The notes under the pieces are model-generated. The model was not told the origin of the DNA, did not search any database, and saw nothing but the letters and a program-made list of their open reading frames with translations. Positions 1 to 60,029 of a stretch of 60,029 nucleotides of DNA are shown here, one piece after another. The DNA lies in the NCBI GenBank assembly GCA_030265685.1, contig JAJDGO010000003.1, positions 1 through 60,029 of the forward strand. The letters are read 5' to 3'. The position numbers and the translations under genes are program-made. Positions within the stretch are counted from its first letter, which is position 1, and each line of letters begins with the position of its first letter. This DNA comes from Bacteroidales bacterium OttesenSCG-928-M11 (GTDB taxonomy: Bacteria; Bacteroidota; Bacteroidia; Bacteroidales; Azobacteroidaceae).

Positions 1-1126
1 TTTCTCCTTGATTAATGCGTAATGTTTCGATAAATAAATCAATATCTTTTTCCGATACTCCAAGCTCTGCAAAGTTGACTGGTAACCCGATAGAAGAATA
101 ATACTCTTTTGTTGCCCGGATTCCGGCAAGTGCAATATCTTTTTTATCTCCTTTGTTTTCGATTCCCCAAACATTAACGGCAAACTGGACAAATCGATCG
201 ATGCCGGAAGTATAAGTATATTGCATCCATGCGGGGAATATAACAGAAAGTCCTGCTCCATGAGGAACATCAAAGTGTGCACTAATTTCATGTTCTAATT
301 GATGGCTTGCCCAGTCTTCTTCTCTTCCGACTCCACATATACCATTATGTGCTAAAGTTCCCGCCCACATAATGTTGGAACGAGCATCATAGTTTTGAGG
401 TTCTTGTATAACTATTCTTCCTTGCTCGATAATAGATTTCAATAATCCCTCACAAAGTTTATCAGTTACATCAACTCCTTTGGTTTGTGTAAAATAACGT
501 TCCATGATATGTGCCATCATATCAGAAATTCCGTATGCTGTTTGGTTTGCCGGCAAGGTAAAAGTGAGCGAAGGATCCATAATTGCAAATACAGGACGAC
601 TAAGAGGTGATGAATGTCCTCGCTTTAAAGTTTGCTTTGTATTTGTAATAACGGTGTTTGCAGAGCCTTCGCTTCCTGCTGCCGGGATAGTAAGTATTGT
701 TCCGATAGGTAAAGCTTGGTTGGCAGTTACGGTATGTTCGAAAAAATTCCAAAAGTCTCCGGCATAAGGAACTCCAATTGCAATTGCTTTTGCCGAGTCT
801 ATCACACTTCCTCCGCCTATAGCTAAGATAAAGTTTACTTTTTCTTCCCGACAAAGTTCGATTCCTTTATAAACTAGAGTATCTATTGGATTAGGTTGAA
901 CGCCTCCCAGCTTCACATACTCAATAAAATTGTTTTGTAATATACTCTCTACTTCGGATAAAAGACCACTTTTGATAGCAGATTGTCCTCCATAGTGAAT
1001 CAATACTTTTGGTGAATTTTCTTTTCCCGATCGCTTAAAGAAGTCTTTTATAGCAATAGCTACTTTGCTTGTCGTATTTTTACCAAAAATAAATTCGGTA
1101 GGGCTCCAAAATCTAAAATTATTCAT
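1..1126 (-). CDS. Iron-containing alcohol dehydrogenase (butanol dehydrogenase-like), 3' end truncated by window edge
   Basis: Manual minus-strand translation from the ATG at 1126: MNNFRFWSPTEFIFGKNTTSKVA...ILAIGGGSVIDSAKAIAIG...; GGGSxxDxAK motif of Fe-ADH. Absent from the ORF track because it runs off the window. Confidence 0.9.
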   Translation of the reverse strand, partial: MNNFRFWSPTEFIFGKNTTSKVAIAIKDFFKRSGKENSPKVLIHYGGQSAIKSGLLSEVESILQNNFIEYVKLGGVQPNPIDTLVYKGIELCREEKVNFILAIGGGSVIDSAKAIAIGVPYAGDFWNFFEHTVTANQALPIGTILTIPAAGSEGSANTVITNTKQTLKRGHSSPLSRPVFAIMDPSLTFTLPANQTAYGISDMMAHIMERYFTQTKGVDVTDKLCEGLLKSIIEQGRIVIQEPQNYDARSNIMWAGTLAHNGICGVGREEDWASHQLEHEISAHFDVPHGAGLSVIFPAWMQYTYTSGIDRFVQFAVNVWGIENKGDKKDIALAGIRATKEYYSSIGLPVNFAELGVSEKDIDLFIETLRINQGE

Positions 1127-1150
1127 ACGAGGTTGATTATATTATTTTTA

Positions 1151-2008
1151 TTATTGTCTACGAGCTAATCGCATTACAGCCGAATCTGGCTTCATGTACA
1201 TGTAAATATAGTAATAAGGAACAAATAACTCGATGATACCTAAAGTATAAGCTCCTAATTCATATTGTCCGTAAATGAAAGTTATTCCTTGATCGTTGAC
1301 CACAAAATTACGAGAAGGTGTAATTTTATCAAACATAAATCCCATGTCATTTAGTTCTTCTTTTGTTCCGACCTTGTATTTGTCGAGTAGATAAGTAAGA
1401 AGTAAATCGGATATTTTATCTTCTTCGTAATCAAAAAATACATCATTATAGCGAATGGGATTGCCGGTTTCAATATCTAAATTTAATCCTTGTGTTGTAG
1501 ATAAACCATGAGCTCCTCCAGTATATTCATAAGTATTGATAACTTGTGAAATAACATTGCCACGATTGAAGAGTATAGTGTTACGTATGGTTTTCTGATA
1601 AATATAGAGCGACTTATAATCTCGAATGTCTTCTCCTCGAAGTTTGGCTTGTAGTTCTTCTTTTTTGAAAATGCCGGAAGATTCAAAATCTTCTTTATAC
1701 TGAGAGATAAACGCTTTGGTGTATTTTTTTGCCGCTTGTTTAGGTGTTACATTCCCATAGTTTTCTCCGAAAAAAGAATAAGTAAACCAAGATTGTATCT
1801 TTTCCAAAATAGCTTTGTCTGCATATTCGTTGGGATAGAAAAAATCTATTTTGATATGGCAAGAAGGATTGTTTTTATTACCATATAAATAATACGTTTT
1901 ATCCTCCTGTTCGCCATCGAACTTGATGTTGTTTTCCCTATAAACCGATTGAGCAAATACGGAAAGGGTGATTGTATAATAGAAAAACAGTAGTAGTTGT
2001 CTTTTCAT
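1151..2008 (-). CDS. Secreted DUF3298/DUF4163-type (RsiV-like) protein
   Basis: 285 aa ORF, N-terminal signal peptide, NTYEYTGGAHGLSTTQGLNLDIETG motif typical of DUF3298. Confidence 0.75.
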   Translation of the reverse strand: MKRQLLLFFYYTITLSVFAQSVYRENNIKFDGEQEDKTYYLYGNKNNPSCHIKIDFFYPNEYADKAILEKIQSWFTYSFFGENYGNVTPKQAAKKYTKAFISQYKEDFESSGIFKKEELQAKLRGEDIRDYKSLYIYQKTIRNTILFNRGNVISQVINTYEYTGGAHGLSTTQGLNLDIETGNPIRYNDVFFDYEEDKISDLLLTYLLDKYKVGTKEELNDMGFMFDKITPSRNFVVNDQGITFIYGQYELGAYTLGIIELFVPYYYIYMYMKPDSAVMRLARRQ

Positions 2009-2088
2009 TTCTTCTTATTTCAAGCCGTAAAATTACTAATTATTATGGAATAATACTTACCTTTGGCCTTTCAAAATATAAAGAATAT

Positions 2089-2994
2089 ATGTTATTCCTA
2101 GAAACAAAGGATGTTGTTAAGCAATATGCTAACCACTTAGCCCTAAATAAAGTCAGCATCCAACTGCCCTCTAAAAAAGTATTCGGATTATTAGGCCCTA
2201 ATGGAGCCGGAAAAACAACATTAATTCGAATCATTAATCGTATTACTGCCCCCGATTCAGGAGAAGTTCTTTTCAAAGGACGCCCTCTTGAGGCCGGAGA
2301 TGTTTATAACATCGGTTATTTACCAGAAGAACGTGGGTTATATAAAAAGATGCGAGTGGGAGAACAAGCTATTTATCTCGCCAGGTTAAAAGGATTGTCG
2401 GCTATAGAAGCAAAGAAACGTTTGACGGTTTGGTTTGATAAATTCGGCATCTTATCTTGGTGGGATAAAAAATTGGAAGAACTATCGAAGGGGATGCAAC
2501 AAAAAGTTCAGTTCATTATTACGGTTGTTCATGATCCCGAACTTCTTATTTTCGACGAACCGTTTAGTGGCTTTGACCCATTAAACGCAGAAATACTAAA
2601 GAATGAAATTTTAAGTTTACGAGATAAAGGGAAAACAATTATTTTTTCTACTCATAACATGTCTTCCGTAGAGGAGATCTGTGATGATATAGCTTTGATT
2701 AATCGTTCGCAAGTAGTTCTTCGTGGTAGTGTAGAAGAAATCCGGTCTCGCTATCGGAATCATATTTTTTCGGTAAAAACAGAAACCGAACTCAAAAACT
2801 TTAATCCTTCGGTCGGTGAAATACTATCATCTAATAAAGGGTATCGTGTTTTTGAATATAGAATAAGGAAAACAGAGGGTATCTCAAACACAGACTTTAT
2901 AACATCGCTTGTCGAAGACAATGAAATACTTTCGTTCGAAGAAGAAATACCTTCAATGAACGATATATTTATACAAACAGTAAAAGAAGGATGA
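2089..2994 (+). CDS. ABC transporter ATP-binding protein (NatA-like)
   Basis: Walker A GPNGAGKTT, signature LSKGMQQK, Walker B LLIFDEP. ORF opens at 1972, but the in-frame ATG at 2089 (MLFLETKDVVKQY) is the likely start because the upstream part overlaps the divergent gene. Confidence 0.9.
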   Translation: MLFLETKDVVKQYANHLALNKVSIQLPSKKVFGLLGPNGAGKTTLIRIINRITAPDSGEVLFKGRPLEAGDVYNIGYLPEERGLYKKMRVGEQAIYLARLKGLSAIEAKKRLTVWFDKFGILSWWDKKLEELSKGMQQKVQFIITVVHDPELLIFDEPFSGFDPLNAEILKNEILSLRDKGKTIIFSTHNMSSVEEICDDIALINRSQVVLRGSVEEIRSRYRNHIFSVKTETELKNFNPSVGEILSSNKGYRVFEYRIRKTEGISNTDFITSLVEDNEILSFEEEIPSMNDIFIQTVKEG

Positions 2995-2997
2995 TTT

Positions 2998-4239
2998 ATG
3001 AGTAAGATAGGAATAGTAATAAAAAGAGAATATAGTACGCGTGTTAGAAAGAAATCATTTTTGATATTGACTTTTTTAATGCCTGTATTGTTTGTAGTAT
3101 TAATGGCCGGGACTGTTTTCTTAGCTTTAACTAACGAAGGCGATTCGAAAACAATTCAAGTAATAGATCATACCGGAGAATATACTTCTGTTTTGCAAGA
3201 TACGGGGCAATATAAATTTGCGGTAACAGCAGATAATAATACCGACTATCGAAATCAATCGGACGAATCGCTTTATGCAACGCTGATCATAACCGATGAT
3301 CTTTTGAAAAATCCGAAAGCAATTACTCTTTATTCAAAACAACAAGTGGTAAGTAGTGCTTCGGATGCCATATCTTCTCAACTCAACGAATATTTAAGCG
3401 AAAAGAAATTGCTTTCTTATAACATTCCTAACATTAAAGAAATAGTAGAAGAAAGCCGGATCGAGATAGAAATGCAAACAATTAAATGGGACGATGCAGG
3501 AAACGAGACCGAAGGATCGGCCGAAATGGCTTCGATTATTGGAATAATCTTTACTTTTTTGATCTATATGTTTATTTTCTCTTACGGAGGAATGGTTATG
3601 TCGGGGGTTTTAGAAGAGAAAACGAACCGAATACTTGAAGTAATGGTTTCGTCTGTAAAACCTTTCGATCTAATGATGGGGAAACTAATCGGTATCGGTT
3701 TGGTTGGTTTAACCCAGTTTGGCTTATGGGCGGCTCTTATTGTTGGGGTAAGTCTCGTAGGACAATCGTTTTCCGGAAGTATGGAAGCAGTTTCGGAAGT
3801 AAATTCTATCCTTACTTCGGTCGACTTAATCAGTATAACGATCTATTTTGTTGTATTTTTCATAGGAGGTTATTTAATGTATGCTTCGCTTTTTGCTGCA
3901 ATTGGAGCAATGGTTAACTCGCAAGAAGATACACAACAGTATATGATGCCCATAACTATTTTGATTCTTTTCGCTTTTATGGCTGGAACTTACAGTGCGC
4001 AAAACCCGGACGGGCCACTTGCTTTTTGGACTTCACTCATTCCCTTTACTTCTCCGATCGTAATGATGGTAAGACTTCCTTTCGGAGTGCCTTGGTGGGA
4101 GTTGCTTTTAAGTATTGGTTTGTTGGCATTGACTGTAATTTTTACCATTTGGTTGGCTTCGAAGATATACAGAACCGGAATCTTGATGTATGGAAAGAAA
4201 CCAACTTTCGGAGAAGTAATAAAATGGCTTAAATATTAA
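2998..4239 (+). CDS. ABC-2 type permease (NatB-like)
   Basis: 413 aa, N-terminal TM, large extracytoplasmic domain, C-terminal TM cluster; 3 bp after the ATPase. Confidence 0.9.
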   Translation: MSKIGIVIKREYSTRVRKKSFLILTFLMPVLFVVLMAGTVFLALTNEGDSKTIQVIDHTGEYTSVLQDTGQYKFAVTADNNTDYRNQSDESLYATLIITDDLLKNPKAITLYSKQQVVSSASDAISSQLNEYLSEKKLLSYNIPNIKEIVEESRIEIEMQTIKWDDAGNETEGSAEMASIIGIIFTFLIYMFIFSYGGMVMSGVLEEKTNRILEVMVSSVKPFDLMMGKLIGIGLVGLTQFGLWAALIVGVSLVGQSFSGSMEAVSEVNSILTSVDLISITIYFVVFFIGGYLMYASLFAAIGAMVNSQEDTQQYMMPITILILFAFMAGTYSAQNPDGPLAFWTSLIPFTSPIVMMVRLPFGVPWWELLLSIGLLALTVIFTIWLASKIYRTGILMYGKKPTFGEVIKWLKY

Positions 4240-4253
4240 ACGATTCTTATATT

Positions 4254-4284
4254 TTTGCATTTTAATATATTTTCTATAACTTTG
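4254..4284 (+). promoter_or_regulatory. Bacteroidetes-type promoter (-33 TTTG, -7 TAACTTTG, 19-nt spacing)
   Basis: TTTG at 4254-4257 and TAACTTTG at 4277-4284 upstream of the lipoprotein ORF at 4318. Confidence 0.6.
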
Positions 4285-4317
4285 CAATGAAAGTTTTAAT
4301 TCAAAAAAAAGTTAGCG

Positions 4318-4692
4318 ATGAAAAAGAATTTGTTAGTATTATTAGCTGCGATAGTTCTTGTCGGACTATCTGCTTGTAGCAAAGAAAAAGCTGTAGAAAC
4401 AGAAAAAACAACTGATCAAGTTGAAGTTGTAGTAGAAGACGTAGTTGAAGAAGAAGTTGCTCCAACGAAAACTCCTGCGGAATTGTTGAAAGAGTTCGAT
4501 GCATATGTAAAAGAATATGCAGACGCTTTCAATAACATAACAAAAGATCCTGTAAAATACAGCAAGTTGGCTGCTCAATCACAACAATGGGTGAAAGATA
4601 TGGCTGCAGTTAAGGATCAATTGACTGAAAAAGAGTTGAAAAGTTACGAAAGAGTAATGGAAAACTTGAAAAAAGTAAATTCTCCAAAGTAA
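4318..4692 (+). CDS. Small lipoprotein (DUF6591-like)
   Basis: Lipobox LVGLSAC, 124 aa, promoter upstream and terminator downstream. Confidence 0.75.
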   Translation: MKKNLLVLLAAIVLVGLSACSKEKAVETEKTTDQVEVVVEDVVEEEVAPTKTPAELLKEFDAYVKEYADAFNNITKDPVKYSKLAAQSQQWVKDMAAVKDQLTEKELKSYERVMENLKKVNSPK

Positions 4693-4711
4693 TACTTTCG
4701 GCATTTGATAT

Positions 4712-4750
4712 AAGAAAGGAGATTTCCAAAGCGGGAATCTCCTTTCTTTA
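4712..4750 (+). terminator. Rho-independent-like terminator
   Basis: Inverted repeat AAGAAAGGAGATTTCC / GGGAATCTCCTTTCTT, about 16-bp stem, 5-nt loop. Confidence 0.8.
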
Positions 4751-4785
4751 TGCTTCATAGTTTAGGATATATCTAAACGGTTTCT

Positions 4786-4913
4786 AAGTCTTGTATAATT
4801 CCCGCCTCAAGTTATAGTATGAGTTTGTCAAAGTTCTTGTAGAACTTCGGTCAAGTTATACTAAAACTTCGCTTAAGTTATACTAGAACTTGGGTCAAGT
4901 TGTAGTAAAACTT
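4786..4913. repeat. Dyad array A1: six units of 17-nt imperfect palindrome, 22-bp period
   Basis: Cores at 4809, 4831, 4853, 4875, 4897, exactly 22 bp apart, with a degenerate unit at 4786; consensus AAGTTnTnnTAnAACTT. Confidence 0.9.
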
Positions 4914-5064
4914 TGTCGAAAGAAAAAGTAACCGGGATTAGTTTCTTTTTCTTGCCTTTGAAAATAGCGACAAATTTAAATAACTTCTATTATCACTTCC
5001 GGGATCAACTTCGAAATAAAAGCAAAAAGTTTATAAAATTGACCAGCCATTAAGAATCATTCTT

Positions 5065-5072
5065 TATCTTTG
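5065..5072 (+). promoter_or_regulatory. -7 box TATCTTTG upstream of rmuC
   Basis: Match to TAnnTTTG 20 bp before the ATG; -33 element poor. Confidence 0.4.
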
Positions 5073-5091
5073 TTGCTCTTCAAAAATACAG

Positions 5092-6213
5092 ATGGATATA
5101 AGCTCATTAATAATCGGCGTTTTTATTGGAATCGGAATCACGATGATTGTTTTTTTTCTATTCGAAAAGAAGCAGAAAGAAAAACAAAGTTCCATGCAAA
5201 AACAAATGAATATTGAGTTCGAAAACATCGCCTTGAAAATATTAGACGAGAAAGGAGAGAAAATTGCTCGGATAAATCACGAAAGTATTCAACAAATCCT
5301 AAATCCACTAAAGGAAAATATCAACGAGTTTAAGAATAAGGTAGAACAAACTTACGACAAAGAGTCGAAAGAACGTTTCTCCTTAGCCAACGAAGTAAAA
5401 CGATTGGTTGAACTAAACCAAAAAATTAGTGAAGAAGCTAATCAATTGACCTCAGCATTAAAGGGTAATTCGAAAATGCAAGGCGATTGGGGCGAAATGA
5501 TATTGGAAAGCATTTTGGATAAATCGGGTTTGGTGAAAGATCGCGAGTATTTTATTCAAGAAATGATTCGAGATGCTCAAGGGACTCCTATTAGAAATCA
5601 AAGCGGACAGAAAATGCAACCGGACGTAATTATTAAATGTCCTGACGAAAGAAATATTATTATCGATTCGAAAGTTTCTTTATCTGCCTACGTTCGTTTT
5701 ATGAATACGGACGATTCTTTGGAGCAAAAAGCGGCAATGAAAGATCATTTGTTATCTATCCGAAAACACATCGACGAATTATCCCTAAAATCCTATCACG
5801 AATATGGTACAACGATGGGTTATGTCTTGATGTTTATCCCCAACGAACCGGCTTATTTATTAGCAATGCAAGATGATTTGGATTTGTGGCACTATGCGTA
5901 TAACAAACAAGTGGTATTGATTAGCCCAACTAATTTGATTGCAACCATCAAGTTGATTGTAGACTTGTGGCGAAAAGAATATCAAACCCGTAATGCTCTT
6001 GAGATTGCTGGTCGGGGAGCGAAGTTGTATGATAAATTAGTTTCTTTTGTTGAAAATTTAGAAAACGTAGGTGTCTCGTTAGATAAAGCTAAGTCGGCAT
6101 ATGATGATGCTTTTAAACAGCTTTCAACCGGCAATGGTAACCTAATTAGTCAAGCAGAAAAGCTAAGAGATATGGGGATTGCTCCGAAAAAAAACTTGAA
6201 AATAAAAAATTAA
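5092..6213 (+). CDS. rmuC: DNA recombination protein RmuC
   Basis: N-terminal TM, coiled coil, GDWGEMILESILDKSGL...YFIQ...QPDVIIKCPDERNIIIDSKVSL...YVLMFIPNEPAY. Confidence 0.93.
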   Translation: MDISSLIIGVFIGIGITMIVFFLFEKKQKEKQSSMQKQMNIEFENIALKILDEKGEKIARINHESIQQILNPLKENINEFKNKVEQTYDKESKERFSLANEVKRLVELNQKISEEANQLTSALKGNSKMQGDWGEMILESILDKSGLVKDREYFIQEMIRDAQGTPIRNQSGQKMQPDVIIKCPDERNIIIDSKVSLSAYVRFMNTDDSLEQKAAMKDHLLSIRKHIDELSLKSYHEYGTTMGYVLMFIPNEPAYLLAMQDDLDLWHYAYNKQVVLISPTNLIATIKLIVDLWRKEYQTRNALEIAGRGAKLYDKLVSFVENLENVGVSLDKAKSAYDDAFKQLSTGNGNLISQAEKLRDMGIAPKKNLKIKN

Positions 6214-6234
6214 TACATATTATATAATAAGGTA

Positions 6235-7332
6235 ATGATTTTACTATCTACTCCAGTTAATATTTATTATGTAACAGGCCGTGTGTTTTCCGGCTATGTT
6301 TGCTTAACAGACGACAATCAATCTTTATTGTTTGTGCAAAGACCTTTGGATGTCGAAACCAACGACCATATAATTCCTATCCGAAAAGTAGAAGATATTC
6401 CGGGTTTGCTTGCCGAGCGAGGGATAGATTTGCCTTCGTCTTTGGCTTTAGAATTGGATGCTCTTACTTACAACGAGGTGTTGAGAATCCGGAAAGCTTT
6501 TTCGGTGCAAGAGTTAGAGAATGCTTCTCTCATAATGCGTCGTCGCCGGATGATAAAAACGGAAACCGAGATCGAACAGTTGCGAATTTCGGCCGATATA
6601 CACATGGAAGTATATCGCGAAGTGCCCCGTCTTTTCCGAAAAGGGATGCGCGATATTGATTTTCAAATAGAAATCGAGCACTTAATGCGTAAGAAAGGAT
6701 CGATCGGATTGTTTAGAACTTTCGGATCGAACATGGATATTTATATGGGAAACCTTTTGTCGGGGGATAATGCAGCTCTTGGTTCTCCATTTGATTTTGC
6801 ACTTGGTGGGGGAGGAGTACATCCTTCTTTACCTATCGGCGCTTCGGGGGAATTAATAAAAGAAGGAACTTCCATCTCTGTTGATATGGCCGGCAACTAT
6901 ACCGCCTACTTAAGTGATATGACTCGTGTATTTTCTTATGGAATGCTTCCGGATATTGCTTACAAAGCACATGCTCTCTCTCTTGAAATGCATAGCCGGT
7001 TCAAAAAAGAAGTAAAAGCCGGAACTTCTTGCGCAGAAATTTATAATTGGACGCTTGCAATGGCAGAAAAAGCCGGTTTGCAAGACTACTTTATGGGAGC
7101 AAATCAAAAAGCAAAGTTCGTAGGGCACGGAGTTGGTTTGGAAATTAATGAACTTCCGGTTTTAATGGCTCGATCGAAAGATTTTTTAGAGGAAAATATG
7201 ACAATCGCGTACGAGCCTAAGTTCGTAATTCCGAAAGTCGGAGCTGTTGGAATTGAAAATACTTACCTAATAAAAAAAGAAATAGTGGAAAACTTGACTT
7301 CGCTTGACGAAGAAATCCAAAATTTAATTTGA
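6235..7332 (+). CDS. M24 family Xaa-Pro peptidase
   Basis: 365 aa; KTETEIEQLRISADI, ISVDMAGNYTAYLSDMTRVFSYG, FVGHGVGLEINELP creatinase/prolidase fold motifs. Confidence 0.88.
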   Translation: MILLSTPVNIYYVTGRVFSGYVCLTDDNQSLLFVQRPLDVETNDHIIPIRKVEDIPGLLAERGIDLPSSLALELDALTYNEVLRIRKAFSVQELENASLIMRRRRMIKTETEIEQLRISADIHMEVYREVPRLFRKGMRDIDFQIEIEHLMRKKGSIGLFRTFGSNMDIYMGNLLSGDNAALGSPFDFALGGGGVHPSLPIGASGELIKEGTSISVDMAGNYTAYLSDMTRVFSYGMLPDIAYKAHALSLEMHSRFKKEVKAGTSCAEIYNWTLAMAEKAGLQDYFMGANQKAKFVGHGVGLEINELPVLMARSKDFLEENMTIAYEPKFVIPKVGAVGIENTYLIKKEIVENLTSLDEEIQNLI

Positions 7333-7453
7333 CATTATTTTAGGTAAAGAATGAAATTAAAACGGAGATAAATGTTAAATAATATTTCATGTTAAAAAGG
7401 ACATTGAAGTTTTTTTTGTTTATTTATTTTTTGTTTATATGAATAGTTTGATC

Positions 7454-7563
7454 TATATTTGTACCGAATTAATAACTAAAATGCCTTGTTGGGATTTGTT
7501 GAAACATAGCAATAAGTCTCGGCTGGGTTTCATAAGTTTGTTAACGTAAAAAATTTATATTTG
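7454..7563 (+). promoter_or_regulatory. Candidate promoters and leader of the fasciclin/SusCD locus
   Basis: TATATTTG at 7454-7461 and again at 7556-7563 in a 360-bp intergenic gap. Confidence 0.45.
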
Positions 7564-7693
7564 TGAAAAACAAAGACTTCCGATTTTATCTTGTCAGAAA
7601 CAGATCCCCTTTGCCTTCCTTCGGCAGCAAAGACCCTTGTGAAAATCAATTAAATTTTATATGAATATATAACCTCTAAAAATTAATAATTAC

Positions 7694-10177
7694 ATGAAAA
7701 AGAAAAAAACAATCAGGTGCGTCTTGTTTATGTTCCTGTTTGCCTTAAGTGGTTTCTATTTTGTTAGTTGTGAAGATCCTTATATTTACAACAACGAGGA
7801 ACCCAAATGGCTGGGATCAAGTATTTATGACCATCTAAACGAATCAAAAGACCGAACGTACACGTATTTTTTGGATATCATCAATTCGGTAGAAGATGAT
7901 GGCATAAAATATTCTGACGTCTTAAAAAGAACAGGAAGTAAAACTCTTTTTGTTGCAGATGATGCTGCTTTTGAAGCATTTTTCAAAGACAACGAGTATG
8001 GTATCACTAAGTTCAGCGATTTTTCTGCATCGATGAAACGTATGATACTATTTTCTAGTATGCTAAACGATACATATCTTTTGGAGATGTTATCTAATAT
8101 TTCCGGAACACCTCCTACACCAGGATATGTTTTGAGAAAAACAAACAGTATATCTGTTTTAGATTCTCTTCCTTATCTTCATGGACACGAACTTCCAAAA
8201 ACTAAATATTGGACTCGTTTCGAAGAAAAAGGTATTTACCTTCTAAAAGACAATACTTCACCAACTACTGTTTATTTCATGGACAAGTTGATGACTACAA
8301 GAAATATTACAAACGAAGATTTTGAAATAATTTCAGGTTATACTCGCCAAGCAGGGGATAACTTTTTATATAATATTAAAATCGTAGAAGGAGATATTGC
8401 ATGTAAGAATGGATATATTCATGTATTAGAAAAAGTGTTAATTCCGCCATCCAATATGGCTCAGTATATTCGCGAAAATGACGAGACTTCTCTTTTTAGT
8501 TCATTTCTTGATAGATATTGTGCTCCTATTTATGATGGAACAAGTACGTTAAATTATAGAGTATTGCATCCTGAATTTTCAGATTCAATATTTACATTGG
8601 CTTACTTCAATAGTCACTCCGTTCATTCAAAGATTGTAGACCCGGACGGAGGTTCTGTTTCTGGTTTATTATCTTTTGATCCGGGATGGAATGCTTTCCA
8701 AACGGATAATTCTTCTACAGCCCTACAAACAGATATGGCTGCTTTATTTGTTCCTACAAACGAAGCTTTGGATCATTACTTCAACGAAGGTGAAGGAGTT
8801 TTTATTAAAGAAAGATATGGTTCTTGGGAAAATATTCCTAACAACGTGTTGAATATGTTGATAAATAACCATATGAAGCCATCATTTATCGGATCACTCC
8901 CAAGCAAATTCGACGCTTTGGAAGATAAGATGGGAACTCCTATGGGAATAACTAAAGAAGATGTGAAATATGCAAAAGTTTGTAACAATGGGGTTGTATA
9001 TGTTGTAGACGGAGTTTTTCCTCCTACAGAATATATATCAGTAATGTCTCCGGTTATTTTTAGTGATTATACTAAAGTTTTTAATTGGGCTCAGATTAAA
9101 CTTCAATTCGAACTTTATTTGCTTTCTATGGAAAATAAATTCTCTTATTTAGTTCCGACTGATGAAGAGTTTTCTAATTATATCTCTCCTGTTTCTATCG
9201 CATCAAAAGCAACTCCTGAAAGATGGGACTTCTATTTTAATGAAGAAAAAAACCTTGTTTATGCTACTGTTTATGATGCTGTAACAGGTGATAGTCTTCG
9301 TACCGAAGGATCTTCTCAATCTAATTTGCAAAACTATCTTCGCGACATAGTAGATAATCATATTGTTGTAGGAGACATAGAAGATGGTAAAAGATTTTAT
9401 CAAACAAAAGGCGGCGCTACCGTTAAAATTAATGGAACAGGCGTTGGAATGTCTGTAAAAGGTGGTGGAAATATCGAATATGGAGAAGATGTTCGTGTAA
9501 CAAGCCGTTACGAAATGCAAAATGGTAAAACTTATTTCTTAGATGCAGCACTACAAACTGCTAATAAATCGGTTTATCAAGTAATGTCTGAAAATCAGGA
9601 TCTATATGGAGAGTTCTTTAATTTATGTATTGAATCTCAGACCTACGAATATGGAGGCAAAACATATGGAGGCTCAATTTTCTACAATGACAAATCCAAT
9701 GTGGGAATAACAGAAAACGTTTCCTTCTTCAATACATTTAATTATACGGTTTATGTCCCAACAAACAAAGCTATTCAAGACGCAATAGCTAGTGGTGTAA
9801 TTAAACAATGGAGCGATATGAATAATTATGAAGGACAAGAAAGAGCGAATGAAGTTCAAAAGTTATATGACTTCTTGAGATATCATTTCCAAGATAATTC
9901 AATTTATATTTCTGGAGAAAAAATTGACAGATCTTGTGAAACAGCTGCAATTAATTCTGCTACGAACAAATTCCGCAAACTACAAGTTAAGGGAAATGGA
10001 GAAAACTTGACTCTAAAAACCGAAGCTGGAAAAGAAGTAAACGTAATTACTTCTACTGCTAACGTAATGTCGAGAGATTATAAATTTAATGGAGCTGATA
10101 TTAAAAGGGTTACTCAAATTTCAACCTCTTCATTTGCTGTGATACACCAAGTTAATGATATACTAACCTTCAATTAA
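7694..10177 (+). CDS. Fasciclin (FAS1)-domain lipoprotein, multi-domain
   Basis: Signal peptide with Cys (YFVSCEDPY); repeated FAS1-like segments ending in '...YTVYVPTNKAIQ...' and '...NGVVYVVDGVFPP'. Confidence 0.85.
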   Translation: MKKKKTIRCVLFMFLFALSGFYFVSCEDPYIYNNEEPKWLGSSIYDHLNESKDRTYTYFLDIINSVEDDGIKYSDVLKRTGSKTLFVADDAAFEAFFKDNEYGITKFSDFSASMKRMILFSSMLNDTYLLEMLSNISGTPPTPGYVLRKTNSISVLDSLPYLHGHELPKTKYWTRFEEKGIYLLKDNTSPTTVYFMDKLMTTRNITNEDFEIISGYTRQAGDNFLYNIKIVEGDIACKNGYIHVLEKVLIPPSNMAQYIRENDETSLFSSFLDRYCAPIYDGTSTLNYRVLHPEFSDSIFTLAYFNSHSVHSKIVDPDGGSVSGLLSFDPGWNAFQTDNSSTALQTDMAALFVPTNEALDHYFNEGEGVFIKERYGSWENIPNNVLNMLINNHMKPSFIGSLPSKFDALEDKMGTPMGITKEDVKYAKVCNNGVVYVVDGVFPPTEYISVMSPVIFSDYTKVFNWAQIKLQFELYLLSMENKFSYLVPTDEEFSNYISPVSIASKATPERWDFYFNEEKNLVYATVYDAVTGDSLRTEGSSQSNLQNYLRDIVDNHIVVGDIEDGKRFYQTKGGATVKINGTGVGMSVKGGGNIEYGEDVRVTSRYEMQNGKTYFLDAALQTANKSVYQVMSENQDLYGEFFNLCIESQTYEYGGKTYGGSIFYNDKSNVGITENVSFFNTFNYTVYVPTNKAIQDAIASGVIKQWSDMNNYEGQERANEVQKLYDFLRYHFQDNSIYISGEKIDRSCETAAINSATNKFRKLQVKGNGENLTLKTEAGKEVNVITSTANVMSRDYKFNGADIKRVTQISTSSFAVIHQVNDILTFN

Positions 10178-10215
10178 ATAGAAGGATGATATTTTCAACA
10201 AATAAAAGAATGATA

Positions 10216-13200
10216 ATGAAAAATAAAATAATATATATTCTTCTAATTGGCTGTATGTTATGCTGTCAGTCAATATTTGCGCAAGAAGGAAGTGGCGATA
10301 TGATACGTGGTCGGGTTACTTCCGAACTGGGAGAAGGTCTTATTGCTGCTACAGTACTTGAAATGGACCGGAATGATCGTATCGTTGGTCAATCCTTTAC
10401 TGATATGAATGGTGATTTTTCTATGAGAATTGGAAATAATCAAAATAAATTAAAAATATCTTATATCGGATATGTTACTCAAGTGTTTACGATTGGAACA
10501 AAAAGAAGTTTTTCTGTTGTCTTAAAAGACGAGAATATGATGGAAGCTGTAGTTGTAACTGCAGTTAAAAAAACATCTGACGGAACTTTGAATATTCCGG
10601 ATCGTGAAATTTCATTTGCAATGCAAAAAATCAATACCGAAGTCTTTGATGGAGTGCAAGTCTCTTCTATTGATGATGCACTACAAGGACAAATCGCCGG
10701 TTTGGATATTATTGGAGGTGGAGACCTTGGTAAAGGAACGCAAATGCGTATTCGTGGGGTAAACTCATTATCTTCCAATTCTAATCCATTGATCGTTATG
10801 AATGGTGTTCCTCGTGAAGACATTTCAACTGAAAATTTTGATTTCTCTACTGCTGATGAACAACAATATGCAGATTTGTTGAGTGTTAACCCCGATGATA
10901 TTTTGGAAATCACAGTGTTGAAAGATGCTGCTTCAACTGCCGTTTGGGGAGCAAGAGGAGCTAACGGAGTTTTGATGATCTCTACTAAAAAAGGAGCCAA
11001 AGGGCCTACTCGAGTTAATTATACATATAAATTAACTACGAAAGTTCAGCCAAAAGGTTTGAAGATGTTGAATGGTGATGATTATACTATGCTTATGAAA
11101 CAAGCATATTTTAATCCTCAACAAAGTAATACCGCTTCTAATATTCCGGAATTTAATTATGATCCGAACTTTTCTGAATACGAATACTACAATAATAATA
11201 CCGATTGGAGAGATGAAGTTATTCAAACTGGTTTTACTCATGACCACTATTTGTCTTTATCCGGAGGGGGAGACAAAGCAAACTTCCGTGTAGCCGGAGG
11301 ATATATGAGTAACACAGGTACGATTATCGGTCAATCTTGGCAACGTTTTACTTCTCGTGTCGACTTGAGTTATTATGTATCGAACCGTATTAAATTTGAT
11401 GCTGAATTTGCTTTTACGTATCAAGATAATAATAGAAACTGGACTGATGATAGATCGGAAGATAACTACAATAATGGTAAGAGTATTTTGGATATTGCCT
11501 ATAAAAAAATGCCGAACTTGGCAATCTATAATAAAGATGCAAATGGAAACGATTTGGATAGTTATTATAATATACGTCAAGACGCACATGTTGATGCATC
11601 TCAGGTTGCATTAAGAAACCCGGTTGCTTTGGCAGAATTAGCTGATAACACATTGAAAACATATAACATTCAACCAATTCTACGTTTGCAGTACGATTTG
11701 ATGGACCCAGCTAAACATGAATTGAAATACAATGTATGGGTTTCTTTTGATATGAAAAACGAAATGATTCATAAATTCTTACCGAAAGAAGTTTCTTCTA
11801 GAAGTTGGAGTCATGAAGATATAAACCGTAGTGATGATGAAGATAAAGAATCGTTTGGTATTCAATCGGAAAATAAATTAACGTTTGTTCCTAAATTTTC
11901 GAATACGGATCATAGCCTTTCTATCTTGGCTTCGTTACAAACTAGTTCAGGTAACTCAAACAATCAAAGAGCTATTTCTTATGGTTTCCCTTCTTCTCAT
12001 ATGAGTGATGCTAGTGGAACTGCGAATTTGAAATCCGTACAATCAGGTATTGGACAATGGCGTTCTTTGGGTATGATCGGACGTATGCACTATGCATATA
12101 AATCTAAATATATCTTTGGGTTTACTTTCAGAAGGGATGGATCTACAAAATTTGGTAAAGGAAACAAATATGGAAATTTCCCGGGTGTGTCATTAAGATG
12201 GAATATTGCCGACGAATCGTTTATGTCGTTTGCAAAAGATTGGTTAAATATATTAGCAATTCGTCCAAGTTGGGGTATTGCAGGAAACTCTCCTGGTTCC
12301 GAATATTTACATTACAGTAAATATTCTCCATATAGCAGTTATGCCGGACAAACTACAATTCGACCTGGTAATATACGGTTGTCAAATCTTAAATGGGAAA
12401 AAACAACCGAATACAACTTAGGTTTAGACTTAGCTTTATTTGATAATAAATATACTTTAGATGCTAACGTGTACTCTCGTCGGACTGAAGATTTATTATT
12501 CCAAAATCAGGCAATTCCTACTTCTTCCGGATTTTCATCATTAGCTTATCGAAATGGAGGAACAATGGACAATATCGGTTGGGAGTTAAATGCAAATGCG
12601 AATCGTTTTGCTAAGATAGGAAATGTAGTATTAGACTTCCGTTTTAACTTAGCTAACTCAGTGAATAAGTTAGTTACATTGAATGAAGATATTTTGAATA
12701 GCTATAATGAAGATTTTTCGTATGAAAATGGGAAATATTTAGGACGTCTACAAGAAGGAAAAGCTTATGGTTCTATTTATGGATTCCGTTATTTAGGAGT
12801 TTATAGATTTTCTGCAGAAAATTATGAAAAAGGAACAGCTCCTGTGGCTAGAAACGAAAAGGGAGAAGTTATTTTCGATAATAAAGGAAATCCTGTTCCG
12901 ATGTATTATAACTTTGGAGAAAACGGTACCAATTATCAATTCCAAGCAGGAGATGCTATGTATGAAGATATAAATCATGATGGTAATATCGACGAATTAG
13001 ATATTGTTTACTTAGGTAATTCTAACCCTGAACTAACCGGAGGTTTTGGATTTACTGCTCGTTGGAATCGTTTTACATTGAATGCTCAAGCAAACTTCCG
13101 TTATGGAAATAAAATTATCAACTCTGCTCGTATGAATGCTGAAAATATGTATACAGACGACAATCAAAGCATTGCTGTGAACTGGCGTTGGCGTAAAGAG

Positions 13201-13515
13201 GGTGATGATACCGAAATGCCAAGAGCTCTTTATAAGTCAGGATATAACTGGTTAGCAAGCGATCGATTTGTAGAAGATGGTAGTTTCTTGAAATTAAAAT
13301 ATCTATCGCTTAATTATGCTTTCCCTTCGGAAAAAATAAAAGAATACGGATTAAAACAATTAAGTCTATACGTTACAGCCAACAACTTATTTTGCTTGAC
13401 TAAATATCAAGGGGTTGATCCTGAGATTGGTAATGATAAATGGGGGGTTAGTAAAGATACTTCAACAACTCCTCGAGCAAGAGAATTTACTTTTGGAATA
13501 CAAGTTGGTTTTTAA
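10216..13515 (+). CDS. SusC/RagA-family TonB-linked outer membrane protein
   Basis: Carboxypeptidase-D-like N-domain (GRVTSELGEGLIAATV), plug (MRIRGVNSLSSNSNPLIVMNGVPRE..AASTAVWGARGANGVLMISTKKG), beta-barrel C-terminus. ORF opens at 10186; the start at 10216 (MKNKIIYILL) is likelier. Confidence 0.95.
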   Translation: MKNKIIYILLIGCMLCCQSIFAQEGSGDMIRGRVTSELGEGLIAATVLEMDRNDRIVGQSFTDMNGDFSMRIGNNQNKLKISYIGYVTQVFTIGTKRSFSVVLKDENMMEAVVVTAVKKTSDGTLNIPDREISFAMQKINTEVFDGVQVSSIDDALQGQIAGLDIIGGGDLGKGTQMRIRGVNSLSSNSNPLIVMNGVPREDISTENFDFSTADEQQYADLLSVNPDDILEITVLKDAASTAVWGARGANGVLMISTKKGAKGPTRVNYTYKLTTKVQPKGLKMLNGDDYTMLMKQAYFNPQQSNTASNIPEFNYDPNFSEYEYYNNNTDWRDEVIQTGFTHDHYLSLSGGGDKANFRVAGGYMSNTGTIIGQSWQRFTSRVDLSYYVSNRIKFDAEFAFTYQDNNRNWTDDRSEDNYNNGKSILDIAYKKMPNLAIYNKDANGNDLDSYYNIRQDAHVDASQVALRNPVALAELADNTLKTYNIQPILRLQYDLMDPAKHELKYNVWVSFDMKNEMIHKFLPKEVSSRSWSHEDINRSDDEDKESFGIQSENKLTFVPKFSNTDHSLSILASLQTSSGNSNNQRAISYGFPSSHMSDASGTANLKSVQSGIGQWRSLGMIGRMHYAYKSKYIFGFTFRRDGSTKFGKGNKYGNFPGVSLRWNIADESFMSFAKDWLNILAIRPSWGIAGNSPGSEYLHYSKYSPYSSYAGQTTIRPGNIRLSNLKWEKTTEYNLGLDLALFDNKYTLDANVYSRRTEDLLFQNQAIPTSSGFSSLAYRNGGTMDNIGWELNANANRFAKIGNVVLDFRFNLANSVNKLVTLNEDILNSYNEDFSYENGKYLGRLQEGKAYGSIYGFRYLGVYRFSAENYEKGTAPVARNEKGEVIFDNKGNPVPMYYNFGENGTNYQFQAGDAMYEDINHDGNIDELDIVYLGNSNPELTGGFGFTARWNRFTLNAQANFRYGNKIINSARMNAENMYTDDNQSIAVNWRWRKEGDDTEMPRALYKSGYNWLASDRFVEDGSFLKLKYLSLNYAFPSEKIKEYGLKQLSLYVTANNLFCLTKYQGVDPEIGNDKWGVSKDTSTTPRAREFTFGIQVGF

Positions 13516-13542
13516 TGATAAAACAAGATAAATAATATAGAT

Positions 13543-15162
13543 ATGAAAAACAAAATTATTATAATGTTATTATTATTGTCGGTCCCGTTTTCTTCTTGCT
13601 CCGACTGGTTAGATATAAAACCATTAGATAGCATGGTGTTGGAAGATTATTGGAAAACACAATCTGACGTTGAGTCAGTGGTTCTGACATGTTATAAAGC
13701 AATGATAGAAACAGGGTATATCGAACGTGTAATTTTATCCGGCGAAGTTCGCTCTGATAATATTGTTGCGGGAAGAAGTACTCCGGCTGGTTTGACAAAA
13801 ATATTGGAGGCAACAATACTTCCATCGAATGATTATGCTAAATGGGAACCATTTTATAAGGTTATTAACTATTGTAACACGGTTTTGAAGTTTGCTCCCG
13901 GTGTTACGGAATTAGATCCTGATTATACTAATGGTTTATTAAAAGCTCACGAAGCAGAAGCATTAACTCTTAGAGCTTTAACCTATTTTTATTTAGCAAG
14001 AATGTATAGGGAGTTTCCTTATATAACAGATCCTTATATCGATGATACTCAAAATTTCTATGTAGAAGCAACTCAAGGAAGTAAAGTATTGGATTATTTG
14101 ATAGAAGATTTGTTGATTGCAGAAAAATATGCAGTAAAGTCAAAGGGAAATAAATATCAAGTTCCGTATTATGCAAAGTATACAAATGGACGAATCAATA
14201 AGAATGCAGTAAGAGCATTGTTAGCAGATATTTATCTTTGGAAGGGTGAATACTCCGCTTGTATTGAAATGTGTGATAAAATATTGGAAGATGTCATTGA
14301 TCCTAAAACAATTATTTCTGCCCAAATGCTTACAGGGGCAGAAATGTACTTGACAAATAATGATAATCTTAGTTTTGGTCAGGGTACTTCCTATGAAGTC
14401 TTTTTATCTAAAAATTCAAGTGAAAGTATTTTCGAACTTCAGTTTGATAGAGGCGACAACCAAAATACAAAAGTTCATGAGTTATATGGAGATAACATGA
14501 CCTTAGGTCAACTTTCAGCAACTCCTTTAGTAGGTGATTATGATGTGTTTGGAGATTTGGATGTTCGGGGAAAAGATTATATTGATCCGAATCCTGTAGG
14601 CTACGCCGGTTTTTATCAAATTACAAAATATAGAGCGAGTCGTACCCCAGCAAAAGGTACTGAAGCAAAAGATTTCTATAATTATACTAATTATACAAGT
14701 AGTACTTATACCCCCAATTGGATCATATATCGTTTAGCAGATGCTTATTTAATGAAAGCAGAGGCTTTGGTTCAACGAAACGCAGGTATGGAAGATTTGG
14801 AAGAAGCATTGGAAATGGTAAATATTACATATATGCGTTCAAATCCGGATTTACAATTAGAGTTGTCTATTAACGATTATTCCTCAAAAGAAAGTATGGA
14901 GGAGTTGGTTATGTTGGAACGTCAACGTGAATTTGTATTTGAAGGAAAACGCTGGTTTGATTTATTACGTATGGCAGAGCGGGAAGGAAGTTCTACTAAT
15001 ATGTTGAATAAATATTTGATGCGTAAATACACATTGAACCCGACTATGGTTCAAACAAAGTTATCTAATATGGATGCTCTTTATATGCCGATTCATAAAA
15101 AAGAGTTAAGTGCTAATCCTAAGTTGAAACAAAATCCATATTATAATACGCTTAAAGATTAA
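13543..15162 (+). CDS. SusD/RagB-family nutrient-binding lipoprotein
   Basis: Lipobox SVPFSSC, SDWLDIKPLD, AEALTLRALTYFYLARMYREFPY, VMLERQREFVFEGKRWFDLLRM. Confidence 0.95.
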   Translation: MKNKIIIMLLLLSVPFSSCSDWLDIKPLDSMVLEDYWKTQSDVESVVLTCYKAMIETGYIERVILSGEVRSDNIVAGRSTPAGLTKILEATILPSNDYAKWEPFYKVINYCNTVLKFAPGVTELDPDYTNGLLKAHEAEALTLRALTYFYLARMYREFPYITDPYIDDTQNFYVEATQGSKVLDYLIEDLLIAEKYAVKSKGNKYQVPYYAKYTNGRINKNAVRALLADIYLWKGEYSACIEMCDKILEDVIDPKTIISAQMLTGAEMYLTNNDNLSFGQGTSYEVFLSKNSSESIFELQFDRGDNQNTKVHELYGDNMTLGQLSATPLVGDYDVFGDLDVRGKDYIDPNPVGYAGFYQITKYRASRTPAKGTEAKDFYNYTNYTSSTYTPNWIIYRLADAYLMKAEALVQRNAGMEDLEEALEMVNITYMRSNPDLQLELSINDYSSKESMEELVMLERQREFVFEGKRWFDLLRMAEREGSSTNMLNKYLMRKYTLNPTMVQTKLSNMDALYMPIHKKELSANPKLKQNPYYNTLKD

Positions 15163-15179
15163 AATAAAAACAAAATAAT

Positions 15180-17030
15180 ATGAAAAATTTACATCAAAAA
15201 ATAAAGAATATTCGATTGCTTGCTTTTGCTTTGCCGATCGCTTTCTGCTCCATTTTATGTTTTCAATCTTGTTTTGATGAAAACTATGGAGAATATGTAA
15301 CTTTTGAAGAATATCAGATCGCCTCATTTCTTGATGCTGATCCTGATACATATTCAGAGTTTTCTGCCTTACTTTCTGCAGCAGGAATAACTGATTTATT
15401 GAATGCTTATGGAAATTATACTTGTTTTGCACCAACTAATGAAGCGGTGAGAGCTTACTATAGCGAAAATGACATTTCATTTGATAAGCTTACTACAGAT
15501 GATGCAAAAAAGATCGTTTACAGTCATATCATATCTAAGAAGTATACAACGGATGATTTCCCTTGGGGAACAATTCCGAGTGCTAATATGAATGATCGTT
15601 ATATTCAGATAGCTATAGATACAACAAATTCCAGTTCTGAGACAGGGACGATTATTACTGTAAATAAAGTATCAACGATTTTAATTAAAGATCAGGAAGT
15701 GCATAACGGAATTGTTCATACTGTTGATAAGGTATTAGAAGTTTCAGACACCCAACTTCCGGATATTATTAATACGGACGAGTCTATTTCTATTTTTGCA
15801 GAAGCTTTATTTGCTACCGAATTGTCGGAATCCTTACGTTTGATGATTAATGATAATTATACTTATCAAGGAACAATAATCTCTCTATCTACTCATAAAA
15901 CCAATTCACCTTTAGAAACTCCAACTTCGTGTAATTATGGGTATACGGCATTTGTTGAGTCTGACGAGGTCTTTAATGCAGCCGGCATATATAATTTGGA
16001 TGATTTGATCGCCTATGCAGCAGAAGTGTACGATGCTATTTATCCGGAAGATAAGGATATATCGGATATTACAAATCCGAAAAATAGTTTAAATCGTTTT
16101 ATGGCTTATCACTTAGTGGATAGAATGCAAGACGTAAATGAATTTATCCCGGCTTCTTTTTCTGACTATTATGCTCCAAATACAACCATATACGAATATA
16201 TAGAAACAATGTGTCCGAATACGGTTTTGGAAATTAGCACAGGGAATATTATTAATAAACGACTAGATAGTGGAAAAGGAATAAACATCGACGCTATGGC
16301 AAGTGTCGCTTCTGAAAATGGAGTTTTCCATAAGATTGATGCAATACTTACCTACGAAGACGTTGAAGATAAAGTTTTAAATAAACGCATGCGTGTTGAT
16401 GTTGCTTCTTTCCTTTCAGAAATGAATACAAATAAATTACGCCAAGATTTTGCAGGCTATATTATCCCGAATAATTATTTCAAAAATTTGTCATATACAG
16501 AAGCGACTCAATGTCAATATATTGGAAGTAAGGGATGGTGTGATCATCAAGCAGATGAGTTTCTTTTTGTTGGAAAATATGACTTTTCTTTGGAAACATT
16601 TCCAATCCCTCCAGGAACGTATGAGGTTAGAATTGGTTATACAGCAAATTCCCAGCGAGGGGTAGCTCAGATTTACTTTGATGGAGAACCTTGCGGTATT
16701 CCATTGGATATGACTATACTTTCGACAGATGCAAGAATTGGAGCTGTTAAAGATGCTGATACGGATGACGATGGAGTTGAAAACGATAAAATGATGCGAA
16801 ATAGAGGATATTTAAAAGGGCCGACTGGAGTATATTTCCCTTCTCCTCAAACACCGATGAGAGCTAATGCGCAATCTCTTCGAAGAATTATTACTACAAA
16901 AGTTTTAGATACGACAAAGTCTCATACTATTAGAATTAAGTCGGTGGAGGATATTACTTCAAGAGAGTTCCATTTGGATTATGTAGAATTTGTTCCGTCG
17001 TCAGTTTGGGATAAAGAAGGTCGTGATTAA
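15180..17030 (+). CDS. Fasciclin-domain lipoprotein with C-terminal beta-sandwich-like region
   Basis: Lipobox SILCFQSC; FAS1 motifs YGNYTCFAPTNEAVR, HNGIVHTVDKVLEV, ENGVFHKIDAIL; C-terminal about 200 aa not FAS1-like. Confidence 0.88.
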   Translation: MKNLHQKIKNIRLLAFALPIAFCSILCFQSCFDENYGEYVTFEEYQIASFLDADPDTYSEFSALLSAAGITDLLNAYGNYTCFAPTNEAVRAYYSENDISFDKLTTDDAKKIVYSHIISKKYTTDDFPWGTIPSANMNDRYIQIAIDTTNSSSETGTIITVNKVSTILIKDQEVHNGIVHTVDKVLEVSDTQLPDIINTDESISIFAEALFATELSESLRLMINDNYTYQGTIISLSTHKTNSPLETPTSCNYGYTAFVESDEVFNAAGIYNLDDLIAYAAEVYDAIYPEDKDISDITNPKNSLNRFMAYHLVDRMQDVNEFIPASFSDYYAPNTTIYEYIETMCPNTVLEISTGNIINKRLDSGKGINIDAMASVASENGVFHKIDAILTYEDVEDKVLNKRMRVDVASFLSEMNTNKLRQDFAGYIIPNNYFKNLSYTEATQCQYIGSKGWCDHQADEFLFVGKYDFSLETFPIPPGTYEVRIGYTANSQRGVAQIYFDGEPCGIPLDMTILSTDARIGAVKDADTDDDGVENDKMMRNRGYLKGPTGVYFPSPQTPMRANAQSLRRIITTKVLDTTKSHTIRIKSVEDITSREFHLDYVEFVPSSVWDKEGRD

Positions 17031-17048
17031 TCAGATAAATTTACAATT

Positions 17049-18659
17049 ATGAATATATTGAAAATGAAAATAACGCATTTATTCGTCGCTCTTTCAGTTT
17101 TGTTTCTGGGAGTTGTATCATGCGACGACAAAGACAAGCATTATGATCCGGATACATCAGTAATATCCGAATATACGTTGATGGATTTGATTAATCAAAA
17201 TGACGACTTGTCTGTATTCGCTTCCATGATAGAGGCAATAGGATACGATTCTGTTTTGAACTCATCTCAGAGTTATACAGTTTGGGCTCCGGTAAACGAT
17301 GCTTTAGCAGATGTTGATATAACCGATTTGGATCAAGTAGAAGAAATTGTAAATAATCATATCGCTAGATTTGTTAAAAGTGCTTCCGGTGCTGTTAATG
17401 AACGAGTATTTATGAATAATACAAAATTATTGACATTCAAAGGTGGCTCTGGAGTTTATTATTTAGAGGATGCTCAGTTAGTTTCTTTAAATACAGTAGG
17501 AAAGAATGGAGTATTGCATACGATTAATTCGCGAGTTCCGTTCTTCCAAAATATCTGGGAATATTTGAATACTCCTGGTTTGGACTCGATAAGAGATTAT
17601 CTTTATTCGTTCAATAAAAAAGAGTTTGACCCTTCTGCTTCAGATGAAATAGATATTAATGAAGAAGGTTTTACAGTATATGATTCTGTTTTTATTGAAT
17701 CTAACGAAATGTGGTATGCTTACTTTTCTTCTACGAGAGGTATCGGTTGGATAAATAGTGAGGATAGTATTTATACAATGATTATTCCTTCTAATCAGGC
17801 TTGGATAGAAGCTTATGATAGAATCTTTCCTTATTTCGTAAACAATATGGCACAAGGAAAAGATTCTATTCAAAATCTTAATACAAAATATGCGATTGTT
17901 AAAGATTTAGTATTTAGAGGAGAGGTTAATCCCAATTTATACGGAGAGGCTGACTCTTTGTCTTCTACGAGATTTGGACTTTTTTATGATCCTCAATATC
18001 TGTTTGAAAATGCTGAGAAAATTGATGCTAGTAACGGTATGATTTATTTACAAAACGAATCTTTGAAAAATAAATCGTGGGAATCTTGGAATCCAACCAT
18101 AAAGATGGAAGCTGAATTTTCTGCTGCAAACCGTCAGATTCTTAATCCTACTCAAGTAAACACAGGGGTAACAGGTATAAATTATTATAATGATGCACCG
18201 GAAATTTCAAATGGAGGAACTTTCTACGTAGAGGCTGCCGCAAATAATACGAATCTTGCACCGGAGGTTACTTTTGAAATACCAAATACTTTGGCTGGAG
18301 CTTATGATATTTATTGTGTATTCGCTCCGGATATTTTGGCAAAACCGGCAGCTCCTAAGATGGGTAAAGTAAGGTTCGAAATTCAACAAAAAACAAGAAG
18401 AGGAACTGATAACTGGCTTCCTATCGCAAGTGGTGGAGGTATGGGCGGTGAGATAATTCCTGCTAATAACGTGATAGATACCATTCAGATGACGAAAATG
18501 TTGGTTTATGAAAATTTCAAATTGCCGTACGCTAACTATAATGAATCAGAGAATACGATCCGATTGAAAGTTATTAGTAAACTCTCACAGGGGGATACAA
18601 ACAAAGGATTTGGAAATCGTATGAATATAGACTGTATCATTTTTGAACCGGTACACTAA
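17049..18659 (+). CDS. Fasciclin-domain lipoprotein with C-terminal extra domain
   Basis: Lipobox LGVVSC; SQSYTVWAPVNDALADVD, KNGVLHTINSRVPF; C-terminal region lacks FAS1 motifs. Confidence 0.88.
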   Translation: MNILKMKITHLFVALSVLFLGVVSCDDKDKHYDPDTSVISEYTLMDLINQNDDLSVFASMIEAIGYDSVLNSSQSYTVWAPVNDALADVDITDLDQVEEIVNNHIARFVKSASGAVNERVFMNNTKLLTFKGGSGVYYLEDAQLVSLNTVGKNGVLHTINSRVPFFQNIWEYLNTPGLDSIRDYLYSFNKKEFDPSASDEIDINEEGFTVYDSVFIESNEMWYAYFSSTRGIGWINSEDSIYTMIIPSNQAWIEAYDRIFPYFVNNMAQGKDSIQNLNTKYAIVKDLVFRGEVNPNLYGEADSLSSTRFGLFYDPQYLFENAEKIDASNGMIYLQNESLKNKSWESWNPTIKMEAEFSAANRQILNPTQVNTGVTGINYYNDAPEISNGGTFYVEAAANNTNLAPEVTFEIPNTLAGAYDIYCVFAPDILAKPAAPKMGKVRFEIQQKTRRGTDNWLPIASGGGMGGEIIPANNVIDTIQMTKMLVYENFKLPYANYNESENTIRLKVISKLSQGDTNKGFGNRMNIDCIIFEPVH

Positions 18660-18684
18660 TTAAATCATATCTAAATTTATTCGC

Positions 18685-21600
18685 ATGAAAAAATATAATT
18701 TAATAAAATCATTAGAGCATTTTTTAGTCTCGCAAGTAATTATGCGTGGATTTGGAGTTGTTTGTATGCTTCTATTTACTTTAAGTATACAAGCTCAAAA
18801 TGCAGAAAATATAGTTGTTACCGGTACTGTTACTGATGCTGCAACTAACGAACCCCTTATGGGAGCAAGAGTTAGTCTTGCAGATAATCCAAGTTATTCA
18901 GTAATGGCTGACGAATTGGGTAATTTTACAATGAAGTTATCTGATAAAAATACGATATTATTATTCTCTATGCCGGATTATGTTGTAAGAGAAATTCCGG
19001 TACAAGGGAAAACCGAAATTAATGCTCAGCTTTATCCGGATCATTTCAAGACTGAATATAAAACAGTTGAGGTCCTGTCAGGAACCGATAGAAAGACTTA
19101 TTTACTTAACTCTGTAAATACTGCTTCTGACTTTGATAATACAACTTCGGTTTCTGTTGAAACGGAGATTCAAAAGCAATTAGGAGGAAGTGTTCGAACA
19201 ATTACACGTTCGGGAACACCAGGAGTTGGAGCTTCTATGTTTGTTCGTGGTCTAAACTCTCTTAATGCAAATGCTCAGCCTTTAATTTTGGTTGATGGAA
19301 TTGTTTATGATCTTCAATTGAATAGCTCTTCGATACATCAAGGTTTCTATTCAAACCCATTGACAAATATTGATATGAATGATATAGAAAGTGTATCTGT
19401 TATAAAAGATGGAAATTCTATCTATGGAAGCAAAGCGGCTAATGGTATCATTTCGATTAAGACAAAACGCGGAATTGATATGACTACTAAAATTACTGCA
19501 AATTTTTCATTTGGAGTAAATGAAAAACCGTCTTTGCCGGATATGATGAATGCAGAGCAATATAGAATATATGCAAGTAATCAAGTTGAGGGTTGGTATA
19601 ACTATAACAATAAAAACGTGAAAGATTATGCTGACGATTTTAGATTTTTAGATAATGACCCTACAAAGTCGTACTACAACATGTACCATAATAATACAGA
19701 TTGGTCTGATGAGATTTATCGCAACGGATTTGTACAGAATTATTCGGTAGCGGTAAATGGTGGAGACGAAGTTGCTTTGTATAATTTTTCTATGTCATAT
19801 ACTCAAAATGAGGGTACTATTGAAGAATCAAGCATGGAGAGATTAAATACCCGATTTAATTCGGATATCAAACTTTCTTCAAAATTATTTGCGAATGTTG
19901 ATGTATCTGTTAATCGCGTAACAAGAGATTTATCTGATGATGGAGTAAGTTCTATTTCTTCTCCTGGTTACATCAGTTTGATTAAAGCTCCTATTTTAGC
20001 ATCGCATAGATATGTTACAAGTACTGGTGAAATGTCTCCGAAGTTATCTGATTTTGATGAAATAGATCCAAATAATCCGGTTTCCAATCCGGTAGCTATC
20101 GTAGAGAATGCTTTAGGAACTTCTTCTCGTATCGGATTTAATATTCGTGCAAATCCTTATTATAAGTTTACTGATAATCTAATATTGGGTACAACATTTA
20201 GCTATAACTTCACACGTGTTAAAGAATCTTTCTTTATCCAAGAGTATGGAATTGCACCTCGATATTTAGAAGGAAGTTCTAATACAATTATTAAGAATGA
20301 AGTAAGAGACTTAGCTCAACGTCAATCTTCTGTATTCAGCGATACTCGAATTAATTGGAATCTAAATTTTGACAAAACACATAATCTGGCTCTTTTAGGT
20401 GGTTTCCGTTATATGTCCGATTCTTATGAGTCAGATATTCCACGAGGATATAATACAGGTAATGATAATATAAAGGTTCTTACAACAGGTCTTGCTTTAA
20501 AAGAAATTACAGGAGAGAATGAAATCTGGAAATCTATGTCATGGTATTTGAATGCAGATTATGATTTTCAAAAGAAATATTTCCTTACTTTAACAGCTTC
20601 GGCTGATGCTTCTTCTCGCTTTGGGGATGAAACGGATAACGGAGTTGATATGTTTGGTGTAAATTGGGCAATATTCCCATCAGCATCAGCAGGCTGGCTT
20701 ATTTCTTCTGAGGAGTTTATGAATAACGTTTCTTTTGTTGACCTATTGAAATTGCGTGTTAGCTATGGTTTAACAGGAAATGATGATATTAATTCATATG
20801 CTGGACGTTCTTATTTCCAATCTGTAAATTATTTAGGAGGTGCTGTTGGTTTACAAATGGCTAGCCTTCAAAATACATCAATTCAGTGGGAAACAACTAA
20901 AAAGGCAGGAGTTGGTTTGGATGTGAATCTTTTTAATGATCGTTTGAGCTTGACTGCTGATTTATACAAGAGCACTACCGATAATTTACTTACTCAAAAA
21001 ATGGCAGATGAAAAATCCGGATTTGGTTACTATTGGACTAATGAAGGAAAACTTCAAAATCAAGGATACGAAGTTTCTTTCAATTCAAGAGTTGTCAATA
21101 CTCGCGATTTTACTTGGGAACTTGGAGCTAGTGTAGGTCATTATAAAAATGAAATCTTAAAATTGCCGGAAGGAGATTATACTACCGATATATATGGTGG
21201 TTCTATTTTAACTTCAGTTGGAAATCCTGTAGGTGTTTTCTATGGATACAAAACGGATGGTGTTTTTGCTACTACAGCCGAAGTAGCTGAAGCTAATAAT
21301 TTATACATGATAGATAAAACAGGTGCTGTTAAATATTATGGAGCTGGAGATGTTCATTTTGTAGATCAAAATGACGATAATAGAATTGATGATAATGATA
21401 AGGTAATTATTGGAGATCCGAATCCGGATATTTATGGAACAATTAATACGAAATTCAAATATAAACGAGTTTCTTTGGATGCATTATTTACTTATTCTTA
21501 TGGAAATGATGTATATAATTACTTACGTTCGCAATTGGAATCCGGAGCATCATTAGCTAATCAAACAACAGCAATGGTTAATCGTTGGACTACTGAAGGA

Positions 21601-21912
21601 CAAAGAACTTCTATGCCAAAAGCAGTTTATGGAGATCCAATGGGTAACAATGTTTTCTCTGATAGATGGATTGAAGATGGTTCGTACTTGCGTTTGAAGT
21701 CGTTGACTTTGGCTTATGAATTGCCATTCAATTTGACTTTCCTTCAGGGTGTTACGGTATGGGCATCGGCAAATAACTTATTTACTGTAACAAAATATTT
21801 GGGTAGTGATCCGGAGTTTTCAGTAAGTAACTCGGTATTGTATCAAGGAATTGATGCCGGATTAACAGCGCAAGGAAGAAGTTATTTTATAGGAGTTAAG
21901 ATTAATTTATAA
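18685..21912 (+). CDS. SusC/RagA-family TonB-linked outer membrane protein (second)
   Basis: GTVTDAATNEPLMGARVSL, FVRGLNSLNANAQPLILVDGIVYD, SIYGSKAANGIISIKTKRG, C-terminal YFIGVKINL. Confidence 0.95.
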   Translation: MKKYNLIKSLEHFLVSQVIMRGFGVVCMLLFTLSIQAQNAENIVVTGTVTDAATNEPLMGARVSLADNPSYSVMADELGNFTMKLSDKNTILLFSMPDYVVREIPVQGKTEINAQLYPDHFKTEYKTVEVLSGTDRKTYLLNSVNTASDFDNTTSVSVETEIQKQLGGSVRTITRSGTPGVGASMFVRGLNSLNANAQPLILVDGIVYDLQLNSSSIHQGFYSNPLTNIDMNDIESVSVIKDGNSIYGSKAANGIISIKTKRGIDMTTKITANFSFGVNEKPSLPDMMNAEQYRIYASNQVEGWYNYNNKNVKDYADDFRFLDNDPTKSYYNMYHNNTDWSDEIYRNGFVQNYSVAVNGGDEVALYNFSMSYTQNEGTIEESSMERLNTRFNSDIKLSSKLFANVDVSVNRVTRDLSDDGVSSISSPGYISLIKAPILASHRYVTSTGEMSPKLSDFDEIDPNNPVSNPVAIVENALGTSSRIGFNIRANPYYKFTDNLILGTTFSYNFTRVKESFFIQEYGIAPRYLEGSSNTIIKNEVRDLAQRQSSVFSDTRINWNLNFDKTHNLALLGGFRYMSDSYESDIPRGYNTGNDNIKVLTTGLALKEITGENEIWKSMSWYLNADYDFQKKYFLTLTASADASSRFGDETDNGVDMFGVNWAIFPSASAGWLISSEEFMNNVSFVDLLKLRVSYGLTGNDDINSYAGRSYFQSVNYLGGAVGLQMASLQNTSIQWETTKKAGVGLDVNLFNDRLSLTADLYKSTTDNLLTQKMADEKSGFGYYWTNEGKLQNQGYEVSFNSRVVNTRDFTWELGASVGHYKNEILKLPEGDYTTDIYGGSILTSVGNPVGVFYGYKTDGVFATTAEVAEANNLYMIDKTGAVKYYGAGDVHFVDQNDDNRIDDNDKVIIGDPNPDIYGTINTKFKYKRVSLDALFTYSYGNDVYNYLRSQLESGASLANQTTAMVNRWTTEGQRTSMPKAVYGDPMGNNVFSDRWIEDGSYLRLKSLTLAYELPFNLTFLQGVTVWASANNLFTVTKYLGSDPEFSVSNSVLYQGIDAGLTAQGRSYFIGVKINL

Positions 21913-21933
21913 TGTTTCCTAATTTCAAATAAA

Positions 21934-21993
21934 TAGATATAGTTCCCACATGCACGTTGTGCATATTGTAGAACGAGTATGTGGGTTCTATCT
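21934..21993 (+). promoter_or_regulatory. Intercistronic nested stem-loop between susC and susD
   Basis: Outer arms CCCACAT (21945-21951) / ATGTGGG (21979-21985), extended imperfectly by AGATATAGTT/TTCTATCT; perfect inner hairpin ATGCAC-GTT-GTGCAT at 21950-21964. Confidence 0.6.
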
Positions 21994-22009
21994 AATAAAA
22001 AATGTAAAT

Positions 22010-23686
22010 ATGAAAAATATAACAAAAATAATAGGTTCGGTTATTTTGATTTTCGGTCTTCTCTTTTCTGCATGTTCCGATATGTTGGATACAGATTCCG
22101 ATCGATTTTTATTAACTGATGACAATAAATTGGATTCTCCTAACGACAGTATTTATTCTGTTCTCGGAATTTTAGAAAAACTACAATATTTGGGAGATCG
22201 ACATGTTATTTTAGGTGAATTGAGAGGAGAGTTGATGGACGTAACAGACAATGCTGACGAAAACTTGAGAGCTATCCGAAATTTTACAGCAACAGCAGAT
22301 AATCCTTATGCTTCGAAAAGAGACTATTATGCGTTAATTAATAACTGTAATTACTATATTAATTATGTAGATACTTCTATTGTTTCCGGAGGTATTAAGG
22401 TTTTATTGAAAGAGTATGCTGCAATAAAAGCAATTCGTGCTTGGTCTTATATGCAATTAGTATTGAATTTTGGTGAAGCTACTTATATTGAAAAACCGAT
22501 TTTCTCTAACGAAGACTTAGAAAAAACATATCCGGTTCTTAATATTGATGAAATGTGCAATGCTTTAATCAAGGATTTATTACCATACGAAGATGTGGAT
22601 ATGTTAAACTATGGAGAAATAAGTGGAAGAGAAACAAATTATTGTTTCTTCCCAATCCCTTTCTTGTTAGGAGATCTTTATATGTGGCAAGGTAATTATG
22701 CTCTAGCTGCGGAGAAATACTACAAGCTAATAGAGAAAAATGGATATTACATATCATCTTCCAGATATACAAATCAGTGGCTGAGTTCTGATTTTTCAGC
22801 TGTTTCTAATCGTTGGTCTGATATGTTTCCTGCCTATTCGGGAGAAATTATCACAACAATTCCTTATGTTTTAAGTGCAAATAATAACTTTGAAACATTT
22901 AGTTTAACAGCTCCATCGGCTAGTGTTGCTGAGAATTATCAGTATAAATTAGCTCCATCTCAGGCTGCGATGGATATGTGGGCGAATGAGCCTTATTATT
23001 ATTATAATAAAACATCAAATGTTTCTGCAGATGGTTTTGGTGATTTGAGAGGAAAATCTCTTTTCGGCTCAGCTTCTGGTTCTGGTGGTTCTTATGCTAT
23101 TCAGACTATTTCTGATGCTGATTCAGTTCCTTTTATTACTAAATATACATTCTCAAGTGATTTACCTTCTGCTTGGATATACAGAGTCGGACTTCTTTAT
23201 TTACGTTATGCAGAGGCAGTAAACCAAGCGGGTTATCCTTCGTTAGCATTTGCTGTTTTGAAGTATGGAACTCACCCGCTAACATTATCTGATCCAACAA
23301 AGGTGAAATTAGAAGAAATAACACCAAGACCAGCCTTCGCTACTTTCTCTTTCTTATCGACTATGTTTGAAAACTCTTCAAGTATAGGAGGTATTCACGC
23401 GCGTGGTTGCGGGAATGTCGAAGCTGATACGGTTACTTATATTTTCCCAAAAGACGAATATATGTTGGCTACAAAACAAGACTCAATTGACTTTGTAGAT
23501 GCAAAAATTTGTCTTGAGTTAGGATTAGAGACCGCTTTCGAAGGAAATCGTTTTCATGATTTGATGCGTTTCTCTCTTCGTAAAGATGATCCGGTAGCTT
23601 ATATGCAAGAATGGATAGGCAAAAAAGATCCGGCAGTAGCTGCTACATTAAATAGTAAAGAAAAATGGTTTTTACCATCAAAATAA
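22010..23686 (+). CDS. SusD/RagB-family lipoprotein (second)
   Basis: Lipobox GLLFSAC, CSDMLDTDSDRF; IKAIRAWSYMQLVLNFGEATYIEKP; LETAFEGNRFHDLMRFSLR. ORF opens at 21950 inside the hairpin; the start at 22010 is likelier. Confidence 0.93.
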   Translation: MKNITKIIGSVILIFGLLFSACSDMLDTDSDRFLLTDDNKLDSPNDSIYSVLGILEKLQYLGDRHVILGELRGELMDVTDNADENLRAIRNFTATADNPYASKRDYYALINNCNYYINYVDTSIVSGGIKVLLKEYAAIKAIRAWSYMQLVLNFGEATYIEKPIFSNEDLEKTYPVLNIDEMCNALIKDLLPYEDVDMLNYGEISGRETNYCFFPIPFLLGDLYMWQGNYALAAEKYYKLIEKNGYYISSSRYTNQWLSSDFSAVSNRWSDMFPAYSGEIITTIPYVLSANNNFETFSLTAPSASVAENYQYKLAPSQAAMDMWANEPYYYYNKTSNVSADGFGDLRGKSLFGSASGSGGSYAIQTISDADSVPFITKYTFSSDLPSAWIYRVGLLYLRYAEAVNQAGYPSLAFAVLKYGTHPLTLSDPTKVKLEEITPRPAFATFSFLSTMFENSSSIGGIHARGCGNVEADTVTYIFPKDEYMLATKQDSIDFVDAKICLELGLETAFEGNRFHDLMRFSLRKDDPVAYMQEWIGKKDPAVAATLNSKEKWFLPSK

Positions 23687-23706
23687 AAAAAGAATAAAAA
23701 GGCACA

Positions 23707-24945
23707 ATGAAAAGAAATTTATTTTTAATAGGCATAGTTTTTAGCATGCTATTATATTCAAATGTAATAATAGCGCAAGCTCCTAAAACAAGTACGGCAG
23801 AAGATCCTATTTGGTATTATATCCAAGTAATAGGAACTTCGACAGTTTCGAATAGAGTATTTACATGCGAAGAAGACGGAACTGTTCATGGTCGGGAGAG
23901 ATACGTAACGATGGATAGAGAAGTTGTTGATACACAACTTTGGCGATTTGAAGCTCGTTCAAGTACTAATCGCAGAATTATTAACAAAGCAACTGGAAAG
24001 ATGTTGCATGTAGTTTATGACGAAGCAAAACAAAAACGTTTTGCAGTGGTTGCTGATGCAAGTACTCTTAGTTATAGTTTTCCTACTAACGGGGATTATA
24101 ACAATATCAAAATAGCTACAAACGAATCAACTATCGGCGGAACAACAGGTCATGTTTATGCTTGGCAATCTCTTCCTGCAGCTCAATTTGATTATGCGAT
24201 TGAGTTTCGTCCGTCAACATCAATGGATAGCGATAATGCGAGATTCAAATTTATCTTTTCGGGAGATTATCTTCCGGAAATAAGTGATGAGAAAAATTAC
24301 TATTGGTATCATATTACGACAGCTAAGACAGGACATGCCGGAAAAGCGGTTACGTATGTAAATAACTCACCAAATTCTCGCATGAAATTTTCGTTGGAAG
24401 ATTTAAAAACTCCTTTCGATGATAATCAATTGTGGAGAGTGGAGTTGAATAATACATCTGATGGAGAAGTTGTTCAATTTATTAATAAGGCAACAGGATA
24501 TGCAATAGGAACTGATGTTGATTTTTATGATTTTTATTATGTTCAGCCATCTACTGAAGTAAAAGGAAATGGATGGTTTATCGCTTCTTCTTCGGAAGGT
24601 GCTCAGTGTTGTATTAGAACAAAAAATGACGATGGATCAATTAGTTATTTGAATGCTACTGTTGCCGGTGAAAATACGGAGATTTTCTCAGATTCTTATA
24701 CAGCGAATACCGGTTATGCTTGGATTTTCTCTTTTGCACAAAATGAGGATGCAGCCATACCACAAGTGGATAATAAGGTTGATTTTGTTCCATATGTGGA
24801 AAATAGAAGAATTTATATACAAGGTATAGATGATTATACGGTAAGAAATGTATATGGAGTTACTGTTAACAAGGACAATGAGTTGAAATCAGGAGTTTAT
24901 TTGGTAACAGTGAAAGGTGAAACACAAAAGGTATTAGTTCCATAA
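23707..24945 (+). CDS. Secreted protein with ricin-type beta-trefoil-like modules and a short T9SS-like tail
   Basis: Signal peptide; TAEDPIWYYIQV...DTQLWRFEARSSTNRRIINKATGKML; second copy YWYHITTAKTG...DNQLWRVELN...FINKATGYAIG; tail VRNVYGVTV..LKSGVYLVTVKGETQKVLV. Confidence 0.6.
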   Translation: MKRNLFLIGIVFSMLLYSNVIIAQAPKTSTAEDPIWYYIQVIGTSTVSNRVFTCEEDGTVHGRERYVTMDREVVDTQLWRFEARSSTNRRIINKATGKMLHVVYDEAKQKRFAVVADASTLSYSFPTNGDYNNIKIATNESTIGGTTGHVYAWQSLPAAQFDYAIEFRPSTSMDSDNARFKFIFSGDYLPEISDEKNYYWYHITTAKTGHAGKAVTYVNNSPNSRMKFSLEDLKTPFDDNQLWRVELNNTSDGEVVQFINKATGYAIGTDVDFYDFYYVQPSTEVKGNGWFIASSSEGAQCCIRTKNDDGSISYLNATVAGENTEIFSDSYTANTGYAWIFSFAQNEDAAIPQVDNKVDFVPYVENRRIYIQGIDDYTVRNVYGVTVNKDNELKSGVYLVTVKGETQKVLVP

Positions 24946-24955
24946 AAATTGAATC

Positions 24956-26995
24956 ATGAAAAAAGTAACATTAATAATAGCAACTATATTTTGTTTGAGC
25001 GGTTTGAATTTATCTGCTCAAGATATATTTCTTACATCTATTCCGACGGTTTCGTCGCTTGTTGATAATCTAGAGGTGGATTATAAAATTAAACCAACTT
25101 CAGGGTCTGCAACTTCTGCTCATTCCGGAGACGGGATCGAAAAATCTTTTGATGATGATATGAGTACTCTTTACCATTCGGAATGGGGTAACGAAGATAG
25201 ATTCCCAATCACTCTTACTTATCGTTTTACTTCGGTTTCTGCTATGGATTATTTAGTTTACAATCCAAGAACAAGCGGAACGAATGGAAACTTCAAAGAG
25301 CTTGAAATTTATTATACATTAGAAGGTGGAACAAAAACTCTTTTAGGTAAATATGATTTTAAGGGTAGTTCTACTCCTTCTCGAGTTGAATTTGAAGAGT
25401 CGTTGATAAATCCGACTTCTATTGAATTTAAAGTATTATCAGGAGTGGGAGATAATAACGGGGTTGGTTTTGCAAGTTGTGCAGAAATGGAATTTTATCA
25501 AAAGAATCCGAAAGCTTTGAATGTATTGGATATTTTTACTGATTTTTCTTGTTCAGAAGTGAAACCAGACGTTACTATTGAAGATATTAGGCAAATAACA
25601 GATGGATTCTATAAACAATTAGCTGCTGATTTGTATTACGACCGTTACGATGGAAAAGAATTTAGAATTCAAAAGTATGAATCTTATGTTAATCCTACTA
25701 TCGATGCTGCTCGTAATAAAACAAGTCCTTATGGAAGACGTGATAATCCGACTGGTATATTTGCTACGGCCGGAGAATCGATTGTTTTATTTGTAGAAGA
25801 ATCAGATTTAGATGTATATCCGTCTTTGTTTATATCTAAACCAAAAGGAGGAATATCGGGTACTACTTTTGCTTTATACAAAGGATTGAATACCATCACA
25901 GCTCCACATGACGGATTGCTATATATATATTATTATACAGAAACCGGAACAGAACCTGATTTGAAAATTAACTTTGCAACAGGAAATGTTAATGGATTTT
26001 ATGATAAAGAAATTCATGATTCTAATGATTGGGTGCGTTTGCTTGCTAATGCAAAATTTGATTGGTTTGATGCAAAGGGAGAATATTCGGTCTTAGTATT
26101 CGAAACAGAAGCTTTCCGTTCTTATGCTGCGACAAATGGTCCGGAATTAGTTCAGTTTTATGATGATTTGGTTTATAACGAACAAGTATTTCAAGGATTG
26201 GTTAAGTATGAAAAAATGTTTGGAACCAGACATCACATGCAAGTAGTTTATGGAGATAACTTTATGTTCGCTTCAGATTATTATACAGGTTACAATAATA
26301 GTACACAAAACTCTATTTTGGATTATAATAAATTAGCCGGAGAACAATCTCTTTCCGGTTTTGCAGGGGGGCCGGCTTGGGGTCCGGCTCACGAAGTAGG
26401 ACACTGTAACCAAACTCGTCCGGGATTGAAATGGCATGGTATGACGGAAGTTACCAATAATATTCAATCTCAACAGATTACTCGTGCTTTGGGTTATCCT
26501 TCCCGACTTTATGACGAGAACTTAGGTGGAGGACTAAACCGTTATACAAAAGCGATAGATGGAATCGTAAAGGTTGGTCTTGCTCACAATGCTCATGACG
26601 ATGTATTCTGTAAATTAGTACCATTTTGGCAAATAAAACTGTATATGCATGATGCTTTGGGTGTAACTGATTTTTATGGAGAATTATATGAACATGTAAG
26701 AGTAACTGCTAATTCTGTAGCTGCAGATGGAAGCTCAGTTGATGGTATCTGTCAGTTGGAATTTGCTCTTATGGTTTGCGAAAAATCCGGATTGGATTGG
26801 ACTTCATTCTTTGAAGATTGGGGATTTTTTACTCCAACTTCTTTCTCGATCGATGACTATTCTCAAAAAACATTTACTGTTTCCCAAGCATCTATTGATA
26901 AATACAAAGCTTTGATTGCAGCAAAAGGATATCCAAAAGTTCCGGAAGAGTTATATAAAATCCATGATTATAACACGGACGACTATAAAAAATAA
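24956..26995 (+). CDS. M60-like zinc metallopeptidase with N-terminal F5/8 type C (discoidin)-like domain
   Basis: HExxH as PAHEVGHCNQ in GGPAWGPAHEVGHCNQTRPGLKWHGMTEVTNNIQS; SAHSGDGIEKSFDDDMSTLYHSEWG typical of an F5/8C N-terminus. Confidence 0.85.
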   Translation: MKKVTLIIATIFCLSGLNLSAQDIFLTSIPTVSSLVDNLEVDYKIKPTSGSATSAHSGDGIEKSFDDDMSTLYHSEWGNEDRFPITLTYRFTSVSAMDYLVYNPRTSGTNGNFKELEIYYTLEGGTKTLLGKYDFKGSSTPSRVEFEESLINPTSIEFKVLSGVGDNNGVGFASCAEMEFYQKNPKALNVLDIFTDFSCSEVKPDVTIEDIRQITDGFYKQLAADLYYDRYDGKEFRIQKYESYVNPTIDAARNKTSPYGRRDNPTGIFATAGESIVLFVEESDLDVYPSLFISKPKGGISGTTFALYKGLNTITAPHDGLLYIYYYTETGTEPDLKINFATGNVNGFYDKEIHDSNDWVRLLANAKFDWFDAKGEYSVLVFETEAFRSYAATNGPELVQFYDDLVYNEQVFQGLVKYEKMFGTRHHMQVVYGDNFMFASDYYTGYNNSTQNSILDYNKLAGEQSLSGFAGGPAWGPAHEVGHCNQTRPGLKWHGMTEVTNNIQSQQITRALGYPSRLYDENLGGGLNRYTKAIDGIVKVGLAHNAHDDVFCKLVPFWQIKLYMHDALGVTDFYGELYEHVRVTANSVAADGSSVDGICQLEFALMVCEKSGLDWTSFFEDWGFFTPTSFSIDDYSQKTFTVSQASIDKYKALIAAKGYPKVPEELYKIHDYNTDDYKK

Positions 26996-27033
26996 TTTGA
27001 AGTTAGAACTATAATCTATAAAATCTATAATTT

Positions 27034-28347
27034 ATGAGCGGACAAAAAAACTCAGGAAATATTCCTGCTATTATTATCTGTATCCTTCTGTTTGGAATGA
27101 TCTCATTCGTGACAGGATTGGCGAACCCTATGGGGGTTATTGTAAAGAACCAATTTGAAGCCACAAACTTTATGGCTACATTAGGAAACTTCGCCAACTT
27201 TTTGGCTTATGCTTTCATGGGTATTCCTGCAGGAAATTTGCTAAATAAATATGGTTATAAGAAAACAGCTTTGGCTGCGGTGACTGTAGGGTTTGTTGGT
27301 GTTGGAATTCAATACCTTTCCGGTGTTACTTCAAGTTTTGCTGTTTATTTAACAGGGGCTTTTGTTGCCGGTTTCTCTATGTGTATGCTTAATACGGTAG
27401 TAAACCCTCTTTTGAATACTCTCGGAGGAGGAGGTAATAAAGGTAACCAATTTATTCAAATCGGAGGTACTTTCAATTCTTTGAATGCTACTATCGTTCC
27501 TGTTCTTGTAGGTTATTTGATGGGTAATGCAGCTAACGCTACAATCAAAGACGCTAATCCTGCTTTATTTATCGCAATGGGTATCTTTGCTGCAGCATTT
27601 ATCATTTTGGCTGTTTCAAGAATCCCTGAACCAATTTTAGAACTTCGAAAAGAAAAAGAAGCTAAAGGTATCAAAGACGAGAAAATTTCTTATGGAACAC
27701 TTTTTAAATTCCGTCACTATGTATTAGGTATCTTAGCTATTTTTGCTTATATCGGCGTTGAATTAGGAATTCCTAATATTGTATTATTATATTTAACTGA
27801 AACTCCTGATAAAGGTGGATTTGGAATGGTAGCTGCGGCTGCCGGTTCAGTTGCCGGAACTTATTGGTTCTTGATGATGATTGGTCGTCTTATTGGAGCT
27901 TCAATTGGAGGAAAAGTTTCGAGTAAAGCTATGTTGACTACAGTTGCTGTTGTTGGATTAATCTTAGTAACAGTTGCTATCTTCTCGCCGTTAACATCAG
28001 TAGTTAAAATGCCGGTGTTTGAAGGAGGAGGTTCACTTTCGTTCGGAATGGCAGAAGTTCCCATGAGTGTTATGTTGCTTATTTTGGGAGGTTTGTGTAC
28101 ATCGGTAATGTGGGGTGTTATCTTTAACTTGGCAGTTGAAGGTATTGGTAAATATACAGCTATCGGTTCAGGAGTATTTATGGTCATGGTAGTTGGTGGA
28201 GGAATATTCCCAACAGTACAAGGGCTTATTGCTGATGCATTTAGCTATATGACTAGTTATTGGATCGTAGTTGCCCTATTAGCATATATACTTTATTATG
28301 CATTAATAGGTTGCAAGAATGTAAACAAAAATATCAAAGTTGATTAA
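27034..28347 (+). CDS. MFS transporter, possibly FucP-like sugar permease
   Basis: 437 aa, about 12 TM; FVTGLANPMGVIVKNQF, AYAFMGIPAGNLLNKYGYKKT. Confidence 0.8.
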   Translation: MSGQKNSGNIPAIIICILLFGMISFVTGLANPMGVIVKNQFEATNFMATLGNFANFLAYAFMGIPAGNLLNKYGYKKTALAAVTVGFVGVGIQYLSGVTSSFAVYLTGAFVAGFSMCMLNTVVNPLLNTLGGGGNKGNQFIQIGGTFNSLNATIVPVLVGYLMGNAANATIKDANPALFIAMGIFAAAFIILAVSRIPEPILELRKEKEAKGIKDEKISYGTLFKFRHYVLGILAIFAYIGVELGIPNIVLLYLTETPDKGGFGMVAAAAGSVAGTYWFLMMIGRLIGASIGGKVSSKAMLTTVAVVGLILVTVAIFSPLTSVVKMPVFEGGGSLSFGMAEVPMSVMLLILGGLCTSVMWGVIFNLAVEGIGKYTAIGSGVFMVMVVGGGIFPTVQGLIADAFSYMTSYWIVVALLAYILYYALIGCKNVNKNIKVD

Positions 28348-28356
28348 TAATTATTT

Positions 28357-28396
28357 TTCGCCAACAAGTTTGGACTTTTGTCTACTTGTTGGCGAA
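28357..28396 (+). terminator. Terminator after MFS gene
   Basis: 13-bp stem TTCGCCAACAAGT / ACTTGTTGGCGAA followed by a T-rich tract. Confidence 0.8.
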
Positions 28397-28458
28397 ATTT
28401 ATTTTTTTACAAGAGAAGCTTAAGCTCAGCGTTAAAAAGTAAAATAATAGTGAAATAT

Positions 28459-28489
28459 TTTGTTTCTATTATTTTTTTTCTTACTTTTG
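28459..28489 (+). promoter_or_regulatory. Bacteroidetes-type promoter (TTTG, 19 nt, TACTTTTG)
   Basis: TTTG at 28459-28462 and TACTTTTG at 28482-28489 upstream of the ORF at 28570. Confidence 0.6.
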
Positions 28490-28569
28490 GACGCGAGAAA
28501 GCTCTTTATGAGACAATAAATCGAAAAGAATTTCATTAAACAAATTATTAACTTATAAAAAAGAATTGT

Positions 28570-30690
28570 ATGAGAAAGATTACTTTATTATTAATGTCGT
28601 TTATCCTTTTTATAGGATATGCAGATGCGCAAGTTGCGCTTCCGAAAACATCTACTGCGGAAAATCCAATCTGGTACTATATTCAAGTACAAGGTTCTCA
28701 GAGTGGTCGTGAAGGTTTGCTTCTTACTAACCACACCGACACTTTCTATACTTTTGCTGAAGATCCAGATTCAAAAATGAACATAAACCATCTTAGAGGT
28801 GGATTTGGAAAAGCAGCAGGTAGTTTCGAAGCTATGGAACGTCAGTTGTGGCGCTTCGAGCACGATGCAGATGCTCCGGATGCATATAACATTATCAACT
28901 GTCAAACAGGACGTTATTTTAATCAATATGCAATGGCTGAAACTTTTGCAGATAATGCAAGATTCAAAAATAAGAACGTAGTAATATTAGGAGATGATCC
29001 TGAAGCGTTTGATATTACAGATTGGAGTGAACAAAACAGTGTTAACTCTCCTACTGGATATAGCTTTATTGTTGCTACTAATCCGTTGGATCCTACTATG
29101 CCAAGTCTTCACCAAGGTAATGGTGGTTACGATTATTGTGTCGTTTTTGAAGGTGCAAGCTGGGGATATGGAGCAAACTCTATTTTCCAATTTATCGAAT
29201 TCGATAATACTCCTTTAGTAGTAGATAGAGAGTCTATCGACTTCGGTTTCTATAAAACAAAATCGTCTGCAACTCCAATTTCTGTTTCTGTTTTAGGAAC
29301 TCCAAGTTTAGGAGACAACCTTATTGAATGGTCTTACGATAACACAGATGCATTCTATGTGGAAGAAGCAGAAGGATATAATAATCAAACTGGAGGTAAA
29401 TTAGATGTATATTTTAGTAATGAAATTGAACCGGGTGATTATACAGGTACTTTGAAAATTTGGGCTGGTGATATTTCTTTTGAAGTTGCTTTGAGCGTAA
29501 AAATAGCAGAGGAATCTCCTGTAAAAGGATCTGATACAGAGAATACATATTGGTATAATATGCAATATACTAAAACATTAGGTCTCTTTGTTCAAGAAAT
29601 GGGAGTTGGTGCTTTACTAGAAGGTCAAATTTCTGTTGAAGGCGAAACTGATGATGATGCTCAATATTGGAAATTTACAAAAGTAGGTACAGGTGGAAAA
29701 TATGGAGACAAATATACAGTTGAAAACATGAGTGGTTATCAAATCGCTTGGAGCGATGCTATGGGTGGATTCGTTGCTGTAGAAACTTCAGATTATACAT
29801 TTAGCTTCTTATTGCGTAGCACTGACGGAAACTGGCAATTATATTGCAACGAGTACGAATACGCATCATCTACTTCTGAAACCGGATTCGCTTATGGAGC
29901 AAGTATGTATATATATACAGGTTCTGAGTATCCAAAAGGATCTTTCAGACCAACAACAAGTACAACTTCTGATGCTTGTGTAATCTCTTTCTTCCCATTT
30001 GAAGACAACCATAGAACAGAATATCCAACTTTCAGTACTTTAGAAAAACCATATTGGTATTTCGTTCAATTCGCAAGACCAGTTCAACAAAAGAAAATAG
30101 ATGTTGCGTTTACAAATCCTGGTGTTGATTTCGAAACTTACCCACAAGTAACACAAGATACTACAGAATTTGAACGCGAAGATCAACATTGGATCCTTCT
30201 TGGAAACAAAGAATCTTTCAAATTCGTTTCTAAAGTTAACAACGAAGAACTTGCTCAATATATTGCTGATGTAGAAGGTGGCGAAACTGCTGCAAATAAG
30301 AATATCATGGCTCTTGAAGGAGAAGGACATACTTATAGCATTTATGGACCTGCTGGTATGAATATTTGGGAAGTTAAAGTTGATGACGAATTTATGTATA
30401 GCGGTTATGCTTTCTTGAATGACTTTGGTGGAACTAGCAACTTAGTTGGATTGTATTCTCAAGGTGATGGTGGTAATGGTGTTATCTTTACTCCAGTAGG
30501 TGATTATAATGCTATTGAAGACATCGATGACTCTACAGATACAGAATCTGTTGATAAAGGTCAGTATGTAGGGGTTAGCTATTATAATCTTCAAGGTCAA
30601 GTTCTTTCAGGAGAACCTGTATCTGGAATGTATATCAAAGTAACTAAATATACAAAAGCATCTGTTGCTGAGAAGATTTACAAAAAATAA
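28570..30690 (+). CDS. Secreted multi-module protein with ricin-like modules, Ig-like linker and short C-terminal tail; related to 23707-24945
   Basis: PKTSTAENPIWYYIQVQG...RQLWRFEHD nearly repeats the 23707 protein; two further modules start NTYWYNMQYTK and KPYWYFVQFAR; tail YYNLQGQVLSGEPVSGMYIKVTKY. Confidence 0.6.
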   Translation: MRKITLLLMSFILFIGYADAQVALPKTSTAENPIWYYIQVQGSQSGREGLLLTNHTDTFYTFAEDPDSKMNINHLRGGFGKAAGSFEAMERQLWRFEHDADAPDAYNIINCQTGRYFNQYAMAETFADNARFKNKNVVILGDDPEAFDITDWSEQNSVNSPTGYSFIVATNPLDPTMPSLHQGNGGYDYCVVFEGASWGYGANSIFQFIEFDNTPLVVDRESIDFGFYKTKSSATPISVSVLGTPSLGDNLIEWSYDNTDAFYVEEAEGYNNQTGGKLDVYFSNEIEPGDYTGTLKIWAGDISFEVALSVKIAEESPVKGSDTENTYWYNMQYTKTLGLFVQEMGVGALLEGQISVEGETDDDAQYWKFTKVGTGGKYGDKYTVENMSGYQIAWSDAMGGFVAVETSDYTFSFLLRSTDGNWQLYCNEYEYASSTSETGFAYGASMYIYTGSEYPKGSFRPTTSTTSDACVISFFPFEDNHRTEYPTFSTLEKPYWYFVQFARPVQQKKIDVAFTNPGVDFETYPQVTQDTTEFEREDQHWILLGNKESFKFVSKVNNEELAQYIADVEGGETAANKNIMALEGEGHTYSIYGPAGMNIWEVKVDDEFMYSGYAFLNDFGGTSNLVGLYSQGDGGNGVIFTPVGDYNAIEDIDDSTDTESVDKGQYVGVSYYNLQGQVLSGEPVSGMYIKVTKYTKASVAEKIYKK

Positions 30691-30714
30691 TCATTTGATT
30701 ATTGACTAATATAG

Positions 30715-30755
30715 AGAGATGCATCTACTCCTCAGTTGATGCATCTCTTCTTATT
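30715..30755 (+). terminator. Terminator between 28570 gene and 30776 gene
   Basis: AGAGATGCATC / GATGCATCTCT stem plus T-rich run. Confidence 0.7.
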
Positions 30756-30775
30756 TTATTTTATAAACTCTAATC

Positions 30776-32914
30776 ATGAAAAAAACATTATTTTACTTAT
30801 TTACTTTCTTTCTATTAGGTTATTCTTCTGTTTCCGGACAAGTAAAGGAAGTTAATCTTACTTCAGGCGATTCTTTGATTATTGAGTTAGATGGTCATAA
30901 ACAAGGTGCAATCCAATGGCAACGCCAACTTTCAGGCAACACTTGGGGTGTGCTTTCTTCATTTAATGACTCGGAAGCATTGCGCTATGTTGTTACAACT
31001 CCTTCATATTTCAGAGCTAATATTGTTGATGGAACTTGCGACCCTATTATCTCAGATACAATTCAAGCAAACTTACTTTATTCTTCTTCGATAGTAGCCG
31101 GTCGTTGTTATGTCGAGTCTGAGCCCTATGTTACTGCTCGCAATGCAGGGATAAGTAATGGTGAAAAAAACTCATTGAGAAGTTGGACTGATGTTAATCA
31201 AAAAGCGGTTTGGTTTTTGTATCAAACAGCCGGAACTTATAAAGTGAGTTTTAATTTAGCCGGGACATCCGGACGGATTTATGACTTTGTCATGAATACG
31301 CAACAAGCCTATGATGGATTAGGATACACTCCGAAAAGTTTTAATTTCTCTTATACAGGTAGAGGGCCATCGAGTGCTGAAAAAGTCGAATTCTTTACAG
31401 TTACTATCCCAACTAATGGCTATTATCGTTACGAACTGGAAGCTGCTTCTTCAACAATGAGCGGATTAACTATCAATACTCTTGTTTTTGATTCGGCTCG
31501 GACTCCGGGAGCAACAACTCCTACGTCGAGAACTACCGATTATTTATCATCTCCTTCTGTTCACATAGGATTTACTTCTACAACTACTAATTCGAAGAAC
31601 TATGATTGGATATATGAAGAGATACTTGTTCCGGAAGGTTATGATCCTGTTGCTTCTTATTATATGTCGATTGGATTTTTCCGTGGATATATGGGTATTC
31701 AAACTAATAGTTATACGGAAAGAAGAGTTTTGTTTTCTGTTTGGGATATTGTAGATACCGACTCTTGGCCGGATGCTCCGAGCGAAGCTTTAGTAAGCCT
31801 TGTTGATAAAGCTGAATATACTACAGCTAATTCGTTTGGTGGAGAAGGAACCGGAGGTCAATCTTACGTAGGACTTAATGATTTTAATACATGGAAAACA
31901 GGAACTCCTGTTAAGTTTTTAATGAACTGCCGTCGCGACGGAGGTATTCTTGCTCCTGAAACAATTCACAAAGGAAATCTTTATATAGATAAAGGCGATA
32001 GTATCAAACATACAATTATTTCTGCTTGGTATAATGCCGGAGACGATTGGAAATACATCGCGTCTTGGAGAACTCCTTGTACCGAAACTGCAGTTAATAT
32101 GTTTAACGGATTCCACTCTTTCTTAGAAAACTATGGTTGGACTAACGGACAAGCTCCTCGTAAGGCTTATTATTATAATGCTTATGTAAAAGATAGAAAT
32201 ACAGGTGGTTGGGTACACCAAAATCAAGTTTCATATAGTAATACTGATGGATCATGGGGACAACGAATCGACTTTGAACAAGGCGTTGCTCCGGAAGATC
32301 CGACTAAGTTTTATATGCTAAGTGGAGGATATGGCGAAACGGTGAAAACAGATACCAAGACAGTTCCTTATGTAGATATAGATAATTTCCCTTATTTGAA
32401 GAATTTAGATTTAACTCCATTCCAAAATCGAGTAACTCAAGCTCTTGAAAGAGAAGAGTATCTTGAAAACTTGACATATTATGATCAAACAAAATGGACT
32501 GTAGTTAGTTTTTCTTCTGAAGAAACTTCGGGAGAGTCGAACGGAAATGGTCGTGCAGTTAAAATAATTGATGGAGACGAATCTACTTATTGGCATTCAA
32601 GATGGACTAGTGGTGGTTCGGCTTATCCTCATTATTTTATCATTGATATTAATGATACTAAAGATGAAGAAATTAATGGTTTCAGATTTGTTTCGAGTGG
32701 TGGTACCAATAGATACCCAAAAGATACAGATATTCAAGTAAGCAATAGCTCTACAGGAAACTGGACTACCATTTGGACTGGCGAATTGCCTGTATCTCCG
32801 GCTTTGTTGGAGTTGGATACTCCTGTAACCGGTTATCGTTATATTAAAATTAATATGAAAAACGGATATGCTGACCCTCCTCATACCCGTATGAATGAGA
32901 TTTATGCTTTTTGA
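30776..32914 (+). CDS. DUF3472-domain secreted protein with C-terminal F5/8 type C-like domain
   Basis: Signal peptide; YDWIYEEILVPEGYDPVASYYMSIGFFRGYMGIQTNS...RRVLFSVWD typical of DUF3472; C-terminal IIDGDESTYWHSRWTSGGSAYPHYFIIDI. Confidence 0.78.
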   Translation: MKKTLFYLFTFFLLGYSSVSGQVKEVNLTSGDSLIIELDGHKQGAIQWQRQLSGNTWGVLSSFNDSEALRYVVTTPSYFRANIVDGTCDPIISDTIQANLLYSSSIVAGRCYVESEPYVTARNAGISNGEKNSLRSWTDVNQKAVWFLYQTAGTYKVSFNLAGTSGRIYDFVMNTQQAYDGLGYTPKSFNFSYTGRGPSSAEKVEFFTVTIPTNGYYRYELEAASSTMSGLTINTLVFDSARTPGATTPTSRTTDYLSSPSVHIGFTSTTTNSKNYDWIYEEILVPEGYDPVASYYMSIGFFRGYMGIQTNSYTERRVLFSVWDIVDTDSWPDAPSEALVSLVDKAEYTTANSFGGEGTGGQSYVGLNDFNTWKTGTPVKFLMNCRRDGGILAPETIHKGNLYIDKGDSIKHTIISAWYNAGDDWKYIASWRTPCTETAVNMFNGFHSFLENYGWTNGQAPRKAYYYNAYVKDRNTGGWVHQNQVSYSNTDGSWGQRIDFEQGVAPEDPTKFYMLSGGYGETVKTDTKTVPYVDIDNFPYLKNLDLTPFQNRVTQALEREEYLENLTYYDQTKWTVVSFSSEETSGESNGNGRAVKIIDGDESTYWHSRWTSGGSAYPHYFIIDINDTKDEEINGFRFVSSGGTNRYPKDTDIQVSNSSTGNWTTIWTGELPVSPALLELDTPVTGYRYIKINMKNGYADPPHTRMNEIYAF

Positions 32915-32944
32915 TATGCCTATCAAATAAGCTAACCTAAATAT

Positions 32945-32985
32945 AAAACGAGGTTACTCTGATTGAGTAACCTCGTTTTTCTTTT
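32945..32985 (+). terminator. Terminator after DUF3472 gene
   Basis: Perfect 15-bp stem AAAACGAGGTTACTC / GAGTAACCTCGTTTT, 5-nt loop, T tract. Confidence 0.9.
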
Positions 32986-33050
32986 ACCAGCCTATTCCTC
33001 TTATCAAAAAGATTTAATAACTTGATCAGTTTTCTGTACAGAAAAGTGAA

Positions 33051-33133
33051 AAAAGATACAAGAACTTTAGGTAAATTATACTATAACTTGAACGAAGTTC
33101 TACTATAACTTTAGGCAAGTTGGTGTAGGAGAT
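33051..33133. repeat. Dyad array A2: four units, 22-bp period
   Basis: Cores at 33051, 33073, 33095, 33117 with spacers taggt, gaacg, taggc; same consensus as A1, outer units degenerate. Confidence 0.85.
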
Positions 33134-33258
33134 AGATGAGATGCTGATGTATAGTGACCTCTAAAAGTATTTTGTCCAACTTTTTTTGGGGTACTTCATT
33201 TGGGACGGTCTCTTTTTTCTCCGATATTCTGGTGGAAATCAGACACAGATCAGGTTAT

Positions 33259-33290
33259 ATTGTCGTTTTCAAAGAATTAAATTATCTTTG
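33259..33290 (+). promoter_or_regulatory. Candidate promoter of LRR gene (ATTG, 20 nt, TATCTTTG)
   Basis: TATCTTTG at 33283-33290. Confidence 0.5.
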
Positions 33291-33377
33291 TCGCAGCAAA
33301 GCAGGATGTAGCGATTTCTGTTTTCTTTTGAAAGTTCATCTCAAAAACAATATCCATCTATATAAACTTAATGAAAA

Positions 33378-36080
33378 ATGAAAAAGATTTTACTATTATT
33401 CATCGTGTACCTGTTGGGATATCCGGGACAAGCTGCGGCTGAAATTTCCCTCACTTGGAAAGATAACGCTGGTCAGAAAAAATTATATATAAAAACAACA
33501 GAGAAGCAGCAATTTATTACGATCGATTGGGGCGATGGGGATATAGAGACACAAAGCAGCACCTCTTCCGTGAAGTATTTTTTGGAATTGAATCATTTTT
33601 ATACTAAGGACGATACGTATCATGTGACCATAACGGCCGAAAATCCGGCTAACATTCTTAGATTTAATTGCAACGATAATTCAATTACAAGCTTGGATGT
33701 GAGTCAATGCACGGCATTAAAAGATTTGGAATGCGACAATAATCAACTCTCTATTTTAGATGTGAGTCAATGCACAGCATTAACATACTTAAGTTGCTTC
33801 AATAATCAACTTCCTTCATTGAATGTGAGTAAGAATACACAATTAGAGAGTATATCATGCGGTAGCAATCAACTGACTTCTTTGGATGTGAATAAGAATT
33901 TGAAATTGTTCCAGTTGTTTTGTTCCGACAACCAGCTCACGACCCTGGATGTGAATGCGAACGTAGGATTGATCAATTTATCTTGCAATAATAATAAGCT
34001 CTCTTCCCTAAACTTGAAACTCAACCCTCAATTAAGAGAGTTTTATTGTTATAATAACCAACTTACCTCTTTAGATTTGAAAAATAATCCGGCATTGCAA
34101 ACGGTTGAATGTTACCAGAATAAGATCGTTTCTTTGGATCTGAACAATAACAAAGAATTACTGCAAATTTATTGTGATAATAATAATCTTAATTATTTAA
34201 ATATACAAAATAGTCTGAAATTAAAAGGATTGCATTGTTCTTACAATCAACTTCCCTCTTTGAATGTAAGCAACAATACGGAATTAACAAAGCTGTATTG
34301 TAGTAATAATAAATTCGCTGAGTTAAATCTGAAAAACAATGCTGAATTGTTTCATTTGGTATGCGATTCCAATAAACTCGCCTCTTTAGACCTTAGCAGT
34401 AATGTGGAATTAGTAGAATTATATTGTTCCAACAATCAACTAACCTCTTTAGATCTCAGCAACAATGTGGAATTAGTAGAATTATGTTGTTCCAACAATC
34501 AACTAACCTCTTTAGATCTCAGAAATAACGAGAAATTAAAAGAGTTGATTTGTAATGCCAATAAACTATCAACCCTGGATGTGAGTAAAAATTCGAAGCT
34601 TAAGAAGCTTTGTGGCTACGATAATTGGCTGCCTTATAAACAATTGGCAGATGTACATAATAACGGATCGACCTACTCCAACGCATTGAAGATGTCTCCT
34701 CAATACGCTGAAGACACACGCTATCAGGAAGAAGAAATTTCACTCCTTTATAATGGAACTACCAGTAAAATTTCGGTCGAAAATGGAGTCTCCGGAGTTG
34801 ACTATACCTATGCCAACGGTATACTCACTTTCCTCAAGGCAGGTACATACACCGTTTCAATGACTAATGAAGAGGTTAAGGAAGAGCTTTTTCGGTTAGT
34901 GAAAATTATCACTACCTACACCATTAGCCCATGGGATATTTCATTCACATGGAACCCGACAAGCGAGTCCAAACTTCGTATAAGAGCTACCGAAGGCACT
35001 GATAATATTATGGTAGACTGGGGAAACGGAACGGTCTCTACTCACAATAGCGACGGAGGAAGATATTATATCGACATACCCTATGTCAACGCAAGCGGGC
35101 CTTATAATGCCAGAATAAGACGAGTAAACAGCAAACATGTACTGGATTATCTAGCCGTAAACAACTCAGAGGTAACCCAACTTGATGTGACCAATGCGCC
35201 CGATCTATCAAGACTTTATTGTGCAAATAACAAACTGCAATCGCTCGACTTGAGTAGCAACAAAAAGATTAATTATTTTGAATGTAATGATAATCAACTC
35301 TCGCTTGAGCAGTTGTATGATATAATGAATAACGGTGCGCCTTATGCGAATAGTTGTATTATTTCTCCTCAAAGATTGCCTGATGAAAAAGTCATGATAG
35401 GTGATGTGATAACTATACCTTCCATTAACGGTACTTATTGCGATGTTGAGGTAATTGCCGATAGAAATTATTACACCTATATAGATGGAAAGCTTACATT
35501 CATAAAGACTACCGAACAACCGATAAAGATTTTCATGTTCCACCCAGATGTAGTCGACAAAGAGCAAACAAAAGCAAAAGTAAGCGGCTACTATAGCGTA
35601 GAATATAGAAACTTTAACATCACCGCAACCGTCAACAATCCCCTCAATGGCAGTATTGTTGGTAATGGAACCTATGATTACGGGGAAACGGCAACCCTCT
35701 CTGTGTTGCTCGACGGCATTAGTCGCTTTATTAATTGGACTGATACTGAAGGTAATGTCGTTTCAACCGAGAATCCGTATACATTTACGGTAACGAAGGA
35801 TTTAGAGTTGATAGCAAAATTAGAATCATCAAATACTTCCGGAATAGAAAGCAATGAAGCAATCGACCTGCAAGTCTATCCCAATCCGATTATAGATATA
35901 TTATATATCGATGCAGAGCATGTCCAGTTGGTGGATATTTATAATCTGCAAGGCATATCAGTCTTTTCGCAGGAGGGAGATATTCAATCTGTTGACATGA
36001 GTCACCTTTCTTCGGGAGGTTACATCGTGGTTGTTAAAACAGCAAGCGGTTTATACCGCAAAGTGATATTAAAGAAATAA
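33378..36080 (+). CDS. Leucine-rich repeat surface protein with InlB-B-like repeat and T9SS type A sorting tail
   Basis: About 21-aa repeats LxxLxCxxNxLxxLDLSxN; NITATVNNPLNGSIVGNGTYDYGETATLSV; C-terminal LQVYPNPIIDILYID...VDIYNLQG...GGYIVVVKTASGLYRKVILKK. Confidence 0.9.
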   Translation: MKKILLLFIVYLLGYPGQAAAEISLTWKDNAGQKKLYIKTTEKQQFITIDWGDGDIETQSSTSSVKYFLELNHFYTKDDTYHVTITAENPANILRFNCNDNSITSLDVSQCTALKDLECDNNQLSILDVSQCTALTYLSCFNNQLPSLNVSKNTQLESISCGSNQLTSLDVNKNLKLFQLFCSDNQLTTLDVNANVGLINLSCNNNKLSSLNLKLNPQLREFYCYNNQLTSLDLKNNPALQTVECYQNKIVSLDLNNNKELLQIYCDNNNLNYLNIQNSLKLKGLHCSYNQLPSLNVSNNTELTKLYCSNNKFAELNLKNNAELFHLVCDSNKLASLDLSSNVELVELYCSNNQLTSLDLSNNVELVELCCSNNQLTSLDLRNNEKLKELICNANKLSTLDVSKNSKLKKLCGYDNWLPYKQLADVHNNGSTYSNALKMSPQYAEDTRYQEEEISLLYNGTTSKISVENGVSGVDYTYANGILTFLKAGTYTVSMTNEEVKEELFRLVKIITTYTISPWDISFTWNPTSESKLRIRATEGTDNIMVDWGNGTVSTHNSDGGRYYIDIPYVNASGPYNARIRRVNSKHVLDYLAVNNSEVTQLDVTNAPDLSRLYCANNKLQSLDLSSNKKINYFECNDNQLSLEQLYDIMNNGAPYANSCIISPQRLPDEKVMIGDVITIPSINGTYCDVEVIADRNYYTYIDGKLTFIKTTEQPIKIFMFHPDVVDKEQTKAKVSGYYSVEYRNFNITATVNNPLNGSIVGNGTYDYGETATLSVLLDGISRFINWTDTEGNVVSTENPYTFTVTKDLELIAKLESSNTSGIESNEAIDLQVYPNPIIDILYIDAEHVQLVDIYNLQGISVFSQEGDIQSVDMSHLSSGGYIVVVKTASGLYRKVILKK
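34401..34526 (+). repeat. 63-bp in-frame tandem duplication inside the LRR gene
   Basis: AATGTGGAATTAGTAGAATTAT(A/G)TTGTTCCAACAATCAACTAACCTCTTTAGATCTCAG twice, nearly identical. Confidence 0.95.
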
Positions 36081-36100
36081 GATTTATTCACAAAAAAACG

Positions 36101-36132
36101 AAGAAGGTATCCCCCAAAAGGATACCTTCTTT
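36101..36132. terminator. Bidirectional terminator between convergent genes
   Basis: AAGAAGGTATCC / GGATACCTTCTT stem between the + LRR gene and the - NlpE/META gene. Confidence 0.8.
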
Positions 36133-36158
36133 GAATTTTATAAACCGATTCGTTCGTC

Positions 36159-36932
36159 TTATTCTTGTTCTACGGCTACGAAACGAGCTAATGGAGCCAT
36201 GCGTGCTCTGTTGAGCGTCAAGTTGTCGCCATCTATGCTGTAATTATCTGCAATACTTAGTACTTCCGAAAACTTAGATTCGGTTTCCATATTGAGACAC
36301 ATCATCATTGTAGATGCCATTTGAGAGAAAGATATACGATTTCCGATACGTAATGCGTAACTTCCATTAAATGTATTACAACCAAAGTTGCCATGTACTC
36401 TACCATCTGTCTTTAATGTCATGAATGGTTCTTTCGCTCCCTCAGGAGTATTAACCGGATTGCCCATCAATTCTACCAATTTCCAGTATTTGTTTAAAAT
36501 TGCATCGTCTAACTTGGTAAGAATATAACGATCTGCCAATTCTCCTGTGATTTCTTTTCCTTGCTGATCCAAATAAACCAATTTGTTTTCACCGATTTTA
36601 AAGATAAAACTACCTTCTTTTTCGTCCATTCCTTTTAGTGTAATTTTGCTATCGCTATTATCCCATTCGAAACTACCTTCGCTCTTGATGCTTTGCTCAG
36701 GGTTTTTAAGATAAGTCCTGGATAAGGCATAAGTATTGTCCGAACTTAGTATTAATGAGAAATCAATACCTGCACAATCGGCACAAGGAAGAGTTCCGGC
36801 ATAAGCTCCACTCCAGTCGAGAGAAGTGCGAGGATTATCTACTGTTTTTACAACTGATTCTTTTTCATTGGATGTCGACTTGCATCCTACCAACAGAGCT
36901 AATATGCTCATAAATAAAAATAACTTTTTCAT
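36159..36932 (-). CDS. Lipoprotein with NlpE-like and META (HslJ-like) domains
   Basis: Lipobox ALLVGC; YAGTLPCADCAGIDFSLIL (NlpE); NKYWKLVELMGNPV...FGCNTFNGSY (META). Start moved from 36974 to MKKLFLF at 36932. Confidence 0.88.
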   Translation of the reverse strand: MKKLFLFMSILALLVGCKSTSNEKESVVKTVDNPRTSLDWSGAYAGTLPCADCAGIDFSLILSSDNTYALSRTYLKNPEQSIKSEGSFEWDNSDSKITLKGMDEKEGSFIFKIGENKLVYLDQQGKEITGELADRYILTKLDDAILNKYWKLVELMGNPVNTPEGAKEPFMTLKTDGRVHGNFGCNTFNGSYALRIGNRISFSQMASTMMMCLNMETESKFSEVLSIADNYSIDGDNLTLNRARMAPLARFVAVEQE

Positions 36933-37104
36933 TCTTAAATAACTTAATAAATTTAACTGTTTACCTATTAACAAGCGGAAACTTGAAAAGTTTAATTTCT
37001 TCGGATAAAAGACTTTTTCAAGTAATTAAACTTTCCGAGCTGATTAAAATATACAGATTGATTAATCTGTCCGCGCCTTAAAAAATATATATACTGATTT
37101 TCTT

Positions 37105-38652
37105 TTACTTTTGTTTTGTTTTCAGACTTACTACTATGATAGTTATGATAGATAATGGCAATGCAAAGAGGATCGGATCGATCATGTACCAAGGGTATAT
37201 ATTGATTAATACGTCTTGTCCGAAAAGAATACGGCAAAGACCTATCGGAGCTGCTTCTGCTTTGTGTAGAAAAAGCATAGCAAATAGACTGGCTAAAGCT
37301 CCTACCCACAAACTGGCCAAAGCTCCTTGTCGGGTTGCTTTTTTCCAATATAAAGAACAAAAGTAAGCAGGGAGAAAGGTTGCAGCACAAATTCCCATAA
37401 ATAAAGCTGTTCCTCTTGCGATAATACCGGCACTAAGGGTATAACAAACAGCATAGCTGATGATGATAGCGACAAGAATACCAATTCGGACTCCCATTGA
37501 TGAGTCTTTATTCCTTTTTCGGCCTACCTTTGTAAAAATATCTGCTCCAAAAGCAGCTCCCATTGTGTGGAACTGTGCGCTTAATGTAGACATGCTGGCC
37601 GATAAGATGCACAACATAAATATGGCAGCGAACCAATCGGGCATGGCTTTGTCGATAAAAAGTGGTATGATTTTGTCCATGTCTTGGGTCATTTCGGCCG
37701 CAACTTTCCCTTCTGTTTGCATGAAAAATAGGTTGGAAAGCGGACCTACATGGTAGATTGATCCTACAACAAAAAAGATAAATACACAACCAATAATAAC
37801 AGCTCGATTTAATTGCTTACTACTTTCGACAGTCATAAATCGAACTACCAATTGAGGTTGTGCTAAACAGCCGATCCCGACTCCTAAGATTAGTGATGTT
37901 ACCAAAGCATACCATTGGGGAGAGCCTAAAACGGGCATGGCTGTCCAACCTTGATGACCAAGTTCTTTGAATCGCTCGGGGACTAAAGGTGCCATCTCGG
38001 TTAATTTTTGATTGGCTTCGGTAAATCCCATTCCGAGCGTTTGATATATCCAAACTAACATGAATATAGTACATGATAGAATTACTAAGGCTTGCATAGC
38101 ATCGGTGTACATTACTCCTTTCAGTCCGCCGGCAATAACGTACGCCGAGACAACGATCGTGAAGATTAATAAGGCTAGATTCAAATCAATGCCAAACATT
38201 TGTTCTATAAAAACACCGCCTCCTTTCATAACTACGGCGGCATACATAGGCATACCGATAAAGATAACCGAAGCAATGAATATCCGGATTGTACGAGAAT
38301 TGTAATGTGCGCCTAAAAGCTGGGAAAAAGTACGGGCTTCGTATTTAACTCCAAGCTCTCGGGTGCGCTTCCCGAATATAAGGAAAGCAACTATTACTCC
38401 CATCAGCATATTAAGTACGCATAACCATTGGATTCCCATTCCGAAAGTTGCCGAGTATCCGCCAAACCCAACAATTGCCGAAGCTGAAATAAAAGCAGCT
38501 CCGTATGAAAGTGCCATGATAATCGGGTTTGTTTTTTGTCCGCCCAAGAGAAAGTCGCTGGCACTTTTACTTTTTTTATATCCTAAAACCCCGAAACCGG
38601 CAATTAAAAGCATATACAGGATAACGATAATACCAAGCATTAGGTTACTCAT
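37105..38652 (-). CDS. Sodium:solute symporter (SSS family)
   Basis: 515 aa, about 13 TM; SYGAAFISASAIVGFGGYSATFGMGIQW, YVIAGGLKGVMYTDAMQ, LSASMSTLSAQFHTMGAAFG. Confidence 0.9.
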   Translation of the reverse strand: MSNLMLGIIVILYMLLIAGFGVLGYKKSKSASDFLLGGQKTNPIIMALSYGAAFISASAIVGFGGYSATFGMGIQWLCVLNMLMGVIVAFLIFGKRTRELGVKYEARTFSQLLGAHYNSRTIRIFIASVIFIGMPMYAAVVMKGGGVFIEQMFGIDLNLALLIFTIVVSAYVIAGGLKGVMYTDAMQALVILSCTIFMLVWIYQTLGMGFTEANQKLTEMAPLVPERFKELGHQGWTAMPVLGSPQWYALVTSLILGVGIGCLAQPQLVVRFMTVESSKQLNRAVIIGCVFIFFVVGSIYHVGPLSNLFFMQTEGKVAAEMTQDMDKIIPLFIDKAMPDWFAAIFMLCILSASMSTLSAQFHTMGAAFGADIFTKVGRKRNKDSSMGVRIGILVAIIISYAVCYTLSAGIIARGTALFMGICAATFLPAYFCSLYWKKATRQGALASLWVGALASLFAMLFLHKAEAAPIGLCRILFGQDVLINIYPWYMIDPILFALPLSIITIIVVSLKTKQK

Positions 38653-38794
38653 TGTTTTTCTTTTTAATGTTTTTACTCTTATCGTTGTTATCTTCCTTGT
38701 TCCAATTTCTTATTCCAAAATATAGAGCAAAAACAAGACAGCCAAATCCTAATAAGTAGGCCGACCAAATTCCCGGATCTTCTATTCCAAACAT
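38645..38794 (-). CDS. Symporter small accessory protein (49 aa), overlapping the symporter start
   Basis: Manual translation MFGIEDPGIWSAYLLGFGCLVFALYFGIRNWNKEDNNDKSKNIKKKNNE*; one TM; 8-nt overlap with the symporter ATG. Not in the ORF track. Confidence 0.8.
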   Translation of the reverse strand: MFGIEDPGIWSAYLLGFGCLVFALYFGIRNWNKEDNNDKSKNIKKKNNE

Positions 38795-38807
38795 AATATA
38801 AAAGAGA

Positions 38808-39236
38808 TTAAGTTAACTTGATTAAGTCGTCTTCGGTGATGTATTCCAAATTGTTTCTACGTATTACTTCGCGTGCATTTTCACGATTATTGGTACGTAG
38901 GATAAGTGTTGATTTTCCGTTGAACGATACGCAATACATATATTCTATGCTCAATCCTGCTTTGGTGAAGCAAGCAATTGTTTCGGCAAAAGATCCGGCA
39001 TGAGAGTTTGTTCTAAGAGCCAATACATCTCCTAAATGGCAACTCACATTATTATCTCGAAGAATACGATACGATTCTTGTGGGTTATCTACAATCATCC
39101 GCATAATACCAAATTCGGAAGTGTCGGCAACTGTTGCTGCAATAATACGGATATTAGCATCTCCTAAGAGGCTAAGTACCTCATTTAATTTTCCGTACTT
39201 ATTTTCTAAGAAGATAGATATTTGATTGATAGTCAT
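38808..39236 (-). CDS. Tandem ACT-domain protein
   Basis: QISIFLENKYGKLNEVLSLLGDANIRIIAATVADTSEFGIMRMIVD; adjacent to the phenylacetate-CoA ligase. Confidence 0.88.
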   Translation of the reverse strand: MTINQISIFLENKYGKLNEVLSLLGDANIRIIAATVADTSEFGIMRMIVDNPQESYRILRDNNVSCHLGDVLALRTNSHAGSFAETIACFTKAGLSIEYMYCVSFNGKSTLILRTNNRENAREVIRRNNLEYITEDDLIKLT

Positions 39237-39262
39237 GAGCGTTAAATATTTAATATGTATTA

Positions 39263-40561
39263 TTATGTATTTTTACGAAGATCTTTTACGCGAACGGCTT
39301 TTCCTTCTTGTACAGGCAAAGAACCTTTTGAAACTAATTTCAGACGAGGGGTGAATAATAGCTCATCTCTTAATTCCCGGACAATTGTTTTTGTTAATCT
39401 TTGCAATGCAGGATAATCATCAGTGAAGAGATCGCTTAATTCTACTTCGATCAGTATTTCATCTCCGTTGTTGATAGTTTCGAGTGTAATTAGATAATTA
39501 CCTCCTAACTCTTTATATTGCATCAATATCTTTTCGATCTGTATCGGGAAGAAATTAACTCCGCGCAAAATAATCATATCATCGCTTCGTCCTTTGAAAC
39601 GAGCTATTCGACGATGAGTTCGTCCGCAGGGACAATCGCCTTCGACAAAACAAGTCAAGTCGCGAGTTCGATAGCGGATAAGTGGCATTGCTTCGCGATT
39701 TATTGTAGTTAGGACTAATTCGCCTATTTCGCCGTCGGGTACGGGTTGTAAAGTAATAGGATCGACAATTTCTGCAATAACATAGTCTTCCCAGATATGC
39801 ATACCGTTTTGTTCTTTACATTCGAAAGCAACTCCCGGTCCGTTCATTTCCGACATTCCAAAGCAGTTATACGCTTTTACGCTCAACATTTTTTCGATTC
39901 TCTTGCGTTGTTCTTCCGAATGTGGTTCGGCGCCGATACAAATCGTATGTAGTTTGGTGTCTCGTTTAGGATCGATGCCTTCTTCTTGCATCACTTCAGC
40001 TAAGCGAGTAGCGTAACTTGGAATAATATGTAGGCAAGTTGTTCCGAAATCCGAGATAAACTTAATCTGTCTTTTGCTATTTCCTGCTGCGGCAGGAACA
40101 GTCAAAGCTCCCAGTCGTTCGGCTCCATATTGAAATCCGAGTCCTCCGGTAAACATTCCGTAACCGGATGTGTTTTGAAATACATCCGAACTGCGCAATC
40201 CTACCATATACATACAACGAGCTACTTGTTCGCTCCAAGCATCAAGGTCTTTTTGTGAATGAACAACAACAGTTGGGTTGCCTGTGGTTCCGCTCGAAGA
40301 ATGTAATCGTACGCATTGATCAAGAGGGATTGCCACTAAACCGAAAGGATAGTTCGATCTTAAGTCTTCTTTCGTTGTAAAAGGAAGTTTGGAAATATCT
40401 TCGATGGATTGAATTAAATCAGGAGTAATTCCTTTTTCTTTCAATACTTGGCTATAGAATGGAGATTGTTTCGCTCGACTGATTGTTTCGCGCAAACGCT
40501 CGACTTGCAGCTTTTCCAATTTGCTGCGTTCTATGGTTTCAATATCTTTTTGCCAATACAT
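39263..40561 (-). CDS. paaK: Phenylacetate-CoA ligase (PaaK-like)
   Basis: LHSSSGTTGNPTVVVHSQKDLD, YNCFGMSEMNGPGVAFEC, RGVNFFPIQIEKIL. Confidence 0.92.
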   Translation of the reverse strand: MYWQKDIETIERSKLEKLQVERLRETISRAKQSPFYSQVLKEKGITPDLIQSIEDISKLPFTTKEDLRSNYPFGLVAIPLDQCVRLHSSSGTTGNPTVVVHSQKDLDAWSEQVARCMYMVGLRSSDVFQNTSGYGMFTGGLGFQYGAERLGALTVPAAAGNSKRQIKFISDFGTTCLHIIPSYATRLAEVMQEEGIDPKRDTKLHTICIGAEPHSEEQRKRIEKMLSVKAYNCFGMSEMNGPGVAFECKEQNGMHIWEDYVIAEIVDPITLQPVPDGEIGELVLTTINREAMPLIRYRTRDLTCFVEGDCPCGRTHRRIARFKGRSDDMIILRGVNFFPIQIEKILMQYKELGGNYLITLETINNGDEILIEVELSDLFTDDYPALQRLTKTIVRELRDELLFTPRLKLVSKGSLPVQEGKAVRVKDLRKNT

Positions 40562-40854
40562 TATCGGATATATGTTTATTTTGTTTGCAATTAAGTCGCA
40601 AATTTAAGCATAATTTTGTTAAACTCGCTTGAAATAAAGACAAAATATACTGAATCTCAATAAATTATTTCTATGTGCAAAATAAAAAAAGAAATAAATG
40701 ATATTAGATGTAAAAATCAATTGTATAAATTACTTAATAAAATTACAGTTGTTTTTTTGATCTTTAAGATAAAACTTCTTATCTTCGCAATGATTAATGG
40801 CTCTATGATGAATAGAATCAATTAGTTTGATGAATTATTAATTAAATTTAATGA

Positions 40855-41058
40855 ATGAAAAAGGACTGGATTATATGGTTTACAACCTTGTTTGTTTTGA
40901 CAATTGGGACAATGGTGCTATTTTATTTTTTTATGCCTGAACTTAATTGGTTGATTGCCGGATCATTGTTTTTTTTCCTAAATTTATTTTTTCTCTTTAT
41001 AATTCTTTGGATTGCTAAGAGATGGAAGAAAAAAGATACTACGCAAAAAAAAATATAA
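40855..41058 (+). CDS. Small two-TM membrane protein
   Basis: 67 aa, two hydrophobic segments, Lys-rich tail, flanked by a promoter-like TATCTTCG and a terminator. Confidence 0.55.
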   Translation: MKKDWIIWFTTLFVLTIGTMVLFYFFMPELNWLIAGSLFFFLNLFFLFIILWIAKRWKKKDTTQKKI

Positions 41059-41063
41059 TATTG

Positions 41064-41098
41064 AAAGCGGTTTCATGTTTTATTGAAACCGCTTTTTA
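41064..41098. terminator. Terminator
   Basis: AAAGCGGTTTCA / TGAAACCGCTTT stem plus T run. Confidence 0.8.
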
Positions 41099-41195
41099 TT
41101 TTCGAGTTTTTGTTTTCTTTTTCGTTCAGAAAGTCTATAAGAATAGAAATTCAGTTCAAAATATTGAAAGTGTTAAGAATAAGGAGAATTAGACT

Positions 41196-41813
41196 TTATC
41201 GTTGTTTTTGGAGCACTACTTCGCAGATCAGTTCTGCGGTTCTTTCCAGATCTAAAAGAGAAGAGTTGATGCAAATATCGTAAGAAGTACTCATCCCCCA
41301 TGTTTTATTGCTGTAGTAATTGTAATAACCGGCTCGTTTTTTGTCGGTTTGTTCGATAAGAGTTTGTGCTTCTTTATGAGTAATGTTTTGCATGGTAGCT
41401 ACACGCTGAATACGATCTTCTATATTTGCACTAATAAAAGTTGAAATTAGATTAGTATTATCCCGAAGGATATAATCGGCGCATCGACCAACAAAAATAC
41501 AAGATTCTTTTTCTGCAAGTTTACGAATGACATCGCTTTGTATTTGAAAAAGAGATTCGTTTGTTAGGTAATTTCCCGATGATACACCCATGTGTCCGGA
41601 TCGGAAACTATAAACATTACTGAAGAAACTAAAGCGTGACTTTTCATCCATTTGTTCAAAGGCTTCTTTCTCGATCCCGCTTTCTTTTGATGCTAAGAGT
41701 ATTAATTCTTTATCATAGCATGGGATTTCTAACTTTTGAGATAGCATTTCTCCAATAAGTTTTCCTCCACTACCCAATTGACGCCCGATGGTGATAATCA
41801 AATTATGCTTCAT
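41196..41813 (-). CDS. Cytidylate kinase-like family protein
   Basis: MKHNLIITIGRQLGSGGKLIGEMLSQKLEIPCYDKELI. Confidence 0.88.
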   Translation of the reverse strand: MKHNLIITIGRQLGSGGKLIGEMLSQKLEIPCYDKELILLASKESGIEKEAFEQMDEKSRFSFFSNVYSFRSGHMGVSSGNYLTNESLFQIQSDVIRKLAEKESCIFVGRCADYILRDNTNLISTFISANIEDRIQRVATMQNITHKEAQTLIEQTDKKRAGYYNYYSNKTWGMSTSYDICINSSLLDLERTAELICEVVLQKQR

Positions 41814-43162
41814 AGTCTATTTTGTTTGAATTTTGTTACTTCTGCCCAAACTAATCCGATAGCCAATAAGACTGATAGAAAGTCTGAAATCGTCATGCTG
41901 ATCCAAACTCCATTTGTTTGCCAAAAATTAGGTAATATCAAAAGAAGAGGAACTAGAAATAATAACTGACGAGTAAGGGAAAGAATAATAGCTCTTATTG
42001 GTTTGCCAATGCTTTGGAAAAAGCTGGAAGTAACCATTTGGAATCCTATTAAAGGAAAACAAAGGAATGTCCAGCGAAGACCAGGTACTGCCATGTCGAT
42101 TAAGTTGTTTTCGTTAGTGAAAATTGATGCAACAGCATGAGGAAATAGTTCTACTATCGTAAAACCGATCAACATGATAACTGTGGCATACAAAATAGTC
42201 TTCTTGAAAACAGCCATTACACGTTCGTATAGTTTTGCTCCATAATTATAACCGGCTATGGGTTGCATCCCTTGATTCAATCCCATAACAATCATAATGA
42301 AAAGGAAAGCGATACGATTTACAATTCCGTAAGCTCCGACAGCTAAACTTCCTCCGTGTGTAATAAGTTGACGGTTGATAAGAACTACTATAAGACAACT
42401 CGCAGCATTCATTAAAAAAGGTGACATTCCTATTGATAGAGAATCAAGAACGATCTTTTTTCTCAGGCGATAGATCCCTTTTTTCCAATGAATAAAAAAG
42501 TTCTTATCGTTAAAAAGGCGAAGTTGCCATATCAAAACAACAACTTGAGAAATAACCGTAGCAAAAGCAGAGCCTTGTATGCCCCACTTGAATCCAAAGA
42601 TAAACAAAGGATTCAGCACTAGATTGATAATTACGGTGTAAATAGTTGCCATCATGGCTTTTTTGGGATGTCCCGCCGAACGAAGAATAGCATTTAATCC
42701 GAGATACATATGGGTAACTACGTTCCCTAATAAAATGATTACCATGAAATCATGAGCATATGGCAACAGGTCGGGAGTTGCTCCGAAGAATGTAAGTATC
42801 GGATCCAGAAACAAGATGGTGATAATCGAGAAAGCAATCCCCATGATTAGGTTTAGGGTGAACACGTTTCCTAAAATATCATTTGCTGTCTTGTAATCTT
42901 TCTGTCCCATCCTGATCGAGAGTAGGGTAGAAGCTCCTACACCTACAAGCGAACCAAATGCGGCTGCTAAGTTCATTAATGGGAATGTTATAGCTAAACC
43001 CGACAAGGCTAATGGGCCAACTCCATGACCAATAAATATACTGTCGGTAATGTTATAAAGAGAAGATGCTGTCATGGCTATAATTGCCGGGACAGCATAT
43101 TGTTTTAGTAATTTGGTAGTACTTTCAGTCCCCAGAGTTAGAGGGGAATTTGCGTTATTCAT
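41810..43162 (-). CDS. MATE family efflux transporter
   Basis: 450 aa, 12 TM; YNITDSIFIGHGVGPLALSGLAITFPLMNL; overlaps the next gene by 4 bp. Confidence 0.92.
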   Translation of the reverse strand: MNNANSPLTLGTESTTKLLKQYAVPAIIAMTASSLYNITDSIFIGHGVGPLALSGLAITFPLMNLAAAFGSLVGVGASTLLSIRMGQKDYKTANDILGNVFTLNLIMGIAFSIITILFLDPILTFFGATPDLLPYAHDFMVIILLGNVVTHMYLGLNAILRSAGHPKKAMMATIYTVIINLVLNPLFIFGFKWGIQGSAFATVISQVVVLIWQLRLFNDKNFFIHWKKGIYRLRKKIVLDSLSIGMSPFLMNAASCLIVVLINRQLITHGGSLAVGAYGIVNRIAFLFIMIVMGLNQGMQPIAGYNYGAKLYERVMAVFKKTILYATVIMLIGFTIVELFPHAVASIFTNENNLIDMAVPGLRWTFLCFPLIGFQMVTSSFFQSIGKPIRAIILSLTRQLLFLVPLLLILPNFWQTNGVWISMTISDFLSVLLAIGLVWAEVTKFKQNRL

Positions 43163-43180
43163 TTAATGTGTAAAAATTCG

Positions 43181-43798
43181 TCAGGATTGTTTATTTATAA
43201 TATCTCTGATAGAGGAGGCTTTTTCATAGTCTTCTCTTCGAATGGCTTCGTCGAGTTCAATCCTTAACTCTTCCTTGGTCATTTTTTCGTAATCTGTTTC
43301 TTTGCTTTTTTCTTCTGTTTCTTTGGCGGATTCTGCTTCTATTTCATTTATCTCTTCGTAGTAAGATATATCCATATCCATATCCATAACAACACTCACT
43401 TGTTGCATAATCTCTTCGGTTGTAATAACCGGAGCTTGTGCCCGAATAGCCAATGCGATTGCATCGGAAGTGCGAGAGTCTATGTCAAAAAAGACGCCTT
43501 CTTTATTTCTGAAAGTAATGCGCGAGAGAAATACACCATCATCATACTTGTAGATAAAGACAGAGTGTATTTCAGCGTTGATCTTTTTGACGAAAGACAT
43601 GAACAAATCATGAGTTAGAGGGCGTGGAGGATTTAATCCTTCAAGATGAATTGCGATAGACTGAGCTTCGGGGGTCCCGATGATAATAGGCAGTCGTCTC
43701 GGTCCTTCTTCTTCAGCAAGGATCAAAGCATATGCTCCAGCTTGAACTTGGCTGAAGGTTACGCCGACAATCTTTAATGATACCGATTTCTTATTCAT
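43181..43798 (-). CDS. Bifunctional nuclease family protein (DUF151) with C-terminal UVR motif
   Basis: GAYALILAEEEGPRRLPIIIGTPEAQSIAIHLEG...RTSDAIALAIRAQAPV; ELDEAIRREDYEKASSIRDII (UVR). Confidence 0.9.
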   Translation of the reverse strand: MNKKSVSLKIVGVTFSQVQAGAYALILAEEEGPRRLPIIIGTPEAQSIAIHLEGLNPPRPLTHDLFMSFVKKINAEIHSVFIYKYDDGVFLSRITFRNKEGVFFDIDSRTSDAIALAIRAQAPVITTEEIMQQVSVVMDMDMDISYYEEINEIEAESAKETEEKSKETDYEKMTKEELRIELDEAIRREDYEKASSIRDIINKQS

Positions 43799-43801
43799 AA
43801 T

Positions 43802-44509
43802 TTAGTCTCTGCTTCCGAGAAATACCATAATATAATATAAGAGAGAAGCCAAAGAGCCTAAGGCAGCTACTACATAAGTATAAGCTGCTGATTTTAGAGC
43901 GTCTTTTGCTGCTGCATCGTTATATGAATTTGTAATGCCGGCTTGGTTTAACCAAACCAAAGCTCTCTTGCTCGCATTGATCTCGACGGGAAGCGTGATG
44001 AAACTGAATAAAGTAGTTATCCCGAAAAGAACAATCCCGATTAACAAAATAGTGCTTCCTAGCCCGCTTCTTCCATCTGATCCTAAGAGAATCATACCTC
44101 CCAAAATTAACCACATTACCCATTTGGAAGAAAACGATACTACCGGAACTAAAGCCGAACGCATTTTCAGTGGACCATACGCTTTTTGGTGTTGTATTGC
44201 ATGCCCTGTTTCGTGAGCTGCAACTGCTGCTGCCGCTACGCTATTGCTTGCGTAAACTCCTTCGCTTAGATTGATTGTATGGTTGGTAGGATTGTAGTTA
44301 TCTGTCAACATGCCATTGGTCGACAATACTTTTACGTTAGAAATATTGTTTTCTCGAAGCATCATCTCTGCAACGTCTTTTCCTGTCATACCATTGCTTA
44401 ATGGCATCTTGGAGTATTTCTTAAACTTTCTGGTTAAGTTCCATTGCACCAACCAACTTAATATGGCAATACCTATAAATATTACCCAATATAATGTATA
44501 TAAAGACAT
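43802..44509 (-). CDS. Membrane zinc metallopeptidase (YugP-like)
   Basis: AAAAVAAHETGHAIQHQKAYGPLKMRSALVPV (HExxH), multiple TM. Confidence 0.9.
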   Translation of the reverse strand: MSLYTLYWVIFIGIAILSWLVQWNLTRKFKKYSKMPLSNGMTGKDVAEMMLRENNISNVKVLSTNGMLTDNYNPTNHTINLSEGVYASNSVAAAAVAAHETGHAIQHQKAYGPLKMRSALVPVVSFSSKWVMWLILGGMILLGSDGRSGLGSTILLIGIVLFGITTLFSFITLPVEINASKRALVWLNQAGITNSYNDAAAKDALKSAAYTYVVAALGSLASLLYYIMVFLGSRD

Positions 44510-44588
44510 AATTTCTAAATTTTATAAAGCTTGATATTTACCCAAATAACAAAAATCGTGCCCCGAATGTTTATGGAGGACATAGTAC

Positions 44589-45866
44589 TTACTCTGCCGA
44601 ATCGTCGTAGCGAATGATTGTTTGTGCTCTATCTGGTCCTACAGAGACTATTTTGATAGGCACGCCCAAGTTCTCTTCTAAGAAAGACAGATAAGCGTTA
44701 AATTCTTCTGGAAATTCATTTTCGGACTGCATTTTTGTCATATCAGTCTTCCATCCCGGTAATTCGGCATAAATAGGAGTTAGGTTTTCATCAATGCTGT
44801 ATGGAAAATCTTCAACTTCTTTTCCGTTTATATCGTAGGCAACGCAGGCCTTGATGCTTTCGAAAGTGTCCATTACATCACTTTTCATCATGATAAGTTG
44901 AGTAACACCGTCTACCATAATTGCGTAACGGAGGGCTACCAAGTCAATCCAACCGCAGCGACGAGGGCGTCCGGTTACAGAACCATACTCGTTTCCGAAA
45001 TCACGCATTTTTTGTCCTACTTCATCGTGCAATTCAGTTGGGAACGGGCCGCTTCCTACTCGTGTACAATAAGCCTTGAAGATTCCATATACTTCGCCAA
45101 TCTTAGACGGTGCAATACCGAGTCCGGTAGAAGCTCCTGCACTTATAGTATTCGAACTTGTAACATAAGGATACGAACCAAAGTCGATGTCGAGCATTGT
45201 GCCTTGAGCACCTTCTGCTAATATTTTCTTATCTTCCGCAAGTTCTTTATTGACGAAATGCTCGCTATCGATTAATTTGAAACGTTTGATAGTTTCTATT
45301 CCTTCCATCCACTCTTTTTCTAATTGAGATAGATCGAAATCATAGTTCATTTGCTTTAATATAAGAATGTGTCGGTCTATCGCTGCTTTGTATTTCTGTT
45401 CGAAGTTTTGTTCGATGTCGCCTATGCGCAGTCCGTTGCGAGAAATTTTATCCGTATAAGTAGGGCCGATTCCTTTTCCTGTTGTTCCGATTTTTACGTC
45501 GCCTTTTTGTGCTTCATAGGCAGCGTCGAGAATACGATGGGTTGGTAGTATTAAATGAGCCTTGCGAGATATATATATACGTTTTGTTAAATCGTGTCCG
45601 GAGCGCTCTAACGCTTCCACTTCAGCTTTGAAAAGAGCAGGGTCTAAAACAACACCATTCCCGATGATGTTTATTTTGCCTCCTTGAAATATGCCGGAAG
45701 GGATAGATCGAAGAACATACTTTTGACCTTCGAACTCCAGCGTGTGTCCGGCGTTTGGCCCGCCCTGAAAACGGGCAACTATATCGTATTTGGGAGTTAA
45801 TACGTCGACTATTTTTCCTTTACCTTCATCTCCCCACTGTAAGCCTAATAAAACGTCCACTTTCAT
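44589..45866 (-). CDS. purA: Adenylosuccinate synthetase
   Basis: VDVLLGLQWGDEGKGKIVDVL, FQGGPNAGHTLEF, GTTGKGIGPTYTDKISR. Confidence 0.97.
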   Translation of the reverse strand: MKVDVLLGLQWGDEGKGKIVDVLTPKYDIVARFQGGPNAGHTLEFEGQKYVLRSIPSGIFQGGKINIIGNGVVLDPALFKAEVEALERSGHDLTKRIYISRKAHLILPTHRILDAAYEAQKGDVKIGTTGKGIGPTYTDKISRNGLRIGDIEQNFEQKYKAAIDRHILILKQMNYDFDLSQLEKEWMEGIETIKRFKLIDSEHFVNKELAEDKKILAEGAQGTMLDIDFGSYPYVTSSNTISAGASTGLGIAPSKIGEVYGIFKAYCTRVGSGPFPTELHDEVGQKMRDFGNEYGSVTGRPRRCGWIDLVALRYAIMVDGVTQLIMMKSDVMDTFESIKACVAYDINGKEVEDFPYSIDENLTPIYAELPGWKTDMTKMQSENEFPEEFNAYLSFLEENLGVPIKIVSVGPDRAQTIIRYDDSAE

Positions 45867-45965
45867 ATACACATAATGTTTTTGAGGTCAGACGAAATCC
45901 GGTTTGTTATTTAGCCTTTGTATGCTATTTGTTGTCTCGGATTTCATTTTTTCTTCTGATTGTTA

Positions 45966-46460
45966 TTATTTATTTTTTTGTTGATTCTTTATTTCTTTCA
46001 AGAGTTTCTTTTGTTCTCTTTGGCAAGAACTGCATACTCCGTAGATGTATACCGCGTAATGAGTTGCCGAGAATCCCCTTGTTTTTCTATTCTCGATTAA
46101 AGATTTTGTCGTGGGATCTCTATCTTCCCGAACTTTGCCGCAAGATGTACAGATCAGGTGGTGGTGAAAGTCGTTGTTGTATGCTCGTTCGTAAAAAGAT
46201 TGGTTTTTTCCGAATTGATGTTGAATGACGAGTTTATATTTGACAAGAAGTTGCATCGTGTTGTAGAGAGTTGCTCTACTTACTCGAAAGTTGCTATCGT
46301 TCATTGTTTGATAGAGCGTTTCCATGTCAAAATGTCGACTATCTGAATAGATAATGTCAAGTATGGCATACCTTTCCGGAGTTCTTCTGTGGTGATTCTT
46401 TATCAGATATTCCGTGAACTTCTCTTTGACAATCTCCTTGACTTTGCTTTCCTTTTCCAT
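45966..46460 (-). CDS. Fur family transcriptional regulator
   Basis: NHHRRTPERYAILDIIYSDSRHFDMETLYQTM; HHHLICTSCGKVRE; CxxC. Confidence 0.92.
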   Translation of the reverse strand: MEKESKVKEIVKEKFTEYLIKNHHRRTPERYAILDIIYSDSRHFDMETLYQTMNDSNFRVSRATLYNTMQLLVKYKLVIQHQFGKNQSFYERAYNNDFHHHLICTSCGKVREDRDPTTKSLIENRKTRGFSATHYAVYIYGVCSSCQREQKKLLKEIKNQQKNK

Positions 46461-46477
46461 CTCTGATTTGCAGCCAA

Positions 46478-46485
46478 CAAAGTTA
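46478..46485 (-). promoter_or_regulatory. -7 box TAACTTTG for fur/purA
   Basis: CAAAGTTA on + strand upstream of 46460. Confidence 0.45.
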
Positions 46486-46537
46486 GTGCTTTTTATAGAA
46501 TAAGAAAAATATTCAATTCATTAATTAAGTTCTTTAT

Positions 46538-47866
46538 TTATAATTTATCTACATAAAGTTGCATGTTTTCCAAGCGGATTGCTTTAATCTTAGTTCCGGC
46601 CTCGATGTATCCAAGATTGGAAACGGCATCGTATACCTCGCCTGCTATTATGATTTTGCCGGACGGACGAAGGTCTGTCATTGCAGTTCCTTCTTTGCCT
46701 ACTAGTTGCAGCTCTTCTTCGGTGACGCTTTCCGATGTACTCAAGTCGGTTTCTAATGCGATTTTGCGGAACATACCCTTCTTGCCTATTCTCGCCGACA
46801 TATATAGAATGAGAAAGATAGCAAGTAGTATTCCAGACGAAACGGTAATGAGAGAGTAGGAGAGGTCGGGTATGGTTACTTCCCGGAAGCTGAACCAATC
46901 GTTGTTTAGCATCGCAAATACTAACCCCATCCCTATTAATACTATTCCGCTAATCCCGGCGACTCCCATGCCTGGGGTAACGAATAGTTCAATCAGAATA
47001 AGCAGTATTCCGATAATAAACACCGCAATCTCCCAATTCTGAACCAAGCCTTCTAAATAAAGAGGTGTAAAATATAAGACAGCGGCGGTAATGGCTGCCA
47101 TTGTCGGAAATCCTATTCCCGGACTTTGCAACTCGAAATATATTCCCGCTACGATGATCATTATCAAGATCGCGCGGAAGGCATGATTTGTTAAGAATCC
47201 CATTAGTTTATCTACGATAGAGGGTGTATATTCCACGATCTTGTAGTCTTTGATGTCCAGCAGTTGTTCGATAACTTCTTGCTTCGTTTCGGCAATGCCG
47301 TCGCAGTATCCAACCTTCATTGCCTCTTGTGCCGTTAGGGTAAGTACTCGTCCTTCTTCGTTTATTTCGGGAATGTTAACTCGTTCGTCAACCATAGCTT
47401 CTGCTATCTTGGGGTCGCGACCTGTTTTTTCGGCTGTTGCTCGCATCATCCCCCGCATATATGATTGATATTTATCCGGCGCTTCGTCTCCCGAATCTCC
47501 TTGAACAACGGTGGCTGCACCAATCGTAGCTCCGGGCCGCATGAATATTTTTTCGCAGGCAATAGAGATTAGTGCTCCGGCCGAAGCGGCATTATTGTCG
47601 ATGAATACATAAACAGGTATCGGATTGTAGAGAATAGCTGTTCGCATCGAGTCGGCGTCGACCAATGTTCCTCCGTAGGTATTAAGCCGGATCAGAACAG
47701 CATCAACATTCAGTTCATTTGCTTCGTTCAACCCTTTGTTGAGGAATATGCGAGAGGTGGCATTTATTTCCGAATCGATGTTGATCTCGTAAATAGTCGA
47801 TTGTTGTGCGAATATATTTCCGATAAACAGAATCAGACTGATAAAAACAAGCAGATTTCTTTTCAT
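46538..47866 (-). CDS. NfeD family membrane-bound ClpP-class serine protease
   Basis: VDAVLIRLNTYGGTLVDADSMRTAIL, NNAASAGALISIACEKIFM, C-terminal NfeD beta-barrel. Confidence 0.92.
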   Translation of the reverse strand: MKRNLLVFISLILFIGNIFAQQSTIYEINIDSEINATSRIFLNKGLNEANELNVDAVLIRLNTYGGTLVDADSMRTAILYNPIPVYVFIDNNAASAGALISIACEKIFMRPGATIGAATVVQGDSGDEAPDKYQSYMRGMMRATAEKTGRDPKIAEAMVDERVNIPEINEEGRVLTLTAQEAMKVGYCDGIAETKQEVIEQLLDIKDYKIVEYTPSIVDKLMGFLTNHAFRAILIMIIVAGIYFELQSPGIGFPTMAAITAAVLYFTPLYLEGLVQNWEIAVFIIGILLILIELFVTPGMGVAGISGIVLIGMGLVFAMLNNDWFSFREVTIPDLSYSLITVSSGILLAIFLILYMSARIGKKGMFRKIALETDLSTSESVTEEELQLVGKEGTAMTDLRPSGKIIIAGEVYDAVSNLGYIEAGTKIKAIRLENMQLYVDKL

Positions 47867-48083
47867 GTTTCTTTATTAATAGGGATAACTTGATGCTTGA
47901 CAAAGGTACAATTAAAAATGAAAATGAAGTGTAGATGCGATCAAATAATTCCGTTTTCTCGATCTTCAAAATGAATATTTTAGTTAAAAGCTGATAAAAC
48001 GAATAATGAGGATATTGTTGTTTGTATGTGTTTTGTAATTCATTGTGTTTCAGTAATATCTATTTTGTGTAATGCTTGTCGGA

Positions 48084-48210
48084 TTGTCATTTAATGAGAG
48101 CGCCGTTTTCATTAGATGACAAGCTCGTTCTCATTAGATGACAAGCACCTTCTCATTAAATGACAATCTACCTCTCGTCTAATGATAATCTCGGTCTCAT
48201 TTAATGAGAA
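48084..48210. repeat. Dyad array B: six units of a different 17-nt imperfect palindrome, 22-bp period
   Basis: Cores at 48084, 48106, 48128, 48150, 48172, 48194, exactly 22 bp apart; spacers cgccg, gctcg, gcacc, tctac, tctcg; consensus TTCTCATTARATGACAA. Confidence 0.92.
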
Positions 48211-48341
48211 TTTGATGCTGCTTATACGTGGTAAATTTGACGAACTTTAACGCTTCTCCCAAAATAATATATAGCAGCTTTTATCTTGTTTGAATAAGTT
48301 GTATCTTTGTAGCAAATTAACTACTTAAATATAAAATTAAC

Positions 48342-49526
48342 ATGAAACGTTACTTTATTTCATTATTGATCATCAGCCTTTGCTTCCCGACATTCGCTCA
48401 GGAAGAAAAGAAAGAGGCGGAAGGTTTCGAGTTTACTACGGTAAAAGAGATTCAGATTACTCCGGTACAGAATCAAAATAGTTCGGGAACTTGCTGGAGT
48501 TTCTCCGGATTGGGAATGATAGAAGCCGAGTTGCTTCGCATGAACAAAGGTGAGCATATTCTTGCCCCGATGTATATTGCCCGTGTAAACTACGAAGGCA
48601 AAGCGAAGAAATATGTAAGAATGCACGGGGAAACAACTTTTGCTGCCGGCGGATCGTTTGCTGATGTTATCGATGGTATAAAAGAATACGGTATTGTTCC
48701 GATGGAAGTTTATCAAGGTTTGAATTACGGAGATACAATTCACCGTCACGGAGAGTTGGATGATGTATTGAAAGGATATGTCAATCCTTTGACAAGAAGC
48801 CGTAAGCTATCTACCGCTTGGTTCGAAGGATTTAAAGGTATCTTAGATGCTTATTTGGGCGAAGTGCCGGAAACATTTGTTTATCAAGGAAAAGAATATA
48901 CGCCTCATTCATTTGCTCAGTCTTTAGGTATTGTGCCGGATGATTATGTTTCAATAACTTCTTTTACTCATCACCCATTTTATAGTTCTTTTGCGATCGA
49001 AGTACCAGACAATTGGCGCTGGGCTTTGTCTTACAACTTGCCGCTCGACGAAATGATGGCTGTTGTTGATAATGCATTGGAAAATGGTTATACGGTAGCT
49101 TGGGCAAGCGATGTGAGCGAGAAAGGATTCAACCGCAAAGGTATTGCCGTTATGCCGGATGTTAAAGCCAATGAAGGTCCGGGATCTGATCAAGCGCATT
49201 GGTTAGGTATATCTCAAAAAGAAATGGAAGCTCGAATAGCCAATCTAACAGGCCCGGTTCCTGAATTATCGATCACTCAAGAAATGCGTCAAGAAGCATT
49301 TGATAATTTCGAGACAACCGATGATCATGGTATGCTGCTTTACGGAATAGCTAAAGACCAAAACGGATCGAAGTATTATATGGTGAAAAACTCATGGGGG
49401 ACAGATAGTCCTTACAAAGGAACTTGGTATGCTTCGGTGCCGTTTGTATCTTATAAAACAACTAATATCGTTGTTCACAAAGATGCTCTTCCTAAGGATA
49501 TAAAAAAGAAATTGAATATTAAATAA
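48342..49526 (+). CDS. Secreted C1-family (aminopeptidase C / bleomycin hydrolase-like) peptidase
   Basis: Signal peptide; VQNQNSSGTCWSFSGLGMIEAELLR; DDHGMLLYGIAKDQNGSKYYMVKNSWG. Confidence 0.92.
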   Translation: MKRYFISLLIISLCFPTFAQEEKKEAEGFEFTTVKEIQITPVQNQNSSGTCWSFSGLGMIEAELLRMNKGEHILAPMYIARVNYEGKAKKYVRMHGETTFAAGGSFADVIDGIKEYGIVPMEVYQGLNYGDTIHRHGELDDVLKGYVNPLTRSRKLSTAWFEGFKGILDAYLGEVPETFVYQGKEYTPHSFAQSLGIVPDDYVSITSFTHHPFYSSFAIEVPDNWRWALSYNLPLDEMMAVVDNALENGYTVAWASDVSEKGFNRKGIAVMPDVKANEGPGSDQAHWLGISQKEMEARIANLTGPVPELSITQEMRQEAFDNFETTDDHGMLLYGIAKDQNGSKYYMVKNSWGTDSPYKGTWYASVPFVSYKTTNIVVHKDALPKDIKKKLNIK

Positions 49527-49550
49527 AGCATAGTGTTGCTTTAGCATCGC

Positions 49551-49919
49551 ATGATTTTTATACGAACGCTGTTAATAATATTAGGGACTATAAGTCTCGT
49601 GCTTGGGATTATAGGTATCTTTTTACCTCTTCTGCCGACGACTCCTTTCTTATTATTAACAGCGTTTTTGTATCTTAAAAGTTCTCCGAAGGCTTATCAG
49701 TGGCTTATCAGCCGTAAGCGTCTTGGTCCTTACATTATTAATTACCAAGAAAAGAAAATAATCCCATTCAGAACAAAAATATATGCTATCGCCTTGATGT
49801 GGTTATGTACTTTTGTTAGTATTGTGTTTGTAGTTGATAAACTTTGGCTGAGAATCATACTTTTAGCTATCGCTATTGGGGTAACGATACATATTTCATC
49901 ATTTAAAAGCAAAGAATAA
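49551..49919 (+). CDS. YbaN family (DUF454) inner membrane protein
   Basis: LGIIGIFLPLLPTTPFLLLTAFLYLKSSPKAYQWL. Confidence 0.88.
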   Translation: MIFIRTLLIILGTISLVLGIIGIFLPLLPTTPFLLLTAFLYLKSSPKAYQWLISRKRLGPYIINYQEKKIIPFRTKIYAIALMWLCTFVSIVFVVDKLWLRIILLAIAIGVTIHISSFKSKE

Positions 49920-49936
49920 AAATAATAAGATATAAT

Positions 49937-50782
49937 ATGAAACAAGAACTTATCGACGAATTGATTCGTCTCGCATTCAAAGAAGATATAGGCGATGGAG
50001 ATCATACCACGCTTTCTACTATCCCGGCTACAGCAATGGGTAAGGTACAACTGATCGTTAAAGAAGATGGAGTGTTGGCAGGAGTAGAGATTGCAAAACA
50101 GATACTATCTACTTTTGATCCGGAACTAAAGATGGATGTTTTTATTCAGGATGGCTCTGAGGTGGCATACGGTGATATTGCATTTACGGTAGAAGGAAAA
50201 ATACAATCTCTTTTACAGACCGAGCGATTACTTCTTAATGTTATGCAACGTATGAGTGGTATTGCGACTACTACTCGCCGCTATGTGAAAAGATTAGAAG
50301 GTACTAAAACCCGAGTTCTAGATACTCGCAAAACAACTCCGGGTATGAGAATGATTGAAAAAGAAGCTGTCAAAATCGGTGGCGGAACAAATCATCGTAT
50401 CGGCTTGTTTGACATGATCCTTCTTAAAGACAATCACGTGGATTTTGCGGGAGGAATAAAAAATGCGATTGCCCGAGCAAAAGAATATTCTTGGCAACAA
50501 GGAAAAAGTCTTCCGATAGAAATAGAAGTTCGTAGCTTTGACGAACTGAACGAGGTATTAACTATCGGGGGTGTTGACCGTATTATGTTGGATAATTTCA
50601 ATGTGGAAAACACCCGCAAGGCTGTTCAGTTAGTAGATGGACGTTACGAACTCGAATCTTCCGGAGGAATCACCTTCGATACAATACGCGACTATGCCGA
50701 GACGGGAGTGGATTATATCTCGGTTGGCGCATTGACTCATTCGGTGAAAAGCCTTGATATGAGTTTGAAAGCAGTCGAGTAA
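49937..50782 (+). CDS. nadC: Nicotinate-nucleotide pyrophosphorylase (carboxylating)
   Basis: KEDIGDGDHTT, RVLDTRKTTPGMRMIEKEAVKIGGGTNHRIGLFDMILLKDNH. Confidence 0.96.
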   Translation: MKQELIDELIRLAFKEDIGDGDHTTLSTIPATAMGKVQLIVKEDGVLAGVEIAKQILSTFDPELKMDVFIQDGSEVAYGDIAFTVEGKIQSLLQTERLLLNVMQRMSGIATTTRRYVKRLEGTKTRVLDTRKTTPGMRMIEKEAVKIGGGTNHRIGLFDMILLKDNHVDFAGGIKNAIARAKEYSWQQGKSLPIEIEVRSFDELNEVLTIGGVDRIMLDNFNVENTRKAVQLVDGRYELESSGGITFDTIRDYAETGVDYISVGALTHSVKSLDMSLKAVE

Positions 50783-50793
50783 AAATAAGATTT

Positions 50794-51897
50794 TTACTTC
50801 ACACGGACTCGTTGAGTCGGGTCCATGTGTTCGTTTCGGTGATTTACTTGCTCTGCCGTCTTTTCTGCCAAACGAAGGAATGCTTGTCCTGTAATTGTTT
50901 CCGGATCTAAAGCAACCGGTTTTCCTGCATCTCCTCCATCGCAAATGCTTTGAACGATTGGTATTTCTCCTAAAAGAGGTATTTGCATTTCTTCAGCTAA
51001 TCTTTTACCTCCGTCTTTCCCGAAGATGTGATATTTGTTTTCGGGAAGCTCGGCAGGAGTAAACCAAGCCATATTCTCTACTAATCCGATGATAGGGACA
51101 TTGACTTTCTCGCCCGTAAATAGATTAATCCCCTTTTTGGCGTCTGCCAATGCAACTTCTTGCGGAGTAGTAACAATAACAATGCCTGTGACAGCCAATG
51201 TTTGTACTAGAGTTAGATGAATATCTCCTGTTCCGGGAGGCAAGTCTAATATAAAGTAATCTAATTCTCCCCAATTCGTATCACCAATTAATTGCCGCAG
51301 TGCATTGCTTGCCATAGTTCCTCGCCATACCAAAGCATTATCTTTATCGACAAAAAAACCGATAGAGAGTAATTTTACTCCATATTTCTCAATAGGCATT
51401 ATTAATTCTCGTCCGTCGATCTCTTCCATGTAAGGTCGTGCTTCTTCTTCTGCAAACATTTTCGGGAGACTTGGTCCATAAATATCAGCATCGAGTAATC
51501 CTACTTTATATCCTAAGTTAGCAAGCGCAATAGCTAAATTTGCAGCAACAGTACTTTTCCCTACGCCTCCTTTCCCTGAAAATACACCGATGATATTTTT
51601 TACTTCAGGTAGTAACTTCGGAGCTTTGGGTTGTTCTACTTGATTCGTTTTTACTGATATATTCCCTTTGATTTCTACTTCGGGAGAAACGAAAGTTAAA
51701 ATTGCTGTTTCGGCAGCCTTAGTTATTGATTTGATAAACGGATCTTTTGCTCGTTCGAATATCAAAGAGAATGATACTTTGTTTCCTTCGATGCGCATAT
51801 CGTCTTCCAACATACCCAACTCAACAATATTCTTTTCCGTTCCGGGATAACGAACTTGTTTTAATGCGTCAATAATTAATTGAGGATATAGTTTCAT
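50794..51897 (-). CDS. Mrp/ApbC family Fe-S carrier P-loop ATPase
   Basis: VFSGKGGVGKSTVAANLAIALA, DADIYGPSLPKMF, DLPPGTGDIHLTL. Confidence 0.94.
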   Translation of the reverse strand: MKLYPQLIIDALKQVRYPGTEKNIVELGMLEDDMRIEGNKVSFSLIFERAKDPFIKSITKAAETAILTFVSPEVEIKGNISVKTNQVEQPKAPKLLPEVKNIIGVFSGKGGVGKSTVAANLAIALANLGYKVGLLDADIYGPSLPKMFAEEEARPYMEEIDGRELIMPIEKYGVKLLSIGFFVDKDNALVWRGTMASNALRQLIGDTNWGELDYFILDLPPGTGDIHLTLVQTLAVTGIVIVTTPQEVALADAKKGINLFTGEKVNVPIIGLVENMAWFTPAELPENKYHIFGKDGGKRLAEEMQIPLLGEIPIVQSICDGGDAGKPVALDPETITGQAFLRLAEKTAEQVNHRNEHMDPTQRVRVK

Positions 51898-51923
51898 ATA
51901 TTATTATTCCTTGTTTTGTCTAT

Positions 51924-52685
51924 TTATTCTTTGTTTGTGTTTTTGGCAGAACGCTTGCTCCGGTTAAAACTTCGGTAAGGATCCAGCTCTATCTCTACAT
52001 CCGGTTCGATATAAATATCTTTTGGTTCGAGAATAAACTTTATATACTTGATATTTAATCCTCGTTCTATCCATTGTTGTTCGTAGAATGTTTGAATAGA
52101 TAATATTTCATCGTCCAGACCACTGTTGTATAAATCATCAGTACTAACCTCTATCGGAAGATTGTTCGCTTTTACCAACTCTGAGGTGTAAGTGTACATG
52201 AAATTACTATCTGTTTTTAGATGGATAATTCCCGAATGGATAAGTATTTTCCGGTAAAGATGCATAAAACGAGACGAAGTCATTCGCTTATTTACCTTGC
52301 TCATCTGAGGGTCGGGGAAAGTAATCCATATTTCTGATATTTCTCCCGAAGCAAAGAAATGTTCGATGAGCTCAATATGTGTTCTTAGGAAAGCAACATT
52401 TTTCATTCCTTCTTCCAATGATTGTTTTGCTCCGGTCCACATTCTTGCTCCTTTAATGTCGATTCCGATAAAGTTCTTTTCGGGGAATAATTTCCCCAGC
52501 TCTACCGTATATTCTCCCTTCCCGCAGCCTAATTCCAAAACAATTGGATTCTCATTCTTAAAGAATAGTTTATTCCATTGCCCTTTCATTTCGAATCCTT
52601 GTTCTTGTAATACTGCGAAAGGATATTGAAAGACATGAGGATAACTGCTCATGTCTGCGAATTTTTGTAATTTGTTCTTAGTCAC
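51924..52685 (-). CDS. trmB: tRNA (guanine-N7)-methyltransferase
   Basis: [51 protein letters not shown]. Confidence 0.94.
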
Positions 52686-52772
52686 ACTTCTTAACGTTAT
52701 TTGTTGTGCAAAGATACAAAATATAAAGAATTAATATCTATTTTTGCCTCCGACAACGACGAAAAGCTTTTG

Positions 52773-53333
52773 ATGATTTGCCAAATAAGATATGTTGATC
52801 TTCGTGTCCAATGGTTTCTACTCTTGGTTTTATTTTTCATATTATCTATTCCGTGCGCTTATTCTCAAGAAGGAGATTTTTATAAACGATTTATCAAGGA
52901 ATCGATAGACATGGATATGGTGCTCAAAATGATGACTCCAGAAACGAAGTATGACACAAACACCGATTATGAGGTCTTTGAACTGAATATAAACAAAGCT
53001 CCGCTTCCTATTTCGGGATACAATCATAAACAGTGCGCGCTCTTTAATTCCTATAAAGAACCGTCTCCGTCTTACAATCAATATTCTGTTTCTCCCTATG
53101 CTTTGGGATACCTTCCGAATGATGGTTTTGATCCTAATTCTACAGAAACAACCGGCGATATTATTGCAAATGGTATTCTTACGCCTATTGCTGCCGTCGG
53201 GACATTAAACATTCTTGTCCTTGCCGATTACTTAATGCGAATCGGTGTTTTACCAAGCGAACCTTTTGTTCCTCGCGAAACTAAAAAGCAAAAAGCTTTA
53301 CGTGAAATAAAAGGACTTTGCGGAGTAGAATAA
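52773..53333 (+). CDS. Secreted hypothetical protein
   Basis: Signal-like FLLLVLFFILSIPCAYSQE; ORF opens at 52701, which overlaps the trmB promoter region, so a downstream start is likelier. Confidence 0.6.
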   Translation: MICQIRYVDLRVQWFLLLVLFFILSIPCAYSQEGDFYKRFIKESIDMDMVLKMMTPETKYDTNTDYEVFELNINKAPLPISGYNHKQCALFNSYKEPSPSYNQYSVSPYALGYLPNDGFDPNSTETTGDIIANGILTPIAAVGTLNILVLADYLMRIGVLPSEPFVPRETKKQKALREIKGLCGVE

Positions 53334-53346
53334 TTCAACCTTTTTA

Positions 53347-54681
53347 TTACAGTCTAATAGGTATTCCGTTGTAGAAATCAAGTATTTTAGTGCGGAAGAT
53401 ATAATCGTATTTGGCTTTTACCATTTCAGACTGAGACCGAGTTAGAGCCAGTTTGGCATCGTTAAATTCAAATACTGTCGATTTTCCTACTTCGTATCTT
53501 TCTTGTGTATACTTAAAAGACTCTGATGATGCTTTTACCGCTTTGTTCGAAGCAAGATAAGCTTTCAGTGCGGAAGTTGCATTAAGATGGGCTGTTTGTA
53601 TCTCCTTGTAGAGAGTCTTCTTTGCATCTTCGAGTGCAAGCTTCTGATTCAAAATGTTGATTTTTGAAGTCTTTACATTATTACGAGTCGAAAAACGATT
53701 GAATATAGGTATTGACAAGGATAACCCAATGTATTCGCGCCCATCTTTTATTTGACTCGAAAAAGATTCGTTAGGCCATGGGAGATCGTAAATATAACTG
53801 TATCCGGTTCCGTATCCCGCATTCAAACTTAAAGATGGATAATAAGCCGATTTTGCAATATTGTGCGACTTTTCGGCTCCTTCTACTTCCAGTTCAATCA
53901 TCTTTATTCCGGGTTTTACTGATAAAGCATTAGCAAATACAATATCCGGTTTTTGAAGAGAAGCCATATGCTCAATGATTGGGTGATCGAATGTAGGAAC
54001 TAAAATGTCGAAATCGGTTTCATGTTCTAACTCTAAACTTTGAGCAAGATCTAATAACGAAAGTTCCAAGTTCTTTTCGGCATTTACAAGCGATACTTCA
54101 TCTTGTGCGACTTGAGCTTCGATGTCGTAATATTGCGACTTCGGAACTTTTTCTGCATCAACAAGCGCTTTTGTCCGAGCTATTTGAGTTTGACTTATTT
54201 CTAATTGTTCCTTACTTATTTCTACAATTTCTTTATTAAAAAGAACTTCTAAAAATAGGTAGGTAACCGAAAGAGAAAGATCCTCTTTTGCCCGCTCTAA
54301 GTTTAATGTAGCGGCTTCTAAAGCAATTTTATCACGTTCGATTTCATTCTTAATCCGAAAACCGGTAAATACAGGAACCGATGTTGATATTGAAAAACTG
54401 GCACTTGAAGAAATAATATGCTTATTCGATATAAGAGAATCGGTATTCGAACTTCTATTCCAAGTATTGCCTAAGCTGGCATTCAAATCGGGAAGCCTAC
54501 TCATGCGCGAAGTATTCAAAGATATTTCGGCAGTTTCTCTACGTAATTCTTGTTGTTTTATTGAAATATTGTGTTCGGTAGCATGATTGATACATTCTTC
54601 CAAGTTCCATTTCTTCTGAGCTTGAGCTGTTAAGGCATAAATACTCAACAACGATACAATAACTATAAGTCGACGTGTCAT
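53347..54681 (-). CDS. TolC family outer membrane efflux protein
   Basis: Signal peptide, WNLEECINHATEHNISIKQQELR, long coiled coils. Confidence 0.93.
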   Translation of the reverse strand: MTRRLIVIVSLLSIYALTAQAQKKWNLEECINHATEHNISIKQQELRRETAEISLNTSRMSRLPDLNASLGNTWNRSSNTDSLISNKHIISSSASFSISTSVPVFTGFRIKNEIERDKIALEAATLNLERAKEDLSLSVTYLFLEVLFNKEIVEISKEQLEISQTQIARTKALVDAEKVPKSQYYDIEAQVAQDEVSLVNAEKNLELSLLDLAQSLELEHETDFDILVPTFDHPIIEHMASLQKPDIVFANALSVKPGIKMIELEVEGAEKSHNIAKSAYYPSLSLNAGYGTGYSYIYDLPWPNESFSSQIKDGREYIGLSLSIPIFNRFSTRNNVKTSKINILNQKLALEDAKKTLYKEIQTAHLNATSALKAYLASNKAVKASSESFKYTQERYEVGKSTVFEFNDAKLALTRSQSEMVKAKYDYIFRTKILDFYNGIPIRL

Positions 54682-54694
54682 AAGTTTCTTGTTA

Positions 54695-55801
54695 TTAACG
54701 TTTGCTTTTGCTTACTTCGTTTCCTCGTACTTTATCTTCCAGAGTTAGTCCGTTTTTAACTTCTATCTGTACTCCGTCCGAAAGCCCGATTTCAATTGCT
54801 CTTCTTTCAAACTCTTGCTTTGGGAGTCCTTCTTTAAGCACATAAACGAAGGTAGAATCATTCTCGAAATTAATAGCACTCTCAGGAAGTGTTATTATAT
54901 CTTTAACTTGTGCCATAACTATTTCTGCATTTGCACTATATCCTGCGCGAATAAAAACGCTGTCGGGAACAGATACGGCTGCTTTTATTTCGAATAAAAC
55001 TGCTCCGCTTTGCTCAGTTCCTTTTGGAGAGATATATTCTAGAATAGCATCGAACTTTTCGCTATTGATTGCTCCTACAGTTAGAGTAATAGGCATTCCT
55101 TCGCTTACTTTTCCGACTTCTGTTTCGTCGATGTTTCCTCGAAAAATAAGGTCATTCATATTAGCAACGGAAGCAATGGTTGTTCCGTCGTTGAATGTAT
55201 TTGCTTGAATTACCGAGTTTCCGGCTTTAACCGGAACATCAAGTATCATTCCCGAGATAGTTGACCGTATTTGTGTGTTACTTAGATTTGCATGTTTTTT
55301 AGAAACTCCCTCTCGAACGATGTCAAGTGCATCTTGAGCGTTCGTTCTTTCTTCTTGTGCTTTTTTATAACTGGCTTCGGAACTGTCAAACTCTTCTTTA
55401 GAAATGATTCCGTCGTTGTATAATTGTACTTGACGGGCGTATTCCATTTCAATTTGTTTAAGATTAATTTCCGAAACTCTTAGTCTTGATTCGGCTGAGT
55501 TTAGGGAAGACATCTCTGGTATAACCTTTACCGTAGCAATCACTTCGTTGATTGTTACCTTTTCTCCTGCTTCTTTCAGAACTTCGGAGATGATACCTGA
55601 TATTTGTGGTTTGATCAAAATTTCGTCGCGCGGTTCTACTTTCCCCGTGGCAATGGTTTTGTTTTCGATACTTCCAATCGAAGGTGAAACTATTTCAAAG
55701 GTAGTCTCTACCGGTTTGGATTTATTAAATAGGAATACGAAGGTCGATAGAACGACCAAACCTAACAATGTGAACAGGATAATTTTACCTACTTTCTTCA
55801 T
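54695..55801 (-). CDS. HlyD/MacA-like periplasmic adaptor
   Basis: GKVEPRDEILIKPQISGIISEVLKEAGEKV; ISGMILDVPVKAGNSV. Confidence 0.92.
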   Translation of the reverse strand: MKKVGKIILFTLLGLVVLSTFVFLFNKSKPVETTFEIVSPSIGSIENKTIATGKVEPRDEILIKPQISGIISEVLKEAGEKVTINEVIATVKVIPEMSSLNSAESRLRVSEINLKQIEMEYARQVQLYNDGIISKEEFDSSEASYKKAQEERTNAQDALDIVREGVSKKHANLSNTQIRSTISGMILDVPVKAGNSVIQANTFNDGTTIASVANMNDLIFRGNIDETEVGKVSEGMPITLTVGAINSEKFDAILEYISPKGTEQSGAVLFEIKAAVSVPDSVFIRAGYSANAEIVMAQVKDIITLPESAINFENDSTFVYVLKEGLPKQEFERRAIEIGLSDGVQIEVKNGLTLEDKVRGNEVSKSKR

Positions 55802-55815
55802 ATTATTTGTATTTA

Positions 55816-57069
55816 TTATTCTTCTCTAATGGCATCGATTGCCTTTATTTTTAATGCTCGCGAAGTGGGGATTGCACCTGCGATCAAACCGGATATTAAT
55901 AGTATAATACTTGAGGCAATTGCGGTAAAGAAAGACACCATTGGATTTTTTAGATAAACATTTTCTGCCGTTTGTAACCAATAAGTATCGGCTAAATAAA
56001 GCACAAAAACACCAAAACATAAACCTAAAAATCCGGCTAAGGCTGTTAGTACAAGACTTTCGGTCATGATTTGCCCGATTATCGTAAGAGGTTTGGCACC
56101 AAGAGCCCGGCGAACTCCAATTTCTTTTGTTCGCTCTTTTACTGTTACCATCATAATATTACTTACTCCTACAATGCCGGCAATTAATGTTCCGGAACCA
56201 ACAATCCATATTAAGATGGCGATCCCCAAGAAGAGGGAACTGAACATCTTAAAGTTGTCTTCCATATTAAATCCCCATATTGCTTGTGTGTCGGTTGGAG
56301 AAATATGATTGTTTGCTCGTAACATTTCTTTCATTCGCTCTTCCATCTGGTTGACAGACTTGTTGGGTTGTGCCGTTGCGGCTATCATATGGATCACATC
56401 TCCTCCATTTGTGATTTGTTGCATGGTTGTAAAAGGCAAAGAAATTGTTTCGGATGTTCGGCCTCCCATACTAAAGTTAGAAACTCCTTCGGCAACTCCA
56501 ATGATTTGGTAATATATATGGTTGACACTAATGTATTTTCCTATCGGATCTTCCCCATTGGGAAAAAGATCTTCGTATGTTTTTGTCCCGATTACACAAA
56601 CCTTTCGTTTACTTGCAATATCAAGGTTGTTGACAAAACGACCTTTTGAGAGAAATTGGTTTTCTATTCGTGCATAATCAGGACCTACTCCCCGAACCGA
56701 AGCCGAACTTGAGTTGTCTCCGTAAATAACATTGTCATCTGCTCTTCTTCCCCACAAAATAGGGGCTATTGCATCAATTTCGGGTATGGATTGTTTCAGT
56801 ATTTCCAAGTCTCCATTGCGCATGTTCCAGTAGCGTCCCCGTTGAAAACCCTTATATGGTTCGCTTGTTCTACTAGAACCCATAAAACAAGAGTTCATCG
56901 CAAACCCTTCTATCCCTTCAGACATACCATTTCCTAAGCCTTGTCCGGCTCCCAGCATAATAACAAGCATGAAGATTCCCCAAAATACTCCGAATCCGGT
57001 AAGGAGACTCCTTACTTTATTGCGGGTAATGGTGACCCATATTTCTTGTATTCTGTCTAAATCAAACAT
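55816..57069 (-). CDS. MacB-like ABC transporter permease (FtsX domain) 1
   Basis: NKVRSLLTGFGVFWGIFMLVIMLGAGQG; VTVKERTKEIGVRRALGAKP. Confidence 0.93.
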   Translation of the reverse strand: MFDLDRIQEIWVTITRNKVRSLLTGFGVFWGIFMLVIMLGAGQGLGNGMSEGIEGFAMNSCFMGSSRTSEPYKGFQRGRYWNMRNGDLEILKQSIPEIDAIAPILWGRRADDNVIYGDNSSSASVRGVGPDYARIENQFLSKGRFVNNLDIASKRKVCVIGTKTYEDLFPNGEDPIGKYISVNHIYYQIIGVAEGVSNFSMGGRTSETISLPFTTMQQITNGGDVIHMIAATAQPNKSVNQMEERMKEMLRANNHISPTDTQAIWGFNMEDNFKMFSSLFLGIAILIWIVGSGTLIAGIVGVSNIMMVTVKERTKEIGVRRALGAKPLTIIGQIMTESLVLTALAGFLGLCFGVFVLYLADTYWLQTAENVYLKNPMVSFFTAIASSIILLISGLIAGAIPTSRALKIKAIDAIREE

Positions 57070-57086
57070 CTTTTGCTTTTTATTTA

Positions 57087-58337
57087 TTATTCTGTTCGCA
57101 TAGCTTCAACCGGAGGTATTTTTACTGCTTTCATTGCTGGGAAATAACCGGCAATTAATCCCGAAGTCATTAGTATAAGCATGGCGCCGATTGCTACATT
57201 TACATCTATTGTAGGGCTTTTGAACACTTGACTTACTTCTTCCATGCCCGGAGTTTCGAGAATAGATGAAACCAATTCGCCTAAACCTACCCCAAGAAAC
57301 ATCCCGACATAGCCAAATACGGCGGTAATAAAAACCGATTCCATTAATATACTGGCCAATATTGAAGAAGGTTTGGCTCCTAAAGCTTTTCGTATTCCGA
57401 TTTCGCGAGTTCGTTCTCTCACCGTAATCAGCATAATATTACTAACACTAATTATTCCTGCAATAAGTGTTCCTACTCCTATGATCCAAATAAAGGTAGA
57501 TATTCCGTTAAATATACCAATGAATTGAAGATAATTTTGAAGTTGATTCCAAATACCAATAGCTCTTTTATCTTCCGGATTGAAATGATGTAGACCAGCC
57601 ATTTCTATTCTGAATCTTTCTTCAAAACTTTCGTTCTCTTTTTCTGTTTCTAATCCGCTAAGTGTAAAAACAATATCGTCGTATCCGTATCCTCCTTGAT
57701 AAAGAGCTTGGGCGGTTGTTAGCGGAATATACGCCTTCTCGCTATCTTCCCAAGAATCTTCTTCGAAAACACCAATAACTGTGTAGCTAAGTCCGTTGGC
57801 AATAAAGAGCTTTCCTATTGGAGGTTCGTCTTTGAATAAGACTTCGCAGAACCGGCTGTTGATTACTGCTACTTTTCGCTTGTCTCTGATGTCCAAGTCA
57901 TTGATAAACCTACCTTGATTGTCTTTGATTGTGATTCCGTTTGTTTTGGGATAATCGGGGGTTACGCCTACAACTTTACTGGACGTATTGTTTATTCCGT
58001 AGCTTACATTAAGATTATTATCTATAATCGGTGTTATATTGCTCGCTTCCGGAACTCTATTTTTAATGTGTACGATGTCTTTTTCGTCCAAATTTATACG
58101 TCGGCGTTCGGGAAATCCTTTATGAGGCATCGAAGTTCTTCGTCCCCAATACTCAAGACTATTGACCGATCGGCTGCCAAAGTTAGACATCATGCCGTTT
58201 TTTAAGCCATTTCCCGACGATAAAAGAATACAAAACATGAAGATTCCCCAAGAAACAGAGAATCCCGTAAGGAATGTACGTAATTTGTTCTTTTTGATAG
58301 TGGCGAATATTTCCGCCCATTTGTCGAGATCAAACAC
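57087..58337 (-). CDS. MacB-like ABC transporter permease (FtsX domain) 2
   Basis: NKLRTFLTGFSVSWGIFMFCILLSSGNG; ITVRERTREIGIRKALGAKP. Confidence 0.93.
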   Translation of the reverse strand: MFDLDKWAEIFATIKKNKLRTFLTGFSVSWGIFMFCILLSSGNGLKNGMMSNFGSRSVNSLEYWGRRTSMPHKGFPERRRINLDEKDIVHIKNRVPEASNITPIIDNNLNVSYGINNTSSKVVGVTPDYPKTNGITIKDNQGRFINDLDIRDKRKVAVINSRFCEVLFKDEPPIGKLFIANGLSYTVIGVFEEDSWEDSEKAYIPLTTAQALYQGGYGYDDIVFTLSGLETEKENESFEERFRIEMAGLHHFNPEDKRAIGIWNQLQNYLQFIGIFNGISTFIWIIGVGTLIAGIISVSNIMLITVRERTREIGIRKALGAKPSSILASILMESVFITAVFGYVGMFLGVGLGELVSSILETPGMEEVSQVFKSPTIDVNVAIGAMLILMTSGLIAGYFPAMKAVKIPPVEAMRTE

Positions 58338-59013
58338 GATATGATGTTGTTTTAATGTCTTTTATTAATCCGTCTTTCAAAGAAATAATCTTATCCGTAG
58401 AATCAGCTACGCTTTGTTCGTGCGTAACTATTATCATGGTCATTCCTGTTTCGTTTACTTCGCGAAGTATACGAATCACTTCGTCCGATGTTTTGCTGTC
58501 GAGTGCGCCTGTAGGTTCGTCAGCTAATATTATTTGTGGCTTGGCAATCAAGGCTCTTGCGATAGCAACTCTTTGTTTTTGCCCGCCCGACATTTCATTA
58601 GGCATGTGATGTGCCCATTCTTTTAGCCCCATCTTGTCTAAATACTCGAGGGCGATTGCATTTCGTTTTTTTCTTCCTACGCCTTGATAGTAGAGAGGTA
58701 ATGCAATATTTTCGACCGCATTCTTAAAATTGATAAGATTGAATGACTGGAAGATAAAGCCGATCATTTTATTACGAAGTCCGGCTGCACGTGTCTCGCC
58801 AAGATTTTTTATAAGAGTTCCGTTCAAGTAATAGTTTCCCGAGTCGTAAGTATCAAGTATTCCCAGAATATTAAGTAAGGTAGATTTTCCCGAACCGGAT
58901 GCTCCCATGATAGAAACCATCTCTCCTTTTTGAATTTCGAGGTTAACATCCTTCAAAACATGCAAAGGAGCCCCATTGTAATAAGTCTTGTTAATATTTT
59001 CGAGTTTAATCAT
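58330..59013 (-). CDS. MacB/LolD-like ABC ATP-binding protein
   Basis: GASGSGKSTLLNILG, MSGGQKQRVAIARALIAKPQIILADEPTGALDSKT; overlaps permease 2 by 8 bp. Confidence 0.95.
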   Translation of the reverse strand: MIKLENINKTYYNGAPLHVLKDVNLEIQKGEMVSIMGASGSGKSTLLNILGILDTYDSGNYYLNGTLIKNLGETRAAGLRNKMIGFIFQSFNLINFKNAVENIALPLYYQGVGRKKRNAIALEYLDKMGLKEWAHHMPNEMSGGQKQRVAIARALIAKPQIILADEPTGALDSKTSDEVIRILREVNETGMTMIIVTHEQSVADSTDKIISLKDGLIKDIKTTSYRV

Positions 59014-59231
59014 TCCGAGATAGTTTATATATAGTAAGACGCGTAACGTTTGAAAAGATTACAAACAAGGGTTTATTTTTTTCGATACAAACATATATAA
59101 AAATATCGAATTATTAACTGTATGCTTAATAAATAACGGTTTTGGTAAGTTTTTTTTTATTTTTTAAAAGTGAAAAGGTTTGATGATCCGGATTTTTTTT
59201 AAGAATGTCGGCTTAATAAATGGATGTTGAA

Positions 59232-59336
59232 AAAAGATACTACAACTTGATCGAAGTTCTTGTATAACTTGACCGAAGTTATAGTAAAACTTGGAGCAAG
59301 TTCTTGTATAACTTAGACTAAGTTGTAGTAAAACTT
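59232..59336. repeat. Dyad array A3: five units, 22-bp period
   Basis: Cores at 59232, 59254, 59276, 59298, 59320; spacers gatcg, gaccg, ggagc, agact. Confidence 0.92.
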
Positions 59337-59386
59337 TGACTGGGTTTGTTTTCGGAAGAATCAAGTACTAATTCTTTTCGGAAGAT

Positions 59387-59968
59387 TTATGAATTTAAGG
59401 AGCTGAGGATTTGGTTGATCTGTGGTAATAAAGCCTGAACATCGTCGTTGATGATAACGTGATCGGCGAGTTCTGTGCGTTTTTCTTCGGAGATTTGATT
59501 GTTTATTCTCTCGATAATTGCTTCTCTCGAAGCATTGTCTCGTATTATTGTCCGATTAATCCTAACTTCTAAGGGAGCTGTAACGGCAACTGTGATGTCT
59601 ACTAAGTTATTAAGTCCCGACTCGAAAAGGATAGCCGACTCGATAATGCTTATTTTTTTGTCGTTTTGTTTGTCTTTCCACAAAAGAAAATCTTTGGTTA
59701 CTTCCGGATGTACTACCGAATTGACAAAGTGTAGGTTGTCGTTGTTGTTGAATATAAGTTTAGCTAATAAGGGTTTGTTTAATTGATTGGCGATGTATAT
59801 TTCGTCTCCGAAAAAATCGACTAATTTTTCTTTGACAATCATCGAATCTTGCATGATGCGTTTGGCTTCGAAATCGGTGTAGTAAACCGGGTAATTTAAT
59901 ATTTCGAACACTCGGGCAACCACAGTTTTCCCGCTACCTATACCACCTGTTAAGCCTAAGCAAGTCAT
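59387..59968 (-). CDS. coaE: Dephospho-CoA kinase
   Basis: LGLTGGIGSGKTVVARVFEILNYPVYYTDFEAKRIM. Confidence 0.96.
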   Translation of the reverse strand: MTCLGLTGGIGSGKTVVARVFEILNYPVYYTDFEAKRIMQDSMIVKEKLVDFFGDEIYIANQLNKPLLAKLIFNNNDNLHFVNSVVHPEVTKDFLLWKDKQNDKKISIIESAILFESGLNNLVDITVAVTAPLEVRINRTIIRDNASREAIIERINNQISEEKRTELADHVIINDDVQALLPQINQILSSLNS

Positions 59969-59972
59969 GTAT

Positions 59973-60029
59973 TTATTTCGATTCGAGAAGAAATTCTACC
60001 TTTTCGGGTATAATCCGGTAATTGATAAG
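59973..60029 (-). CDS. C-terminal fragment of an upstream gene (YbbR/CdaR-like suspected)
   Basis: Open minus frame LINYRIIPEKVEFLLESK* entering from the window edge. The YbbR guess rests mainly on common Bacteroidetes gene order next to coaE. Confidence 0.4.
   Translation of the reverse strand, partial: LINYRIIPEKVEFLLESK

Follow-up and report, generated by a model that had tools for sequence, protein, structure and literature searches.

What is the run of evenly spaced palindromes that stands between a terminator-like hairpin and rmuC in the 60,029-nt window (the whole stretch of DNA analyzed here), and does it bind protein or act as a structured RNA, the two roles suggested for it in the initial annotation? 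The array, A1, comprises five dyads and a decayed sixth, located, like the other window features below, on the plus strand. The decayed unit (AAGTCTTGTATAATTCC, 4786 to 4802), recognized from its sequence, carries a one-base deletion in its left arm, and its loop, CTTGTAT, recurs in intact units elsewhere. It is followed by unit 1 (AAGTTATAGTATGAGTT, 4809 to 4825, with a degenerate right arm), unit 2 (AAGTTCTTGTAGAACTT, 4831 to 4847), unit 3 (AAGTTATACTAAAACTT, 4853 to 4869), unit 4 (AAGTTATACTAGAACTT, 4875 to 4891), and unit 5 (AAGTTGTAGTAAAACTT, 4897 to 4913, with no tail unit after it), all five of which were read in the sequence and recovered by pattern scan. Their starts advance by exactly 22 bp, and the cores first reported after a degenerate first unit are correct in both position and sequence. 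Tandem Repeats Finder calls the same region twice, at 4843 to 4913 (period 22) and 4807 to 4922 (period 44), and the pattern AAGTTNTNNTANAACTT, allowed up to two mismatches, matches the window 37 times versus 7.4 ± 3.1 times in shuffles (maximum of 21), a comparison that overstates significance because the units are related by descent. The reported setting, after a strong terminator and before rmuC, also holds: a perfect 13-bp stem (AAGAAAGGAGATT/AATCTCCTTTCTT, 4712 to 4724 and 4736 to 4748) encloses an 11-nt loop, and the resulting terminator-like hairpin (4712 to 4748), read from the sequence, is missing from our terminator scan because the scan accepts loops of 3 to 8 nt only; downstream, rmuC (5092 to 6213) matches the Pfam RmuC family (PF02646, E=7e-100).

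A1 is one array among many. The genome to which the window belongs (G000) is a MAG of 1.48 Mb in 83 contigs that is 51.7% complete, and this half of a genome contains 148 forward and 139 reverse exact AAGTT-N7-AACTT cores (reversed control pattern, 0). RmuC relatives and a Por_Secre_tail protein suggest that G000 belongs to Bacteroidota, probably to Bacteroidales. At least 45 AAGTT arrays were read, within 681 kb of G000 sequence chosen around known copies, and the expectation of many intergenic copies with a constant period was borne out, as 45 of 45 arrays are intergenic in DNA that is 89% coding (according to a simple codon-usage gene caller) and 128 of 131 neighboring AAGTT pairs are 22.0 bp apart, center to center. 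Forty congeners contain a couple of isolated core matches each at most, and a two-unit AAGTT array is absent from all 47 other family genomes; G000 itself has no close relative, the closest RmuC matches in the genus being only 61% identical. A phage origin was considered and rejected, as no exact two-unit match occurs among 2.9 million viral contigs.

The arrays are laid out leader first, with an A-tract and half-unit (AAAAAGATACTATAACTT), five variable nucleotides, and then dyads of the form AAGTT-N-TA-S-TA-N-AACTT separated by 5-nt spacers, and some close with a special tail dyad, AAGTTATTRGGAAACTT. The leader was scored in 27 oriented arrays (over half of the 45) and a tail-type unit ends 8 of 45, the two standing at opposite ends in all five arrays that have both. 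With leader and tail counted in, 38 of the 45 arrays have 4 or 5 dyads; A1, unlike many other copies, lacks both leader and tail. Two arrays on contig C15 of G000 (L157, 7511 to 7615 and 17189 to 17272), situated 9.7 kb apart, lie beside paralogous regions with 85% identity over 384 bp, and their last two units align with arms mostly intact and with spacers and loops changed; this pair is possibly a duplicated array.

Two further arrays of the AAGTT core occur in the window, and one of them brings in a second palindrome. This composite array (33006 to 33133) consists of two leader variants (AAAAAGATTTAATAACTT at 33006 to 33023 and a leader half-unit at 33051 to 33067) with a TTTTCTGTACAGAAAA dyad between them (33030 to 33045), followed by AAGTT-type units at 33073 to 33089 and 33095 to 33111 and a decayed unit at 33117 to 33133; the other (59232 to 59336) opens with the leader half-unit AAAAGATACTACAACTT (59232 to 59248) and continues with units at 59254, 59276, 59298, and 59320. 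Within the family, TTTTCTGTACAGAAAA arrays are confined to G000, where they have a 22-bp period and are usually flanked on one or both sides by leader half-units, some also including AAGTT units. Spacing is as strict here as among AAGTT pairs, at 22.0 bp in all 26 CTGTACAG pairs and all 26 leader-unit pairs, and unlike neighbors (CTGTACAG with AAGTT or leader) are mostly 21.5 or 22.5 bp apart, as follows from placing odd-centered and even-centered dyads in one register, with the remainder mostly at 43.5 bp (two periods). Having modules in common, the AAGTT and CTGTACAG dyads of G000 may be one family. Of 67 leader-like sequences in 885 kb, 61 belong to arrays or adjoin CTGTACAG modules, and unit 1 of A1 is among the 6 solitary ones; none of the 67 was recognized as a transposon end, and an autonomous parent with leader-like ends was accordingly rejected. 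A third family of dyads, TCATTWRATGA, which has no relation to the AAGTT core, forms an array of six units with a 22-bp period at 48087 to 48207 and recurs at L176 (3255 to 3353) and in G000 at C12:43741 and C56:44922.

In 101 oriented units, the arm positions are 98 to 100% conserved (1.84 to 2.0 bits), figures somewhat inflated because admission of a unit required at most one arm mismatch, an effect far smaller than the contrast with the 5-nt spacers, which are nearly random (0.08 to 0.5 bits, with a preference only for a purine at position 2 and a pyrimidine at position 4). No spacer series is common to different G000 arrays beyond chance, and flanks are common to arrays only through CTGTACAG modules, short tracts, and one pair of paralogous genes; the random spacers could be a product of how the units are made, instead of selection. 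Across the dyad, position 6 lies opposite position 12, and the two bases are Watson-Crick partners in only 3 of the 101 units versus 29 expected at random (the corresponding P value is not literal, because the units are related). Avoidance of pairing at these positions favors recognition of DNA by a dimer over an RNA structure, since a stem would show the opposite, and the sequences suggest double-stranded DNA recognition together with some selection against long perfect palindromes.

The reading that we favor, and to which we give about an even chance, is that A1 belongs to a modular intergenic repeat that is dispersed, is specific to the lineage, and has dyads that are putative cooperative protein-binding sites. 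Such an element would combine an A-tract leader half-unit with, as a rule, three or four 17-bp dyads at 22-bp intervals and, in some copies, a tail dyad; each dyad would most likely be the operator of a dimeric DNA-binding protein, with adjacent dimers spaced by about two turns of the helix and binding cooperatively next to each other. Copy number, lineage restriction, and the within-family exclusion distance described below suggest that the repeat spread as a family within the lineage, and conserved arms beside saturated spacers suggest that, after this spread, selection acted on binding at every copy. The sequences show the anatomy, register, dispersal, intergenic placement, species restriction, and within-family exclusion; we infer the protein, its cooperativity, and the effect of its occupancy, and occupied arrays might either anchor chromosome structure or serve the protein by which the repeat is spread. 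Of the two roles originally proposed, phased protein binding is supported by the fixed register, kept even across unrelated dyads, and the conserved arms and free spacers. The accompanying proposal that all dyads face the same side of the helix holds approximately: the step is about two turns, but at 10.5 bp per turn a 22-bp step overshoots two turns by about 1 bp, and the dyad face rotates by about 34 degrees per unit. As a working analogy, lambda OR1-3 are 17-bp pseudo-palindromes that lie about two helical turns apart and are bound cooperatively, although they occupy a single locus beside a repressor gene, whereas the arrays here are scattered over the genome. CRISPR arrays, in which cas genes accompany repeats and spacers no shorter than about 23 and 26 bp, respectively, differ from these 17-bp units and 5-bp spacers.

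Other Bacteroidales genomes have the same layout with unrelated palindromes, which points to a common DNA-binding or mobile-element system. A 99%-complete congener (G015) has a 23-bp array with the core TCTACTAAGA in about 460 two-unit matches, and this element has a sharp, conserved leader (GCAAAGCTTCACTTAGGGTC), spacers specific to their position, and a far end that is ragged (L178, L179, L181, and L219 to L238), and looks recently amplified; the same genome contains the additional families TGAAAC-N5-GTTTCA (23 bp) and ACGTACGTAAATTT (22 bp). Homology between the G015 and G000 cores through their common TACTA was considered, but the dyad centers differ and the cores were taken as unrelated. 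In Prevotella falsenii, the dyad AAAACCTACGGTTTT forms 22-bp arrays with 430 two-unit matches (e.g., L078, 11517 to 11617), and among seven other genomes searched for this array, six have none and one has 6 matches. Spacers are common between copies in both G015 and P. falsenii, as expected from recent copying without selection. A census of 1.36 Mb of loci, drawn mostly from Bacteroidota, gave about 57 non-coding tandem arrays with periods of 14 to 34, of which 22 have a period of 22, four a period of 21, and one a period of 23; a random 312-kb sample of the order has few arrays. Further 22-bp arrays of other, often palindromic units occur in Prevotella and related genomes (L059, 16442 to 16549; L067, 744 to 809 and 13374 to 13435; L074, 4588 to 4680; L089, 16174 to 16238; L090, 695 to 778), and in Prevotella jejuni (L083) several are packed at about one per 2.5 kb.

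Placement along the chromosome bears on what occupancy might do. Convergent, divergent, and tandem gaps are all occupied, with no preference for gene arrangement. Distances to 3′ gene ends have a median of 70 bp and go down to a few bases, distances to 5′ ends are never below 73 bp, and the leader runs with transcription in 6 cases and against it in 8. With 5′ ends kept this far away and leader direction ignoring transcription, a regulatory role at each adjoining gene is unlikely. Spacing was compared, post hoc, with random placement into the same intergenic gaps, for G000 on 11 complete contigs (506 kb): AAGTT arrays are at least 9.4 kb apart, with none under 9 kb versus 4.2 expected (P=0.001), and in the main family of G015 (family T), 24 arrays are at least 11 kb apart, with none under 10 kb versus 5.5 expected (P=0.0003). 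Different families in G015 approach to within 0.4 to 4 kb. This within-family exclusion (at least 5 to 11 kb) resembles transposition target immunity, although function or the loss of close copies could also explain it.

Best placed among the alternatives, and in our view possible but doubtful, is a selfish MITE-like element of the BrickBuilt or BOX kind, whose dyads bind a transposase supplied in trans, whose exclusion is target immunity, and which has no host function. The dispersed, intergenic, species-specific arrays, modular and with leader and tail, have the right form, and arrays within G015 closely copy one another; G000 arrays, however, have no spacer series in common despite intact arms, and the leader has no inverted repeat at the opposite end. 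Exclusion that operates only within families is what immunity would produce, and the significant exclusion zone around resident copies recalls immune transposons of the Mu/Tn7 type, the cis-immunity of Mu peaking near 5 kb and decaying out to 25 kb (PMC7350765). Yet rve (PF00665, the Mu/Tn7-type transposase) is found neither in half-complete G000 nor in 99%-complete G015, and DDE_Tnp_1, present in G015 and P. falsenii, has no match in half-complete G000. Absence from G000 carries little weight, as MAGs often lose insertion sequences.

Our literature search on 22-bp Bacteroidales repeats found only BrickBuilt and PINSR, which are the closest described elements, both of unknown function. The initial comparison with the tandem-brick MITEs of Porphyromonas gingivalis was right in kind: BrickBuilt is intergenic and species-restricted, with tandem 23-nt units, variable in number, that have a conserved and a variable part, and with a leader and tail that differ (PMC4596501), all of which resembles the 22-bp tandem units, end modules, intergenic placement, and absence from other family genomes seen here. 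It departs from our arrays in having only 19 copies, up to 22.8 units, and a long leader and tail of up to about 300 nt. It also has IS5-type terminal inverted repeats, which support the MITE label, whereas our arrays have a plain or special dyad instead of an inverted leader copy at the far end; the sections consulted do not describe dyad phasing or a register between unlike dyads (PMC4596501). One BrickBuilt copy also adjoins an RmuC-domain gene (PMC4596501). The composite array at 33006 to 33133 is upstream of a gene for a leucine-rich repeat (LRR) protein with a type IX secretion sorting domain, and BrickBuilt, too, often lies next to such genes. PINSR, of the Prevotella intermedia/nigrescens group, is an intergenic, lineage-specific repeat with 177 to 184 copies, no terminal inverted repeats, and no known function (PMC4755523), much like our arrays in its many copies, position, lack of inverted termini, and absence from relatives, except that the sections consulted describe it as a 188-bp repeat and not as phased dyads. 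Since PCR has revealed PINSR in P. falsenii JCM 15124 (PMC4755523), the P. falsenii 22-bp family may be PINSR itself, the two being compared by description only.

More distant systems resemble the arrays in build. BOX modules are 40 to 60 nt long, form no 22-bp dyad ladder, and are unrelated in sequence, but have in common with our arrays a modular intergenic build with a variable number of middle modules. In Streptococcus pneumoniae, there are about 125 intergenic boxA-boxB-boxC elements with no apparent host role and with known terminal inverted repeats and target duplications (PMC3049150). REP/BIME sequences, associated with RAYT transposases, are dispersed extragenic palindromes, often in mosaics and variable among lineages, 20 to 40 bp long with a GTAG or CGTC tag and variable spacing (PMC3733652), in contrast to the 17-bp AAGTT-N7-AACTT dyad without a constant tag, and a RAYT/REP system was rejected because no Y1 transposase (PF01797) turned up in three array-bearing genomes, namely half-complete G000, 99%-complete G015, and that of P. 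falsenii.

An improbable alternative is that the arrays form a chromosome-structuring lattice, with anchors every 10 to 17 kb or so irrespective of dyad family. In G000, intervals with all families pooled are more even than random (coefficient of variation [CV], 0.47 versus 0.81), and CTGTACAG-only arrays avoid AAGTT arrays (none under 5 kb versus 6.3 expected), but these dyads may belong to one family, and the TCATT family shows no avoidance there (n=4). On the fresh G015 contigs C3 to C5, the pooled short-distance deficit was not confirmed (4 under 5 kb versus 3.6 expected; CV, 0.57 versus 0.77; P=0.04), and different G015 families lie close together; we therefore retain only the within-family exclusion and reject a lattice common to all families.

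We consider an RNA-level element, with tandem hairpins acting as a terminator, stabilizer, or small RNA, very unlikely. A1 folds more strongly than shuffles (z, −4.3), a trivial consequence of inverted repeats, and the arrays do lie near 3′ gene ends, but the avoidance of pairing at positions 6 and 12 and the lack of bias in direction or gap type speak against a structured RNA, the other half of the original proposal, and the window has no Rfam match above the gathering score. Least credible of all is an ordinary minisatellite, in which replication slippage would have multiplied a single 22-bp unit. A few identical spacers (4 of 116 neighboring pairs and 3 of 71 pairs two units apart) show that local duplication occurs, but almost every spacer is different whereas the arms are not, most arrays have 4 or 5 dyads, the copies, about 45, are dispersed and in many cases have a defined end, and unlike dyads keep a common register that slippage of a single unit cannot produce.

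Extending the favored reading, of a dispersed repeat with protein-binding dyads, beyond G000 is more speculative. We tentatively propose, as a rather unlikely generalization, a Bacteroidales-wide class of dyad ladders phased at 22 to 23 bp and read by a conserved, fast-evolving dimeric protein system, in which the pitch, the several sites per array, and a zone of about 10 kb free of like copies are constant, the palindrome is replaced between species, with several families per genome, and BrickBuilt and PINSR are instances. BrickBuilt, PINSR, and many unannotated arrays may then obey one rule, dyads at 22 to 23 bp, in which case one protein or mechanism might account for them all. Bacteria would then offer an example of a protein and its site that turn over rapidly as a pair while their geometry stays fixed, and the dyad cores are ready-made bait with which the protein question is directly testable.

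Repeats of other kinds were also observed. Another congener, G028, has a 41-bp tandem repeat of 8.4 copies near rmuC (L136, 907 to 1250). Within the window, coding leucine-rich repeats of 63 bp span 33693 to 34555 in a 900-amino-acid open reading frame (33378 to 36080), and an ATATCC hexamer is repeated in 3.5 perfect copies at 43368 to 43388.
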